Origin: Vibrio tubiashii ATCC 19109
Lineage (GTDB): Bacteria > Pseudomonadota > Gammaproteobacteria > Enterobacterales > Vibrionaceae
Length of the DNA stretch: 64,000 nucleotides
NCBI RefSeq assembly: GCF_000772105.1
Contig: NZ_CP009354.1
Coordinates: 186,001 to 250,000, forward strand
Direction: 5' to 3'
The notes beneath the pieces were generated by a model, which worked only from the letters and a program-made list of their open reading frames with translations, was not told the DNA's origin and did not search any database. Shown here piece by piece: positions 1-64,000 of this stretch. Both the position numbers and the translations under genes were made by a program. Every line of letters starts with the position of its first letter. The stretch's first letter is position 1.

Positions 1-32
1 CCTCGGTTCGCGATGACTAATTTATCTAGCAT
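1..32 (-). CDS. accC: Biotin carboxylase subunit of acetyl-CoA carboxylase (5' end only)
   Basis: Only the first ten codons are inside the window. They read MLDKLVIANR and continue with a glycine, which is the usual N-terminus of biotin carboxylase, the enzyme that carboxylates the biotin of AccB using ATP and bicarbonate. The start lies 15 bases beyond the accB stop, and a GAGG-type ribosome site overlaps the end of accB, so the two genes are almost certainly co-transcribed as in other proteobacteria. The rest of the gene lies to the left of the window. Confidence 0.85.
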   Translation of the reverse strand, partial: MLDKLVIANR

Positions 33-47
33 AAGAGAGAGCCTCTA

Positions 48-512
48 TTATTCGATAACAACAAGTGGTTGGTCGAATTCAACTGGTTGGCCGTCTTCAA
101 CTAGGATAGCGGTTACAACGCCAGATTTGTCTGCTTCGATTTGGTTCATCATTTTCATCGCTTCAACGATACATAGCGTGTCGCCTGCGTTTACTGTTTG
201 ACCAACTTCAACGAATGACTTCGCGTCTGGGCTTGGAGAACGGTAGAAAGTACCTACCATTGGAGAAAGAACTTGGTGCCCTGCTGGAGTTGCAGGAGCC
301 GCTGCCGCTTCTGGTGCTGCTGCAGGAGCAGGTGCCGCTGCTGGTGCAGCCGCTACAGGAGCTGGAGCTGCTGCGTATTGAACTGGTGCTACAGGTGCAG
401 CAGTACCGTTACGGCTGATGCGTACCGACTCTTCACCTTCAGAGATTTCTAGCTCAGCAATGCCAGACTCTTCTACTAACTCGATAAGCTTCTTGATTTT
501 ACGAATATCCAT
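48..512 (-). CDS. accB: Biotin carboxyl carrier protein of acetyl-CoA carboxylase
   Basis: A 154-residue carrier that holds the biotin shuttled between AccC and the carboxyltransferase in the first step of fatty acid synthesis. The N-terminus [10 protein letters not shown] is typical. Residues about 38-80 form an Ala/Pro-rich flexible linker. The C-terminal biotinyl domain has the EAMKM motif with the biotinylated lysine at about K120. The reading frame stays open upstream, but homology begins at the ATG at 512, so that start is chosen. It sits between aroQ (100 bases upstream) and accC (15 bases downstream), the common aroQ-accB-accC order. Confidence 0.97.
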
Positions 513-612
513 CTTTTCTTTCTCTTTTATCTTGTGAATAAGACAGCTCAAAACGAGCTGCAGAGTGTTTATTTACGTTGAGCATCTGCGAACGACTTCA
601 ACGTCAGTTGGG

Positions 613-1062
613 TTACTTTGCCTGCAGTTTATTCAGCGCGGCAGACAGAGCGAATTCGTATCCTTGTGCACCTAAACCACAAATCACGCCCTCAGCCTTA
701 TCTGAGAGATAAGAGTGATGACGGAATGGTTCACGAGCATGCACATTGGATAAATGTACTTCGATAAATGGGATAGCCACACCTAACAGTGCATCTCTAA
801 GTGCAACGCTAGTGTGGGTAAAGGCGGCAGGGTTGATGATAATAAAATCCACCTTGTCGTATGCCGCATGGATAGCTTCGATCAGCTCATACTCACGATT
901 GGATTGAAGATGTTGGAGTTCAACATTGGCTTCATTCGCTTGCTTAGTTAATGTGTCGATAATCTGCGGTAGTGTTGACGAACCGTAATGTGCGGGTTCG
1001 CGTAGACCTAACAGGTTTAAATTTGGACCATTTAAGACAAGAATGCGTGATTTTGCTGTCAT
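613..1062 (-). CDS. aroQ: Type II 3-dehydroquinate dehydratase
   Basis: A 149-residue protein of normal length for the dodecameric type II dehydroquinase, which converts 3-dehydroquinate to 3-dehydroshikimate in the shikimate pathway. The N-terminal [10 protein letters not shown] motif, the catalytic tyrosine region EPAHYG (about residues 23-28), the [11 protein letters not shown] segment and the [11 protein letters not shown] motif with the catalytic histidine are all present. It is the first gene of the likely aroQ-accB-accC unit. Confidence 0.96.
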
Positions 1063-1363
1063 TGTGCTGCCATCTTCCTACTTCATGATATGAACTGGAA
1101 TATTCCCATATTATCTCGGATTCATCATGCAGTTTTTACTAAAAATAGCAGTGAATCTTTGAAATAGACCCAGATTATAGCTAATTCAGCGCATTTAGCA
1201 GCAATTTACTGGTCTAATCTCCCAGCTTGAAGCCGGATTTTTGTAACCGAGGTAACATTTTTTGCTCAATGAGAAAGGGCGAGAGAGGAGTATTTTAGAC
1301 GGTAAAAACAAAAAACCGCCACATAACGTGACGGTTTGAAGTTCTACATAGTGGTGTTGGTAA
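1063..1363. other. Intergenic region between aroQ and acs
   Basis: About 300 bases hold the aroQ promoter region on the right-to-left strand and the acs terminator at 1304-1337. No credible gene was seen. A 64-codon frame here only runs through the terminator and the end of acs in another frame. Confidence 0.6.
1304..1337 (-). terminator. Rho-independent terminator of acs
   Basis: Arms at 1313-1322 and 1328-1337 form a 10-bp stem (one G-U pair) with a 5-base loop. On the minus strand they are followed by a T-rich run (1304-1315). It sits just past the acs stop codon. Confidence 0.85.
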
Positions 1364-3313
1364 TTACGCCAATTCTGCTTTTTCTGCAATCAGCTTATCA
1401 ACCACACTTGGATCCGCTAGGGTTGAAGTATCGCCTAAGTTGCTAGTATCGCCTGTAGCAATCTTACGTAAAATACGGCGCATAATCTTACCTGAACGAG
1501 TTTTAGGTAATGAGTCTGTCCAGTGCAGTACATCTGGCGTTGCGATAGGGCCAATTTCTTTACGCACCCAGTCCTTCACTTCTTTATGCAGTTCTGCACT
1601 TGGGAACTCACCATCATTGAGCGTGATGTAAGCGTAGATTGCTTGGCCTTTAATATCGTGAGGGATACCAACAATCGCTGCTTCAGCAATCTTATCGTGA
1701 GCGACGAGTGCCGATTCGATTTCTGCGGTACCCATACGGTGACCAGAGACGTTTAATACGTCATCCACACGACCTGTAATCCAGTAGTAACCATCTTCGT
1801 CGCGACGTGCGCCGTCACTGGTGAAGTACATGCCTTTAAATGTAGAGAAGTAAGTTTGCTCGAAGCGCTCATGGTCGCCATATACTGTGCGCATCTGACC
1901 TGGCCAAGAATCAAGGATAACTAGGTTACCGTCAGTCGCACCTTCGATAATGTTACCCATGTTATCAACCAGAGCAGGCTGAACACCGAAGAATGGGCGA
2001 GTCGCAGAGCCTGGTTTAAGGTCTGTTGCGCCTGGTAGTGGGGCAATCAAGATGCCACCCGTTTCGGTTTGCCACCAAGTATCCACAATAGGTGAATCTT
2101 CATTACCGATGGTTTTGTAGTACCACTCCCACGCTTCAGGGTTAATAGGTTCACCCACCGAACCCATAATACGTAAGCTGCTACGTGAAGTGCCTTCTAC
2201 CGCTTCATTGCCTTTCGCCATAAGTGCACGAATCGCTGTTGGTGCCGTGTAGAGGATATTGACTTGGTGTTTATCCACCACTTGGCTCATGCGGTTTGTG
2301 CTTGGGTAGTTAGGCACACCTTCGAATAGGATTGTTTTTGCACCGTTGGCCAGTGGGCCGTAAATCAGATAAGTGTGGCCGGTAATCCAACCCACGTCAG
2401 CGGTACACCAGAAGGTTTCGCCTGGCTGATAATCAAATACGTACTTGAATGTCATGGTAGCGTAGACAAGGTAACCGCCTGTGGTGTGCAGAACACCTTT
2501 TGGTTTACCTGTCGAGCCAGAAGTGTAGAGGATGAAAAGAGGGTCTTCTGCTTTCATCTCTTCTGGTGGGCAGTCAGCAGAAACATTTGCGGTTGCTTCA
2601 TGCCACCAAACATCACGATGCTCATGCCAGTCAATGTCGCCGCCAGTACGTTTCATGACGATGACTTTTTCGATGGTTTTTACTTCTGGGTTAGTCAGTG
2701 CTTCATCAACATTCTTTTTCAGAGGAACGGCACGACCACCACGCACGCCTTCGTCAGCGGTAATCACCACTTTAGCGTCTGAATCAATAATGCGGCCAGA
2801 TAGCGCTTCTGGAGAGAAGCCACCGAATACAACAGTATGTACCGCACCAATACGGGTACAGGCTAGCATGGCAACGGCAGCTTCAGTCACCATTGGCATG
2901 TAAAGACAAACCACATCGCCTTTACGCACGCCTTGCTCTTTCAGTGCGTTCGAAAACTCACACACTTCTTTATGCAGTTGGTTAAACGTCAGTGTTTTAT
3001 CGTCGTTTGGATCATCACCTTCCCAGATGATGGCGACGTCATCACCACGTTCAGCAAGGTGACGGTCAATACAGTTTGCAGATACGTTTAGCGTACCGTC
3101 TTCGAACCAACGGATATCAACGTGGCCAGTATCAAATGACGTGTTCTTTACTTGAGTGAAAGGCTTCATCCAATCGACGATTTTTCCGTGCTCACTCCAG
3201 AAACCAACAGGATCTGTCACAGATTGTTGGTACATAGCTTGGTAGGTATCGTTATCCGCGTGGGTATTTTTTTTGATGTTTTCTTTTACCGGATAAATAT
3301 GGGCTTCACTCAT
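1364..3313 (-). CDS. acs: Acetyl-CoA synthetase (AMP-forming)
   Basis: A 649-residue enzyme that activates acetate to acetyl-CoA through acetyl-AMP. Visible motifs are the adenylate-forming P-loop-like [11 protein letters not shown], the WWQTETGG motif, and near the C-terminus [11 protein letters not shown], in which K609 is the lysine that is reversibly acetylated in the Salmonella enzyme. Length and ends are full. It is separated by 211 bases from the exonuclease gene upstream and has its own terminator. In V. cholerae, acs is switched on by CrbS/CrbR, and homologues of both lie in this window (7507-10935 and 14772-15407). Confidence 0.98.
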
Positions 3314-3524
3314 TGCTTATCTCCTTGTGCTTAATTCCTTGTGAATTGAGCAAGTGTCCGTTTAAAACGATAAGGTCACCTGACCCTGACGTTGTAAAAT
3401 CCCTATACCCATAACTTTCAAGCACAGGCGAGAATTCGACAATTAGACTTTAGGATGAGAGAGATAGATCTGCTTTGAAATGAAGGAATTAAAACGCAAA
3501 TTGAGAACTTGGTCGTAAGTTAGG

Positions 3525-4157
3525 TTAGCGGGTGTAGGGCAGATTTAAGCTAGGGAGGTCACCTTTTGTTAATCGAACAAACACTAAGGCGGCAGAAATC
3601 GCATCTTGTAGGGCATCGTGTTTGTCTTGCAAAGGCAAGTCGAGATGCTTACAAATGGCGTCCAAGCTGAGATCAAAGTAGGCGTTAGGCAGGTGCTTTT
3701 CTAGCTTGTCGTGATAGATCTGGCTGACTTCGATTAAAGGATTGGGTAGAGGGAAACCTAACTGTTTGCGACAAGCGAGATCGAGAATTTTTTTGTCATA
3801 GCGAATGTGATAGCCGACTAATGGGCGATTGCCAATAAACTCCAGCAGTTGCATCAAGGCTTGTTTTTCATCGATACCATCAACGAGATCCTGATGGCGG
3901 ATGCGGTGGATTTTAATCGAGCCAGAATCCAGTGATTGCGGGGCTCTTAGCCTGACTTCAAACGGTTTGCTGGTAATAATGCGATTGTCGATGATTTTGG
4001 TTGCCGCAATGGTGACGAGTTCGGCACGATTAGGGTCTAGGCTAGTGGTCTCACAATCTAACGAGACGTACTCGCCTTTTTGCACCGAGGCAAAAAGAGG
4101 CTGGTAAGGAGAGCCCTTGAGTTTGTAAAACCAATAACGGCGTTGCAACCAATTCAT
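3525..4157 (-). CDS. DEDDh 3'-5' exonuclease, DNA polymerase III epsilon-like
   Basis: A 210-residue protein with an exonuclease fold of the DnaQ class. The first acidic motif is SLDCETTSLDP (about residues 32-42), the middle motif lies around VGYHIRYDKKILD, and the third is the HDALQDA segment that supplies the catalytic His and Asp. It is too short to be the replicative epsilon subunit and lacks its C-terminal part, so a stand-alone nuclease is likely. It lies 10 bases after the DUF294 gene, so both are probably one transcript. Its substrate is unknown. Confidence 0.85.
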   Translation of the reverse strand: MNWLQRRYWFYKLKGSPYQPLFASVQKGEYVSLDCETTSLDPNRAELVTIAATKIIDNRIITSKPFEVRLRAPQSLDSGSIKIHRIRHQDLVDGIDEKQALMQLLEFIGNRPLVGYHIRYDKKILDLACRKQLGFPLPNPLIEVSQIYHDKLEKHLPNAYFDLSLDAICKHLDLPLQDKHDALQDAISAALVFVRLTKGDLPSLNLPYTR

Positions 4158-4167
4158 ACACCAGCCT

Positions 4168-5994
4168 CTAATCTCTTATCTGATAATGATAGCCCAAGAA
4201 CTGCTTAAACTTTTTCACCACATGCAAACTATGACGTAGTAAATCTCGCTCGGTACGTTCTATCTGTTTCAGGTCGATGCGATTATGGCTGTGTTGATTT
4301 GTCAGTTGTTGATTGAGGCGCAGCTTGAATAGCAACTTAAGTGCTTCACTGAGGTTGTCGGCGGTCTCTGGTTCAAGTATCCGTTTCACTCTTAAAGCTT
4401 CTATGCGTTCAAAGGTGTTTTTCTCTTCAATGCCATACTCTAGCGACAAGGTACGGATCCCATGAACGATAGGGAAGATGCCGCCACTTTTTACGTCGAC
4501 ACCTTGTTTGTCTTTCTTAACATTGCCAAACAGAGTCAATGGTAGAGAAAACTGTAACGCAGGACGCGAGAAGTCTTGCAGTGCGAGCATGTTGTTCAGC
4601 ATGGTTTGCTTAAGATGTTGCGTGATGGGTTCGAGTAACGTTTTGTTGCCTGCGACGGCATGAGCATCGGTGAAAATCGCTAGGTCCATGACGTTTTCTG
4701 CACTGCTAGGTTTAGACCATTGGCTGATAGTGCTTTTCCATTCTGACTGGGTCTTGACCCACTTAGGGTTATTAACCATGACATTACCAGGGCAAAGTGG
4801 GTAGCCAAGTTGTTGTAGCGTATGAGTTAGCTGACCCATCACGGTTTCACATTGGTGCCAGTGAAGACCATCTTTGATGATCAATGCGTTGTCTTGGTCA
4901 GTTTTCAGTATTTGTTCCCCACGCCCTTCTGAGCCTAGAACGACCAAACAACAGTGATCGTGAAGGGCAGGAGGAACAATCAGTTCAAAGGCTTTCTCTA
5001 TGATCTGCTCGTTGACCGCTGAGATCAGTTCCATGATAAAGCGGGTGCGAATGCCGTTATTAAGCAGACTTTCGACTAAGTTTCGTTGCCTGTTCGAGGC
5101 GAGAGCCAACTCTTCAATACTGGTCGAGCGAGCAATACTTAACGTTAATACGTGCGAGTGGGTAGAGAAAGCACTGAGGATCTGGGTCATATCGAGCATG
5201 CCGACCGCTTCTTTACCATCGGCGACCATCACGCGTTTCATTCGGTGACGTGTCATTTTAATCATCGCATTAAAAAGAAACTCACCGTCCTCTACATGCA
5301 CCACAGGGAAAGTGGCAATTTTGCCTACAGGAGTGTCGAGTGGATGACCTTCAAGCATAACGGCATGCAGCATATTGGTTCGAGTAATGATCCCATACGG
5401 CATTGAGTGCTCATCTTCAACGAGGCGGACGTCAGAGTCGTTTAATCGCACCAACGCAGAGTCGATACCATTTTTCTTGAGTGTTTGCGTCACTTCATTC
5501 AGCGGTTGCTCGGGAGAGAGTATCATTGGTGGATGATAGATCTCTTTATCGACCTTAGTCAGGATAAACTCGGCCAGGTTTTGCTGTTGCTGGGCCGCAT
5601 CGATCAGCTCTTGGCGCTTGGCAAGGTTGTTGTCGAAGTAGGCGGCGAACTGACCATTCTCGTTATACAGCTCAATGAAAACTGACTTGGGCAATAGATA
5701 GCAAAGGGTATCTTCTAATGCGATGTAGCGATGCTTTACCGTCTCTTCAAATAGAGCACGTACATCAAACAAATCATCATTAGCGTAGTGAGCAAAAACT
5801 TCTTTGTCGTCTTCCGAACGCTCTTCGACTGCTCCTTTGATCAGGATGTGCAGGTGTTGGCTCTGTGTACCGGGCTGAAGTAAGGTTTCTTTGGCACGGT
5901 AATAAGCGACATCCAATGAGCTACGCAGCCGGTTCTGCTGCTGGCTGTCCAATCGATCAAACGGTGGGGAGTGCATATTAAATTTATCTGGCAT
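4168..5994 (-). CDS. cNMP-binding / CBS / DUF294 nucleotidyltransferase-like protein
   Basis: A 608-residue cytoplasmic protein. Residues about 15-120 resemble a cyclic-nucleotide-binding domain, about 155-275 a pair of CBS domains, about 295-430 the DUF294 putative nucleotidyltransferase domain with the motif GSEGRGEQ followed by TDQDNALI (the Gly-Ser and Asp-x-Asp pattern of pol-beta-type transferases), and the rest the DUF294 C-terminal helical domain. The architecture suggests an adenylate-sensing regulator. The family often sits beside acs and actP, as here. Its reaction is not established. Confidence 0.85.
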   Translation of the reverse strand: MPDKFNMHSPPFDRLDSQQQNRLRSSLDVAYYRAKETLLQPGTQSQHLHILIKGAVEERSEDDKEVFAHYANDDLFDVRALFEETVKHRYIALEDTLCYLLPKSVFIELYNENGQFAAYFDNNLAKRQELIDAAQQQQNLAEFILTKVDKEIYHPPMILSPEQPLNEVTQTLKKNGIDSALVRLNDSDVRLVEDEHSMPYGIITRTNMLHAVMLEGHPLDTPVGKIATFPVVHVEDGEFLFNAMIKMTRHRMKRVMVADGKEAVGMLDMTQILSAFSTHSHVLTLSIARSTSIEELALASNRQRNLVESLLNNGIRTRFIMELISAVNEQIIEKAFELIVPPALHDHCCLVVLGSEGRGEQILKTDQDNALIIKDGLHWHQCETVMGQLTHTLQQLGYPLCPGNVMVNNPKWVKTQSEWKSTISQWSKPSSAENVMDLAIFTDAHAVAGNKTLLEPITQHLKQTMLNNMLALQDFSRPALQFSLPLTLFGNVKKDKQGVDVKSGGIFPIVHGIRTLSLEYGIEEKNTFERIEALRVKRILEPETADNLSEALKLLFKLRLNQQLTNQHSHNRIDLKQIERTERDLLRHSLHVVKKFKQFLGYHYQIRD

Positions 5995-6229
5995 TACGAA
6001 CCCTACTTCATTGCCACTCTATAGGTTAAGTGTGCAGGATTGGCATAATTGTTCCAGACGACTTTGGTCGAATCTATTAATGAAACAAGTCCGCTCATTT
6101 CGTTGCTAATGATGAAAATAGTGAGAATAGGGAAACGCAGTTGTGACGATTATTCCCTTTTTATTCTCAGCAAAGCAAACGATAATATCGCCGCTTTGTT
6201 CCAATTTATTCACGCATTCAGAGGTAATG

Positions 6230-7414
6230 ATGCTCACCCCATCTCCATATGGCTGGATTTCCCAGTATTTTGTCGGTTTCTTTTTCGCTTATGGTGTTTA
6301 TCTACCATTTTGGGCGTTGTGGTTTGAAGAGCAGGGGGTATCGGCAACAGATATCGGGTTGTTAGTTGGTATTGGTTTTGCGACCCGATGTGTCGCTAAT
6401 ATGGTGCTAACACCACGTATCCATAAAGTCGAACACTTGATGCCAGCACTGCGATGGCTCAGCTTTGCCTCTATTCTTTTTGTTAGTTTCCACTTCTTTA
6501 CAGGTGGTAGCTTTTGGTTAATGGCATTGGCGACTGTGTTGTTCAACTTGTGCTGTGGCCCTATTGTTCCCTTGTCTGATGCCATGGCGAACTACTATTC
6601 ACGTTTGCAAATGCTTGATTATGGCCGCACTCGCTTGTGGGGTTCGATTGCCTTTATTGCCGGTTCAACGGTGGTTGGCTTCTTAGTTGCGCAGTATGGC
6701 AGTGACATGATTATCTTCACTGCGCTGGCTGGTGTGGTTGTAGCTTTGTTGTTCTCAATGCGCAACATCAATCCAATGCCCGTTACGACGGAAGATGAAG
6801 ATGCTGAGCGCCCTAAGTTGACAGAGCTGCTGTGTGAACTTCCTGTGGTTAAGTTCCTGATTTTGGTTTCTCTTATTCAAGGCAGTCACGCTGCGTATTA
6901 CAGCTTCAGTTCGATTTATTGGAAAGAGGCGGGCTACTCAGAAGACATTATCGGTTATCTCTGGAGCTTAGGTGTTGTGGCTGAGGTGGCGATTTTTGCT
7001 TTGAGTAAACGTCTGTTCTCGGGTTGGACGCTTCGAGCGTTGTTTATGGTCGCTGCACTTGGTGTGGTGGTACGTTGGGGTTTGACTGCTTCTACAACCG
7101 CATTAGTGGCATTGGTGATGATCCAGCTTCTACATGGTGTGACCTTTGCAATCGCACATATCGCCGCGATTCAATATATCCAGCACTCTGAGCAAAGAAA
7201 AATGGTGGCGCTGCAAGCGCTATACAATGCGATTCCTTTAGGGGCATTCATCGCGTTGATGACCACCTTAAGTGGTTGGGGCTATGAAAACTGGGGGGCA
7301 AACGTCTTCTGGGCGATGGCCGTTATGGGTGTCTTGGCTCTATTTATCAAAGTTGATCCCCAAAAACATCAAGTTAGCGATATGTCGAAAGCGGAGCCTA
7401 ATGCACAGAATTAA
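6230..7414 (+). CDS. MFS transporter of the HcaT (phenylpropionate permease-like) family
   Basis: A 394-residue membrane protein with about 12 hydrophobic segments. The N-terminus (SPYGWISQYFVGFFFAYGVY) and the overall pattern match the MFS_1-like group that contains E. coli HcaT. The frame is open from further upstream, but the ATG at 6230 has a GAGG ribosome site 5 bases before it and begins the homologous region; an ATG at 6227 is too close to that site. The substrate cannot be told from sequence. A terminator follows at 7455. Confidence 0.82.
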   Translation: MLTPSPYGWISQYFVGFFFAYGVYLPFWALWFEEQGVSATDIGLLVGIGFATRCVANMVLTPRIHKVEHLMPALRWLSFASILFVSFHFFTGGSFWLMALATVLFNLCCGPIVPLSDAMANYYSRLQMLDYGRTRLWGSIAFIAGSTVVGFLVAQYGSDMIIFTALAGVVVALLFSMRNINPMPVTTEDEDAERPKLTELLCELPVVKFLILVSLIQGSHAAYYSFSSIYWKEAGYSEDIIGYLWSLGVVAEVAIFALSKRLFSGWTLRALFMVAALGVVVRWGLTASTTALVALVMIQLLHGVTFAIAHIAAIQYIQHSEQRKMVALQALYNAIPLGAFIALMTTLSGWGYENWGANVFWAMAVMGVLALFIKVDPQKHQVSDMSKAEPNAQN

Positions 7415-7454
7415 GCCTAGCTGATTGAGTTGATAGCATATCCTTAGTTAAATG

Positions 7455-7483
7455 AAACCTCTCCAATATGGGGAGGTTTTTGT
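7455..7483 (+). terminator. Terminator after the MFS gene
   Basis: Arms 7455-7464 and 7470-7479 form a 10-bp stem with a 5-base loop, followed by a T-rich run. It separates the MFS gene from crbS. Confidence 0.85.
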
Positions 7484-7506
7484 TTGGCGCATGATAAGGA
7501 TATCTG

Positions 7507-10500
7507 ATGCAAGGCTGGCTAGTGATCACTGTATCACTGATGTATCTCGGACTACTGTTCCTCATTGCTTGGTATGGTGATAAACAGCACAACTGGTTGG
7601 CCAAATGGCGACCTTGGATTTACAGCCTATCTATCGCAGTGTACTGCACATCGTGGACATTTTACGGCACCGTCGGGCAGGCTAGTAACAATCCTTGGGC
7701 TTTCCTGCCTATCTATATCGCCCCAATACTTGTCTTTACTCTCGGTTGGCGAATTCTGGCTCGGTTGATTATTACCGCCAAACGAGAACACATTACCTCT
7801 ATTGCTGACTTTATCGCTGCGCGCTATGGCAAATCACAAGGTCTAGCTGTGGTCGTTACCTTGATTGCAGTGGCTGGTATTTTGCCTTACATCGCACTGC
7901 AATTGCGCGGTATTACCATGGGGTTAGAGATCATTTCGCCTGAACTGCCGCGAAGTTTCGAAGGCTCAAGCCTTGATGTGTCTTGGTTCGTGGTTGGTGC
8001 ATTGGCCATTTTTACCATGCTGTTTGGTACTCGCCATATTGATAATACTGAGCATCACCGCGGTATGATGATGGCGATTGCGTTTGAATCTATTATCAAG
8101 CTGGTGGCATTTCTAGCCGTTGGTCTGTTTATTCTGTTCTTAGCGCTTAATCGCAATGACGTTGAGCTAGCACAGATTGCGCGTCAGACCTACCAATCAC
8201 CGAACATACCGACCCTAGTTATTCATACCGTGCTAACCATGTTGGCGATTGTCTGTCTGCCACGCCAGTTCCATACTATGGTGGTAGAAAACGAGCGCGC
8301 GCAAGACCTGCATACCGCGCGTTGGTTATTTCCTCTTTATTTGATTTTGATGGGCATTTTTGTCTTGCCGATTGCTTGGGTCGGGCAATCTCTTCTGACC
8401 GACGCCAGTCCCGATACCTATGTGATTAGCTTGCCGATGGCGGTAGGTGCGCAGGATATTGCTTTACTTGCTTTCCTCGGCGGCACATCTGCGGCCAGTG
8501 GCATGGTGATTGTTTCAACCATCGCTTTGGCAATCATGGTCTCCAATGATTTAGTCATGCCATTGCTGCTGCGCCGAATGCGACTCTCACAGCGCAATCA
8601 CAGGCACTTCTCTGGTCTGCTGTTGATTATTCGCCGTGGGCTAATTCTTCTGCTATTGCTTGGAGCTTGGGGATTTTATCAAGCACTAGGTAATATCCAC
8701 TCCCTTTCTGCGATTGGTTTCCTCTCCTTTGCGGCGATCACTCAGTTTGCCCCCGCTTTGATTGGTGGTATGTATTGGCGTCAGGGAAACCGCAAAGGGG
8801 TATACGTTGGCTTGGCGGTAGGTTTTACCTTATGGCTGATTACCTTAATGAGCCAAACCGATATGCTAGCGGGCAGCGCGCAAGACAACTTCCTATTGTG
8901 GATGATCACTCCGCCTGAATGGCTGCAGAATCTCAATGTCAAAAATTCAGACTGGGGCATTGTACTCAGTGTTGCGCTCAACACCCTTTGTTACGTCGTT
9001 GTCTCGCTGCTTACTCGCGCCAGTCTAAGTGAGCGCTTACAGTCTGCTTCGTTTGTGGGTACGCCTCTACCTGAAAGTGAAAACATGAGCTTGTATCAAA
9101 GCCGTGTCACAGTGGGTGAGTTAGAGATGCTGGCGTCGCGTTTTGTTGGCAGGCAACGGGTGCGAAGTGCATTCAGGCAATATTGGCAACAGCAAAGAGA
9201 AACCTTACTGCCCAATCAACAAGCGCCTTCTACTTTAATTCGCCATACCGAAAGGGTGCTGGCTGGGGTTTTTGGTGCCTCATCGGCTAAGTTAGTCCTT
9301 ACTTCTGCGCTACAAGGCAGAAACATGCAGCTGGAAGAAGTCGCTACCATTGTTGATGAAGCTTCAGAGCTGTATGACTTTAGCCGAGGACTACTGCAAG
9401 GGGCGATTGAACATATCGGGCAAGGTATTGCTGTGGTCGATAAGCAGCTTCGTCTTGTGGCATGGAACCAGCGTTACTTAGAGCTGTTTACGTTTCCGGC
9501 TGGCTTGATTCAGGTGGGTAGGCCGATTGCCGATGTGATACGACACAATGCTGAGTGCGGGTTGTGTGGCCCGGGTGACCCTGAGGAGCATGTGCGTCGA
9601 CGGGTTTATCACCTTGAGCAAGGAACGCGTCATACCTCGTCGCGCGTACGACCTGATGGTCGAGTGATAGAAGTGCAGGGCAACCCAATGCCAGGTGGTG
9701 GGTTTGTGATGAGCTTTACCGATATCACCGTCTTCCGCGATGCTGAGCAAGCCCTAAAAGATGCTAACGAAACCCTTGAAGAACGCGTCCAAGAGCGTAC
9801 TCAAGAGCTAGAGCAACTGAACAAAAAACTGGTCTCAGCCACTCAACGCTCTGAACATGAATCACAATCCAAATCGCGCTTTTTAGCCGCAGTAAGCCAT
9901 GACTTAATGCAGCCACTCAATGCTGCTCGTCTGTTCGCCTCATCTTTATCGGAAGTCGCAAAAGAGCCTGAGACCAAGCAGCTTTCCCATCATATTGAGA
10001 GTGCCTTAGGAGCCGCTGAAGATTTGATTGGCGATTTACTGGATATCTCGCGTCTAGAATCTGGCAAGCTAGATATCAACGTACATGGTTTTGCGATTAA
10101 CGATGTTTTATCCAACCTCAATGCGGAGTTTAGTGCGCTTGCGAAGCAGCAGGGTATTGAGTTCACCATGATACCGAGTCAGCTATTGGTTCAATCTGAC
10201 CCGAAACTCTTACGTCGTGTGGTACAGAACTTTTTAACTAATGCGTTTCGCTACAGTCCAAAAGGTAAAGTGGTCCTCGGCGTAAGACGATTGGGAAGCC
10301 AAGCACGTATCGATGTGTGGGACAATGGTATGGGCATTGATGAGGACAAGCAGCAAGAAATATTTGAAGAGTTTAATCGTGGAACTCAAGTTCGTTCCGA
10401 TCAGGGCTTAGGGCTTGGACTAGCGATTTCTAAAGGGATAGCTCATGTTCTTGGTCACCAAATCACTATGCGTTCATGGCCAGGTAAAGGCAGCGTGTTC

Positions 10501-10935
10501 TCGATTACACTCGCGCGCAGCGAAAAAGCCCTAGAACCAGTAAAAGCTGTACCGGCAAGCTCTACTTCAGACTTGAGTCATTTGAAAGTTCTATGTGTGG
10601 ATAACGAAACCGATATCTTGGTTGGCATGGAAACCTTGCTCGGCCGCTGGGGGTGCGACGTACGAACCGCTGTGGACTTGGTTAACTGCTTGCAGGCAAT
10701 AGAAGAAACCTGGGTGCCGGATGTGATTTTGTCTGATTATCGACTCGATAATGGACGCACCGGATTAGAGGTGCTTCAGCAATGTCGCCTGCGTTTAGGC
10801 GATAGCTTTATCGGTGTTATTATTAGTGCAGACCGCACTGACGATATGCTAGATGGTATCAAGTCGAATGGATTTAGCTTTATTCCCAAGCCTGTTAAAC
10901 CGCTAAAACTCAGGGCGGTTTTGAATAGGGTTTAG
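7507..10935 (+). CDS. crbS: Transporter-fused hybrid sensor histidine kinase CrbS
   Basis: An 1142-residue inner-membrane protein. Residues 1 to about 500 form a sodium/solute symporter-like domain with about 13 membrane segments. A PAS-like domain (about 625-740), a short coiled coil (about 745-780), a HisKA domain with the phospho-acceptor H798 in AAVSHDLMQPL, an HATPase domain (DNGMGIDE and LGLGLAIS motifs) and a C-terminal receiver with acceptor D1077 (SDYRLDNG) follow. This matches V. cholerae CrbS, which with CrbR activates acs during the acetate switch. Its symporter domain resembles ActP/PutP carriers, so sensing may depend on transport. The usual partner CrbR is encoded at 14772-15407. 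Confidence 0.92.
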   Translation: MQGWLVITVSLMYLGLLFLIAWYGDKQHNWLAKWRPWIYSLSIAVYCTSWTFYGTVGQASNNPWAFLPIYIAPILVFTLGWRILARLIITAKREHITSIADFIAARYGKSQGLAVVVTLIAVAGILPYIALQLRGITMGLEIISPELPRSFEGSSLDVSWFVVGALAIFTMLFGTRHIDNTEHHRGMMMAIAFESIIKLVAFLAVGLFILFLALNRNDVELAQIARQTYQSPNIPTLVIHTVLTMLAIVCLPRQFHTMVVENERAQDLHTARWLFPLYLILMGIFVLPIAWVGQSLLTDASPDTYVISLPMAVGAQDIALLAFLGGTSAASGMVIVSTIALAIMVSNDLVMPLLLRRMRLSQRNHRHFSGLLLIIRRGLILLLLLGAWGFYQALGNIHSLSAIGFLSFAAITQFAPALIGGMYWRQGNRKGVYVGLAVGFTLWLITLMSQTDMLAGSAQDNFLLWMITPPEWLQNLNVKNSDWGIVLSVALNTLCYVVVSLLTRASLSERLQSASFVGTPLPESENMSLYQSRVTVGELEMLASRFVGRQRVRSAFRQYWQQQRETLLPNQQAPSTLIRHTERVLAGVFGASSAKLVLTSALQGRNMQLEEVATIVDEASELYDFSRGLLQGAIEHIGQGIAVVDKQLRLVAWNQRYLELFTFPAGLIQVGRPIADVIRHNAECGLCGPGDPEEHVRRRVYHLEQGTRHTSSRVRPDGRVIEVQGNPMPGGGFVMSFTDITVFRDAEQALKDANETLEERVQERTQELEQLNKKLVSATQRSEHESQSKSRFLAAVSHDLMQPLNAARLFASSLSEVAKEPETKQLSHHIESALGAAEDLIGDLLDISRLESGKLDINVHGFAINDVLSNLNAEFSALAKQQGIEFTMIPSQLLVQSDPKLLRRVVQNFLTNAFRYSPKGKVVLGVRRLGSQARIDVWDNGMGIDEDKQQEIFEEFNRGTQVRSDQGLGLGLAISKGIAHVLGHQITMRSWPGKGSVFSITLARSEKALEPVKAVPASSTSDLSHLKVLCVDNETDILVGMETLLGRWGCDVRTAVDLVNCLQAIEETWVPDVILSDYRLDNGRTGLEVLQQCRLRLGDSFIGVIISADRTDDMLDGIKSNGFSFIPKPVKPLKLRAVLNRV

Positions 10936-10947
10936 AGGAGTGAGAGT

Positions 10948-11031
10948 CGGGAACGGGCTGCGCCCTATGGAAGGTTGGATCGCTACGCTGCTGGATAATG
11001 GGATCGGGCTTCGTCCTTTTCGAAGGTTCGA
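10948..11031. repeat. Dispersed repeat A, copy 1 (partial)
   Basis: Starts with GGGAACGGGCTGCGCCCT and contains GGATCGCTACGCTGCTGGAT and GGGATCGGGCTTCG. The same blocks occur in the same order at 24272-24430 and in part at 46700-46824. This copy lacks the closing AGTCCGTTCCC end seen in the other two. Confidence 0.75.
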
Positions 11032-11041
11032 TACATATCCC

Positions 11042-11144
11042 GTCATTCCCTAGACTCACGAAGGAAGGAGTAGGGAATCTCCATAAATCATCGACTTGCT
11101 TGAAGAGATCCCCAACTCACTCGTTCCTCTTTCTCGGGGATGAC
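11042..11144. repeat. Dispersed repeat B, copy 1
   Basis: About 103 bases with inverted ends, GTCATTCCC on the left and GGGGATGAC on the right, and the internal block AGAGATCCCCAACTC. A related copy in the opposite orientation lies at 43043-43137. No coding capacity. Confidence 0.75.
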
Positions 11145-11149
11145 CGTTA

Positions 11150-11189
11150 TTAAATAAAAACAAAGGGTTGACGCGAAAACGCCAACCCT
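11150..11189 (-). terminator. Terminator of the 11244-11726 gene
   Basis: Arms 11164-11173 and 11180-11189 form a 10-bp stem with one G-U pair and a 6-base loop, followed on the minus strand by a T-rich run. A related hairpin precedes the second octamer array at 24465-24489. Confidence 0.75.
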
Positions 11190-11196
11190 GAAAAAT

Positions 11197-11244
11197 TCTC
11201 CAGCTCTCCAGCTCTCCAGCTCTCCAGCTCTCCAGCTCTCCAGC
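11197..11244. repeat. Tandem array of 8-bp unit TCTCCAGC, 6 copies
   Basis: Six perfect head-to-tail copies. The last base of the array is the first base of the stop codon (minus strand) of the adjacent gene. A second array of ten copies lies at 24498-24583. Confidence 0.95.
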
Positions 11245-11726
11245 TACTCCGTAAACAAAGTTTCGTATTTAACAAACGCAGTTTGAGTTTCGCCGTAATA
11301 CAATGTGCCTTCAGACTGAATCGCGACGCGTAGCCAGCTTTCAGCTGATGTTGGTTTCGCTACAGAGATTGCCCAGTGTTGGCCGGTGCTGTCTGTTGGC
11401 TGCATATCCAAAGGTTGAGCACTTTGTTCTTGGCTATCGACAATGGATAGCTTTACACCTTCTAAAGGGAAAGCGGCTTTTAAAGATAAGTCCAAACCGT
11501 TCGCGGTTAACTTCTCAGAACGAAACTGCACTTTAAAGTCGCCGTTGGTCATATCACACAGTCCGCTGGTGTAGCGGCAGTTAGATTTGGCGGCTAGCTT
11601 ATAGGTTTCGCCTTCTTTCGCGGCATGAGGCTTTTCACTCAACGCCATATCTGTACCAAAGTAGGCAATCAGAGAAAGAATTGGGGCAATAAGTAAGGCT
11701 ATTAGAAAGTGCTTATTTTTGAACAT
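11244..11726 (-). CDS. Hypothetical membrane-anchored exported protein
   Basis: A 160-residue protein I do not recognise. Residues about 6-24 form a single N-terminal hydrophobic segment, and the remainder looks like a periplasmic, mostly beta domain with two cysteines close together (CRYTSGLC) that could form a disulfide. The ATG at 11726 is chosen because AGGA lies 8 bases before it; the TTG upstream has no such site. It lies downstream of actP in the same direction, separated by the actP-side terminator at 11781, so it probably has its own promoter. Its stop codon abuts an octamer repeat. Confidence 0.7.
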   Translation of the reverse strand: MFKNKHFLIALLIAPILSLIAYFGTDMALSEKPHAAKEGETYKLAAKSNCRYTSGLCDMTNGDFKVQFRSEKLTANGLDLSLKAAFPLEGVKLSIVDSQEQSAQPLDMQPTDSTGQHWAISVAKPTSAESWLRVAIQSEGTLYYGETQTAFVKYETLFTE

Positions 11727-11780
11727 CTTGCGTCCTGGCTTCAACGTTAAAAGGCTAAGTTAACTCAATTTAGCGAATAA

Positions 11781-11802
11781 AAAAGCCCCCGAGGGGGCTT
11801 TT
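11781..11802 (-). terminator. Terminator of actP
   Basis: GC-rich stem with arms 11781-11789 and 11794-11802 and a 4-base loop. The A-rich bases on its left give a T-run on the minus strand. It lies 18 bases past the actP stop. Confidence 0.85.
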
Positions 11803-11819
11803 GTGGCTTAGGTATTATT

Positions 11820-13547
11820 TTAGTGGTCTACTGCACCGCCAGCACCTGCTGGTACACGTACGTGTTCAACCAAGTCTTTCACTTCTTGTGGTGTTTCAGC
11901 TGTTACTTTCGATACAGCGAACGCGACTGCGAAGTTAAAGACTGCACCAATTGCACCGAATGCGTTTGGCTCAATGCCTAGGAACCAGTTGCTGCCCCAG
12001 CTTTCTAGGTAAGTCCAGTCAGCAACAAACAGGATGCCTTTGTGCTGGAATACGTAGAATAGAGTGATACTGATACCTGCAATCATACCTGCGATTGCGC
12101 CTTCCTTGTTGATACCTTTACTGAAGATACCCATCATCAGTGCCGGGAAGATTGAGGACGCCGCAAGACCAAATGCCAGTGCTACCGTACCTGCTGCAAA
12201 GCCTGGCGGGTTGAGGCCGAGGTAGCCTGCCACCGCAATCGCCACCGCCATGGAAATCCGACTGGCGAGCAGCTCTTTCTTCTCGGATATATTCGGATTG
12301 ATGACGCCTTTGATTAAATCATGGGATATCGCAGAGGATATCGCGAGCAATAGACCTGCCGCCGTTGATAGTGCTGCTGCCAGACCACCGGCTGCCACCA
12401 AGGCAATCACCCAGTTTGGAAGCTTAGCAATCTCAGGGTTAGCCAGTACCATGATGTCACGGTCAACTTTCAGCTCGTTAGTCGCTGGGTTTGACGTGTA
12501 TTCAATCAGACCATCGCCGTTCTTATCATCAAAGCCTAGTAGACCTGTTTTCTCCCAGTTTTTGAACCAGTCAGGACGCTCATCATAAGCTAGGTGCTGA
12601 CCTGGAGCTGGGTTTACGGTATCCATTAGGTTTAGGCGAGCCATTGCCGATACTGCTGGTGCAGTTGTGTATAGGATAGCGATGAAGACTAGTGCCCAAC
12701 CTGCTGAAGTACGTGCGTCACGTACTTTAGGTACCGTGAAGAAACGGATGATTACGTGTGGTAGACCCGCAGTACCGATCATTAGCGACATAGTGTAAAC
12801 AAACATGTTGAGTGTATCGCCACGGACTTGAGTGGTGTATTCACTAAAGCCGAGTTCGGTGACCACTTGGTCGAGCCGATCGAGTAGATAGACGTCGGTG
12901 CCTTGTATGGTACTACCGAGACCAATCTGAGGAAGAGGGTGACCAGTCAGTTGCAGAGAGATAAAGATTGCAGGAATAGTGTAAGCTAAAATGAGTACGC
13001 AATATTGAGCAATCTGCGTGTAAGTAATCCCTTTCATGCCACCCATTACAGCGTACATGAATACGATACACATACCGATCAGAAGACCAGTTGAGTAATC
13101 AACTTCTAGGAAACGACCGAACGCAACACCAACGCCTTTCATTTGACCGATTACATAAGTGACCGACGCGATGATAAGACACACAACTGCGACGATACGT
13201 GCTGCGTTTGAGTAGAAACGCTCACCTACGAACTCTGGTACAGTAAACTTGCCGAACTTACGTAGGTAAGGTGCAAGTAGTAGTGCGAGAAGTACGTAAC
13301 CGCCAGTCCAACCCATTAGGAATACGGAACCGCCGTAACCCATAAAGGCAATTAGACCTGCCATAGAGATAAATGATGCGGCTGACATCCAGTCTGCTGC
13401 GGTTGCCATACCGTTGGCGATTGGGTTTACACCGCCGCCTGCAACATAAAACTCTTTAGTTGACCCAGCACGTGCCCAAATCGCAATACCGATGTAAAGG
13501 ATAAAGGTCGCACCAACAACGAGGTAAGTGATAGTTTTCAAATCCAT
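11820..13547 (-). CDS. actP: Cation:acetate symporter (SSS family)
   Basis: A 575-residue sodium/solute symporter family protein with about 13 membrane segments, related to E. coli ActP, which takes up acetate. Features include the N-terminal SAASFISMAGLIAFMGYGG region and conserved loops such as FFTVPKVRDARTSAGWAL. A loop of about 60 residues (about 320-380), including DDKNGDGLIEY, looks like an EF-hand-type calcium or charged loop. It follows the DUF4212 gene by 12 bases, a pairing that is standard for this subfamily. In V. cholerae the homologous pair is part of the CrbSR regulon. Confidence 0.9.
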   Translation of the reverse strand: MDLKTITYLVVGATFILYIGIAIWARAGSTKEFYVAGGGVNPIANGMATAADWMSAASFISMAGLIAFMGYGGSVFLMGWTGGYVLLALLLAPYLRKFGKFTVPEFVGERFYSNAARIVAVVCLIIASVTYVIGQMKGVGVAFGRFLEVDYSTGLLIGMCIVFMYAVMGGMKGITYTQIAQYCVLILAYTIPAIFISLQLTGHPLPQIGLGSTIQGTDVYLLDRLDQVVTELGFSEYTTQVRGDTLNMFVYTMSLMIGTAGLPHVIIRFFTVPKVRDARTSAGWALVFIAILYTTAPAVSAMARLNLMDTVNPAPGQHLAYDERPDWFKNWEKTGLLGFDDKNGDGLIEYTSNPATNELKVDRDIMVLANPEIAKLPNWVIALVAAGGLAAALSTAAGLLLAISSAISHDLIKGVINPNISEKKELLASRISMAVAIAVAGYLGLNPPGFAAGTVALAFGLAASSIFPALMMGIFSKGINKEGAIAGMIAGISITLFYVFQHKGILFVADWTYLESWGSNWFLGIEPNAFGAIGAVFNFAVAFAVSKVTAETPQEVKDLVEHVRVPAGAGGAVDH

Positions 13548-13559
13548 CTGAGTTACTCC

Positions 13560-13823
13560 TTACTCATCTACGCCGAATTCACGGTCGATTTGGCGCATTT
13601 TCCACGCGTAGTAGAAAATAATACCCAGGAAGGCATAGATTGAGCCTTGTTGAGCAAACCAGAAACCAAGCTTGTACCCGCCTAGTTGAAATTGATTGAG
13701 TTCATCTACAAATAAAATGCCGCAGCCGAAAGAAACGACAAACCAGATAACCATAAGGCTAATCATCAGTTTTACGTTCTTATCCCAGTAGGCTTTGGCT
13801 TTATCCTGACTTTCAAACGCCAT
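13560..13823 (-). CDS. DUF4212 small membrane partner of the acetate symporter
   Basis: An 87-residue protein with two membrane segments (about residues 20-42 and 52-74) and charged ends. DUF4212 proteins (putative symporter small subunits) are nearly always encoded directly before an ActP-type symporter, as here, and are thought to act with it. The ATG at 13823 has a GGAG-type ribosome site. Confidence 0.88.
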   Translation of the reverse strand: MAFESQDKAKAYWDKNVKLMISLMVIWFVVSFGCGILFVDELNQFQLGGYKLGFWFAQQGSIYAFLGIIFYYAWKMRQIDREFGVDE

Positions 13824-13920
13824 TGCCGTCTCCTTACGTGTTTGTTGTTAAGAAAATGTTTCAACATCTACATTAGCAAGGGTGGGACAAGAACTCTTTT
13901 CAACTTTAGTCGCGGTGAGA

Positions 13921-13951
13921 AAAACAAAAAGCGCCTAAAAATAAGGCGCTT
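13921..13951 (-). terminator. Terminator of marC
   Basis: Arms 13929-13935 and 13945-13951 with an A/T-rich loop and a T-rich run on the minus strand, about 90 bases past the marC stop. Confidence 0.75.
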
Positions 13952-14039
13952 AAGGATTAATGATAGATTTTTGTGATGTTAATGGTGTGTTAAATTAGCC
14001 TAAAGTCTAACGTTTTATTGTTAGTCTTATCGATTTTCG

Positions 14040-14666
14040 CTATCCGGCGTAAAAATCTTTGATCCCCATCAGCAGGTTGCTTACTGCTACGGCTGCAAGA
14101 ATAAGCCCCATCACACGACTGATAATGGCGGCACCGACATTGCCAATCCACTTCTGAATATGTGTCGCACCAAGAAGTAACAATAGGGTGATAAGTAAAA
14201 CCGTCACCATGACAGCGGCAGTAATTCCCTGATCGACAAGTGCGTATCTATGATTGTCCGTCAGCATGACAATCGCCATCATTGCTCCCGGTGAAGCGAT
14301 AGAGGGAATAGCTAAAGGGTACACCGCCAAATCAGCGAGGTCGGAATGGCTCACCTCTTCTGAAAGCTTAGTTTCTTGTTCCGGCTTAGATTCACCAAAG
14401 ATCATGGTTAGGGCAAACAGTAGTAGCACTAAGCCACCTGCCGCCTGAAATGCTGGCAAAGGTATCTGCATCGCTTCAAGGAGCAACTGACCTGCGACGA
14501 GGAAAAACAGCAGTACACCCGTTGCAATAGCCACAGCTTTTAACGCAACCAAACGGCGCTGTTTAGCAGTGAGATGCTGAGTTTGAGATAAGTAAACCGG
14601 GACTGAGCCAATAGGATCGATGACAGCCCACAGGACGACGAATTGAGTAATTAGAACGCTTAGCAA
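14040..14666 (-). CDS. MarC/YhgN family integral membrane protein
   Basis: A 208-residue protein with six predicted membrane segments and the family signature DPIGSVPVYL near the N-terminus and a second half resembling it (PLAIPSIASPGAM). The family was once linked to multiple antibiotic resistance, but that role was not upheld and the function is unknown. It lies 105 bases after crbR in the same direction, so co-transcription is possible. Confidence 0.88.
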   Translation of the reverse strand: MLSVLITQFVVLWAVIDPIGSVPVYLSQTQHLTAKQRRLVALKAVAIATGVLLFFLVAGQLLLEAMQIPLPAFQAAGGLVLLLFALTMIFGESKPEQETKLSEEVSHSDLADLAVYPLAIPSIASPGAMMAIVMLTDNHRYALVDQGITAAVMVTVLLITLLLLLGATHIQKWIGNVGAAIISRVMGLILAAVAVSNLLMGIKDFYAG

Positions 14667-14771
14667 GAGAAGTACTCCCAGAGTTTGTTGAACAGAGGGG
14701 TAAATCAGATTGTTGCCTGATGCCTCAAGTGTAGCAAATTTCTAGGAGTATTTGTGTCAGAAACTGGTGAG

Positions 14772-15407
14772 TTAAGTTTCTGATTCGAGTTGTTGAAGTA
14801 AAATAACCGCCTGAGTGCGATTTTTCACACCTAACTTACGGAATATCGCCGTCATATGAGCTTTTATTGTCGCTTCTGATACATTTAATTCATAAGCAAT
14901 CTGCTTATTAAGTAAGCCATCAGATAGCATTCCTAAGACTTTGTATTGCTGTGGAGTTAAAGTGGCAATTTTTTCTGCTAAATCATTACACGCTGCGTTG
15001 TTGGTAATGGAACCTTCAGGGAAGAAAGGTTCGCCATTGAGCACCTGATTAAGAGCACTGACGAGCTCACGCATATCACTGGACTTGGGAATAAAACCGA
15101 ATGCGCCATGACTCTTAACCTGAGTCACTACTGACGGTTCTTCACTAGCTGAGACGACCACAATGGGTAAATCAGGATATTCAGCACGCAGTTGAATCAA
15201 GCCTGACATGCCGTTTGCACCAGGCATCTTTAAGTCGAGCAGAAGTAGGTCAGGTTCGTCTTCTTTAGCGAGCAGGGTAAGAAGGGCATCTAATGAGTCG
15301 GCTTCTAGCAGATTTGCGCCACTCACCGCCATATGCACCGATTGGAACAGAGCATTGCGAAACAGCGGATGATCATCCGCAATGATAATGGTGTAGGTCG
15401 AATCCAT
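14772..15407 (-). CDS. crbR: LuxR/NarL-type response regulator CrbR
   Basis: A 211-residue two-domain regulator. The receiver has acidic residues D11-D12 and the phosphorylation site D58 (LLLDLKMPG). A LuxR-type helix-turn-helix occupies about residues 145-205 (LTPQQYKVLGML ... NKQIAYELNVSEATIKAHM). It matches V. cholerae CrbR, which CrbS activates to turn on acs and the acetate symporter genes. The nearness of acs, crbS and actP supports this. Cognate DNA sites were not identified by eye. Confidence 0.88.
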   Translation of the reverse strand: MDSTYTIIIADDHPLFRNALFQSVHMAVSGANLLEADSLDALLTLLAKEDEPDLLLLDLKMPGANGMSGLIQLRAEYPDLPIVVVSASEEPSVVTQVKSHGAFGFIPKSSDMRELVSALNQVLNGEPFFPEGSITNNAACNDLAEKIATLTPQQYKVLGMLSDGLLNKQIAYELNVSEATIKAHMTAIFRKLGVKNRTQAVILLQQLESET

Positions 15408-15527
15408 GACGTTAACTACTTATGACGGTTTAGTTAATAGAATTATTGTCATCTTTGCGATTGTGGACAATGTTTATCCGCTAAAAGTCTGAACTGTATC
15501 GGGTTTTATTAGCGAAATTGCATATAG

Positions 15528-15689
15528 ATACCAGCCAAAGCAAACAAATGCCCATTTCTGCTGGTTAAAATTGCTTATAACGTCGTTATGGCTTTTGAAG
15601 TTAGACCCGCTAGCTCGCTACAAGCCACGCCTAGTTCTAAGCAATTTTTCCTACGCAGTTTATAGACATTTGCTCACTTTAGCTGGTAT
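15528..15689. repeat. MITE-like 162-bp imperfect palindrome
   Basis: The two halves are inverted copies of each other. The left end ATACCAGCCAAAG pairs with the right end CTTTAGCTGGTAT. Further in are CAAATG with CATTTG and AAAATTGCTTA with TAAGCAATTTT, and near the centre TATGGC with GCCACG. It has no coding capacity. It fills most of the gap between the dsbD stop and the crbR start. The structure fits a miniature inverted-repeat element or a long RNA hairpin. No clear target duplication could be read. Confidence 0.7.
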
Positions 15690-15740
15690 TTGGTTGCTGA
15701 TTACAAAAGTACTAGTGAGTAACTGGCGCTGTTTGAAAGC

Positions 15741-17534
15741 TTAGAGGTTATGGGTGTCCAAATGCTGTAGGAATGTCTCTGCGTTCATAAAGCCAGTAAT
15801 GCGAGCGTTTGAAACGGACTCTCCATTAGTATCCCAGAACTCGATAGTAGGAAGCCCTAGCACGCTCATCTCTTTCAATAAGGCAATGTCTTGTGGTTGG
15901 TTTCGTGTCACGTCTGCTTGCAGCAACACAAAATCTTTTAGGCGCGACTCAACATCAGGCTGATGGAAGGTGTATTTCTCGAATTCTTTACAGGCCACAC
16001 ACCAGTCGGCGTAGAAATCGAGCATTACCGCTTTGCCGTCCGCTTTTGCTTTAGCAAGTTGCGTGTTGAGCTGTTCAACATTAGCAATCCGGATAAACTC
16101 TATCTGATTTTGTTTTTGCTCTGTGCTGATCGCGCTCTTACCAAAGTAGTGGTTCAATGCAGGTTGAGCTGAGGCAAATAGACCAAGCACAGCAATGATT
16201 CCTACCACACTCTGTTTCCAGCCACCAAATGGCAGTGAGTTCTTAACATGATATAGCCAACCAAACGCTGCGATGCCGAGCACTGACCATAGTCCAGTCG
16301 CCCACACCTCAGGCAAGATGCGCTCAAGTAAGAATATTGGCGCAGCCAGTAGAATGAAGCCAAACAGAGTCTTGACCCGATCCATCCAATTGCCCGCTTT
16401 TGGTAGCAACTTGTTGCCAAAGACAGCGACTAGCATCAATGGGATGCCCATACCTATAGCTAATGCGTATAGAGCGATACCACCAGTGAGTAGATCGCCA
16501 CTTTGAGCTACATACAGTAGAGCTCCAGACAGTGGTGCTGTAGTACAAGGTGAACAAACTAAGCCAGAAATCGCTCCCATGGCGAACACGCCCAGTGAGC
16601 TTCCACCTTGCTGTTTATTGCTTAAATTGTTCAACCACGTCTGAACGCTGCTAGGCAGTTGTAAGCTATAGAGACCAAACATGGAGAGTGCCAGAGCGAC
16701 AAATAAAACACTTAAGCCAATTAAGACATAAGGGTGCTGCATAGCCGCTTGAAATTGCATACCTGCTGACGCAACAACTAGTCCGAGTAAGGTATAAGTC
16801 AGTGCCATGCCTTGCACGTAGATAAAGGCCAACCCTAGGGCACGTCCATGGCTAAGCTTACCGCTACCCAAAACAATACTGGTTAGAATTGGGTACATTG
16901 GCAGTACGCATGGTGTAAAGGCGAGACCAACCCCTAAGGCCAAAAATAGTAGAGGCGTCCACCAGTTGTCACTGAGCTTAGAAGCAAGGTTTGACTCGCT
17001 TGAAGCGGGTGTTTGCTTTGTTGCTGCTGTTGATGCGGTTGGTTTTTTTTGAGTTGGAATGACAGCATTCGCTTCTTGGAAGTCGAAGCTAGTGACATCG
17101 ATAACTCGGGTTTCTGGTGGGTAGCAAAAACCGGCTTTGGCACAGCCTTGGTATTGAACGATCAGGCGCGCCCCATCTTGGTAATTTGCGAGCGGAACTT
17201 CGACAAATAGCGGTGTCGTGTAAATATTTACCTCACCAAAGAACTCATCTTTGTAAGGTTCTCCATCTCGCATTTCAATATCACCTAGAGTGACATTTTC
17301 GCCACTGACAGAAATACGATGTTGATAGAGGTAGTAATCTTCTTTGACTTGCCAATCGAGGAAAACGCGATTCCCTTGTTGGAAAGAATTGAATGGGAAA
17401 GCTTGGTCTACCGGAACAAAAGTGTTGTTGCTAACGCCAAAGCTTGGTGCGGAGTTTGATTGCTCAAAAACGGCCAAAGCAGGTGCAGAAACAATAGAAA
17501 AACACAGCAGAATTAGAGATAAAGCGAAGCGCAT
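15741..17534 (-). CDS. dsbD: Thiol:disulfide interchange protein DsbD
   Basis: A 597-residue inner-membrane protein that carries electrons from cytoplasmic thioredoxin to periplasmic DsbC and related proteins. A signal peptide (residues 1-21, ending ALA) precedes the N-terminal alpha domain with its cysteine pair in [10 protein letters not shown]. About eight membrane segments follow, with cysteines in TPCVLPMYP and [10 protein letters not shown]. The C-terminal thioredoxin-like domain has WCVACK. All six catalytic cysteines are visible. Full length. Confidence 0.96.
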
Positions 17535-17680
17535 AGAAGAGTCACTTAAGTTAAATTTTCATCATTTTAACTCAATCAGACAGAGGAAAGGGGGAATAAG
17601 TTTCAACTTGCTATCAATTAGAACATTTATTGTGTGATGCCTCCCCAAAGAATGGGGCTCTTAGAGGAGGCAATAAAGTA

Positions 17681-18169
17681 CTAAGCGACACCTAACCGCG
17701 CGCGAACCACACGCTCACACGCATCAATGTTGTCAGTGTCTTTAGGGATGACAAGTACCGTGTCGTTACCACCAACAGTACCTAAGATCTCGGTATGTGG
17801 GTCAATATCGACTAATCGAGCAACAAGTTGCGCGCTACCTGGGTGGGTTTTGACCACCACCATGGCTTGGTTATGAGTAATGAATTCTATCTGGGAAGAG
17901 ATAGAGGACTCGACACGTACCGGAGCCGTTTCAACGGTAATGCAGTAAACCTTCTTACCACACGCATTCTGGACTTTCACTACACCTAACTGAGACAGCA
18001 ATCTAGAGACGGTAGATTGACTGATACCTTCGAAACCAATATCTACCAAGGCTTCACGGAGCTCATTTTGAGTGCTAAAACTTTGCTGTTGCAGCAGACG
18101 TTTGCATGCCGCGGTTAGCGTTTTGTCTTCACTGTAGTCAATAGTGGTTGCGTTTAGAGTTTCACTCAT
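17681..18169 (-). CDS. argR: Arginine repressor ArgR/AhrC family
   Basis: A 162-residue protein with an N-terminal winged helix (about residues 15-80, SQSTVSRLLSQLGVVKV) and a C-terminal arginine-binding and oligomerisation domain (GTVGGNDTVLVIPKD, about 130-150). Vibrio genomes usually have one argR beside mdh; this copy sits next to pyrBI and the arginine deiminase genes, so it may be a second, dedicated paralogue controlling them. Downstream (17639-17671) there is a GCCTCC/GGAGGC stem without a clear T-run. Confidence 0.9.
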   Translation of the reverse strand: MSETLNATTIDYSEDKTLTAACKRLLQQQSFSTQNELREALVDIGFEGISQSTVSRLLSQLGVVKVQNACGKKVYCITVETAPVRVESSISSQIEFITHNQAMVVVKTHPGSAQLVARLVDIDPHTEILGTVGGNDTVLVIPKDTDNIDACERVVRARLGVA

Positions 18170-18473
18170 GGGAACTCCTTAAAAAACATGACGTAGGGAT
18201 GATTCGTCCATGTAACTATCAGCACTTAACTCCATCTAGGTGCCGTACCATTTGATTGAGCGGTCACTTCTTTTTTTGGTGACTTATATTTAATGCGATC
18301 ATAATACCACCAAAGTATATGTGGCTTTGTGAGTGTGATCGCCAAATAAATAACTACTTCCATGGATGGTTTTTGGAGAAATGTTCTGATGGGAAGTGGA
18401 TATTTATTCCTGATTGGGAATAAATATCCAGCTTAATTTTAGAGGGAGTGTAGCGAGATTAAGCGCTGATTGC
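18170..18473. other. Intergenic region, argR promoter side and pyrI end
   Basis: About 300 bases. It holds the 13-bp-arm hairpin at 18398-18429 and a GTCAC/GTGAC inverted repeat near 18263-18285. No gene was seen. The argR promoter must lie here, but no clear -35/-10 pair stands out. Confidence 0.5.
18398..18429. repeat. Perfect inverted repeat downstream of pyrI
   Basis: Arms GGATATTTATTCC (18398-18410) and GGAATAAATATCC (18417-18429) are perfect 13-bp complements with a 6-base loop. There is no T-run on either side, so a normal intrinsic terminator is unlikely. It could stop or stabilise the pyrBI transcript or bind a regulator upstream of argR. Confidence 0.8.
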
Positions 18474-18938
18474 TTAGCGCGCTTCCGTCATGATTTCGCG
18501 AGAGAATACTTTTTCACAGTAATGGCATTTTAGCTGCACATTCTCTTTCTTTTGCTGCACATTAAAGCGACTTTCTACCGGTTCTCCGTGTGAAATACAG
18601 TTGCTGTTTGGGCACTCAAACACACTTTCAATGCTTTCTGGAAGCACAAGATTAAGCTTGTTGACTACCTTATATTCTTCAATCTGATTCACCGTTGCTT
18701 TAGGTGCGTAAAGCGCCAGTTGGTTCGCTTGTTCTTTAGTCAGGTAGATGTTTTCAATCTTGATCAGGTCTTTAGCGCCTAGCGCTGAAGAAGGCAGGTT
18801 TAAACCTATCGTAATACGTTCATTTGACTTGTGCATCTTGAACAGTTTCAGCACCTTGATGCCGATGTTTGCAGGAATATGGTCAATGACAGAGCCGTTG
18901 CGAATCGCTTCTACTTGTAGTTGAGTTTCTTTTACCAT
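18474..18938 (-). CDS. pyrI: Aspartate carbamoyltransferase regulatory chain
   Basis: A 154-residue regulatory subunit that binds CTP/ATP and zinc and controls PyrB. The N-terminal allosteric domain has the E. coli-like [15 protein letters not shown]. The C-terminal zinc domain has four cysteines in the pattern CPNSNC ... CHYC. It starts 17 bases after the pyrB stop, so the two are co-transcribed. Confidence 0.98.
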
Positions 18939-18955
18939 GATAGTTCTCCTGCAGA

Positions 18956-19885
18956 TTAAAGAGTTTCGTTCAAGACTAGGGCTAGCAGAGCTTCGCGCGC
19001 ATAAACGCCATTTTCAGCTTGCTCGAAGTAGTAAGCGTGTTTGGTCTTATCGACATCTGTGGTGATCTCGTCAACACGTGGTAGTGGGTGAAGCACTTTT
19101 AAGTTGTCGCGCGCGCCTTCTAGGGTTGCTGCTGTAAGGATGAAGGCCGATTTCATGTGCGCGTACTCTGACTCATCAAAGCGTTCTTTTTGCACTCGCG
19201 TCATGTAAAGCACATCGAGCTCAGGTACCACTTCTTCAATGTTGTTGTGCATACTGAACTTGATACCCGCTTCCTCTAACTCTTCGCAGATATAGTCAGG
19301 CATAGCCAGCGCATCTGGAGCGATAAAGAAGAAGCGCACGTTGTTGAATTTTGCCAGTGCTTGAGTCAGTGAGTGCACAGTGCGGCCATATTTTAGGTCC
19401 CCAACGAAAGCAACGTTGAGGTTATCAAGCGTGCCTTGCGTTTCGTGGATAGAGAATAGGTCGAGCAGAGTTTGGGTTGGGTGTTGGTTTGCGCCGTCGC
19501 CACCGTTAATGATTGGTACACCGTTAGAGAACTCAGACGCTAAACGTGCAGCCCCTTCTTGAGGGTGGCGCATCACAAAGGCATCAACATAGGAAGCGAT
19601 GACTTGGACCGAGTCAGCCAAGGTTTCCCCTTTCTTAGCCAGAGATGTGTTACCCCCGTTATCGAAGCCAATCACGCTGCCGCCTAAACGTTCAACGGCG
19701 GTTTCAAACGACAGACGGGTACGAGTCGATGGTTCGAAGAAGCAACTCGCCACGACTTTGTTTTTTAGTAGCTCAGGGTTTGGCTCTGCTTTTAAGCGTG
19801 CTGCAGTATCGACGATAAGTTCAAGCTCGCTGCGGCTGAGCTCAGGGATGGAGATGATGTGCTTGTTAAATAACGAATGCGCCAT
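18956..19885 (-). CDS. pyrB: Aspartate carbamoyltransferase catalytic chain
   Basis: A 309-residue enzyme making carbamoyl aspartate, the first committed step of pyrimidine synthesis. The carbamoyl-phosphate site [11 protein letters not shown], the HPTQTLLDL motif and HPLPRVDEI are all present. The ATG at 19885 (MAHSLFNK) is the start expected from homologues; an upstream in-frame ATG adds seven residues. A leader peptide and attenuator lie just upstream, as in enteric pyrBI. Confidence 0.97.
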
Positions 19886-19916
19886 AGCTGTATTTCCTCG
19901 CCTCATAGATGACAGA

Positions 19917-19946
19917 CAAAAAAAAGCCCCCTAACAATAGGAGGCT
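19917..19946 (-). terminator. pyrBI attenuator
   Basis: An 8-bp stem (arms 19925-19932 and 19939-19946, one G-U pair) with a 6-base loop, followed on the minus strand by eight or nine Ts. The stop codon of the leader peptide lies inside this hairpin, so a ribosome closely following RNA polymerase would block its formation, as in the UTP-sensitive E. coli pyrBI attenuator. Confidence 0.88.
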
Positions 19947-20041
19947 GATAAAGGATCGATGGAGACTAAAAATAAAACAGCTGACGTCCCTGATTCAGGG
20001 CGCGTTTTGTAACAACGAGATGTTGTATTTTGCTGGTTCAT
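19931..20041 (-). CDS. pyrL: pyrBI leader peptide, 36 residues
   Basis: An ATG at 20041 preceded by AGGAG opens a 36-codon frame (MNQQNTTSRCYKTR ... LSASYC) that ends in TAG inside the attenuator stem. The RNA between carries a U-rich stretch (encoding AVLFLV) where polymerase could pause at low UTP. The geometry matches the E. coli pyrL attenuation mechanism, although the peptide sequence itself is not expected to be conserved. Confidence 0.82.
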   Translation of the reverse strand: MNQQNTTSRCYKTRPESGTSAVLFLVSIDPLSASYC

Positions 20042-20068
20042 AATGCTCTCCTAGACAAATTGCGGAGG

Positions 20069-20096
20069 ATTATACGGACAAAATTACGCGACGCAA
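20069..20096 (-). promoter_or_regulatory. Sigma-70 promoter of the pyr leader/pyrBI operon
   Basis: On the minus strand, TTGCGT (20091-20096) and a perfect TATAAT (20069-20074) are separated by 16 bases. The start of transcription would fall about 20 bases before the leader-peptide ATG. Confidence 0.8.
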
Positions 20097-20106
20097 GCGT
20101 TTGCGC
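20091..20106 (-). promoter_or_regulatory. PurR-like operator overlapping the pyrBI -35
   Basis: The 16-mer ACGCAAGCGTTTGCGC matches the PurR operator consensus ACGCAAACGTTTGCGT at 14 of 16 positions. It covers the -35 hexamer of the pyrBI promoter, so binding would block transcription. This suggests purine-dependent repression in addition to attenuation. Confidence 0.65.
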
Positions 20107-20221
20107 AAAGTATCCAGAAATTGGATTTTTATGCGAAGTTGACTGTTTTTGATGTGCTTTTCGCAGCCGTTGTCGGAACTTGCTTGGAGGGTGATTGAGA
20201 GTTTTTTTATAGTAAGCGCGA

Positions 20222-20271
20222 TGAAAAAAAATGCGGGCTTTATTCAGAGCCTCTGAATGCCACCCGCATTT
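20222..20271 (-). terminator. Terminator of the arcACB/argF operon
   Basis: Outer arms 20229-20237 and 20263-20271 (9 bp), an inner TTCAGA/TCTGAA stem, and on the minus strand a run of eight Ts. About 75 bases past the argF stop. Confidence 0.85.
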
Positions 20272-20347
20272 CCCTGCAAACCACTCGTGATATCTATGGA
20301 TTAATTCCGTGATATAGAGTGTTCGCGATTAATATCTTTGAGTGATA

Positions 20348-21358
20348 TTAGTCGCCTAGTGTTGCTACCATCACTGCTTTGATAGTGTGCATACGGTTCT
20401 CTGCTTCATCGAAGACGATAGAGTGTTTAGATTCAACAACTTCATCTGTTACTTCTACGCCATCTTTAAGTTGTGGGTACTCAGCCGCTAGCTGTTTACC
20501 AACGGTAGTATCTTCGCCATGGAATGCAGGTAGACAGTGCATGAATTTCACATGTGGGTTACCTGTCGCTTTTAGCATTTCCATGTTCACTTGGTAAGGC
20601 ATCATTAGGTTGATACGCTCAGCCCATGCTTCTTTCGCTTCACCCATAGATACCCATACGTCTGTGTATAGGTAATCACAGCCTTGAACGCCTTCTTGTA
20701 CGTCTTCAGTCAGAGTGATTTTCGCACCGGTTTCTTCAGCGATTTCGCGACAAGTCGCTACTAGCTCTTCTTCTGGCCAGAACGCTTTAGGAGCCACTAG
20801 GCGGATGTCCATACCCATCTTCGCCGCACCAACCATTAGAGAGTTACCCATGTTGTTGCGAGCGTCGCCTAGGTAAGCGAACTTCATTTCATGTAGCTGT
20901 TTACCACGGCCGTGTTCCATCATAGTTAGGAAGTCAGCGAGGATTTGCGTTGGGTGGAACTCGTCTGTTAGGCCATTCCATACAGGAACACCAGCGTACG
21001 CACCTAGCTCTTCAACGATTTCTTGACCAAAGCCGCGGTACTCGATGCCGTCGTACATGCGACCAAGAACGCGAGCAGTATCTTTCATTGACTCTTTGTG
21101 ACCGATTTGAGAACCCGATGGGCCTAAGTAAGACACTTGAGCGCCTTGGTCAAATGCTGCAACTTCAAATGCACAACGAGTACGAGTAGATGTTTTCTCG
21201 AAAATTAGCGCAATGTTTTTGCCTTTTAGACGAGGTTGTTCATAGCCGTTGTATTTCGCTTTTTTAAGTTCCGCAGATAGATCCAACATGTGTTGAATTT
21301 CACGTGGAGTAAAGTCTAATAGTTTTAGGAAGTTACGGTTGCGTAGGTTAAAAGCCAT
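20348..21358 (-). CDS. argF: Ornithine carbamoyltransferase (arcB/argF)
   Basis: A 336-residue enzyme. The carbamoyl-phosphate motif [11 protein letters not shown], the HPTQILADF motif and the ornithine-side MHCLPAFHG are present. The frame is open 33 codons further up, but [14 protein letters not shown] is the usual start. Its place after arcA and arcC suggests the catabolic direction (citrulline plus phosphate to ornithine and carbamoyl phosphate), i.e. ArcB, but the protein may also serve arginine synthesis. A 74-base hairpin separates it from arcC. Confidence 0.93.
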
Positions 21359-21453
21359 GATGTTTTCCTTCTTTGTTTTGATTGCGCTCTCTTGGTTGCA
21401 GGGAAAGAGGTAAGAAAGCGCATAAATAAGTAATGTTTGTATAACTTTTGCTT

Positions 21454-21527
21454 CCACAGTGGGGAGCGAGATATGAATACCTTAAGTTCAACGAGGGTCT
21501 GGTTATTCAATCTCGCTCCAGTTGTGG
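21454..21527 (-). repeat. Long inverted repeat between arcC and argF
   Basis: A left arm from 21454 and a right arm ending at 21527 share GGAGCGAGAT/ATCTCGCTCC plus outer CCACA/TGTGG and inner GAATA/TATTC pairs, giving about 25 paired bases per side with small bulges. There is no T-run. It probably forms an RNA hairpin within the arc transcript that affects stability or expression of the two halves. Confidence 0.75.
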
Positions 21528-21540
21528 AGTAACGAGTCGG

Positions 21541-22452
21541 TTAGCCTTTGGTGATATTGGTACCCGCAGTGCCTTGAAGAATGCGTAAACCATCTTCTAG
21601 AGAACCAATGCCGACCACTTTGCCACCTTGTTTAATGAACTCGCATGACGCTTCGATCTTCGGTCCCATTGAGCCAGCATCAAATTGGTACTGAGCCAGT
21701 TCAGATGGGTTAGTGCTGCGTAGAGCATGTTGAGTTGGTTTGCCCCAATCTAGGTAAACTGCATCAGCGTCAGTCAGGATAAGTAGCGCATCTGCGTCCA
21801 GTTGTTTTGCTAGGAATGCAGCAGACATGTCTTTGTCGATAACCGCTTCAACACCAACTAATTTGCCGTTTTCGCGTTTGACTGGAATACCGCCACCGCC
21901 AGTACAGATAACCAAGTGGCCTTGCTCGATAAGTGCGGTAATCGCTTCATGTTCAATGATGCCTGTAGGCTGTGGGCTTGGGACTACGCGGCGGAAGTGT
22001 TGGCCGTCTGGCTTGATTGTCCAACGGTACTTCTCTGCTAGTTCACGCGCTTCTGCTTCTTCGTAAATTGGGCCTATAGGCTTGGTTGGATCCGCGAATG
22101 CAGGATCGCTTGGGTCAACCGTCATTTGAGTCAACATGCAAGTCGCGTTGACGTTAGGCATTTGGTTTTTAAACTCTTGCATCAGCATGTAGCCGATCAT
22201 GCCTTGAGTTTCACTGCCCAGTACATCGAGTGGGTACGGAGCGACTTTCTTGTATTCCAGACCTTGTAGAGCAAGTAGGCCAACTTGTGGGCCGTTACCG
22301 TGCACAAGCACTACGTTGTATTCTTGCGCGATTTCAGAAATTGTCTTAACCGCAATCTCAATGTTTTGGCGCTGAACTTCAGCTTCTAATGGCTCGCCGC
22401 GGCGAAGTAGGGCGTTACCACCAAGTGCTACAACTACTGTTTGTTTAGTCAT
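21541..22452 (-). CDS. arcC: Carbamate kinase
   Basis: A 303-residue enzyme that makes ATP and carbamate from carbamoyl phosphate and ADP, the energy-yielding last step of the arginine deiminase pathway. The N-terminal VVALGGNALLRRGE, the VHGNGPQVG motif and the GGGGIPV segment are typical. The ATG at 22452 is chosen; an open stretch of 18 codons upstream is not conserved-looking. It lies 58 bases after arcA. Confidence 0.96.
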   Translation of the reverse strand: MTKQTVVVALGGNALLRRGEPLEAEVQRQNIEIAVKTISEIAQEYNVVLVHGNGPQVGLLALQGLEYKKVAPYPLDVLGSETQGMIGYMLMQEFKNQMPNVNATCMLTQMTVDPSDPAFADPTKPIGPIYEEAEARELAEKYRWTIKPDGQHFRRVVPSPQPTGIIEHEAITALIEQGHLVICTGGGGIPVKRENGKLVGVEAVIDKDMSAAFLAKQLDADALLILTDADAVYLDWGKPTQHALRSTNPSELAQYQFDAGSMGPKIEASCEFIKQGGKVVGIGSLEDGLRILQGTAGTNITKG

Positions 22453-22510
22453 TGCTTTAATCTCTCTGCAGGGGGCAGGAGCAAAGGGCTCCCGCCAACT
22501 AATCACTTAC

Positions 22511-23734
22511 TTAAATACCGTCACGCTCGATTGGGCAGCTCATGCAGCGAGCGCCACCACGACCACGGCCTAGCTCGTCACCTGGGATAGGTAGAACAGT
22601 GATGCCCGCTTTGTCGTATTTCTCGTTGGTGTAAGTGTTGCCTTCGTAGCCAACAACCACGCCTGGTTTCACAGTCAGTACGTTGTTTGCGTCGTTCCAC
22701 TGCTCACGTTCTGCGTGGAAGTTGTCACCACCCGTTGTGATAAGGTTTAGCTTGTCGACACCAAGTGCTTTCTCGATAGCCGTTACAAAGTAGCCCTCTT
22801 CTTTCACATTCACCGAACCAGACTCATCGCCAGTTAGGCTCCAGCATTTCACGTCTTTACGAACCACTTCTGGGTAAACAGAGAAAGTATCTTCGTTCAT
22901 GTGAGTCATAACGGTGTCTAGGTGCATGCAAGAGCGGTGTTTAGGTAGCTCCATCGCAATGATTTGTTTCGCTTGGCCGTGCTTGAATAGACCAGAAGCT
23001 AGGTGCTCAACACCTTGTGCGGTTGTACGCTCAGACATACCGATAAGTACCGTGCCACGACCAAGAACCAATACGTCGCCGCCTTCGATAGTTGAGTTGT
23101 CGTAGTTGATTGTCTCTTCGTCGCCGAAGTACTTAATGAAGTCTTGGCCTGCGAAGGTTGGGTGCCAGCGGTAAATCGCACGAACATGGTTTGTTTCACG
23201 TTGACGAGCAGGTTTTGCCATTGGGTTGATTGATACGCCACCGTATACCCAGCAAGAAGTGTCACGAGTAAATAGGTGGTTTGGTAGAGGCTCAATGATG
23301 AAGTCAGTTGGAGCATGCAGACCTTGCATCATTGAAGAAGATTTCATTGGCATTTCAGCGTAAGAAAGGCCACCTGTCAGAATTTTCGCGAGCTCTAGAT
23401 TAGGTAGGTCACCTAAGTAGCAGCGTACATCGTTAGCGAAGGTTTTGCCTAAGCGGTAATCTGATACTTGGCGGCTAAGTAGCCAGTCTTTGGCTTCTGG
23501 AACAGCAAGCGTGTCTGCTAGTAGGTCTGTAAGAAGTAGCACTTCCACACCTTGATCACGCAATGTTTGAGTGAATACGTCGTGCTCTTTACCTGCACGC
23601 TCAACTGCCAATACGTCATCAAATAGCAGATCGTGACAGTTAGAAGGTGTCAGGTGAGTCAGAGCTCGTCTAGGGCGGTGAACAAGAACGCGACGTAATT
23701 GACCGATTTCAGAACCTACGTATAACTTACTCAT
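22511..23734 (-). CDS. arcA: Arginine deiminase
   Basis: A 407-residue enzyme that hydrolyses arginine to citrulline and ammonia. The N-terminal [15 protein letters not shown], the FTRDTSCW motif, the EGGDVLVLG motif and the catalytic cysteine in [10 protein letters not shown] (about C397) are visible. It is the first gene of the arcA-arcC-argF operon. The 930-base region upstream contains possible regulatory palindromes and repeats. Confidence 0.97.
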
Positions 23735-24271
23735 GATCGTATCTCTCTTATATTTTAATTAGTCTTAATATTTAAAAACTAATATTTAATTTGTAGGGAA
23801 TAGAAGCGTGAATTTATTTATTCACTTATTTTGTTTCTGGAACTCATATTACGCCTGTTGGCGGGGGAATCTTAGAGGTCAATCACAGTTCGATTTTTAT
23901 GCCCCAGGCCTTGATTTACAAGGGTTTTAACAATATCTATGCAGTTGTTATTGAGCTGTAACACCCCTAATTAGCCACTCAGTGTGGAACTTTATGCAGG
24001 TAAATATCCAAGATGCTAGATAAACAATAATTAGAAGAAAGAATATGCACTAAAAATTTAGTGACAATAAGTTGAATAAAGCGGAAATATGCAATGAATC
24101 TTTCTAGATAATTGCTTTTGAGGTGTGAATTAATCGTTTTATAACAAAATATTTGGTAATAATTGTTGTGCTGATCACATACTAATAATTTGCACTGCTT
24201 TAATTAGAGGGGTTTATTTAATTAATAAAGTTTATTGGTTGGGGTACTTTTTCTAATTCAAAAAATTGAAA
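23735..24271. other. arcA upstream regulatory region
   Basis: A very AT-rich region without a gene. It holds the ArgR-like palindrome at 23808-23825, a TAATATTTAA direct repeat (about 23766-23790), a CACTAAA/TTTAGTG inverted repeat near 24049-24064, and a weak CRP-like sequence at 24161-24182 (TGTTG-N6-TCACA). I looked for an FNR/ANR box (TTGAT-N4-ATCAA) and saw none. Confidence 0.45.
23808..23825. promoter_or_regulatory. ArgR-box-like palindrome upstream of arcA
   Basis: GTGAAT-TTATTT-ATTCAC is a perfect-arm inverted repeat about 75 bases before the arcA start. It resembles the ArgR box (TGAAT-N4-ATTCA), but its spacer is 6 instead of 4 bases, so assignment is tentative. An argR gene lies in the same cluster. 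Confidence 0.4.
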
Positions 24272-24430
24272 TGGGAACGGACTACGTCCTAGGAGAGCTG
24301 GATCGCTACGCTGCTGGATAACGGGATCGGGCTTCGCCCTTCTGGAAAGCTAGAGTCGATGTCTCGACCACAGCGGAGCAACTTTCGTTTTCCAGTTTTC
24401 CAGTTATCGTAAGACAAAGTCCGTTCCCGC
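24272..24430. repeat. Dispersed repeat A, copy 2 (complete, palindromic ends)
   Basis: Begins GGGAACGGACTACGTCCT and ends with AGTCCGTTCCC, so its ends are inverted copies. It shares GGATCGCTACGCTGCTGGAT and GGGATCGGGCTTCG with copy 1 at 10948. It has no coding capacity and is located next to an octamer array, as is copy 1. Confidence 0.75.
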
Positions 24431-24464
24431 ATCCCATTTCTGTAGCTAGGCGTTCAGAACAAAA

Positions 24465-24489
24465 AGGGTTGACCTTAAGTGCCGACCCT
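24465..24489. repeat. Hairpin preceding the second octamer array
   Basis: AGGGTTGACC ... GCCGACCCT is an imperfect stem related to the terminator at 11164-11189. In both places it is followed after a few bases by the TCTCCAGC array, so hairpin plus array form one composite unit. Confidence 0.6.
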
Positions 24490-24497
24490 TAATAATT

Positions 24498-24583
24498 TCT
24501 CCAGCTCTCCAGCTCTCCAGCTCTCCAGCTCTCCAGCTCTCCAGCTCTCCAGCTCTCCAGCTCTCCAGCTCTCCAGCTCTCCA
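24498..24583. repeat. Tandem array of 8-bp unit TCTCCAGC, 10 copies
   Basis: Ten perfect copies (24498-24577) plus a partial eleventh (TCTCCA). It is identical in unit to the 6-copy array at 11197-11244. It lies directly after the terminator of the YfcC-family gene. Confidence 0.95.
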
Positions 24584-24585
24584 AA

Positions 24586-24614
24586 CACAAGAAAAGCCGC
24601 ACTAAGGCGGCTTT
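24586..24614 (-). terminator. Terminator of the YfcC-family gene
   Basis: Arms 24593-24600 and 24607-24614 form an 8-bp GC-rich stem with a 6-base loop and a T-rich tail on the minus strand, about 50 bases past the stop. Confidence 0.8.
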
Positions 24615-24664
24615 GAGGGCGGCTCACTTCCTGTGAGCCAGGGTAAGGAAAAGAAGTCTGTGGA

Positions 24665-26113
24665 TTAGATTAGTGCACCAATACTTAGAACCACGATGCA
24701 GAACAGAGTTAGAATCGCGAGTAGCGGTGCGACCCATTTCACCCAGCGCACGTATGGGACACGTGCGATAGCCAAACCACCCATAACCACAGCTGAAGTT
24801 GGTGTAATTAAGTTAACCAAACCTGACGCTGATTGGTATGCAGTGATAACGAGTTCACGACCAACACCTGCAAAGTCTGCTAGTGGCGCCATGATTGGCA
24901 TAGTAAGTACCGCTAGGCCTGACGTAGAAGGTACAAGGAATGACAGTAGAATTTCTAGGAAGAACATCACGTTGATGAACACCACAGACGATAGACCCGT
25001 CACCATTTGTTCTGCTGAGAACAAGATAGTATCTGTGATCATACCGCGGTCCATCACCACGACGATACCACGTGCGATACCGATAATCAGTGCAACACCA
25101 AGTAGGTCACGAGCGCCATCAATAAAGCTGCTTGTAAACTCTTCTTCACTCATGCGTGATACCAAGCCAACAATTATAGTTGCCGCTAGGAACATGGCAG
25201 AGATCTCTGCCATCCACCAACCTGCAACCGATACGCCGTAGATCATGACACCAAACGAGCCACCGAAGATAGTTAGGATAATCTTACGAGTAGTCGTGAA
25301 TTCCATTCCTTCCTCAGATTGGTTGCCAAGGAAGTGGGCTTTGTTTTCTTCGTACTTATCGTAAACGATAGATTTAGATTGGTCGGCGCGAACCATGCGT
25401 GCATAGCGCATTACGTAAGCAACACAGATAGCGTAGCCAATCACTAGCATGATAATGCGAAGCATGATGCCGTCAGTAAATGGAATGCCTGAAGCGTTAG
25501 CTGCGATAACCGTTGCGAATGGGTTAATGGTTGAACCGAGTACACCGATACCTGCGCCTAGTAGTACCGTAGCGGCTGCAACTAATGGGTCAAAGCGCGC
25601 TGCCATCATCACAGGAACAAGCAAGGTGTAGAAAGGTAGTGACTCTTCCGCCATACCGTAGACAGTACCACCTGCAGCAAATAGTGCCATCAGGATAGGT
25701 ATCATCATCTCTTCACGCCCTTCAAGGCGATGGGTTACACGCTCGATACCCGCGTCAATTGCCCCTGTTTTCGTTACTAGCCCTAGGAAACCACCAATGA
25801 TGAGGATGAAAAGAGAAACGTCGATCGCTGCAGCTTCGTAGCTGTTGTGATCATAGAAGCCATCAATAGGTGCAAGAAGAACATCAATAACGCCTTGTGG
25901 GTTGCCTTCAACTGCCTGATAAGTTCCTGTTACAGGAACTTCACGACCAAGATCTTCGTTCATTGCTCGGTCGTATTGGCCAGCAGGAACTATCCAGGTC
26001 AGCATTGCTACAAGTGCAATTAAGACAAAAAGAATCGTATATGCAGAAGGGAACTTAAAGTTGGCAAAGAAGCCGCCTTTTTTTTCTTCAGTCGGTACAG
26101 TTTGGGTTGTCAT
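24665..26113 (-). CDS. YfcC-family basic amino acid / C4-type carrier
   Basis: A 482-residue inner-membrane protein with about 12 membrane segments. Motifs such as WIVPAGQYDR near the N-terminus, AGGTVYGMAEESLPFY and the C-terminal STSGLAVLTMPIMAPLAD belong to the YfcC/ArcD2-like family (ion transporter superfamily). Its place directly upstream of arcA in the same direction suggests arginine/ornithine exchange, which is an inference from context. It has its own terminator, so it is not strictly in the arcACB operon. Confidence 0.8.
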   Translation of the reverse strand: MTTQTVPTEEKKGGFFANFKFPSAYTILFVLIALVAMLTWIVPAGQYDRAMNEDLGREVPVTGTYQAVEGNPQGVIDVLLAPIDGFYDHNSYEAAAIDVSLFILIIGGFLGLVTKTGAIDAGIERVTHRLEGREEMMIPILMALFAAGGTVYGMAEESLPFYTLLVPVMMAARFDPLVAAATVLLGAGIGVLGSTINPFATVIAANASGIPFTDGIMLRIIMLVIGYAICVAYVMRYARMVRADQSKSIVYDKYEENKAHFLGNQSEEGMEFTTTRKIILTIFGGSFGVMIYGVSVAGWWMAEISAMFLAATIIVGLVSRMSEEEFTSSFIDGARDLLGVALIIGIARGIVVVMDRGMITDTILFSAEQMVTGLSSVVFINVMFFLEILLSFLVPSTSGLAVLTMPIMAPLADFAGVGRELVITAYQSASGLVNLITPTSAVVMGGLAIARVPYVRWVKWVAPLLAILTLFCIVVLSIGALI

Positions 26114-26185
26114 GGCTATCTCCTTACTTTTATTTATATGACAATAAATAAAAGTGAATCAGCGACTCATAGTTATTAGGAATTA

Positions 26186-26210
26186 AATAACTTATGTAGG
26201 GTAAGTTATT
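26186..26210. repeat. Inverted repeat upstream of the YfcC-family gene
   Basis: Perfect 9-bp arms AATAACTTA (26186-26194) and TAAGTTATT (26202-26210) with a 7-base spacer. It could be an operator or a 5' UTR hairpin. Confidence 0.6.
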
Positions 26211-26549
26211 GGTATTCGATTTATAGATTGGGCTTCACTGTCAAATCCGCCCTTTGATGCTATTTTAAAAGCAGTTCTTGATGCTAACTTTGGTGATCTT
26301 CACAAAATAAATCGACAAAAAAATCGCTATAAATCTAGTGATAAATTGGAGCGACTAATTGTTTGAAATAGGCGGATTAATATTCTAGAAAAACAGTTAT
26401 AGAAGGTGGGTAAGTAGGCTGTGGTTGGAAAGTAAAAATTTGACCGGAATTTTATTCAAACGTTGGGATTTAAATGCACAAAGAGTTTTTGAACACTTTA
26501 TTGACTAAAGTCAAAAATAAAATGTGAGCTAGATTTTTTACACGAGATA

Positions 26550-26577
26550 AAATAAAAAAGGGAGCCGAAGCTCCCTT
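26550..26577 (-). terminator. Terminator of dcuA
   Basis: Arms 26558-26565 and 26570-26577 with a TTCG loop on the minus strand, followed by a T-run. Seventeen bases past the dcuA stop. Confidence 0.9.
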
Positions 26578-26593
26578 AGTTTTAATAGGGTTT

Positions 26594-27901
26594 TTAGATG
26601 AATAAACCACCGAATGTAAAGCCTAGTGCTACCGCAGATGAGATAGTCACCACACCAGGAATAAAGAACGGATGGTTGAAAACGTATTTGCCGATACGTG
26701 TTGAGCCAGTGTCGTCCATTTCAACTGCTGCAAGCAGTGTAGGGTAGGTAGGTAGTACGAATAGCGCACTTACTGCGGCGAAAGATGCAACAGCTGTGAG
26801 AGGCGCGACACCAATAGCCAGTGCAGCTGGCATCAGTGCGACCGTAGTTGCCCCTTGTGAGTAAAGCAGCATTGAAGCAAAGAACAGCACCATAGCTAGC
26901 ATCCACGGGTAATCTGAAAGCAGTGCACCCGCCACTTCTTTAATGCCGTCTACGTGTGCGTTAACAAAGGTTGAACCAAGCCAAGCAACACCAAGTACAC
27001 AAACACATGCTGTCATACCTGAGCGGAAGGTTGCCGCTGAAGGGATCTTAGACGCATCAATCTTAGTCACGAGAACGATAGCTGCCGCTGCTGCCAGCAT
27101 CACTGTCATGATCGCTTCATTTCGGCCTAGCGCCGGATCCTTGATAAGGCCAATCGAGCCGGAAATTGCTGCTGCGTAGCAAACAACAAAACCGATCGCG
27201 GCAAGGAAGATGTAAGTTGCAGTTTTTGCTGTCGGTAGAATTTCACGCTGCTTTTCAGTTGCTAGCTTGATTAAGCCTTTTTCCAGACGCTCTTGATAGA
27301 TAGGGTCATCTTTAAGCTCGCTGCCCATAAAGTTAGCAACGAATGCACCAATCATACATGCGATGAAAGTGGTTGGAATACATACCGCTAACAGGGTTAG
27401 GTAATCAACCCCCATAGGTGCTAGCATTGCTGCAAACGCAACAACAGCCGCTGAAATTGGTGAAGCGGTAATAGCAATTTGTGAAGCAACAACTGCAATA
27501 GACAGTGGGCGAGATGGGCGAACCCCTTGGCCTTTTGCTACTTCAGCGATAACAGGCAGAGTTGAGAATGCAGTGTGTCCTGTTCCTGCCATTAGCGTCA
27601 TTAAGAAAGTCACAATCGGCGCATAGAAGGTGATGCGCTCAGGGTGTTTACGCAAAAAGTTTTCAGCCACTTGTACTAACCAGTCCATGCCGCCAGCAAC
27701 CTGCATGGCTGCGATCGCGGTAATGACCGACATAATGATAAGAATAACGTCTACTGGAATAAAAGCTTGGCTAGTGGGTACACCAAGTACCAAAGAAAGT
27801 GCGATAACACCTGCACCACCTGCTAAACCAATGCCAATACCACCAATTCTTGCTCCTAAATAGATAAAGAGCAGAACGACAAAGAGTTCGACTGCCACCA
27901 T
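26594..27901 (-). CDS. dcuA: Anaerobic C4-dicarboxylate transporter
   Basis: A 435-residue inner-membrane protein that closely follows E. coli DcuA: the VVLLFIYLGARIGGIGIG start, the AITASPISAAVVAF segment, ASFAAVSALFVLPTYPTLLAAV, and the C-terminal FNHPFFIPG. DcuA exchanges aspartate, fumarate and succinate. It lies downstream of aspA in the same direction, with a strong hairpin between that may reduce but not abolish read-through. This pairing supplies aspartate to AspA and exports products. Confidence 0.93.
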   Translation of the reverse strand: MVAVELFVVLLFIYLGARIGGIGIGLAGGAGVIALSLVLGVPTSQAFIPVDVILIIMSVITAIAAMQVAGGMDWLVQVAENFLRKHPERITFYAPIVTFLMTLMAGTGHTAFSTLPVIAEVAKGQGVRPSRPLSIAVVASQIAITASPISAAVVAFAAMLAPMGVDYLTLLAVCIPTTFIACMIGAFVANFMGSELKDDPIYQERLEKGLIKLATEKQREILPTAKTATYIFLAAIGFVVCYAAAISGSIGLIKDPALGRNEAIMTVMLAAAAAIVLVTKIDASKIPSAATFRSGMTACVCVLGVAWLGSTFVNAHVDGIKEVAGALLSDYPWMLAMVLFFASMLLYSQGATTVALMPAALAIGVAPLTAVASFAAVSALFVLPTYPTLLAAVEMDDTGSTRIGKYVFNHPFFIPGVVTISSAVALGFTFGGLFI

Positions 27902-28018
27902 ATTGATACCTCATAAAGTTTATTTTGATTCTGATTATCTAACGACTCAGCGTCTAAATGGTTAGATAATAGGAATGAAGAGAGACCTTGATAAATTTGT
28001 GGTTAACCGTATTGAGTG

Positions 28019-28045
28019 CCAAAAAAGGGCTCCGAAGAGCCCTTT
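28019..28045 (-). terminator. Terminator between aspA and dcuA
   Basis: Perfect 9-bp arms 28024-28032 and 28037-28045 with a TTCG loop on the minus strand and a T-run after it. It sits 11 bases past the aspA stop. Confidence 0.85.
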
Positions 28046-28055
28046 CTTACTGCGA

Positions 28056-29507
28056 TTATTCGTAGCGTTTCGCTTTATACGTTGGGTGCATAAAGTTTTC
28101 AACACAAAGAATTTCATCAAGCTCTTCTTCGGTTAGCAGACCGCGCTCAAGCACGACTTCACGAACACTTTTACCTGTTTCTGCACAGATCTTACCAACG
28201 ATGTCACCTTCGTGGTGGCCGATGTAAGGGTTTAGGTAAGTCACGATACCGATAGAGTTGTAGACATAGCTTTCACACGTCTCTTTGTTGACTGTGATGC
28301 CATCGATACACTTGTCACGCAGGTTGACACATGCGTTGGATAGGATTGAGATAGACTCAAACATGCTTTGTGCAATCACAGGTTCCATCACGTTAAGCTG
28401 AAGCTGACCACCTTCTGCTGCAAACGAGATAGTGTTGTCGTTACCTAGCACTTTGAAACAAACTTGGTTAACTACTTCAGGAACTACTGGGTTTACTTTC
28501 GCAGGCATGATTGACGAGCCTGCTTGAAGTTCTGGCAGGTTCAGTTCGTTTAGACCTGAACGAGGACCAGATGAAAGCAGACGCAGGTCATTACAGATCT
28601 TAGACAGTTTAACCGCTAGACGTTTTAGTGCGCCGTGCGTCATTACGTATGCGCCACAGTCAGACGTTGCTTCGATTAAGTCTTCTGCAGGAACCACTTC
28701 TAGACCTGTTACTTCTGCTAGGTGTTTCACAGCTGATGCTTGGTAACCTTGTGCAGCGTTTAGGCCTGTGCCAATTGCTGTTGCACCTAGGTTGATTTCT
28801 AGTAGTAGTTTTGATGTGTACTCAAGCGCACGAATTTCTTCGTTTAGAGTAACTGCCCAAGCATGGAACTCTTGACCGACTGTCATTGGCACTGCGTCTT
28901 GAAGCTGAGTACGACCCATCTTCAATACATCTTTAAACTCTTGGCTCTTAAGCTCAAAGGCACCTTTTAGGTATTCAATCGCTTCAATCAGCTTCGCTAC
29001 GCTGTTGTATACCGCAATACGGAAGCCAGTAGGGTATGCACAGTTCGTTGATTGGCTCTTGTTTACGTGATCGTTCGGGTTAACGATGTCGTACTGACCT
29101 TTCTCTTTGCCCATTAGTTCAAGAGCAACGTTAGCAATCACTTCGTTGGTGTTCATGTTGACTGAAGTACCTGCACCACCTTGGAATACGTCTGATGGGA
29201 ACTGATCCATGCACTTACCTGTTTCAAGGATCAAATCACACGCTTCGATGATGTAGTTAGCAACATCTTTAGGGATAACACCTAGCTCTTTGTTTGCTAG
29301 TGCAGCGGCTTTCTTTGTCATCACCATACCGCGTACAAATTCAGGTACGTCAGAGATGGTCATGTTAGAAATATTGAAGTTTTCAATCGCGCGAAGAGTA
29401 TGAATGCCGTAGTAAGCGTCAGCTGGTACGTGGCGCTCGCCGAGTAAGTCTTCTTCGATACGGGTTGCTTGGTTAGCCACTTGAGAGGTTTCAGTTAGGG
29501 TAGCCAT
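28056..29507 (-). CDS. aspA: Aspartate ammonia-lyase
   Basis: A 483-residue enzyme that converts aspartate to fumarate and ammonia. The fumarase/aspartase signature [12 protein letters not shown], the [12 protein letters not shown] motif and the [10 protein letters not shown] motif are present. It is divergent from fxsA, the same arrangement as in E. coli, and precedes dcuA. Confidence 0.97.
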
Positions 29508-29824
29508 ACAGGATCCTTAGATATTTATTCTGATAATAAAGTTGCTTTATAGCCAATCTGTAGTCTAAGAATCCATTCGACAGAATTTTTGGCTGTATAA
29601 TCCGTCCTGACTTATGTGGCACATGATACTGTACCTGCGGTATAAAAATAGTAAGTGGATCACCTTTTTTGCTTTTGTTGAGTTAAAGTTTTGTAAGATA
29701 TGAATAGGTTATTAATAACCCTTTAGTGGTAGGGGTTTATTGAGTGTTTTATCACGATTTTTTACAGCTTCAATTTGAGCTAAAACCGTGGAACACGTAC
29801 ACTGAACCCAACAAAGGAGGGCGT
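29508..29824. other. Divergent promoter region aspA / fxsA
   Basis: About 317 bases. A perfect 14-bp palindrome GGTTATTAATAACC lies at 29707-29720, about 105 bases before fxsA. A TATAAT occurs at about 29596 without a well-spaced -35. No gene was seen. Confidence 0.5.
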
Positions 29825-30340
29825 GTGTTTCCTATCTTATTATTGCTGTTTATCTTCGTTCCTATTATTGAAATAGGCCTATTTATTCAAGTCGGTGGTT
29901 TTCTGGGTTTGTGGCCTACCATCGGCTTGGTACTGATCACGGCATTTGTTGGTGCCTCGTTAGTTCGTAGCCAAGGGCTGCAAACACTGATGTCAGTGCA
30001 AAACCGCCTTCAGCAGGGAGAGTTACCTGCTCAGCAGATCTTTGAGGGCGTGATGTTGGCGGTTGCCGGCGTGCTGCTTCTTACCCCAGGCTTTATGACC
30101 GATGCATTTGGTATGCTGGTTTTACTTCCTGCTCCTAGGGCGGTTATCGCTAAGTACTTGATGAGCAAAATGGTGGTGAAATCAGTGGGTGGTGGATTCC
30201 AAGGTGGTTTTCATGGTGAGCAGTTTGGTCAGAACCCATTTGAACAAGGTCCTTTCCACAAAGGGGACTCTAAGCAAGGCTCTACTTTCGAAGGGGAGTT
30301 TGAGCGTAAAGATGATGATGACCAAAACCGACTAAACTAA
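29825..30340 (+). CDS. fxsA: FxsA family inner-membrane protein
   Basis: A 171-residue protein. The GTG at 29825 is chosen because AAAGGAGGG lies just before it and the family N-terminus (FPILLLLFIFVPIIE) begins there; the ATG 27 codons upstream has no such support. Hydrophobic segments lie at about residues 2-18, 24-44 and 74-100, with a Gly- and charge-rich cytoplasmic tail. FxsA overproduction relieves phage T7 exclusion by F plasmid in E. coli; its normal role is unknown. Confidence 0.88.
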   Translation: MFPILLLLFIFVPIIEIGLFIQVGGFLGLWPTIGLVLITAFVGASLVRSQGLQTLMSVQNRLQQGELPAQQIFEGVMLAVAGVLLLTPGFMTDAFGMLVLLPAPRAVIAKYLMSKMVVKSVGGGFQGGFHGEQFGQNPFEQGPFHKGDSKQGSTFEGEFERKDDDDQNRLN

Positions 30341-30359
30341 TCCGTATAACTCCCTTTCT

Positions 30360-30390
30360 AAAGGCGCTATCACAGCGCCTTTTTCTTTTT
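30360..30390 (+). terminator. Terminator of fxsA
   Basis: Arms 30360-30368 and 30374-30382 with a 5-base loop and a T-rich tail. Confidence 0.88.
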
Positions 30391-30657
30391 AAACACCAAA
30401 CTTACGAATTAGCATATACAGGGTTCTGATATTCAATTCTGTGATCGCTGAGTAATTACTCTATATTTTTTTGCTAAAAATATCAATAGGTAAGGAAGGT
30501 GTTGAAACATAAATTGACTTCTATTTATCGTGTTAATGTATGAGATCTAAATCGCAATAGAAATGAATGTAAATTTACATCTCGACAATACAACGTGATA
30601 TTTGCCACAAAACGTCAACAAGTGAATGTAGACAGAATAATGATATGTGGTGAAACA
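30391..30657. other. Upstream region of the first nuclease gene
   Basis: AT-rich. It contains a block (30539-30577) that aligns without gaps to 33834-33872 upstream of the second nuclease, and a perfect palindrome ATGTAAATTTACAT at 30567-30580. No gene was seen. Confidence 0.55.
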
Positions 30658-33633
30658 ATGAATAGTAAATTTTATCCCAAACTTCTTGCCTTATGTGTAG
30701 CGAGCGCGATTTCCAGTGGCGTGAATGCTGATATTTTTATTTCTCAGTACGTTGAAGGCGGAAGCTACAACAAAGCTGTAGAGATTGCGAACACGGGTTC
30801 CTCTCAGGTCGATTTAACAGGTTATAAGTTGGCCAACTCATACAATGGTAGTGGCAACTGGGACAACAAACTCTCTCTTGACGGTCTTTCAATTGCCGCA
30901 AATCAAGTGATTGTCATTGCCAATACGAGAGCAAGTGATGCCATTAAAGCGTTAGCAGTAAAGCAAGATTCTTCAGTTGTAAATCACAACGGTGATGATC
31001 CATTAGCAATTCTAGATGCTAGTGATCAAGTGGTGGATATGATCGGTGTTATGGGTGATGTTGATTGGGGGAAAGATATCACTCTTGTTCGCAACTCTAA
31101 TGGTCAGGCGGCGAGTTCAACATACAATAACAAGCACTGGAACAGCTTGGCAAAAGATGACATTACAGGCTTAGGCCAGCTTGATGTTCCCGCCGCACCA
31201 GAACCATTTAATTGTCAAGTCAATGGCAATTCACCAACCTTTACTAATATTGAGGCGATTCAGGGGAGTGGTGAACGCTCACCTCTTCTAGCTGATGGCA
31301 CATACATAGGTACAGATGATGTTTATGTACAGGGTATTGTTTCTGCGGTCACTACTGGTCTAACAAAAGGTTTTTATCTGCACGCCCAAACTCCAGATAA
31401 CGATCCTGCGACTTCAGATGGTTTATTCATCTCAACGGGAGAAGGAACCTCAGAGCTAAAAGCTGGCGATGTCGTATGTGTGAAAGGTAAAGTTCAGGAA
31501 GATTACAACAATACTCAATTGGCTTCGAATGGCGACAGTTATATTAAAACCGGAACCACAGAAGTCCCACACGGTGCGAAATTTGTTGTGAATGAAGGTG
31601 AAACTTTGCGTCAGGCTCTGGAGCGCTATGAAGGTATGCTGCTAGAGCTAGATGCTGACAGCAAACTGTTTGTTACTCGTAACTTCTCATACGACTATGA
31701 CAGCAAACGCAATAACATGCTTCTTTCATATAAAGCACCACTATTTAAGCCAACTCAGTTATATGCGGCAGAAAGTGCTCAAGCGGTAGCGCTGGCGGAT
31801 CAAAATAAGAATAGTCGAGTGTTCCTTGAGTCAGATGCCAAAGCTCCAAGTGGAAAGATTCCTTATTACCCAGATTTTGCCAAAGATATAGACCAAGATG
31901 GTTCCTCTGAATATCATATACGCTTGGGTTCGCGTCTGGAAGGATTAAAAGCAGTCGTAAACTACAGCTTTAATGAATATCGTCTTATTGCCACAAACGA
32001 GGTGACCAATAGCAACTTTGTGACTTCTGGAAAAGGATTCGACGTTTCTCGAACTTCTGCCCCAAGCATTGCCAAATCTGACTTGAGAGTTGCTAGCTTT
32101 AATGTGCTCAATTACTTTACTTCGGTTGCGGCAAGTGGAGATGCTAACCCGACGGGACAGAACAGAGGTGCAACCAAAAATGAAGAGTTTCTAATTCAGC
32201 AAGCTAAAATTGTGGCTGCGATGACGAAGATGGATGCTGACATTATTGGCTTGATGGAAGTAGAGAACAATGGTTTTGGGGACGGGAGTGCGATTAAGAG
32301 TCTTACTGATGCACTAAACGCAAAGATTGCCAATACCGAAGACCATTACAGCTTTGTTGAAATTGCTAAGGCAGACAAACATCAAGATGCGTACTTTGGT
32401 ACAGATGCCATCATGGTTGCTATCTTATATCGTGCATCAGAAGTGACGCCTAAACAGGCAGCGCAGGTCATTGTTACTCCTGAACAGCATGTCGCCGAAA
32501 GCACCGTCACGCGTAGTGATGGTAATGGAGGAACTGAAACTAACAATCCTGCTTACGACAAGTACCAACGTCATAGCTTATTGCAAACGTTCACGCTTAA
32601 AGAAACTGGAGACGATTTATCTATCGTAGTCAATCACTTTAAATCAAAAGGCTCGAACTGTATTGAAGAGTGGATTGATAGAGCAGATAGAGAGCCCACG
32701 GATCTACAAGGAAACTGCAATAGATTCAGAGTTTCAGCTGCCAAAGCCGTAGGTGAAGCACTGAAAACCCTTCAAGGTGATGTATTGGTAATGGGAGATA
32801 TGAATGCCTATGGCCTAGAAGATCCTCTGTTAGTTCTTACTGACTACAGCCAAGAAAAATATGGTCGAGAGGTGTTTACTGCGGGTTATACTACCCTAGG
32901 GAAAAATGCTGATGGTAGTAATGCTACTTATGAGCAAACGGGGTCCAAAATTACCCAAGGGTACGGGTATATTAATCTAGCGACTGCACTGCACGGCACT
33001 CACACATATTCATACACTTATGGAGGTGAATTGGGTAATTTAGATCATGCATTGGCAAACTCCAGTCTTGCGAATAAAGTTGTCGCAATTGAAGATTGGC
33101 ATATCAACTCGGCAGAAACCAATATGTTTGAGTACAGCAGTAAGTACACAGCGGACATGCCAAAGTATAACGATGCCTACTCTGCGTCTGATCACGATCC
33201 AGTTGTCATTGCCATTGATCTACCGGATAAGAAAATTGAATTGCCTACGAATGGTGAGAAATTAACGGTTAATGTGACTCTACCCTTTAGTGCAAAAATT
33301 GATGACGTAGTAACAGTGACATTGACCCAAGAGAGTTCAACAGCGGCGTCAAGGTCAGCGGCACTGACTCAGGCAGATACGACTTACTTAGCTTCGGCTA
33401 AGGTAACTCAGGCTGATTTGGATAAACGCAGCATTGCTGTGAAATTTGATAAAACGCCAACGGCGGGTAGTTATAAAGTAGAGCAGAAGCTTAACGATAC
33501 CATACTATATACTGGCAGTGTCACTATTGCTGAATCATCGGCTTCATCTACAACAAATACCGACGGTGGTAGTGTTGGTTTAGGCTTCTTGATGTTCCTA
33601 TCAGGGCTAACAATGTGGAGACGCCGTAAGTAA
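30658..33633 (+). CDS. Secreted ExeM/NucH-type nuclease with GlyGly-CTERM tail (Xds paralogue)
   Basis: A 991-residue exported nuclease. A signal peptide (cleavage likely after A24) is followed by a lamin-tail domain (about 25-170), an OB-like region, and an endonuclease/exonuclease/phosphatase domain (about 475-850) with LRVASFNVLNYF, the metal-ligand glutamate in GLMEVENNG (about 534), NHFKSKG, GDMNAYG (about 716) and SDHDP (about 844). Unlike its neighbour it has about 100 extra residues (about 858-955) that look like a beta-sandwich. A GlyGly-CTERM segment with an RRRK end (about 968-991), the signal processed by rhombosortase, closes it. The ATG at 30658 begins a proper signal peptide. 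Confidence 0.85.
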   Translation: MNSKFYPKLLALCVASAISSGVNADIFISQYVEGGSYNKAVEIANTGSSQVDLTGYKLANSYNGSGNWDNKLSLDGLSIAANQVIVIANTRASDAIKALAVKQDSSVVNHNGDDPLAILDASDQVVDMIGVMGDVDWGKDITLVRNSNGQAASSTYNNKHWNSLAKDDITGLGQLDVPAAPEPFNCQVNGNSPTFTNIEAIQGSGERSPLLADGTYIGTDDVYVQGIVSAVTTGLTKGFYLHAQTPDNDPATSDGLFISTGEGTSELKAGDVVCVKGKVQEDYNNTQLASNGDSYIKTGTTEVPHGAKFVVNEGETLRQALERYEGMLLELDADSKLFVTRNFSYDYDSKRNNMLLSYKAPLFKPTQLYAAESAQAVALADQNKNSRVFLESDAKAPSGKIPYYPDFAKDIDQDGSSEYHIRLGSRLEGLKAVVNYSFNEYRLIATNEVTNSNFVTSGKGFDVSRTSAPSIAKSDLRVASFNVLNYFTSVAASGDANPTGQNRGATKNEEFLIQQAKIVAAMTKMDADIIGLMEVENNGFGDGSAIKSLTDALNAKIANTEDHYSFVEIAKADKHQDAYFGTDAIMVAILYRASEVTPKQAAQVIVTPEQHVAESTVTRSDGNGGTETNNPAYDKYQRHSLLQTFTLKETGDDLSIVVNHFKSKGSNCIEEWIDRADREPTDLQGNCNRFRVSAAKAVGEALKTLQGDVLVMGDMNAYGLEDPLLVLTDYSQEKYGREVFTAGYTTLGKNADGSNATYEQTGSKITQGYGYINLATALHGTHTYSYTYGGELGNLDHALANSSLANKVVAIEDWHINSAETNMFEYSSKYTADMPKYNDAYSASDHDPVVIAIDLPDKKIELPTNGEKLTVNVTLPFSAKIDDVVTVTLTQESSTAASRSAALTQADTTYLASAKVTQADLDKRSIAVKFDKTPTAGSYKVEQKLNDTILYTGSVTIAESSASSTTNTDGGSVGLGFLMFLSGLTMWRRRK

Positions 33634-33642
33634 CTCCCTCTA

Positions 33643-33678
33643 TATAGAAAGGCCAGTTTGACTGGTCTTTCTATAATT
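33643..33678 (+). terminator. Terminator after the first nuclease gene
   Basis: Arms 33643-33656 and 33662-33675 form a 14-bp stem with one G-U pair and a 5-base loop. The T-run is short, so efficiency is uncertain. Confidence 0.7.
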
Positions 33679-33991
33679 GTCTCTCTTGTACTTGAAAAAG
33701 TAATCATGTAGCTCAACAGTCAGCTATCTTCTTCTCTCTCCCTCTTGTTATTAACGACTTGTGTCTCAAGAGTGAGATGCGTGTTATCGACATGTATTGA
33801 AAATTTGACGACGCTTCAATTATTCATCATGTCTATGAGATCGAAATCTCACTGTCACTGAATGTAATTTTTAGTTTCATAAAAAACATCAACACTGGAC
33901 ATGATTTATTAAAAAGTAGTCACGAAAAAAGTGATTTGTAACACGCTTTCTCGTTGTGGAGCAACATTGAAAGCGATGCATGGTGGATAAC
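33679..33991. other. Upstream region of xds
   Basis: About 310 AT-rich bases. It contains the block 33834-33872 shared with the first nuclease and, within it, the Pho-box-like sequence at 33852-33869. No gene was seen. Confidence 0.5.
33852..33869 (+). promoter_or_regulatory. Possible Pho box upstream of xds
   Basis: CTGTCAC-TGAA-TGTAATT has the 7-4-7 layout of PhoB sites; the first half is a perfect CTGTCA and the second is weak. V. cholerae xds is known to be PhoB-controlled, which makes this worth noting. The first nuclease has only the weaker half at the aligned place. Confidence 0.35.
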
Positions 33992-36589
33992 ATGAAACAA
34001 AAACTAACCCCAACGCTACTTGCAGCAGTGGTAGCAGGTGCTCTGTCTTCTCCAGCAATGGCAGACATTATTATTTCTCAGTATGTAGAAGGTGGCAGCA
34101 ACAACAAAGCAATCGAGATTGCTAACACTGGTGATGCTTCTGTCTCTCTTGATGGCTATGAGCTAGCCAAATCAACCAATGGCAATGGTGAGTGGGGCAG
34201 CAAGCTGTCACTCAACGGCCAAGTGCTGGCAGCGAAAAGCGTACTGGTTGTTGCTCATACTAGCGCCAGCGACGACATTAAAGCGGTTGCGGACATCCTT
34301 AATGGCTCAGTAACGGGTTTCAATGGTAATGACCCAATGGCACTGCTGAAAAATGGCAGTGTGCATGATCTGCTAGGTGACATGGGTGGCTCTGACTTTG
34401 CAAAAGATACCACTTTAGTTCGCAACTCAGATGCGATGGCACCTTCCACAGCGCACAATGCTGCACAGTGGTCTTCACTGCCGAAAGATAGCATTGAAGG
34501 GTTAGGTACGTTGGATGGTGGCACAGCTCCAGAGCCATTCGCTTGTACTCAAGATGGCGCAGCGCCAACCTTTACTTCTATTCAAGAAATCCAGGGTGAA
34601 GGTGATACCTCTCCATTTATTAATGGCTACCCATACATCACAGACGAAGACTTCTTTGTTAAAGGTGTGGTTAGCGCCGTGACGACGGGCCTAACCAAAG
34701 GTTTCTACCTACAAGCACTAACTGATGACTACAACCCACAAACATCAGAAGGTTTGTTCGTTCACACTAACCAGTCTAGCTCAGAGCTAAAACCAGGCGA
34801 TGTCGTGTGTGTGAAAGGTAAAGTTCAAGAATACTACAACCACACTCAGCTAAAGACAGAAAATAACAACTGGGTTAAGCAAGGTGAGCAAGCAGCGCCA
34901 ACGGCGACGGATATCGAGATCCTGCCAACAGATAAAAACTTCGATCGCACGCTAGAGCGTTACGAAGGCATGCTAGTCAGAACTACTGAAGCGCTCGATA
35001 TGCGTGTGACGCGTACTTTCGGCTACGATTACGCTGCTCGTCGTAACAACATGGTACTTGCGCAAGGTCGTATCAGCATGCAGCCAAACCAAAACTTTGC
35101 CGCAGGTTCAGAGCAAGCGAAACAACAGAGCATCGAAAACGCGGAGCGTCGTCTATACGTAGAATCTGATGCCAAAGCGCCAAACGGCTCTATCCCTTAC
35201 TACCCAGATTTTGGCCGCACCGACGCAGACCAAGATGGTTCAACAGAAGATTACATCCGTGTTGACGATACGATTGTTGGTTTAGAAGGTGTAATCACTT
35301 ACAGCTACGGCGATTACCGTCTAATCCCGACTAATACGTTAACCAGTGAAAGCTTCGTACGTAACGATCCACGTACTCAAGATATCGATATGAAAGAAGG
35401 CGACCTACGTATCGCGACTTTCAACGTCTTGAACTATTTCAACTCGCCGTTTGGTGGTGACACGAACCCACATGGTAACAACCGTGGTGCGAACAACTTT
35501 GAAGAGTTTGAAGTACAGCAAGCGAAGATCGTCAATGCGATTCTACGTCTAGACGCTGACATCATCGGCCTGATGGAAATCGAGAACAACGGCTTTGGTG
35601 AAAGCGGTGCGATTCGTCAGCTTGTAGACCAGCTAAACGCACGCATTGAAAACAAGAAAGATCGTTACGATATCGTCGCTATCGACAGCAATGGCGATAA
35701 AGTGACAGACGAAAATGATTACATTGGCACCGACGTTATCACAACAGGCGTTATCTACCGTCCTAAAGTGGTTAAGCTAAAAGAGTCTCGCGTTATCGCA
35801 ATGCCAAGTCAGCAAGCACCTGAAGTGGTTGATGAAAACGGCAAAGTGATTGAAGACGGTAAGAACTACCAACGTGACTCTCTAGCGCCAACCTTTAAGG
35901 TTAAAGGGACCAAAGAGAAGATCACAGTGGCGATTAACCACTTCAAATCAAAAGGTTCTAAGTGTTGGGAAGATGCAGCACCAGTTGAGCAAGGCGGTCA
36001 GGGTGGTCAAGACCTAGATAAGCAAGGCTCATGTGAAAACTTCCGCGTTGCAGCGGCAGTGGCACTGGGTGATGCGCTGAAAGAGATTAAAGGCCACAAA
36101 GTTATCTTAGGTGATATGAACTCGTACGGCATGGAAGATCCAATGCTTGTTCTGACGGATTACAGCCAAGATAAGTACGGTAAGACAATCAAAGCGGCTC
36201 GTAACACATACATCGGCGGTGAAGTTCAGTACGGTGATGACGGTGCAGTGATTACTCACAACTACGGTTACATCAATGCCGTCGCGAAAGCGCATCCAAA
36301 CAGCTGGAGCTACTCATTCAATGATGAAGTGGGCGCACTTGACCACCTATTGATCAGCCCAAGTCTAGAGAAGCACTTTGTTGATGCAACAGACTGGCAC
36401 ATCAATGGTGGTGAATCTACGCTGTTCGATTACAACGATGAGTACAAAGGTGACCTACCTAAGTACCAAGATCACTTCCGTTCTTCTGACCACGATCCAG
36501 CAGTTCTAGAGCTAAACATGGCAGGTTCATTCGGCTTCGGCGCAATGATGTCTCTGTTCGGCCTAGCGCTATGGCGTCGTCGTAAGTAA
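33992..36589 (+). CDS. xds: Extracellular nuclease Xds (ExeM/NucH family, GlyGly-CTERM)
   Basis: An 865-residue exported DNase. A signal peptide (cleavage after about A24, AMA-D), a lamin-tail domain (about 25-165), a middle OB-like region, then the endonuclease/exonuclease/phosphatase domain from about 472 with LRIATFNVLNYF, MEIENNG (about 529), NHFKSKG, GDMNSYG (about 708) and SDHDP (about 832). The C-terminus (about 843-865) is a GlyGly-CTERM anchor ending WRRRK. V. cholerae Xds degrades extracellular DNA in biofilms and for phosphate supply. The ATG at 33992 has a GGTGGA ribosome site. Its last 104 bases are duplicated at 40048-40151. Confidence 0.88.
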   Translation: MKQKLTPTLLAAVVAGALSSPAMADIIISQYVEGGSNNKAIEIANTGDASVSLDGYELAKSTNGNGEWGSKLSLNGQVLAAKSVLVVAHTSASDDIKAVADILNGSVTGFNGNDPMALLKNGSVHDLLGDMGGSDFAKDTTLVRNSDAMAPSTAHNAAQWSSLPKDSIEGLGTLDGGTAPEPFACTQDGAAPTFTSIQEIQGEGDTSPFINGYPYITDEDFFVKGVVSAVTTGLTKGFYLQALTDDYNPQTSEGLFVHTNQSSSELKPGDVVCVKGKVQEYYNHTQLKTENNNWVKQGEQAAPTATDIEILPTDKNFDRTLERYEGMLVRTTEALDMRVTRTFGYDYAARRNNMVLAQGRISMQPNQNFAAGSEQAKQQSIENAERRLYVESDAKAPNGSIPYYPDFGRTDADQDGSTEDYIRVDDTIVGLEGVITYSYGDYRLIPTNTLTSESFVRNDPRTQDIDMKEGDLRIATFNVLNYFNSPFGGDTNPHGNNRGANNFEEFEVQQAKIVNAILRLDADIIGLMEIENNGFGESGAIRQLVDQLNARIENKKDRYDIVAIDSNGDKVTDENDYIGTDVITTGVIYRPKVVKLKESRVIAMPSQQAPEVVDENGKVIEDGKNYQRDSLAPTFKVKGTKEKITVAINHFKSKGSKCWEDAAPVEQGGQGGQDLDKQGSCENFRVAAAVALGDALKEIKGHKVILGDMNSYGMEDPMLVLTDYSQDKYGKTIKAARNTYIGGEVQYGDDGAVITHNYGYINAVAKAHPNSWSYSFNDEVGALDHLLISPSLEKHFVDATDWHINGGESTLFDYNDEYKGDLPKYQDHFRSSDHDPAVLELNMAGSFGFGAMMSLFGLALWRRRK

Positions 36590-36590
36590 T
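36486..36590 (+). repeat. Direct repeat, left copy (3' end of xds)
   Basis: These 105 bases recur at 40048-40152 with three mismatches by my count, in the same direction, and bracket the three Imm49-type genes. This copy is the intact end of xds. Confidence 0.93.
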
Positions 36591-36610
36591 CACTCTACAA
36601 CAAAAAATCG

Positions 36611-36642
36611 AAGGGCAGGTGAGTAATCACCTGCCCTTTTAC
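36611..36642 (+). terminator. Terminator after xds
   Basis: Perfect 12-bp arms 36611-36622 and 36627-36638 with a 4-base loop and a short T-run. It differs from the terminator that follows the displaced xds end at 40174. Confidence 0.88.
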
Positions 36643-36980
36643 ATTGTGATAATCTGATCAAGTTAATGATTTATCTGCTATTTTTATATCGCGATCTATA
36701 TCATGTCGATTGTAATGATAACTTGAATGTATATAAATTGAATGTACTGTGCTCTTAATTTATAAAGCGCCCAATGCTCCACCATTAAGTATCACAGTCG
36801 GTGGAAAACAATAGTTTTGAAAGTGACGATTAATAATCCGAACAGATAGGTGACATTTTTGCTCGGCTAGAGTTGCTGTAGGCAGGGGCTGGTTAGAGTA
36901 CTTAAGCACTGAATGTATTTCCAATAAAGATACTGTACTAAACGTGCTCATAATGTGAAATTTGAGATAACGTCACCACT
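36643..36980. other. AT-rich gap before the immunity genes
   Basis: About 340 bases without a complete gene. A short frame (about 36731-36805) ends YKAPNAPPLSITVGGKQ and stop, and looks somewhat like a protein tail, but it is too short to judge. The promoter of the immunity genes must lie here. Confidence 0.4.
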
Positions 36981-37838
36981 ATGAAAAAAATATTGAAGAC
37001 CCATGTAGGAAACTTGAAAGGGCATCTAAGGTTATACAACGCCACTTTGGATAGTTTTCTTGGTACTAATGAATTCTCAATGAACAATGCAGGGAGAGAT
37101 CGGTTTGGTTTTGAAACAGGTTATGAGGATCAAATTAAGTTATTCGCTATAGGTAATCATTTACCTTCAGTTTCTAAGCAAGAAGTCAGCGATCATTTAT
37201 TTACTGCTCAGCAATACTTAATGTTATGGCAACATGCGCTAATACAACCAGTAGGAGAGATTGTTCCTTTCACTTATCAAGGGGTAGATTTCGCTATCCC
37301 TACGAGTGGGAAAATACAATCAATCCCTTCTCTTGAATGGCTAGAAATGATCTATCTCACGATCGTTACGGGGCGTTACCAAGATCTAAATTTACTCATG
37401 GATTTACTTAACAGTGGTCAGGTGTTTTCTCCATCTGAATTGCAGGCGCTCCACTGTGAAATTGTCTTGCATATGCTGGGGCTAAAAGACAGTGAAGATA
37501 TTTCTGCTGCAATCAATCAACTGACCACTCTTATTGTTAGTAAAGAGAGCTTAAGTCAAGGTAAATGGGCACCTGTCCATGCTATTACCATCACGCTTGG
37601 CTTTTTTGATGTGATGAAAACCGTGCACCAGCAAGATCAAGACGCCTATCGTAAGGCTATGTATCGTGCTTTGGAAATGCACAAAGAGTGGTGGACGCAT
37701 GACAAGGACTTTAGTCAAATCGCTCAAGGTTATGTTGCTATGCCATTACTGGCTGCAGCCAAGTATGCGTATGAGAAGTATGGCTTTACGCTAGATTTTG
37801 AATGCGGCTATCTCCCTAGCTATATATACCTGAGTTAG
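36981..37838 (+). CDS. Imm49-like immunity protein, copy 1
   Basis: A 285-residue, probably all-helical cytoplasmic protein without signal or membrane segments. The C-terminal third carries the pattern I associate with the Imm49 family of polymorphic-toxin immunity proteins: a regular helix with ALEMHKEWWTHDKD, then a PLLAAAKYAYEKYGF helix, then a final YLPSYIYL. The two following genes share this layout. No toxin gene adjoins it. Copy 1 is the most diverged and lacks the WVKGDI end of the others. The ribosome site before the ATG is weak. Confidence 0.68.
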   Translation: MKKILKTHVGNLKGHLRLYNATLDSFLGTNEFSMNNAGRDRFGFETGYEDQIKLFAIGNHLPSVSKQEVSDHLFTAQQYLMLWQHALIQPVGEIVPFTYQGVDFAIPTSGKIQSIPSLEWLEMIYLTIVTGRYQDLNLLMDLLNSGQVFSPSELQALHCEIVLHMLGLKDSEDISAAINQLTTLIVSKESLSQGKWAPVHAITITLGFFDVMKTVHQQDQDAYRKAMYRALEMHKEWWTHDKDFSQIAQGYVAMPLLAAAKYAYEKYGFTLDFECGYLPSYIYLS

Positions 37839-37898
37839 CTACTTCAATATTTGAGCGCTAAGTAAGCCAGCTAAAAGTCTAAGGATTGAGTACTAGCA

Positions 37899-38987
37899 AT
37901 GACAAACCTTCATTTATCAATCGTTCGCATAAGCTCATCGATGATGGCTTTAATAAAGGCAATGGCAAGCGGAAACAGTACAAAGAGAAGGCATTTCAAC
38001 CAGATGAAAAAATGTACCTTAGAACACCATGTGATTGAGTACTGTCAACGAAATTGGGGAGATGATTACTCCTTACTTAAGTTGAAGCAGTGGTTAGAAC
38101 CGTTGATAAATATGACCCCGTGTAGGGATGACCTTGAGGGGCTAGCGCCTAAAGAATATCAGTTTAGTTGTATTACTCAGCAAGAGTGGCACCTTGAAGT
38201 ATTGGGAAAGCGGCTTATTAATGGGGACCCAAAATCGCATTTAGAGTGGCACCTAAAACTTATCTACCACTTAGGGCAAGCATATTTTCGAATGACATTT
38301 AATGCAGGCACAGAGGTCCCAATCAATGTCAATCAGCATTGTTATTCTGCGGTTGGTAAGGTTTACGATAGCAGCTTAGGCTTAGATGATTGGGTTGTCC
38401 CATTTTCAGCGGCATTAATTCTTCAAGATTACAATGGTGCCTTGGAACTATGCGAAATGAATGATTCTTTCATTGATGCTGATATTTTTACCGCAAGCTC
38501 TGCAGACAAGCAATTTGATAAAGCCATGTTACGGTTATTGAAAGGAGTTTTGCATCCAGAATCTGATATAGAAGCGCTACTGAAGGATGCGGCACAAAAA
38601 GTCTTTGACCCTCAGGCGATTGGCTCCACCAGAAAAGGAGTCGATCACAGAGTGGAAGAGGTGCAATATCGCTACTTGCCGCTAATCTCTTTGATTCATG
38701 CGATGTACAGTTCTGACAGGGAAACCTTGTACCCAGAGAAACTAAAAGAAGCCCTAGAGGATCATAAAACATACTGGATGAGGAATGAACCACAGCATGA
38801 TAATGCTTATGTCTCTAAACAATGGATGGCCATGCTAATCACTGCTCTTGCTTCTTTGGCTTATCATCGTTGGGGGCTTGAGCCATGCGTCGATACTCTA
38901 TATATGCCTGAGTGGATGGTAAAAGGGGACATAAGCCCAGAATTTAAGAGCAAAGAAGAAGTATTTGCTTTGGCGAAGACAGAATAA
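37899..38987 (+). CDS. Imm49-like immunity protein, copy 2
   Basis: Up to 362 residues. The C-terminal half has the family pattern: LPLISLIHAMYSSDRETLYPEK, a helix ALEDHKTYW, ITALASLAYHRWGLEP and YMPEWMVKGDI. It is closest to copy 3. The start is uncertain: the ATG at 37899 gives a basic, unusual first 35 residues, while the ATG at 38004 (MKKCTLEHHVIEYC) begins the part that looks conserved. In another frame, 37883-38035 is rich in charged residues and could be the residue of an older coding end. Likely in one transcript with copies 1 and 3. Confidence 0.68.
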   Translation: MTNLHLSIVRISSSMMALIKAMASGNSTKRRHFNQMKKCTLEHHVIEYCQRNWGDDYSLLKLKQWLEPLINMTPCRDDLEGLAPKEYQFSCITQQEWHLEVLGKRLINGDPKSHLEWHLKLIYHLGQAYFRMTFNAGTEVPINVNQHCYSAVGKVYDSSLGLDDWVVPFSAALILQDYNGALELCEMNDSFIDADIFTASSADKQFDKAMLRLLKGVLHPESDIEALLKDAAQKVFDPQAIGSTRKGVDHRVEEVQYRYLPLISLIHAMYSSDRETLYPEKLKEALEDHKTYWMRNEPQHDNAYVSKQWMAMLITALASLAYHRWGLEPCVDTLYMPEWMVKGDISPEFKSKEEVFALAKTE

Positions 38988-39072
38988 TCCTTTGGTTTGA
39001 TAATCTTTTCTTGAATACCACGATATTCAACGAACCCAATCTCGATTAAGAAGGTGAACGAGGCATTTAATA

Positions 39073-40002
39073 ATGTATAGTAAAGTACAACATCATATTG
39101 AGCTTAATCCTACCTATGTAGAGCGAGTGCACTCTAGACTTCCCGATAGTTTGGTTAAATTTTATAACAATCAACAGTCTGGTATAAGAAAGAAGCCGGA
39201 GAATGCAAGCATAGGAGGCGAACAAGCAATAGGGATACTTGGCGAGTTGCAGCGTTTCGACTGGGATAAGCCGACGGCTCAATGGCTTCTTCAAGAGGCA
39301 GCTGAACTGATGACAGTTGGCTTTAGCATTGCTCTGAACCCTGATAAGCAGGTTATGTGCCAGTATGCTGGCTTTCTGTTTGAGGCTGAGGGGCAAACTA
39401 ACCAAACTTCCAGAGACTTTTTCTCTTGGCTAAATGCATTTTGTCTCGCACTTATAACTCGTGATAAAGAGTTACTTGAAACAATCTGGTTATTTGAAGA
39501 GTCAAATATTGTTACAGAGCCCGGTGGGTGGTCGTTTGACCCTGAACATCGTTTCATTAAATCACTACTGGCTATGCTGAAAGGGATGTTTAACCCTAAT
39601 GCAGATATGTCTGCGCTTATCAAAACAGCTGCCGAAATGTCTGCACCTGAATACATCGACCCCTTGTGGCGTGATGAAGCGAATCACCTTTATGTGCCTT
39701 TAATACCACTTGTGGCATCAATGTATACCTCAGATCGAAACGAAGCTTACCCCCAGGCTTTAGAGCAAGCTATCCGGACTTACCGAGCTTACTTCGATTT
39801 ACCTGCTCCAGACGACTCCCCTAGTTTTGGTTGGAATTCATCGCAGTGGGTATCTTTTCCCATAACCGCTTTAGCGTCGCTCGCGTTTCAACGTTATGGT
39901 TTGGAGCCGCAAGTAGAGAGTTACTACTTACCTCTTTGGTGGGTTAAAGGAGATATTCCAAATCACAGACTGAGAGCAGAAGACGTTTTGGACAATTTGT
40001 AG
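39073..40002 (+). CDS. Imm49-like immunity protein, copy 3
   Basis: A 309-residue, probably helical cytoplasmic protein. Shared family features are YVPLIPLVASMYTSDRNEAYP, a helix AIRTYRAYF, ITALASLAFQRYGLEP and YYLPLWWVKGDIP, matching copy 2 closely at the C-terminus. The start has a GAGG site about 10 bases upstream. It ends 45 bases before the displaced xds fragment. Confidence 0.7.
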   Translation: MYSKVQHHIELNPTYVERVHSRLPDSLVKFYNNQQSGIRKKPENASIGGEQAIGILGELQRFDWDKPTAQWLLQEAAELMTVGFSIALNPDKQVMCQYAGFLFEAEGQTNQTSRDFFSWLNAFCLALITRDKELLETIWLFEESNIVTEPGGWSFDPEHRFIKSLLAMLKGMFNPNADMSALIKTAAEMSAPEYIDPLWRDEANHLYVPLIPLVASMYTSDRNEAYPQALEQAIRTYRAYFDLPAPDDSPSFGWNSSQWVSFPITALASLAFQRYGLEPQVESYYLPLWWVKGDIPNHRLRAEDVLDNL

Positions 40003-40013
40003 GTGCTATTTTT

Positions 40014-40152
40014 TAAGTACCAATGCCGCGAAACCATTTCATTAGGCCTGACCACGATCCAGCAGTTCTAGAGTTAAACATGGCAGGTTCATTCAGCTTC
40101 GGCGCAATGATGTCTCTTTTCGGCCTAGCGCTATGGCGTCGTCGTAAGTAAT
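40014..40152 (+). pseudogene. Displaced 3' end of xds (direct repeat, right copy)
   Basis: From 40048 to 40151 the DNA encodes DHDPAVLELNMAGSFSFGAMMSLFGLALWRRRK and a stop (33 residues shown in part by its ends: DHDPAVLE and LALWRRRK), the same as the last residues of Xds except one Gly to Ser change. It has no start codon or ribosome site. Just before it, AAGTACCAA (40014-40022) also matches xds (36461) but at a different spacing and out of frame, as if the join were degraded. The terminator after it may be the original one of xds. Confidence 0.88.
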
Positions 40153-40173
40153 AGGCTTCCTTTAGCCAAAACG

Positions 40174-40206
40174 AAATCCGCCACTTTATGTGGCGGATTT
40201 TATTTT
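40174..40206. terminator. Bidirectional terminator after the xds remnant
   Basis: Perfect 11-bp arms 40174-40184 and 40190-40200 with a 5-base loop. T-runs follow on the plus strand, and a weaker one on the minus strand, so it can also serve the lipoprotein gene. Confidence 0.85.
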
Positions 40207-40573
40207 ATAGGTACTGATCTTCTTCTAAACAGCGCTGCTCGTCGTAGGCGTCGTAGCGACCGCGTGGTCCCTTAAAGTGGATACTAACGACCATCCCTTT
40301 CTCTACAAAATAACGTAGGTTATCGCAGGAGACTTTTCGCCCCCAGCTTTTTACTGTACTCGTGCGCCAGTAATACCCAGACGGCAGAGATTCCTCTGTT
40401 GAGATGATGCCGTCATCGGATACTTTGAAGTCTTTCCATTCCGCTAGGGCTTTTTGGGCTTCGTTAATAGTTTCCTTGCTTGCAGTCGGTGTAGGGACCT
40501 CTGGTGATAGAGTTTGGCAAGCCGAAAGAGTTAGTACTGCAAGAGCGCTAACAAGTAATGGTTTTAGTTTCAT
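40205..40573 (-). CDS. Small predicted lipoprotein
   Basis: A 122-residue protein with a lipoprotein signal peptide, lipobox LSAC and the lipidated cysteine at C19. The mature part is hydrophilic and has two cysteines (KVSCDNL and EQRCLEE) that may pair. I do not recognise its family. The residue after the lipidated cysteine is Gln, which suggests outer-membrane sorting. It is convergent with the xds remnant. Confidence 0.75.
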   Translation of the reverse strand: MKLKPLLVSALAVLTLSACQTLSPEVPTPTASKETINEAQKALAEWKDFKVSDDGIISTEESLPSGYYWRTSTVKSWGRKVSCDNLRYFVEKGMVVSIHFKGPRGRYDAYDEQRCLEEDQYL

Positions 40574-40799
40574 TTGAATCTCTTAATTGTATTTGAATAG
40601 ACCTAGCCCTTATCGAGCATCAGGATGATATTACAAATGTGTTTTATGTATATAAAATCGTTGAACATTTGTGTTCTTTATCAATTGTTTTTTGACAGTT
40701 GAAGATGAAATTATCTTTCTGATAACGCTTGCCTTTCTTGCCCTGTATTGCACAATACCGCCCCTAACCAAGAAATTTATCAACGCTAGTCTCCGAGTA

Positions 40800-41387
40800 A
40801 TGCTGTTAATCATCGATAATTACGACTCTTTTACCTACAACCTGTACCAGTATTTTTGTGAGCTGGGCGCAGAGGTTAAGGTAGTGCGTAATGATGAAAT
40901 CACGCTTGAAGAGATAGAGGCGTTGAATCCTACCCATTTGGTTATCTCTCCGGGGCCCTGTACGCCCAATGAAGCGGGTATTTCGTTAAGTGCAATTGAG
41001 CATTTTGCGGGAAAGTTGCCGATTCTTGGTGTTTGCTTAGGCCATCAGGCGATTGCGCAGGTGTTTGGCGGGGAAGTGGTACGTGCTAGGCAGGTAATGC
41101 ATGGAAAAACGTCCCCAATTCGTCACAATGATCGCAGTGTGTTTTCCACGCTCAATAATCCGCTGACAGTAACGCGTTATCACTCACTTGTGGTTAAGAA
41201 CGGCTCTTTACCAGATTGTTTTGAGCTTACCGCCTGGACAGAGCTTGAAGATGGCTCGATGGATGAGATCATGGGGTACCAACACAAAACCTTGCCGATT
41301 GATGCGGTACAGTTCCATCCTGAGTCGATTAAAACAGAGCAAGGCCACCAGATCCTCGCTAACTTTTTGGCTCGCCAGCCACTTTAA
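40800..41387 (+). CDS. pabA: Aminodeoxychorismate synthase glutamine amidotransferase subunit
   Basis: A 195-residue class I glutamine amidotransferase that supplies ammonia to PabB for p-aminobenzoate (folate) synthesis. [19 protein letters not shown] starts at 40800, the nucleophile is in GVCLGHQA, and the His-Glu pair in QFHPESI. An open stretch of 43 codons upstream lacks homology. The closely related TrpG is excluded mainly by context: pabA next to argD/astC is the E. coli order near crp. Confidence 0.88.
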
Positions 41388-41789
41388 AACGCTCTCTTTG
41401 ACCGTCTTTTGTCTGGTTAAAGCCTGACTTAGATCACTATTTTTAACATTTCCTTCATAATTCACCATGCGGATATTTTGTGAAAAAGTATGCGCAGAGT
41501 TTGTCGCGTCTACGCTAGAGCCCTTATCCGGACTATGATTAACCATAGCTTATCGTAGCTATAAGAATATATTGCTTCATAAAAGTAGAGGCGTGATGCA
41601 TAAATACGCATAGGTAGTGACTATCAGACTCCGCAGTGGGCACTAAAAAGAATAAATCACTATTGAAATGGTTAATTAAATGTAAATACAATGCCGTGAT
41701 TGCTTAATAGCAAAACAATATCTTATTTCATTGAATAGAAGTAAGGACACCATATTCGCTATGCATGCGGTATCAAGAGGGAATGTGCA
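41388..41789. other. Upstream region of astC/argD
   Basis: About 400 AT-rich bases without a gene. A TTCATAATTCACC stretch at about 41453-41465 resembles half an ArgR site, and an ATGCATAAATACGCAT near 41597 is a weak inverted repeat. No clear terminator for pabA was seen. Confidence 0.4.
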
Positions 41790-43004
41790 ATGACTGTAGA
41801 AAATAACGTAGAACGCGGTTTGTTTGATGAGGTAATGGTACCTTGTTATAACCCAATGGAAATGATTCCAGTAAAAGGCGAGGGTGCTCGCGTTTGGGAT
41901 CAGCAAGGTAAGGAATACATCGACTTTGCTGGTGGTATCGCCGTGAGCTGTTTAGGTCATTGTCATCCTGCAATGGTGAATGCGTTAACTGAACAAGGCC
42001 AAAAGCTTTGGCATTTAAGTAACGTAATGACTAACGAGCCTGCGCTTCGTCTCGCTAAAAAGCTTACTGAAGTCAGCTTTGCGGAGAAAGTGTTCTTTGC
42101 TAACTCAGGTGCAGAGGCAAACGAAGCGGCTCTGAAACTAGCGCGCCGTTATGCAGCTGATAAGTTTGGCCCAGAAAAATCAGAAATCATCGCATTTAAA
42201 CAAGGTTTCCATGGCCGTACTTTCTTTACTGTAACTGTTGGTGGTCAAGCGGCTTACTCTGATGGTTTTGGTCCTAAGCCAGGTGATGTCACTCACTTAC
42301 CATACAATGATGTTGAAGCACTTCGTGAGCATATCTCAGATCGCACTTGTGCCATCATGATGGAACCACTTCAGGGCGAAGGCGGCATCATTTCTCCAAC
42401 TGACGAATTTGTTCAGACAGTTCGTGAGCTATGTGACAAGCATAATGCTCTACTGATTTTTGATGAAGTACAGACAGGTAACGGTCGTACTGGTCAATTC
42501 TACGCATACCAAGGTCTGGGTGTGACTCCAGATATTCTAAGCACAGCTAAGTCTTTAGGCGGCGGTTTCCCTATTGGCGCAATGCTAACTACTACTGAGC
42601 TATCTAAGCACCTGAAAGTCGGCACTCATGGTTCGACTTACGGTGGTAACCCACTAGCGTGTGCGGTTGCTGAAGCCGTGGTTGATGTTGTCAGTGCACC
42701 AGAAACATTGGCCGGCGTTGCAGAGCGTGAAGCCCTGTTCCGCGAAGGCCTAGCTAAACTGAATGATAAATACAATATGTTCGCGGAAGTTCGCGGCAAA
42801 GGCCTTCTTTTAGGTGCTGCGCTTAACGATGAGTGGCAAGGCCGCGCACGTGATGTGTTAGTCGCTGCAGGTAAAGAAGGTCTGATGGTTCTAGTGGCAG
42901 GTGCAAACGTAGTTCGTTTCACACCATCACTAGTGATCAGCACGGAAGAAATTAACGAAGGACTTGCGCGACTAGATAAAGCTCTAGCGACGCTAGTTAA
43001 ATAA
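41790..43004 (+). CDS. astC: Acetylornithine / succinylornithine aminotransferase
   Basis: A 404-residue class III PLP aminotransferase. The PLP lysine is in STAKSLGGG, and FIDEV-like [14 protein letters not shown] binds the cofactor. The same enzyme class serves arginine synthesis (ArgD) and the arginine succinyltransferase pathway (AstC). Being followed by astA and astD favours a catabolic role, but Vibrio annotation commonly calls it ArgD and it may do both. AGAGGG precedes the ATG. A repeat B copy separates it from astA. Confidence 0.9.
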
Positions 43005-43042
43005 GAAATACCTAGTCTAGTGCTCATATCGATATAAACAGT

Positions 43043-43137
43043 GTCATCCTCAAGAGGGAAGCACGACCGAGTTGGGGATCTCTTGCATCGTGTTGAGAGA
43101 TTCCCTATCACGATCGTTCCTTACTGTAGGGAATGAC
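43043..43137. repeat. Dispersed repeat B, copy 2
   Basis: About 95 bases with inverted ends GTCATCCTC and AGGGAATGAC and internal GTTGGGGATCTCTTG and GAGAGATTCCCTA. It is the reverse-orientation relative of 11042-11144. It lies between astC and astA within the presumed operon. Confidence 0.75.
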
Positions 43138-43202
43138 AAAAGTGAAAGTAAAAAACGATAACCAATGAGTACTAGCGCTCACTACATCAGGAGGGAGTTT
43201 TG

Positions 43203-44222
43203 ATGCTGGTTGTTCGCCCTATCGCAATGTCGGATTACGATGCGCTGCATACATGCGCAGTGGAATCGGGTCACGGATTCACATCTCTACCGGTTAACGA
43301 AGAACTGTTAACCAATCGCATTACCCATTCAGAATATAGTTTTACCAAGCCGGACGTAAACGAGCCGGGTGATGAAGGCTATCTCATGGTTGGCTTTGAT
43401 AATGAGACTGGCGAAGTCGCTGGTTGTACCGGGATTGAAGCCTCCATTGGTTGGGATGTGCCTTTTTACTCTTACCATATCAGTACCGTCGTTCACTCAT
43501 CGCCAAAACTGGGTGTGAATAACGTGGTTAAGCTACTGACATTCGGTAACAACTACACTGGTTGTAGTGAAATTTGTACTCTGTTCTTAAGACCTTCTTT
43601 CCGTCAGGGCTTGAATGGCCGCTTGATGTCGAAGTGTCGTTTTCTAATGATGGCAGAGCATCCGGAAAGATTCTCGAAAACGGTCTTTGCTGAGATGCGC
43701 GGTGTATCAGATGAAGAAGGTAACTCACCATTTTGGCAATGGCTACAAGAGCATTTCTTCTCGATTGATTTCACTATGGCTGATTACCTCACTGGTATCG
43801 GCAAGAAAGGCTTTATTGCTGACCTTATGCCTAAGCTGCCAATTTACATCAACCTACTGAGCAAAGAGGCTCAAGCGGTGATTGGTCAAGTGCATGAAAA
43901 CACTAAGCCAGCGTTACGCCTGCTAGAAAAAGAAGGCTTTACGTGTCGTAACTACGTCGACATCTTTGATGGCGGCCCAACGGTTGAGTGTGATGTACGC
44001 AATATCGAGTCGGTCCGTCACTCATTTAGAGCAAAAGTCACTATCGCGGAACACACCAGTTCTCAAAACTACTTGATCTCAAACACGTCGTTTGAAGACT
44101 TTCGCGCAACTGCGGCGAAAGCGGCTTACGATCAGGCTTCAGATTCAGTGATTTTGTCTCCTGAAGTGGCTAATGCCCTCAAAGTTAACGAAGGCGAATT
44201 CGTTCGCATGTTGGCTCAATAG
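43203..44222 (+). CDS. astA: Arginine N-succinyltransferase
   Basis: A 339-residue enzyme that succinylates arginine in the first step of the AST pathway. The N-terminus [21 protein letters not shown]-like [10 protein letters not shown] and LFLRPSFR (acyl-CoA-binding region) fit AstA. The ATG at 43203 is favoured by AGGAGGGAG five bases before it; a TTG one codon earlier is less likely. astD follows after 35 bases. Confidence 0.94.
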
Positions 44223-44257
44223 AGCTTTGTATTAAGGAAAATGTGAAGGAACAAGCT

Positions 44258-45715
44258 ATGACACATTGGATTGCTGGCGAATGGGTTGCAGGTCAAGGTG
44301 AGTCGATGAACTCACAAAGCCCATACAACAACGAAGTTATCTGGCAGGGCGACAGCGCAACACCGCAGCAAGTTGAGCAAGCGGTGTCAGCGGCACGCAG
44401 TGCATTCGTTGGCTGGAAAAAACTAAGCTTTGCTGAGCGTGAAGCGATCGTTCTCGCTTTTGCTGAAAAGGTAAAAGAGAACAGCGAACAAATCGCAGAA
44501 ATTATCGCTAAAGAAACCGGTAAGCCAATTTGGGAAACGCGTACTGAAGCTGCGGCAATGGCAGGTAAGATTGCAATTTCAATTCGAGCTTACCATGACC
44601 GCACCGGTGAAGCTCAACGTGAAGCAGCAGGGAACCAAATCGTCCTTCGTCATCGCCCATTAGGTGTCATGGCGGTGTTTGGCCCATATAACTTCCCTGG
44701 GCACCTACCAAACGGTCATATCGTTCCTGCGCTACTGGCAGGTAATACCGTGGTATTTAAGCCGTCAGAGCAAACACCGCTAACCGGTGAGTTTGCCATG
44801 AAACTGTGGGATCAAGTTGGTCTGCCGAAAGGGGTGATCAACCTAGTGCAAGGTGCTAAAGAAACCGGTATCGCACTGGCTGATTCTAAAGGCTTAGATG
44901 GCGTGCTATTCACAGGTAGCGCGAATACAGGTCATATCCTGCATAAGCAGTTTGCCGGCCAACCGGGTAAGATGCTCGCGCTAGAAATGGGTGGTAACAA
45001 CCCAATGGTGATCTCTGAAAATTACGGAGAGTTGGACGCGACCGTCTACACCATCATTCAATCAGCGTTTATCAGCGCGGGTCAACGTTGTACTTGTGCT
45101 CGCCGTTTGTATGTTCCAGTTGGTGACAAAGGTGACTTACTGGTCAGCAAGCTAGTGGCAGCAACCAATAAGATTCGTGTCGATCAGCCATTTGCTGAGC
45201 CAGCACCATTTATGGGCCCTCAGATCTCTAAAGCGGCTGCTGATTTTATTCTTGCTGCTCAAGCAAATCTACAAAAGTTAGGTGGCGAGAGCTTAATTGA
45301 AGCTAAAGCCGGAGAAGCTGCATTTGTAACACCTGGCATTATTGATGTTACCGCGATTGCTGAGCTACCAGATGAAGAGTACTTCGGCCCACTACTACAA
45401 GTGGTGCGTTATCAAGGTCTAGAGAAAGCGGTTGAGTTAGCCAACGATACTCGCTTTGGTCTATCAGCAGGCTTAGTTTCTACTGACGATGGTGAGTGGG
45501 AATACTTTGTCGACCATATTCGTGCTGGCATCGTAAACCGCAATCGCCAGTTAACTGGTGCAAGTGGTGATGCGCCATTTGGTGGCCCGGGCGCGTCAGG
45601 TAACTTACGCCCAAGTGCTTACTACGCAGCAGATTACTGTGCTTACCCTATGGCTTCGATGGAAGGAGGAGAAACACTTCTTCCTGCAACGCTAAGCCCA
45701 GGTGTTGAACTATAA
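44258..45715 (+). CDS. astD: N-succinylglutamate 5-semialdehyde dehydrogenase
   Basis: A 485-residue aldehyde dehydrogenase acting late in arginine catabolism. The catalytic glutamate is in LEMGGNNP, the catalytic cysteine in [11 protein letters not shown], and the GSANTG NAD-site motif is present. MTHWIAGEW at 44258 is the family start, with AAGGA upstream. astB and astE are not in the window. Confidence 0.95.
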
Positions 45716-45746
45716 AAAACGATAAATTTTAGGGAATTCCCTTCTC

Positions 45747-45770
45747 GCCTCCCCGAGCCGGGAGGCTTTT
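45747..45770 (+). terminator. Terminator after astD
   Basis: GC-rich arms 45747-45753 and 45760-45766 with a 6-base loop and a short T-run. Confidence 0.8.
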
Positions 45771-45898
45771 GAAACGTCACAGGCTGAAGGCTATCTGATC
45801 AAACTTTCTGGACACATTTGGTTAGATGGCCTTTTTTATAATTAAACAGATAACAACTCATACTCCATTTACGTAAACCACCCCTACAAGGAGGCGTT

Positions 45899-46690
45899 AT
45901 GACGCCAGATGTTTTATTCCAACAGTTATGGAATGACTATATTCAACGCTTATGTCCCTCTGCTGAACAAGTCCACCAACTTCTGCAAGAAGACGAAGCG
46001 CTGATCAATGACCACATTGCTCTGCGCACTTTCAATGTAGAACCTCTGGGCATTGCGACCCTTGCACAACCATTCTTAGACGTAGGCTACAAGCCATGCG
46101 GTGACTATGTGTTTGAAAGCAAAAAGCTTGTTGCCAAACATTATGAGCACCCGGACACAAAACAGCCAAAAGTGTTCATCAGTGAATTGAAGGTTGAAGA
46201 GTGTTCAGCCGAGCTACAAGCTATTGTCGCTAAGCTTGTCGAGCAATTGGACACCAGCAAGCTAAAAGGTCATGAGTTCTTGTATGGCGGTCGTTTGTGG
46301 GACATTAGCTTTGCTGACTTCCAGACGTTAGCTAAAGAAAGTGAGTACGCTTCTTGGCTGGCAGCGCATGGTTACGGCGCCAACCACTTTACTGTTAGCG
46401 TCAATCAGCTCAATGCATTTGAAGAAGTGAAAGGCGTCAATGACCACCTACGCGATTCCGGCTTTACCATCAATGAGTTTGGTGGCGAAGTGAAGGGGTC
46501 TCCTGATGTGCTGCTAGAGCAATCTTCAACGATGGCGGATAAAGTTGTGGTAACCTTCACCGAAGGTACAGAGATTATCCCTGGCGGTTTCTACGAGTTT
46601 GCTAAGCGCTACCCAATGAGCAACGGTGAACTTTATCCAGGATTTGTCGCAGCTTCTGCTGACAAGATCTTCGAGAGTACTAACGGCTAG
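45899..46690 (+). CDS. DUF1338 non-heme iron dioxygenase-like protein
   Basis: A 263-residue member of the DUF1338 family, which includes the 2-oxoadipate dioxygenase/decarboxylase HglS. The first metal histidine and nearby arginine are H39 and R43 in NDHIALRTF, the second histidine is H163 in ANHFTVSV, and a C-terminal GGFYEFAKRYP holds the likely metal glutamate. It is shorter than HglS, so the substrate may differ. An AAGGAGG site precedes the ATG. It is not obviously part of the ast operon because a terminator intervenes. Confidence 0.85.
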   Translation: MTPDVLFQQLWNDYIQRLCPSAEQVHQLLQEDEALINDHIALRTFNVEPLGIATLAQPFLDVGYKPCGDYVFESKKLVAKHYEHPDTKQPKVFISELKVEECSAELQAIVAKLVEQLDTSKLKGHEFLYGGRLWDISFADFQTLAKESEYASWLAAHGYGANHFTVSVNQLNAFEEVKGVNDHLRDSGFTINEFGGEVKGSPDVLLEQSSTMADKVVVTFTEGTEIIPGGFYEFAKRYPMSNGELYPGFVAASADKIFESTNG

Positions 46691-46699
46691 GAAGAGCTG

Positions 46700-46824
46700 A
46701 GAACGGGCTGCGCCCTAGAGATGCGGGAACGCTGCGCTTCGAGAGAGTTTGATCTCGGATGTGGAAAGGTGTTCTAGAAGGACGAAGTCCGTTCCGTAGC
46801 ACTGCGTTCCCGATTCTCGCATCC
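46700..46824. repeat. Dispersed repeat A, copy 3 (diverged, palindromic)
   Basis: Starts GAACGGGCTGCGCCCTAGAG and carries GAAGTCCGTTCCG on the right, so the outer parts are inverted copies; a second nested pair is ATGCGGGAACGC and GCGTTCCCG ... CGCAT. It lies between the convergent DUF1338 and crp genes. Confidence 0.7.
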
Positions 46825-46842
46825 GATAATCCGATATAAACA

Positions 46843-46874
46843 AAAAGCCACCAATGTCTCCATTGGTGGCTTTT
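46843..46874. terminator. Bidirectional terminator between DUF1338 gene and crp
   Basis: Perfect 14-bp arms 46843-46856 and 46861-46874 with a 4-base loop. The ends are A-rich/T-rich, so it can act in both directions. Confidence 0.9.
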
Positions 46875-46897
46875 AAAATTTTAGCGGTTAATCGAAA

Positions 46898-47530
46898 TTA
46901 ACGAGTACCGTAAACCACGATAGTTTTACCGTGTGCAGAAATTAGGTTCTGCTCTTCTAGCATCTTTAAGATACGACCTACTGTCTCACGAGAACAGCCA
47001 ACGATTTGACCGATTTCTTGACGAGTGATCTTAATCTGCATGCCATCTGGGTGAGTCATCGCATCTGGTTGCTTCGCTAGGTTTAGTAGCGTTTGAGCAA
47101 TACGGCCAGTTACGTCTAGGAATGCTAGGTCACCTACTTTTTGGCTAGTCACTTGTAGGCGGCTTGCCATTTGCGCAGATAAGCGCATTAGGATGTCTGG
47201 GTTTACTTGGATAAGCTGACGGAATTTCTTAAATGAGATTTCCGCAACTTCACAAGGAGATTTAGCACGAACCCATGCTGTACGCTCTTGGTCTTCTTCG
47301 AATAGACCAAGTTCACCGATAAAGTCACCTTGGTTTAGGTAAGAAAGGATCATTTCCTTACCTTCTTCGTCTTTAATAAGAACCGCTACTGAACCTTTTA
47401 CGATGTAGTACAAAGTTTCAGCTTTCTCGCCCGCGTGAATTAGCGTGCTTTTTGAAGGGTACTTATGAATATGACAATGTGAAAGAAACCACTCTAATGT
47501 TGGGTCGGTTTGAGGTTTACCTAGAACCAT
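46898..47530 (-). CDS. crp: cAMP receptor protein
   Basis: A 210-residue global regulator. The N-terminal cAMP-binding domain ([31 protein letters not shown]) and the C-terminal helix-turn-helix ([22 protein letters not shown]) are almost identical to E. coli CRP. Full length. In Vibrio it also governs natural competence and many virulence genes. A CRP-like site lies about 190 bases upstream. Confidence 0.99.
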
Positions 47531-47721
47531 AATATCTCACTTCCTCTGCAGGGTACGCTTGCCGCTTTCCATATTTTAGCTAAGCCTTAATCAAGACCTA
47601 CTAGGATAAGAGCACTTTACAAATGCTGCAAGCCAACTTGTGTTTCGGTAAGAAATAGTATCCTTTTTCGAAAACGATTTCTTGATTTTAATCGGGTACA
47701 ACTGGGGTTTTAGTACGCAAA

Positions 47722-47741
47722 ACTGTGCACATGATCACGGT
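47722..47741. promoter_or_regulatory. CRP-like site between crp and prkB
   Basis: TGTGC-ACATGA-TCACG (47724-47739) has the TGTGA-N6-TCACA layout with one mismatch per half. Its place between crp and prkB fits autoregulation of crp, as known in E. coli. Confidence 0.4.
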
Positions 47742-47772
47742 ATGAAAAGTAATCGTGTTCTAGCTGAGGGTA

Positions 47773-48642
47773 TTAACCAATTTTGCCCGTTTCGATGAGC
47801 TGTTGAAGTATCGGTTTAACGATTAGCTCCATGGCAAAACTCATCTTACCGCCAGGGACAACAATCGTGTTATGACGCGACATAAATGCCCCATCAATCA
47901 TTGCCAGTAGATATGGGTAATCTACGTTTTTAATGCCTCGTAATCGAATAACAACAAAACTCTCATCTAAACTCGGAATGCCTTTGGCGTTAAGCGGGTT
48001 AGATGTGTCGACGGTAGGGACACGCTGAAAGTTAATATGAGTACGAGAAAATTGGGGGGTAATGTAGTTCAGGTAGTCATCCATGGAGCGGACGATAGAG
48101 TCCATCACCGCTTCACGCGAGTGACCACGATCGCGGGTATCACGAACGAATTTCTGAATCCATTCAAGGTTCACGATAGGCACCATGCCAATCAGAAAAT
48201 CAACATGCTGTGATACGTTAACCTCGCCATCGACAACACCGCCATGCAGACCTTCATAAAACAGGACGTCGGAGTTTTCTGGCAGATCTTGCCAAGGCGT
48301 AAAGGTGCCTGGCATTTGGTTGTATGGAACCGCTTCATCGAAAGTATGCAGGTAACGGCGGATTTGACCGACGCCTTCTTGACCGTACTTGCGGAAGAAC
48401 TCTTCAAGTCCATTGAAGTCGTTCGCCTGAGGGCCAAAGTAACTGATATGGCGACCCTGCTCACGTGCCTTTCGGATTTCGACATCCATTTCAGGGCGCG
48501 TAAAGCGGTGGAAGCTATCGCCTTCAACCCAAGCGGGTTTGACGTCCATCATATTGAACATCTTGCGGAAAGCTTCAGAAGTCGTTGTGGTACCAGCTCC
48601 AGAGGAACCAGTGACCGCAATAATCGGGTGTTTTGCTGACAT
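47773..48642 (-). CDS. prkB: Phosphoribulokinase-like protein PrkB
   Basis: A 289-residue P-loop kinase-like protein with the Walker A motif GSSGAGTTTTSEAF near the N-terminus. The family resembles plant phosphoribulokinase, but bacteria of this group lack the Calvin cycle, and the physiological substrate is unknown. It lies upstream of crp, as in E. coli, and 88 bases after yheU. Confidence 0.92.
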   Translation of the reverse strand: MSAKHPIIAVTGSSGAGTTTTSEAFRKMFNMMDVKPAWVEGDSFHRFTRPEMDVEIRKAREQGRHISYFGPQANDFNGLEEFFRKYGQEGVGQIRRYLHTFDEAVPYNQMPGTFTPWQDLPENSDVLFYEGLHGGVVDGEVNVSQHVDFLIGMVPIVNLEWIQKFVRDTRDRGHSREAVMDSIVRSMDDYLNYITPQFSRTHINFQRVPTVDTSNPLNAKGIPSLDESFVVIRLRGIKNVDYPYLLAMIDGAFMSRHNTIVVPGGKMSFAMELIVKPILQQLIETGKIG

Positions 48643-48730
48643 GACAAACCTTGTCGTAATCTAATCCTTTAAACGAAAACCACTATAGCACGCTTTAGTG
48701 GTCAGTCACTGTATGCGATGCGCTAAAGTA

Positions 48731-48943
48731 CTAAAACTTTCGTTTGAGTTGAATATCGACGGTTTCGTGCAGTTCTGAGAAGACAACAACCGCTTCCCCT
48801 GATTCCAACTGGGTACGTATCTGGTCGATTTTGTTTTGCAGCGAGATCTCGACATCCCCGTAGTCAGTCCCTTCACGCAGGACAAATTCCCGAATGAGAT
48901 TTTCTAGTGTTGCTGGCTCGATTTGTTGCCATGGAACGATCAT
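48731..48943 (-). CDS. yheU: YheU family protein
   Basis: A 70-residue protein ([28 protein letters not shown]) typical of the YheU/UPF0270 family of unknown function. It lies 40 bases after the YheT-type hydrolase gene in a conserved order. Confidence 0.92.
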
Positions 48944-48983
48944 AAATACCTCTTTATTTTATGATTTAGGCCAAGGTGATTGG

Positions 48984-49961
48984 CTACGCGGAGAGAGCCA
49001 AACTTTCATAGTATGCAGGTAGTGCCTCTTCGAGCCAAAACCTCGGTTTTAACGCACTGCCGGTAACAAAACCAACATGCCCACCTTGTTCAAACAGTCG
49101 GTAGTCAATGTTATCAGGCAAGACATATTTGGGAATCACAGCATCGGTCATGAACGGATCGTCTTTCGCATGTATGATCTGTGTGGGTAGAGTGATTTCT
49201 TTTAGGCGATGGATGCCCGAGCAGCGCTGATAATAGTCTTCTGCGTCCTTGAAACCATGCAGCGGGGCGGTGATTAGGTCGTCAAACTCGTACAGTTTAG
49301 TTACGCGTTTGATGTTTTGATAGCTCAAGCCAAGCTCTCCTTTCAGCAGTTGATGCTTTTGCAGTGCGCTTTTCTTCAGCGATGACAGGAGATAATTTTT
49401 ATACAGCTTGGAAAAGCCTTGTTCGATGCGCTCAGAGCAGGCAGACAGGTCTAGTGGCGCAGACACTATGGTGGCGGCATCAATCAGAGGCTCTTGATTG
49501 TACTTGGCAAGGTAGTTGGCCAGCATATTGCCGCCAAGAGAAATTCCTACCGCGACTTTAGTTTGGTGTGGGAACAGCGAATCTAGATGTTCAAGGAAGA
49601 AACGGGCGTCTTCCACTTCACCTGAGTGATAGGCGCGAGCAAGTTTGTTGGGTTTACCGCTACAGCCACGAAAATGCATCATCACCGACAGCCAGCCTTG
49701 CTTTGCAAAAGCGTCCATTAAACCATTAGCATACGGGCTGTAGAAACATCCTTCCAAACCGTGGAACAAAACAAAAATCGGCTTGCTTTTGGCTGACTTG
49801 CCATTGATATCTTCACTCCAAGCGATATCGAGGAAGTCTCCATCCGGAGTATCTAAAGTTTGCCAGATTGGTTCAAACAGGGCTTTTTTGCGAATAAAGC
49901 GCGGAGCAAGCGTTTGTAGGTGTGGGTTGGCTAATCCTTTAGCGGCAACAAAATGAGTCAT
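48984..49961 (-). CDS. yheT: YheT-type alpha/beta hydrolase
   Basis: A 325-residue alpha/beta hydrolase. HGLEGCFYSPYA is the oxyanion region, GISLGGNMLANYL holds the nucleophile serine, and HAKDDPFM and GGHVGFV hold the acidic residue and histidine. The substrate is unknown. It lies 21 bases after the TIGR02444 gene. Confidence 0.92.
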   Translation of the reverse strand: MTHFVAAKGLANPHLQTLAPRFIRKKALFEPIWQTLDTPDGDFLDIAWSEDINGKSAKSKPIFVLFHGLEGCFYSPYANGLMDAFAKQGWLSVMMHFRGCSGKPNKLARAYHSGEVEDARFFLEHLDSLFPHQTKVAVGISLGGNMLANYLAKYNQEPLIDAATIVSAPLDLSACSERIEQGFSKLYKNYLLSSLKKSALQKHQLLKGELGLSYQNIKRVTKLYEFDDLITAPLHGFKDAEDYYQRCSGIHRLKEITLPTQIIHAKDDPFMTDAVIPKYVLPDNIDYRLFEQGGHVGFVTGSALKPRFWLEEALPAYYESLALSA

Positions 49962-49982
49962 AACGGTTCCAAAGCTTAGGGC

Positions 49983-50462
49983 TTATAGATTGGCGATATC
50001 ATCGATAGGTTCAGCAAAAGCCTCATACAGCTGTTCACCGCCTAATTGGCGGCAGTAACGTAAAGTAAGGGGCTCTGCGTGATTCACTGTAAGTTCAATA
50101 CTGTTGATGCAATCGACCAGATCAGATTGCTGCTGCTTTTCTAATTGCAGCTCAAATTGCAGTGATTCACGATACAAGGTATCTGGGAGGTGGAGCTTGA
50201 GTTTTCGTCTTAGCTCGCGGTAACTGTGCAGTAAGGCTTCTGAGCGTCCAAGGCATTCTTCAACCTTGTGCCAGTCCTGTTCTTGAAAGCAAACCTGCTG
50301 CTCATCAAGCCATTTAAGCAGCAGGAGTAGGTTAACGTTACCTTTGAAATGATTTTGCAGATGGAGGCACGCCTCTTTTACTTCTCGCACACTGTAATAC
50401 TGCAAGCTAAATTGCCACAACCGTTCCAGTGTTAAAGAAATAGCGACGTGCTTTGAACTCAT
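49983..50462 (-). CDS. TIGR02444 family protein
   Basis: A 159-residue helical protein of the uncharacterised TIGR02444 family (MSSKHVAISLTLERLWQFSLQYYS, CLHLQNHFKGNVNLLLLLKWL). Its ATG overlaps the yheS stop by 4 bases (ATGA), so translation is probably coupled. E. coli lacks it between yheS and yheT. Confidence 0.82.
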   Translation of the reverse strand: MSSKHVAISLTLERLWQFSLQYYSVREVKEACLHLQNHFKGNVNLLLLLKWLDEQQVCFQEQDWHKVEECLGRSEALLHSYRELRRKLKLHLPDTLYRESLQFELQLEKQQQSDLVDCINSIELTVNHAEPLTLRYCRQLGGEQLYEAFAEPIDDIANL

Positions 50463-52381
50463 TGGCTATTGAACTCCTGCTCCATATTCTCTAGCTCTTC
50501 TTGCAGAGCCATCCATTCCATTTCGACATCTTCTAGCTCACTTTTGCTATTGGCCTGAATAGCTAACACTTCGTTAAGTTTAGCTTTATTTTCGGCATCA
50601 TAAAGTGAGTTATCTGATAATTGCGTTTCTGCTTCCGCAAGTTTAACGCCCAACTTATCCATTTTTTCTTCAAGTTTTGTCAGGTTTTTGCGAATTGGTG
50701 CCGTTTGCTTACGGAACTCGGCTTCACGACGTTTTTGATCTTTCTTTGCCGCCGCGCTATTCACAGAGCTCTTTTCAGGTTGCAGAGCTTGAGCCTCTCG
50801 GCGCTCGGCTTTTTGTTGTTCCGTCAGCCACTTGTAGTAGTCAGCTAGGTCGCCATCAAATGGTGCAACTTGGCGGTCATGCACAAGATACAGATCATCT
50901 GTGGTTGCACGTAACAAGTAGCGGTCGTGCGAAACAATCACCATGGCACCTTCAAAGGTTTGTAGGGCCATCGTGAGCGCTTGGCGCATATCCAAGTCAA
51001 GGTGGTTAGTTGGTTCATCGAGGAGCAGCAGATTAGGCTTTTGCCACACGATTAAAGCCAGTACTAGTCGCGCTTTCTCACCACCAGAAAACGGTGCGAC
51101 TTTTTCTAGCGCCTTTTCGCCTTGGAAGCCAAAACTGCCTAGATAGTTACGCAGTTCAAGCTCGTTCTTATCTGGGGCGATTTGCATCATATGTTGCAGT
51201 GGTGTTTCTTCAGGGTGCAGCGTTTCCAACTGGTGCTGAGCAAAGTAGCCAATCTTGACGCCTTGTGAGTAGGTTAAGTCGCCGCCCTGAGGAATAAGTT
51301 CACGCGAGAGCAATTTGATGAGCGTTGATTTACCTGCACCATTGCGACCTAGCAGACCAATGCGACTACCAGGGACTAGGTTAAGGCGAATCTTTTCTAA
51401 AATCAGATTGTCACCATAGCCCGCCGACACTTCATCCATCATGATGATTGGGTTTGGCAAGGCCTCGGGATCGCGGAACTGGAAACTGAATGGGTTATCA
51501 AGCTGAGCAGGTAGCACTTTTTCCATACGCTCAAGAGCTTTGATGCGGCTTTGTGCTTGGCGAGCTTTTGAGGCTTTATAGCGGAAGCGGTCGATATAGC
51601 TTTGCATATGCGACATTTGCTTTTGCTGCTTTTCAAATTGAGCTTGCTGCAAGATAAGCTTTTGCGCGCGCTGATCTTCAAACGAAGAGTAGTTACCCGT
51701 GTACTCATTGAGTTGCTGGTTTTCGACATGAATAACGCGACCGACGATAGGATCTAGGAAATCACGGTCGTGAGAGATAAGGACAAGCGTGCCAGGGTAG
51801 TTCTGTAGCCAGCGTTCGAGCCACATAACAGCATCAAGATCTAAGTGGTTGGTTGGCTCATCGAGTAGCAAAAGATCGGAGCGACAAAGTAGTGCTTGTG
51901 CAAGGTTAAGGCGCATACGCCAACCACCAGAAAACTGAGTGAGGTTCCAGCTCATCTGATCTTGGCTAAAGCCTAAACCATCGAGTAGCTCTGCGGCGCG
52001 TGCGCGAATACTGTAGCCACCAATGGTTTCAATCTTGCCATGGATTTCGGCGACTAAAGTGCCTTTGTCCTGTTGCTCTGCCGTCTCCAGCTCTGATTCT
52101 AAGCGGCGGTATTCACGGTCACCATCAATGACATACTCAATCGCACTACGCTCCAGTGCAGGGGTTTCCTGTGCCACCCAAGCCATTTCCCAGTGCGCCG
52201 GCTTACTGAAGTTACCCGCGTCAATAGAGAGTTCGTCTTTGATCAGGGCGAATAGGGTTGATTTACCACAACCGTTTTTGCCGACTAGACCGACTTTATC
52301 GCCTGGATGAATGGTTGCCGAAGCTTGATCTAGAAGTGGTTTGCCACCTCGAAGAAGCTGGATGCCAGAGAAGGTAATCAT
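50459..52381 (-). CDS. yheS: ABC-F family ATPase YheS
   Basis: A 640-residue soluble protein with two ABC domains: Walker A motifs GKNGCGKSTL and GRNGAGKSTL, signatures SGGWRMRL and SGGEKARL, and two LLLDEPTNHLDLD motifs. A linker of about 80 residues and a charged C-terminal coiled coil (about 535-635) follow. ABC-F proteins act on ribosomes, and YheS resolves stalling in E. coli. Divergent from kefG. Confidence 0.95.
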   Translation of the reverse strand: MITFSGIQLLRGGKPLLDQASATIHPGDKVGLVGKNGCGKSTLFALIKDELSIDAGNFSKPAHWEMAWVAQETPALERSAIEYVIDGDREYRRLESELETAEQQDKGTLVAEIHGKIETIGGYSIRARAAELLDGLGFSQDQMSWNLTQFSGGWRMRLNLAQALLCRSDLLLLDEPTNHLDLDAVMWLERWLQNYPGTLVLISHDRDFLDPIVGRVIHVENQQLNEYTGNYSSFEDQRAQKLILQQAQFEKQQKQMSHMQSYIDRFRYKASKARQAQSRIKALERMEKVLPAQLDNPFSFQFRDPEALPNPIIMMDEVSAGYGDNLILEKIRLNLVPGSRIGLLGRNGAGKSTLIKLLSRELIPQGGDLTYSQGVKIGYFAQHQLETLHPEETPLQHMMQIAPDKNELELRNYLGSFGFQGEKALEKVAPFSGGEKARLVLALIVWQKPNLLLLDEPTNHLDLDMRQALTMALQTFEGAMVIVSHDRYLLRATTDDLYLVHDRQVAPFDGDLADYYKWLTEQQKAERREAQALQPEKSSVNSAAAKKDQKRREAEFRKQTAPIRKNLTKLEEKMDKLGVKLAEAETQLSDNSLYDAENKAKLNEVLAIQANSKSELEDVEMEWMALQEELENMEQEFNSQ

Positions 52382-52552
52382 AATCTTTTGCTTTGTCTTT
52401 GCTCGTATTGCGACGAATAGTAGGGTAGTTAACGAGTTATGTCGATCGTTGCGTTATTGCCACTAACAACGTATAACAAACTGATAACGATAAATGGCAA
52501 TAAAAACAGTCATAACTGGCTATTCATAACATTAAGGATTGCTGTCGAAGGA

Positions 52553-53140
52553 ATGCAGAGTTTATCATCCGACAAGCCTAAAGTGTTGGTGCTTTACGCC
52601 CATCCAGAGTCACAAACTTCTGTGGCTAATCAAATGATGATCAAGAAGATTGAATCGCTTGATCACGTCCACGTGCACGATCTTTATGCACACTACCCAG
52701 ATTTTTTTATTGATGTTCCGGCTGAGCAGCAATTGCTTGAAGAACACGATGTGATTGTGTTCCACCATCCTCTTTATATGTACTCTTGCCCCGCTTTGCT
52801 TAAAGAGTGGTTCGATCGCGTTCTCGGTAAGGGGTTCGCCTACGGCAAGGGAGAAGCGCTGAAAGGAAAATACTGGCGCAGCGTGATTACCACCGGAGGC
52901 AAAGAAGAAGCTTTTGGGCGCTCCGGTTACAACCGCTATCCGCTCGATGAAATTCTGCAGCCGTTTGAGCTTACTGCAGCGTTGTGTCAGATGGAGTGGA
53001 TTGAGCCGTTGGTGCTCTATTGGGCGCGTAATGTCAGTGAAATGGAACGCTATCAACATGCAGAGACCTATCGTCAATGGCTGAATAATCCATTGCTAAC
53101 CTATACTGAACAAGTAGTAGGGGGTGGGAATGGCGCTTGA
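52553..53140 (+). CDS. kefG: Ancillary protein of KefB potassium efflux
   Basis: A 195-residue flavodoxin-like quinone reductase family protein. [49 protein letters not shown] and [11 protein letters not shown] match E. coli KefG, which is needed for full KefB activity. The ATG at 52553 is used because homology starts here, although the AAGGA next to it is very close. It overlaps kefB by 11 bases. Confidence 0.92.
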
Positions 53141-54926
53141 AAGTGATTTTCTCCAGAGTAGTGTGATCTTTCTAACGGCTGCGGTAATTGCCGTGCCGAT
53201 TGCTCAGCGATTGGGTCTTGGCTCAGTGCTGGGCTATTTGCTTGCGGGCGTTGCTATTGGTCCTTGGGGGCTAGGGTTAATCCGCGATGTTGAAGCCATT
53301 CTCCATTTTGCTGAGTTTGGTGTCGTCCTGCTGCTGTTTCTGATCGGTTTGGAACTGAATCCGAAAAAGCTCTTACAAATGAAAGGCCCCATATTAGGGC
53401 TTGGCGGGGCGCAAGTTGTTGTCACTACTTTAGTTTTGTCATGTGTTGCTTATCTGGCAGGAACATCTTGGCAAACCAGTCTTGTGATTGGCATGGGCTT
53501 AGCGCTTTCTTCTACGGCCATTGCCCTGCGAGTTATCGAAGAGCAAGGGCTAGCTGGTGGCGAGACCGGACAGTCTGGTTTTGCGGTTCTGCTATTCCAA
53601 GATATTGCGGTCATTCCTATGCTCGCGATTCTTCCTGTTCTAGCTGGTAATACTGCAGGTAACTGGCTTGATGCGTTGTGGATGCTAGGTGGTGTCGGCG
53701 GGTTGCTGGTTGGTGGTCATTTCCTACTAAGACCTCTATTTCGTTATGTAGTGCTCAGTGGCGTTAGAGAGCTGTTTACAGTCGCGGCACTGTTGTTGGT
53801 CATTGGCATTGCCCTGTTAATGAAACACCTTGGTCTATCCATGGCACTTGGTACCTTCTTGGCGGGCGTGTTACTCGCAGAAAGCGAATATCGTCATGAG
53901 CTTGAAATTGCCATCGAACCATTCAAAGGCTTACTGCTTGGTCTGTTCTTCATTGCCGTCGGTATGGCGGTCAACTTGGGACTATTGGCTTTAGAGCCTT
54001 TCACTGTATTAGCTGCCGTTGTCGGTTTAGTTATCGTTAAGGGATTGATTCTTTATCTTCTGGCACGACTTGCGGGCAGCAGCGCTAAAGCTCGCAGTAA
54101 GATGGCAGCAATACTTAGCCAAGGTGGTGAGTTTGCTTTCGTTATCTTTACTGCCGCAAGCAGCGAAGGCCTAATCAACCAAGAGCAAACCGCCTTTTTG
54201 TTGGTGGTAGTGAGCTTGTCTATGGTCACGACGCCGTTGCTACTGATGGCACAAAACAAATGGTATGCCCGTGGCTTAAACGCAGAATCCGTTGAGGCTC
54301 TGCGCAGTGATGTGATTAATAAGCAGCCAAGAGTCATCATCGCAGGCTTCGGTCGCTTTGGTCAGATCATTGGCCGTTTGATGTATGCCAACAAGATTAA
54401 AGTGACTGTCCTAGAAAGTGATGCCAGCCAGATCCAGTTGCTGCGTAAATATGGCTACAAAGTCTTTTATGGTGATGCAACTCAGCTTGATTTATTGCGT
54501 GCGGCGGGGGCAGATAAAGCAGAGGCCATGGTGATCTGTACTGATTCGCCAGACGAGATCATGCAAATAGTTGAGTTGTGCCAAACCCATTTCCCTGATT
54601 TGAAATTGCTGGCACGTGCTCGAAGTCGCGTCGAAGCTTATCAACTTCTGAGTCATGGGGTAGACAACTACTCACGAGAAACCTTCTTAGGTGCCTTAGA
54701 TCTTGGTCGTCAAACCTTGATCAATTTAGGCATGCATCCGTATCAAGCAAAGCGAGCGGAAGCGCATTTTAGAAAGCTCGATAATGCTATGCTCAAAGAA
54801 TTGCTGCCTCAGCACAATGATGATAAACAATTGGCCCAAAGAGCCAAAGAAGCCCGCAAAGAACTGGAAGAGATATTTGGTCGAGAGCTAGAGAGCGATC
54901 AACAAGCCAAAAACTTCTGGGATTAA
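53130..54926 (+). CDS. kefB: Glutathione-regulated potassium-efflux system protein KefB
   Basis: A 598-residue potassium/proton antiporter of the CPA2 family. About 12 membrane segments with [17 protein letters not shown] and LFQDIAVIP are followed by an RCK/TrkA-N domain (about 395-510, [15 protein letters not shown]) that binds glutathione adducts and nucleotides. Such systems acidify the cell to protect it from electrophiles. The ATG at 53130 follows a GGGGTGGG site. Confidence 0.94.
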
Positions 54927-54944
54927 ACTAGTGAAACAAAACAG

Positions 54945-55139
54945 ATGAAAAAAAGATTTATCGCAGGCGCCAGCTGCCCAAAGTGTTCAGCACAAGACAC
55001 TTTGCGCTGGTGGATAGAGAATAATATTGAGTTAGTAGAATGTGTTGAATGTGGTCACCAAGACCAACGTCAGCCTCAGTCCGTTGAGAAAACAGAACAT
55101 GGCGGTCAAGAAATGATCGGCATTTTTAAGCCCGATTGA
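54945..55139 (+). CDS. yheV: YheV family zinc-ribbon protein
   Basis: A 64-residue protein with two CxxC pairs (CPKC and CVEC, residues about 11-14 and 35-38) forming a putative metal ribbon. It follows kefB by 18 bases, as in E. coli. Function unknown. Confidence 0.9.
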   Translation: MKKRFIAGASCPKCSAQDTLRWWIENNIELVECVECGHQDQRQPQSVEKTEHGGQEMIGIFKPD

Positions 55140-55187
55140 TTGTGTTTCTATAAATCATCCCCATAATACCCCCGTAGAAAGTTTATA

Positions 55188-55213
55188 GACCTTAGTTTGG
55201 GCTAAGGTCCTTT
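55188..55213 (+). terminator. Terminator after yheV
   Basis: Arms 55188-55195 and 55202-55209 with a 6-base loop and a short T-run, ending just before the slyD ribosome site. Confidence 0.65.
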
Positions 55214-55231
55214 ATTCTCCTTGGAGTAAAT

Positions 55232-55813
55232 ATGAAAATTGAAAAGAACGTAGTTGTAAGCCTTGCTTACCAAGTGAAATTGGAAGACGGTGTTGTTGTT
55301 GATCAGTCTACGGCTGATGCGCCACTAGATTACCTACACGGCAACAACAACCTAATCACTGGTCTTGAAACAGCACTAGAAGGTAAGGAAGCAGGCGCTA
55401 AGTTCTCTGTAACCGTTTCTCCAGAAGAAGCATACGGTGAGCACAACGACGCACTTGTACAACGTGTTCCTGCAAATGTATTCCAAGGTGTTGAGCAAAT
55501 CGAAGTAGGTATGCGTTTTCTAGCGGATACTGACCAAGGCCCAATCCCTGTAGAAGTGACAGAAGTGGATGGCGACGAAGTAGTTGTTGATGGTAACCAC
55601 ATGCTTGCGGGTCAAACTCTGACTTTCGACGTTGAAGTTGTAGCGGTACGTGAAGCGACAGCGGAAGAAGTAGAGCACGGTCATGTTCACCAAGCTGGTG
55701 GCTGTGGTCACGACCACGATCACGAAGGTGGTTGTTGTGGTGGCGAAGGCCATGATCATGGTGAAGAGAAGAAAGATGGCTGCTGCGGTGGCGGTAGCTG
55801 CGGTTCTCACTAA
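55232..55813 (+). CDS. slyD: FKBP-type peptidyl-prolyl isomerase SlyD
   Basis: A 193-residue protein with an FKBP domain interrupted by the insert-in-flap chaperone domain (about residues 70-125) and a C-terminal tail (about 150-193) very rich in His, Cys, Gly and Asp that binds nickel and other metals. SlyD also helps hydrogenase nickel delivery in E. coli. Confidence 0.97.
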   Translation: MKIEKNVVVSLAYQVKLEDGVVVDQSTADAPLDYLHGNNNLITGLETALEGKEAGAKFSVTVSPEEAYGEHNDALVQRVPANVFQGVEQIEVGMRFLADTDQGPIPVEVTEVDGDEVVVDGNHMLAGQTLTFDVEVVAVREATAEEVEHGHVHQAGGCGHDHDHEGGCCGGEGHDHGEEKKDGCCGGGSCGSH

Positions 55814-55837
55814 TCCGTTAGCTTAGAACTAGATTGT

Positions 55838-55874
55838 AAAAGGCGTTTCCCGCTGTACGGGAAACGCCTTTTTT
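55838..55874 (+). terminator. Terminator after slyD
   Basis: Perfect 15-bp arms 55838-55852 and 55858-55872 with a 5-base loop and a T-run. Confidence 0.93.
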
Positions 55875-55916
55875 GTTATTAACTTATCAGTCAACTCGTT
55901 GTTAGGAGAGCCGTCG

Positions 55917-56858
55917 ATGACTCAACCATTCTCAATCGCCATTCATGGCGGAGCCGGAACTATATTACGTGATCAAATGAGCGAAGAGTTAAAGGCTTCT
56001 ATCCTAGCTGACCTTGAAGCTTCGGTTTGCGCTGGGCATAGCATTCTAGCTCAGTCGGGTGATGCACTTGATGCGGTCGTTGCCGCGGTTAAAGTGCTCG
56101 AAGACTCACCTAATTTTAATGCAGGCAAGGGTTCTGTCTTAACTCATAAAGAGATGGTTGAAATGGACGCGTCTGTCATGCATGGCAAAGATAAAAATGC
56201 CGGTGCCGTTGCAGGTGTTCGTCATATTAAAAATCCTATCGAGCTTGCACGCGATGTGATGAACAAGAGCAACCATGTATTACTGATTGGTGAAGGGGCC
56301 GAGGAGTTTGCATTCGAGCATGGTTACGAGTTCACCGAGCAGGACTATTTTTTCACCGATCGTCGCTATGAGCAGCTGCTATCGATGAAAGAGAAAGGCT
56401 TGTTTGCTTTGTCGGAGTCTAAATACCCTGATGATAAGAAATACGGCACTGTAGGGGCGGTAGCACTGGATCAGCAAGGCAATCTTGCGGCGGCAACCAG
56501 CACTGGGGGCGTGACTAACAAGAAATATGGCAGGGTAGGTGACTCTTCGATCATCGGCGCTGGGACATTTGCTGAAAATGGCAATGTTGCTGTATCCACC
56601 ACAGGAATGGGAGAGTTCTTCATTCGTCAAACTGTCGCGGGCGATGTTGCCGCAAGAATGCGTTACTTGAAAGAAGATTTAGCCACTGCATGTGAGACGA
56701 TTATTCAAGGAGAGCTCAAAGAGATGGGCGGAGAAGGTGGTCTGATTGCCGTTGATGCCCAAGGACAGCTCCATTTTGCGATGAACAGCAGTGGCATGTA
56801 CCGAGCAGGAATCGACGCAAATGGTCGCTTTAGCGTGAAAATCTACGCAGATGAGTAG
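55917..56858 (+). CDS. iaaA: Isoaspartyl peptidase / L-asparaginase (Ntn hydrolase)
   Basis: A 313-residue precursor that cleaves itself to expose the catalytic threonine at about T178 in KKYGTVGAVALD. IAIHGGAGT at the N-terminus, NAGKGSV and GGVTNKKYGRVGDS are family motifs. No signal peptide, so cytoplasmic. The ATG at 55917 has TTAGGAG upstream. Downstream a hairpin AGCGACTT/AAGTCGCT (56865-56901) lacks a T-run. Confidence 0.9.
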   Translation: MTQPFSIAIHGGAGTILRDQMSEELKASILADLEASVCAGHSILAQSGDALDAVVAAVKVLEDSPNFNAGKGSVLTHKEMVEMDASVMHGKDKNAGAVAGVRHIKNPIELARDVMNKSNHVLLIGEGAEEFAFEHGYEFTEQDYFFTDRRYEQLLSMKEKGLFALSESKYPDDKKYGTVGAVALDQQGNLAAATSTGGVTNKKYGRVGDSSIIGAGTFAENGNVAVSTTGMGEFFIRQTVAGDVAARMRYLKEDLATACETIIQGELKEMGGEGGLIAVDAQGQLHFAMNSSGMYRAGIDANGRFSVKIYADE

Positions 56859-57010
56859 CTAGTAAGCGACTTGAATCCAGCAAGTGTGCTATTAAGTCGC
56901 TGATATAATTCGACGTTAGCTGAGTCACCCCTTTATTTAAGCGGTATTACGCTTAGATGATTAAAAAATGACTGCAAGAAATGTGATTCAGTGCTAGAAT
57001 CCATTTTTAA

Positions 57011-58348
<1,338 letters not shown>

Positions 58349-58372
58349 TCTTTGATTGTTCAGCAATTTTAT

Positions 58373-58401
58373 AAACCGGCGTCTATCGCCGGTTTTTTTA
58401 T
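58373..58401 (+). terminator. Terminator after purA
   Basis: Arms 58373-58381 and 58387-58395 form a GC-rich stem with a 5-base loop and a T-run of about seven. Confidence 0.92.
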
Positions 58402-58466
58402 AACCAATTTTTCTTGCGATTCCCTTAACTTACGGCAACAATTTGCCATAGAACGGCAATTTTGAT

Positions 58467-58493
58467 TAAAGAGTTAGCATTGATTGCCGATAC
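58467..58493 (+). promoter_or_regulatory. FliA (sigma-28) type promoter of motX
   Basis: TAAA (58467-58470), exactly 15 bases, then GCCGATAC (58486-58493) match the sigma-28 consensus TAAA-N15-GCCGATAA at all but the last base. It lies about 80 bases before the motX ATG. Late flagellar and motor genes of Vibrio use this sigma factor. Confidence 0.82.
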
Positions 58494-58572
58494 TAGTATC
58501 AAGCTTGCCGTGTTTGCGGCAAATCTGATGTTGACGAAAAAGCATCAATGGTCGAAGTTAAGAGTGCAGAAA

Positions 58573-59211
58573 ATGAAGCTAAGAAAATTAGCTGCTTCGA
58601 TGGTGTTGGCGTTAAGTGCCTCATGGGTACAGGCAAATGAGTTGCCTGATATCGGTGAGCCAATACCTATATATACCGAAGCCGAACTAATTAAACTCAT
58701 CAACAACAACCAACATTTAGAGCGTGTAAAAGCCGATAACTGTCAGCTTGTTGAAGATATTGTGGCTCGTGCGACTCGAATCAGCTTACCTGCGTATGAA
58801 TTTTTATACGGAGATATGTTGGCGTGGGGAGTGTGTGTCAATCAAGATGTAGAGCTAGGTCTCTACTACATGGAAAATGCTGCCCACCAAGGTTTGCCGG
58901 CTGCTCTAGAGCAGATTGGTCGTTATTACTCACGTGGTACCTTAGTTCAGCAAGATAAAGAGCGCGCGATTCCTTACTTGCGTGAAGCGGCGGCTATGGG
59001 CAATCTCAATGCGCGTATTCACTTAGCAGAGCTGCTGCTACGTGATTATGGTAGTCCGCTTGACTATGAAGATGCCTATCGCTGGCTATATAACTCGGTC
59101 ACGGCTGATCAGCGGGTACACAAACGCATTAGTGTGCTAAGGCAAGGCTTAGAGAGGCGTATGCCTCAGAACATTATCGCCAGAGCGAAAAAGCGCGATA
59201 CCTTCTGGTAA
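58573..59211 (+). CDS. motX: Sodium-driven flagellar motor protein MotX
   Basis: A 212-residue exported protein with a signal peptide (residues 1-21, ending VQA) and Sel1-like repeats (about 75-170, GDMLAWGVCVNQDVELGLYYMENAA, AIPYLREAAAMGNLNARIHLAE). With MotY it forms the T ring around the polar-flagellum basal body and holds the PomAB stator. Location next to purA is the Vibrio arrangement. The frame is open from 58462, but the ATG at 58573 starts the signal peptide and lies after the FliA-type promoter. Confidence 0.9.
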   Translation: MKLRKLAASMVLALSASWVQANELPDIGEPIPIYTEAELIKLINNNQHLERVKADNCQLVEDIVARATRISLPAYEFLYGDMLAWGVCVNQDVELGLYYMENAAHQGLPAALEQIGRYYSRGTLVQQDKERAIPYLREAAAMGNLNARIHLAELLLRDYGSPLDYEDAYRWLYNSVTADQRVHKRISVLRQGLERRMPQNIIARAKKRDTFW

Positions 59212-59260
59212 CAGCTAAAAAGTTTAACAGCACCTGACTTACTGCACTCGGTCGGTTGCG

Positions 59261-59294
59261 AAAATACAAAAATGCCCAGCACTTGCTGGGCATT
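59261..59294 (-). terminator. Terminator of the exported amidohydrolase gene
   Basis: Perfect 10-bp arms 59271-59280 and 59285-59294 with a 4-base loop, followed on the minus strand by a T-rich run. It may also end motX transcripts. Confidence 0.85.
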
Positions 59295-59312
59295 GCTATT
59301 ATGAGCCTGCGG

Positions 59313-60722
59313 TTATTGGACCACTTCACCAGATTTAATCACTGTCTCGCGAACCACTTTAGTGAACTCAAGTGCTTCTTTGCGAATCGCTTCTTCATCG
59401 ACAGTGAGCATTTCGCGATCTTGCATCAGTACGTTTCCATCAACAATAGAGTGACGTACATTGCCTGAGTTTGCTGAGTAAACCAAAGCCGAGTACGGGT
59501 TATAGACTGGCACCATGTTTGGTGCTTTAGTGTCGATGACAATGATATCTGCCAGTTTACCAGCTTCAAGGGAACCGATTTTGTCTTCCATATGCAGTGC
59601 TTTGGCCGCACCCATGGTCGCCATATCAATTACTTTGATTGGTGGCATTGCCGCGCGATCTTTGTTAACCAGTTTATGTACTTTAGCCACTTGGTTGAAT
59701 TCATCAATAGTACTCAAAGTGTTGCCTGACATTGGCCCATCAGTACCTAAGCCAATACGAACTTCTTCATCGTACATCTTAAGAGCAGGAGAAACGCCTT
59801 TTGCAGATTTAATGTTGGCGCTCATGTTATGTGCGACACCCATATCTGCTTCTTTCACCAGTTTGATGTCTTCATCATCAACTAAGATCATGTGAGCGCC
59901 AACTAGGTTTTTGTTCAGTGCGCCAATGCTATGCATGTATTGAACAGGCGATAGGCCATCAGAGCGTTCTGCGATTTTCTCTTCTTCACGGTGTGATTCC
60001 GCTAAGTGAATCATCACGGGCACATCGTGTTCAAGTGACAGCTTAGCCACTTTTTGCAGTGTTTCAGTGGTGTTCGTATATGGGGCGTGTGGCGCGAAAG
60101 CTGGTGTGATTCTCGGGTGGTCTTTGTACTCTTTGATAAAGTTAAGTGCGTACTGAATGCCTTCATCTGCGTTAGCAGCGTCAGCAACCGGGAACTTAAT
60201 CACTGTTTCGCCCAATATGGCTCGCATGCCGATCTTATCGACGGTCTTTGCCACTTCATCTTCAAAATAGTACATGTCCGCGTAGGTGGTTACGCCACCT
60301 TTAACCATTTCGACGTTGCCAAGGTTTGCCCCGATACGGACCATATCTCGTGAAACAAGCTTAGCTTCTAGTGGGAAAATATAGCGGTGAAGTCGGTCAG
60401 GGACATCATCAGCTAGAGAACGAAATACCGTCATAGAGACGTGAGTATGGGTATTGATAAGGCCAGGCATAACAATATCGCCATCCACATCCAGTACTTT
60501 CTTCGCTTGGTATTGTTTCTCTAGGGATTGGTCACCAACTGCAATGATTTGATTACCCTTTACCACTACCGTTCCTTTTTCATACACGGTCTTATCTTGG
60601 TTCATAGTAAGAACCATGGCATCTGTGATCATTAAGTCCGCTTTCTCAGCAGCGGACGCCTGAAGCGAGAACAGACCAAGGCTAGCGATAGCCGAAGCGA
60701 TTAAGGTACGTTTGATACTCAT
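59313..60722 (-). CDS. Exported amidohydrolase of the TRZ/ATZ/MtaD family
   Basis: A 469-residue metal-dependent hydrolase. A clear signal peptide (residues 1-23, LFSLQASA then AEKADL) makes it periplasmic. Metal-site motifs NTHTHVSM, a HLAES histidine and LGTDGPMSGN are present. Cytoplasmic relatives deaminate S-adenosylhomocysteine, methylthioadenosine or related purines; the substrate here is unknown. The ATG at 60722 has AGGTG upstream, and the longer frame upstream adds only non-signal residues. Confidence 0.85.
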   Translation of the reverse strand: MSIKRTLIASAIASLGLFSLQASAAEKADLMITDAMVLTMNQDKTVYEKGTVVVKGNQIIAVGDQSLEKQYQAKKVLDVDGDIVMPGLINTHTHVSMTVFRSLADDVPDRLHRYIFPLEAKLVSRDMVRIGANLGNVEMVKGGVTTYADMYYFEDEVAKTVDKIGMRAILGETVIKFPVADAANADEGIQYALNFIKEYKDHPRITPAFAPHAPYTNTTETLQKVAKLSLEHDVPVMIHLAESHREEEKIAERSDGLSPVQYMHSIGALNKNLVGAHMILVDDEDIKLVKEADMGVAHNMSANIKSAKGVSPALKMYDEEVRIGLGTDGPMSGNTLSTIDEFNQVAKVHKLVNKDRAAMPPIKVIDMATMGAAKALHMEDKIGSLEAGKLADIIVIDTKAPNMVPVYNPYSALVYSANSGNVRHSIVDGNVLMQDREMLTVDEEAIRKEALEFTKVVRETVIKSGEVVQ

Positions 60723-60976
60723 AGCAACACCTGTAGTAAAAGGAATAGTAAATTTTTCCTGAATCATACCCCCTTCTTTACTAGGTGCAATCGTTTGCCC
60801 AGTCAGTTGCAATGAAGTGTGATCTTTATCGTACGATGTTATGAGTTGTGAAGAGTCGAGATAAGTTATGAAAAATAGGTGGAAAAACTGCGAAATTAAA
60901 GCGACTTACCTGTAGCTTACCCCGCTAGTCAGATATACTAGTTTTAATTCCCCTCCTTTGTTAATTAGGCGCGCCT

Positions 60977-63439
60977 ATGTCAGACAATATCCATAATGAC
61001 CCATTTGCAGCTCGTGAATCGGAAAATTATGAAAACCCGATCCCAAGCCGTGAGTTTATTCTTGAGTTCCTCAGCCAAGCTGGCGTTCCGATGAACCGCA
61101 ATGATCTCTTTGACGCTTTAAAGCTGAAAGGAGAAGATCATTACGAAGGCTTACGTCGTCGACTGCGCGCCATGGAGCGTGACGGGCAACTGGTCTTCAC
61201 TCGCCGCCAATGCTACGCCTTACCAGAGAAACTGGAAATGGTGAAAGGCTATGTGATTGGTCATAAAGATGGTCATGGTTGGGTGCGTCCCGAAGGAAGC
61301 GTCGGCAAAGATAACGATATCGTACTTCCTCATCACCAAATGAAAAACATCATCCATGGTGACTATGTATTAGTTCAACCAACTGAGAACTCAAAGCGAG
61401 GCCGAAAGGAAGGGCGCTTAGTTCGTGTACTTGAAGAGCGCGTCACGCAAATCGTTGGTCGCTTCTTTATGGAATATGGTTACTCATATGTGGTGCCAGA
61501 TGACTCGCGCATTAGCCAAGACATCTTGATCCCGAATGACCTACGTGCAGGGGCGCGTATGGGGAATGTCGTGGTGATTGAAATTACGGATCGTGGCTCT
61601 CGTTCTCGCGGTATGATGGGTAAAGTGGTTGAAGTCTTAGGTGAAAACATGGCACCAGGGATGGAGACACAAATTGCGATCCGTACTCACCAAATTCCTC
61701 ACGAGTGGCCTGAAGCAGTCGATAAGCAAATCGAAGGACTTGGTGAAGAAGTACCGGAAGAGGCAAAAGTTGGTAGGGTAGACCTACGCGAACTGCCACT
61801 CGTGACTATCGATGGCGAAGATGCTCGTGACTTTGACGACGCTGTTTTCTGTGAGAAAAAGAAAAGCGGTGGTTGGAGACTTTGGGTCGCTATTGCTGAT
61901 GTCAGCTATTACGTTCGCCCAGACAGTGCACTGGATAAAGAAGCGATTAACCGTGGTAATTCGGTATACTTCCCATCGCAAGTGGTTCCAATGCTCCCGG
62001 AAGTATTATCTAACGGCTTATGTTCTCTTAACCCACAAGTCGATCGTCTGTGTATGGTGTGTGAGATGACCATCTCCGAGACGGGTAAGTTATCTGGCTA
62101 TAAGCACTACGAAGCGGTGATGAACTCTCATGCTCGCCTGACCTATAACAAGGTACACCATATCCTTGAAGGGGATGAAGAGCTGCGCCAAAGATACGAA
62201 CCACTCGTTCCTCACCTAGAAGAGCTGCATAAGATGTATAAAGTGCTTAAGCATGCTCGTGACAATCGTGGTGCGATTGAATTTGAAACGGTGGAAACCA
62301 AGTTCATCTTCAACGCGGAGCGTAAGATTGACAGTATTGAACCTGTGATTCGCAACGATGCGCATAAGATTATTGAAGAGTGTATGATCTTAGCCAATAT
62401 CGCTTCTGCTTCTTTGGTCGAAAAAGCAAAAGAACCGGCACTCTACCGAATTCACGAATCTCCGGGTGAACTCCGTCTGCAAGGTTTCCGTGACTTCTTG
62501 GGTGAGTTAGGTCTGCACTTAAATGGTGGTTTAGAGCCATCGCCAACCGATTACGCTGACTTAGTTAAGCAAATTGGCGAGCGTCAAGACAAAGAGCTGA
62601 TTCAAACCATGCTGTTGCGTTCGATGAAGCAAGCGGTCTACAACGCAGATAACTGCGGCCACTTTGGCTTGGCACTAAAACGCTACGCGCACTTTACCTC
62701 GCCTATTCGTCGCTACCCAGACTTGCTATTGCATCGCGCGATTAAATATCTAATTGCCAAAGAAAATGGCACATTGAAAGATCGCTGGACACCAACCGGT
62801 GGTTGCCACTATTCATTTGATGACATGGACTTCTACGGTGAACAATGTTCGATGACTGAGCGTCGCGCCGATGATGCGACTCGCGAAGTTTCTGATTGGC
62901 TCAAATGTGAATACATGCAAGACCATGTTGGTGAGGAACTCGAAGGCGTTATCGCCAATGTTACTGGTTTTGGTTTCTTCGTTCGTCTTAGCGATCTGCA
63001 TATTGACGGTTTGGTGCATATTTCAGCGCTGGCGAATGACTACTATCAATTTGACCCTATTGGTCAGAGACTTATCGGTGAAAGCTTTGGTGCTATCTAT
63101 CGATTAGGTGATGCAGTGAAAGTCAAAGTGCTTTCCGTTAATCTCGATGATCGTCAAATTGACTTTGAATTAGTCGAAACAAGTCGTAAGCTACGCGGCG
63201 AAGGGAAGACGGCTAAGAAGCGCGCGGCAGAGGCGAAAAGAAAAGCCAAAGAGAAAAAACGCGCCGCAACCAAAGGTGGCAAAGCAGGCCGTAAAGCCAG
63301 CCCTGACGTTGAACCAACCAAACGTCCGGAGCCGTCAGAGTCAGGAACAGGCAAGAAGCCGAAAGTGACTAAGGCGCGTAAAAAAAAGCCGGGCGCAAAA
63401 CCTAAGAAAGCCAAGCGTACTAAGAAAGCTGCGCAGTAA
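60977..63439 (+). CDS. rnr: Ribonuclease R
   Basis: An 820-residue 3'-5' exoribonuclease that degrades structured RNA. An N-terminal helix-turn-helix region (about 25-85), cold-shock domains, the RNB catalytic domain with [12 protein letters not shown] (catalytic aspartates, about 275-287), an S1 domain (about 645-730) and a Lys/Arg-rich tail from about 740 are visible. rlmB follows after 24 bases, as in E. coli. Confidence 0.97.
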
Positions 63440-63463
63440 GAATTTAACCCAACAGGTTTTTAA

Positions 63464-64000
63464 ATGAGTAACGAATTTATCTATGGTATCCACGCTGTAA
63501 AAGCAGTACTAGAGCGTGAACCAGAGCGTTTCATTGAAGCGTTCGTATTAAAAGGTCGTCAAGATGACCGTCTAATGCCGATTCTGAATGAGCTACAAGT
63601 GTGTGGTGTTTCAATTCAGCAGATGACTCGTAAAACGTTAGATGACAAAGCTCGTGGGGCTAACCATCAAGGTATTATGGCGCGTGTTAAGCCCGCTAAA
63701 CAGCTTAATGAAAATGACTTAGATGACATTCTTGCTAAGCATGAGTCACCACTACTGTTAGTTCTTGATGGTGTCACAGACCCGCACAACCTAGGTGCTT
63801 GTCTACGTAACGCTGATGCAGCGGGTGTTGCCGCGGTTATTGTACCGAAAGACAAATCAGCAAACATTACTGCGACAGTCAGTAAAGTAGCTTGTGGCGC
63901 AGCAGAGACTGTACCTTTGGTTCGCGTGACTAACCTAGCTCGCACTATGCGTGCGTTGCAAGAGCAGGGCGTGTGGTTTGTTGGTACAGCCGGTGAAGCG
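63464..64000 (+). CDS. rlmB: 23S rRNA (Gm2251) methyltransferase, 5' part
   Basis: The first 179 codons of a SpoU-class methyltransferase that methylates G2251 of 23S r[21 protein letters not shown] is the substrate-binding domain start, and [23 protein letters not shown] is the SPOUT motif 1. The gene runs off the right end of the window in frame. It is probably co-transcribed with rnr. Confidence 0.95.

What the first reader, a model, noticed from the sequence alone, without database searches (positions are those of the whole stretch)
36590..40152. Orphan Imm49-type immunity array captured between two copies of the xds 3' end
Seen: three tandem, diverged paralogues with the C-terminal layout of Imm49 immunity proteins, no recognisable toxin beside them, and a 105-bp direct repeat (36486-36590 and 40048-40152, three mismatches by my count) that is the xds 3' end including its stop. 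Known: Imm49 belongs to polymorphic-toxin systems, and arrays of orphan immunity genes (acquired interbacterial defence islands) protect against neighbours' effectors. Inferred: the roughly 3.5-kb cassette entered at the tail of xds, bringing its own xds end, so that xds stayed intact. The nuclease tail could serve as a repeated entry point for defence cassettes in Vibrio.
Basis: partly seen in the sequence, partly recalled or inferred. Interest (0 to 1): 0.85.

Follow-up and report, generated by a model that had tools for sequence, protein, structure and literature searches.

The report
Orphan immunity genes in toxin island
A marine Vibrio carries three spare antidote genes, probably against rival bacteria's DNA-cutting toxins, in a spot where some related species keep whole toxin islands, and a leftover copied end of the neighbouring gene shows where they were spliced in.

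Summary
Confirmed: a 105-nt direct repeat of the xds 3' end (3 mismatches) brackets three tandem ORFs, and all three pass the Pfam Imm49 cut-off. In 61 Vibrio genomes compared, the xds-pabA interval is a variable site: 36 are empty (140-231 bp), 9 hold other genes, 11 hold toxin or immunity islands (SpvB/RHS giant proteins, CdiA-like proteins with Imm49, a VgrG module, Imm49 arrays), 5 are unresolved. So "entry point for conflict cassettes" is supported. An entry mechanism at the xds tail is only partly supported: the second tail was found in 2 of 61 genomes, with different lengths (105 and 224 nt), and I recognised no integrase ORF. The array moved horizontally: synonymous divergence from G100 is 1.54 in xds but 0.20 and 0.14 in imm2 and imm3. 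Best reading: incoming xds-imm1-3 DNA recombined with the resident xds, and its right end joined at a 6-nt microhomology (CTGACC), pushing the old tail aside, as in the published V. cholerae displacement model. Imm1 relatives directly follow CdiA-like proteins whose variable tips show, by eye, a restriction-endonuclease-like residue pattern. New lead: decayed RAYT relics punctuate such arrays in relatives, and both displaced tails begin at a relic-like end.

The parts
33980..36589 (+). xds, extracellular nuclease (ExeM/NucH family), intact ORF; left boundary of the island
   Evidence: NF033681 617 bits; 99% protein identity to G047
36486..36590 (+). left copy of the 105-nt repeat = last 104 nt of xds including its stop, plus one base
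   Evidence: identical over 102 nt to G047 and to the G024 left copy
36611..36638 (.). terminator-like inverted repeat after xds, of the type also found after both xds tails in G024
36981..37838 (+). imm1, Imm49 family, 285 aa
   Evidence: 94% identical in G024; 66% identical relatives directly downstream of CdiA-like genes in G114 and G225
37899..38987 (+). imm2, Imm49 family, 362 aa
   Evidence: 92% in G024, 89% (two copies) in G100
39073..40002 (+). imm3, Imm49 family, 309 aa
   Evidence: 92% in G024, 91% in G100
40045..40053 (+). GGCCTGACC: start of a RAYT/REP-like 3' end (GGCCTGACCCCGATG in G024) fused to xds sequence; CTGACC (40048-40053) is shared by both parents of the junction
   Evidence: the 8-mer GGCCTGAC occurs twice in the 64-kb window, at 24916 and 40045
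40048..40152 (+). right copy of the repeat: displaced xds tail without start codon, 3 mismatches to the left copy
40173..40201 (.). bidirectional terminator-like hairpin between xds tail and lipoprotein gene; the same kind of junction follows xds in G107 and others
40205..40573 (-). small lipoprotein-like gene (122 aa; lipoprotein by eye), part of the island: 94% identical gene beside pabA in G024, 38-44% identical genes 53-64 bp after xds in six genomes
40812..41387 (+). pabA/trpG-type glutamine amidotransferase (name recalled, not profile-scanned); right boundary of the island

Best explanation
This is a homogeneous array of three orphan Imm49 immunity genes sitting in a variable polymorphic-toxin site between xds and pabA. 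The proteins most likely bind and neutralise restriction-endonuclease-fold DNase tips (Tox-REase-1/6 type) delivered by neighbours' CdiA-like or other toxins (inferred). The array arrived horizontally from another Vibrio (shown by divergence). An incoming xds-imm1-imm2-imm3 piece recombined homologously with the resident xds at its 3' end (similarity switches there). Its other end joined the resident xds tail at the microhomology CTGACC (the junction is in the sequence, the mechanism is inferred). This left xds intact and the resident tail, lipoprotein gene and pabA displaced to the right.
For: Imm49 above cut-off in 3 of 3. Empty site in the relative G047, with 96.7% nt identity to the left flank and 95% to the right, and in 36 of 61 genomes in all. 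The same genes at the same site in G024 and G100. Horizontal origin: between G000 and G100 dS is 1.54 for xds and 1.45 for argD (pabA saturated) but 0.20 for imm2 and 0.135 for imm3; between G000 and G024 it is 0.42/0.41/0.44 for xds/pabA/argD but 0.15/0.19/0.14 for imm1-3. Breakpoint: in 18 of 19 sliding windows G000 is closer to G047 than to G024; in the last, which spans the xds stop, it is closer to G024 (0.945 versus 0.859). Junction: G024 reads GGCCTGACCCCGATG after imm3, xds reads TTCTGACCACGATCC, the window reads GGCCTGACCACGATCC. Constraint: dN/dS 0.17-0.30 for imm1-3 against G024. Partner: in G114 and G225 the imm1 relative overlaps the stop of a DUF637 gene preceded by a TPS-domain gene (TPS scanned in G114, DUF637 in G225). 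The first ~1040 alignment columns of that protein are 40-91% identical between G101 and G225, the rest 14-30%, and the five ends printed carry D...ExK...Q..Y-like stretches by eye. Zhang 2012 lists Tox-REase-1 and -6 as Imm49 partners (passage).
Against: No toxin tip matched a Pfam toxin family, so the REase assignment rests on residue pattern and on the published pairing. No activity was tested. The presumed pre-insertion state xds-lipoprotein-pabA was not seen in the 61 genomes. The left tail, the G024 left tail and the G047 tail are identical over 102 nt, so the tail itself cannot say which parent it came from. The lipoprotein gene has dS 0.99 against G024, higher than the flanks, so the right side has a history of its own.
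Confidence: 0.7

Rival explanations
1. The window array is a deletion product of a longer G024-like array: a deletion of about 2.8 kb between the CTGACC after imm3 and the CTGACC in a pre-existing displaced xds tail removed the RAYT-punctuated genes.
For: G024 has the two short repeats needed, after imm3 and inside its 224-nt tail; the imm1-3 region is colinear with G024 from 33782 to 40058.
Against: The two right tails share none of their private differences: 3 private to G000, 2 private to G024, 5 differences between them. Beyond the tail G024 continues with the SpvB/RHS gene and the window with the lipoprotein gene, so a second change is needed.
Confidence: 0.25
2. A site-specific integrase inserts cassettes at the xds 3' end, and the repeats are its attachment sites.
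For: An intact gene end on one side and a tail copy on the other is the usual look of 3'-end integration (established knowledge).
Against: I recognised no integrase-like ORF among those listed for the window array or the G024 array; not every ORF was profile-scanned. The repeat ends differ between genomes (105 versus 224 nt), and 2 of 61 genomes have the repeat although 11 have islands.
Confidence: 0.04
3. The right tail is the relic of a tandem xds duplication (an xds paralogue already stands in tandem here), and the imm genes merely lie between.
For: An xds paralogue at 30595-33633 lies directly upstream (48% identical).
Against: The right tail is 97% identical to xds, the paralogue's last 44 nt only 70%. 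The junction starts inside a RAYT-like end, and no second tail was found in the downstream DNA of the other genomes (almost none could be searched in G214, little in G106 and G138).
Confidence: 0.06

Closest known systems
Homogeneous polyimmunity loci (Zhang et al. 2012, PMC3482391; passages seen)
   Same: Tandem immunity genes of one family; the same proposed role against non-kin toxins.
   Different: The passage lists SUKH, Imm6, Imm11, Imm28, Imm33, Imm36 and Imm41 as prominent homogeneous types; Imm49 is not named in it.
Sequential displacement of T6SS effectors in V. cholerae (Kirchberger et al. 2017, PMC5361080; passages) and V. anguillarum to V. cholerae transfer (PMC9711863; passages)
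   Same: One-sided recombination, homologous on one side and illegitimate on the other, adds genes and shifts an old gene end back.
   Different: There the displaced gene is an effector in a T6SS cluster; here it is the end of a nuclease gene flanking a site that also hosts SpvB/RHS and CdiA-like genes. Here a 6-nt junction microhomology can be read; PMC9711863 states no apparent homology at its second crossover.
Acquired interbacterial defence (orphan immunity) islands (concept recalled; PMC10470768 seen in search listings only)
   Same: Orphan immunity genes kept without the toxin.
   Different: Protection not tested here; no mobile element identified in the window array.
RAYT/REP elements (PMC2817692, PMC8266576; search listing only)
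   Same: Relics start like a RAYT ORF and end in REP-like CCTGACYC sequence; an intact relative in G010 matches PF01797.
   Different: Here decayed relics follow immunity-size genes in an island; none of the 10 of 22 papers listed holds the term 'immunity genes'.

Membership tests
Imm49 (PF15575) | Profile score above the curated cut-off | tested here: met
   3 of 3 ORFs, 46.7/47.2/66 bits against 30.1; imm1 only over the C-terminal third of the profile
Imm49 (PF15575) | Gene next to a toxin, typically with a Tox-REase-1 or -6 tip | tested here: not met
   No toxin-like ORF beside the array and, for two architectures, none in the genome. A CdiA-like neighbour is present for relatives in G114, G225, G101 and G106. 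This lowers 'cognate pair', not 'Imm49 family'.
Imm49 (PF15575) | Neutralises its toxin | not testable with these tools
   needs an experiment
Homogeneous polyimmunity locus | Several tandem paralogues of one immunity family | tested here: met
   definition read
Displacement by homology-facilitated illegitimate recombination | One homologous junction and one illegitimate junction with a displaced resident gene end | tested here: met
   sequence pattern only; the event itself is inferred
Displacement by homology-facilitated illegitimate recombination | Displaced gene is the old effector (as in the V. cholerae model) | tested here: not met
   the displaced end is that of xds
Integrase-borne island at a gene 3' end | Integrase gene and a fixed repeated core | tested here: not met
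   no integrase-like ORF recognised in the listed ORFs (not all profile-scanned); repeat 105 versus 224 nt
Integron gene cassette array | attC sites and integron integrase | not tested
   no attC model was run

The most novel reading that the evidence does not exclude
At this Vibrio site, decayed RAYT transposons act as punctuation of immunity cassettes. Units of [immunity gene + RAYT relic], all pointing the same way, are shuffled by recombination between relics, and REP-like relic ends are the preferred illegitimate join points when a new array enters at xds. This would be a cassette-collecting island without an integrase. The window itself keeps only the first nine bases of such an end.
Probability: 0.16. 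Interest if true: 0.75.

Novelty: new variant of a known kind. Interest (0 to 1): 0.5.

Why it matters
It names one chromosomal site, xds-pabA, where Vibrio species carry different interbacterial weapons and antidotes, with empty sites, toxin islands and orphan-antidote states side by side. The window preserves a readable scar of how antidotes can be added without losing the neighbouring gene, which makes the published displacement model testable at nucleotide level outside T6SS clusters. The relic-punctuated arrays of relatives suggest a possible way by which antidotes are collected.

Tried and rejected
Integrase-type attachment sites: rejected because the repeat lengths differ and no integrase-like ORF was recognised. 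Descent of the right tail from G024's right tail: no shared private sites. Mobility on plasmids or phages: imm3 against plasmids gives 3 records, all under 60% identity; imm1 against phages gives none. Solved structures: none for imm3 and only weak matches at E 0.23 for one toxin tip. Assigning the toxin tips to a Pfam toxin family failed (one fragment in G176 had an AHH match below cut-off). NCBIfam gave no meaningful match for imm1-3, PADLOC none. An exact REP-like pattern was absent from the own genome. Structure prediction could not be run. Two homologue searches with imm3 returned one and five proteins, one with imm1 fourteen, most of those named being from Vibrio. My notebook entry miscounts the relics (16 and 8); the answer gives 17 and 7, used here.
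Full report
What is there. The 105-nt repeat (36486-36590 and 40048-40152) is real, 97% identical, and matched only twice in the genome. It is the end of xds with its stop. Between the copies stand three + strand ORFs of 285, 362 and 309 aa. Each passes the Imm49 cut-off. The genome-wide Imm49 search listed 2 places, both in this array; it missed imm2, which passes as a protein, so the search is not exhaustive. Imm2 and imm3 share 33% identity over the aligned part.

The site. A search of 227 genomes of the genus with the 105-nt tail matched 61, the own genome included; up to three candidates per genome were scored. I fetched the 60 others as stretches of mostly 15-18.5 kb, less at contig ends, and read them in one way. 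Sorting all 61: in 36 xds and pabA are 140-231 bp apart; in three of these (G015, G205, G180) the chosen xds hit is only 51-53% identical. Nine have 1.6-6.2 kb of other genes; genes from five of these loci were scanned and gave GGDEF/EAL, EamA, LysR/AbgT/M20, radical SAM/oxidoreductase and PvcA matches, four more share gene clusters with them, and the remaining genes were not scanned. In G091 of this group the xds frame ends early. Eleven have toxin or immunity islands: G000, G024, G037, G038, G100, G101, G106, G107, G109, G167, G169; for G024 and G106 the two ends lie on different contigs and the link is inferred. Five are unresolved: G138 (xds followed by a relic, pabA on another contig), G214 (contig end), and G187, G197 and G171 (pabA not in the stretch fetched). 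The 166 genomes without a tail match were not examined at this site.

Second tails. Apart from G000 and G024, none was found in the downstream DNA of the fetched stretches or of the extended islands of eight further genomes and three extra pieces. One 30-nt match at E 0.022 in G109 was set aside as chance. G214 offered only 42 bp to search, G106 and G138 about 2-2.6 kb next to xds.

The island contents. Seven of the eleven carry a 2225-2428-aa protein of one kind (six in cluster c14; 2396 aa in G024). The two scanned have SpvB, FG-GAP and RHS matches, and one also TcdB_midN. G038 has two such genes in tandem. G101 has a TPS-domain protein, a DUF637 protein and an Imm49 gene in a row; G106 has relatives of the last two, and a fragment of the giant gene. 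G100 has an Imm49 array (imm1 fragment, imm2 twice, imm3, imm2 fragment), a RAYT relic, VgrG, DUF4123 and a LysM protein. G024 (Vibrio bivalvicida 605 by the 38,371-bp contig) has xds, imm1-3, three small genes each followed by a RAYT relic, a 224-nt xds tail, a small gene and the giant gene. Its right end, with a 94%-identical lipoprotein gene beside pabA, is on another contig that repeats the same 109-aa ORF and relics.

Transfer. In 18 of 19 windows along xds G000 is most similar to G047, which has an empty site; in the last window, across the stop codon, it is most similar to G024 (five genomes compared). Synonymous divergence shows that the array is younger here than its flanks: against G100, xds 1.54 and argD 1.45 (pabA saturated) but imm2 0.20 and imm3 0.135; against G024, xds 0.42, pabA 0.41 and argD 0.44 but imm1-3 0.15, 0.19 and 0.14. 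These are simple Nei-Gojobori counts by my own script. The lipoprotein gene is an exception, with 0.99 against G024.

The scar. In G024 the sequence after imm3 reads GGCCTGACCCCGATG; xds reads TTCTGACCACGATCC; the window reads GGCCTGACCACGATCC. The shared CTGACC is the junction. In G024 the tail begins about 7 T after another relic end (GGCCTGACTCCGATG). So both tail junctions found (2 of 2) lie at REP-like relic ends. The two right tails have no private difference in common, which favours separate events over one event followed by deletion, but on only five sites. After the right tail the window has a CCGCC-type terminator and the lipoprotein gene, as directly after xds in several relatives. 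The resident state was therefore probably xds-lipoprotein-pabA, which I did not find in any of the 61 genomes.

What the proteins do. Zhang et al. 2012 pair Imm49 with Tox-REase-1 and Tox-REase-6 and give their conserved residues (passages). Between G101 and G225 this protein is 40-91% identical per 80-column block over the first 1040 alignment columns and 14-30% after that. The ends of G225, G114, G101, G106 and G116 carry D...ExK...Q..Y-like stretches; I read this by eye, and no profile confirmed it for those scanned. The likely mechanism of the window's genes is therefore binding and blocking of such nuclease tips delivered by competitors. Constraint (dN/dS 0.17-0.30 for imm1-3 against G024, 0.31-0.37 for imm2 and imm3 against G100) fits genes in use.

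Orphan status. The own genome has no match to the DUF637 protein (3 of 5 genomes rang, among them its source) or to the SpvB/RHS protein (3 of 5 rang). G047 has neither. Toxins of other architecture were not excluded.

RAYT relics. A 296-nt relic from G024 matched 12 of 227 genomes at E 1e-6, with three candidates per genome scored; the own genome is not among them. It has one Y1_Tnp match elsewhere and no copy of an exact REP-like pattern. In the seven island stretches examined, 17 of 17 relics longer than 90 bases point in the xds-to-pabA direction and 7 of 17 start within -5 to +27 bp of the stop of a 109-259-aa ORF. Three of G024's relics are counted on both of its overlapping contigs, so there are at most 14 distinct ones, and tandem copies are not independent. 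The gaps of the other relics with a listed gene are 79-357 bp. Outside the site, related elements lie beside a CdiA-like gene (G109), an RHS-like gene (G103), a small two-gene pair that looks like a toxin-antitoxin module (G166, recalled, no PADLOC match) and a PtuA/PtuB pair (G138); others, such as in G216, lie beside none that I recognised. No background rate was measured, so this is a lead. I lowered its probability from 0.17 to 0.16 after the recount.

Print. Displacement and homology-facilitated illegitimate recombination are published for T6SS clusters (PMC5361080, PMC9711863; passages). My searches listed no paper on toxin islands between xds and pabA or on RAYT relics in immunity arrays: searches (25 of 86 listed; 2 of 2; 15 of 8,557; 15 of 235; 5 of 5; 12 of 169; 10 of 22; 10 of 1,435; xds, pabA, Vibrio: 1 of 1, a Fic toxin structure) and 81 (RAYT, polymorphic toxin: 3 of 3, not opened). 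Apart from the passages named, only listings were seen, and subscription papers are not held.

Noticed in passing
L034:7956-10002 (G024), L041:11589-11874 (G100), L154:7966-9366 (G106), L045:12479-12674 (G109), L048:4958-5140 (G138): Decayed RAYT relics with REP-like ends stand between small genes of the xds-pabA islands, all in one orientation (17 of 17 in the stretches).
   Followed up: partly
L186:8701-11453 (G138): A RAYT relic stands just upstream of a PtuA/PtuB (Septu) pair.
   Followed up: partly
L190:7202-16001 (G109): An intact RAYT-like ORF lies directly downstream of a 105-aa ORF and a 2515-aa CdiA-like ORF.
   Followed up: no
G038 island (L047 and L101): Two SpvB/RHS giant genes in tandem at the xds-pabA site.
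   Followed up: no
L145:8750-10748 (G197): An imm1-like and a G101-Imm49-like gene stand together downstream of a 1491-aa ORF that looks like MukB (name recalled): possibly a second orphan Imm49 site.
   Followed up: no
L139:8053-13832 (G176): Imm49-like genes alternate with short toxin-tip-like fragments carrying EAK...QQGHPEY-like stretches.
   Followed up: partly
window 30595-33633: A second ExeM-family nuclease gene (48% identical) in tandem upstream of xds.
   Followed up: partly
L036:5920-8915 (G219): A different insertion, between pabA and argD, with ORFs of 467, 294 and 200 aa.
   Followed up: no
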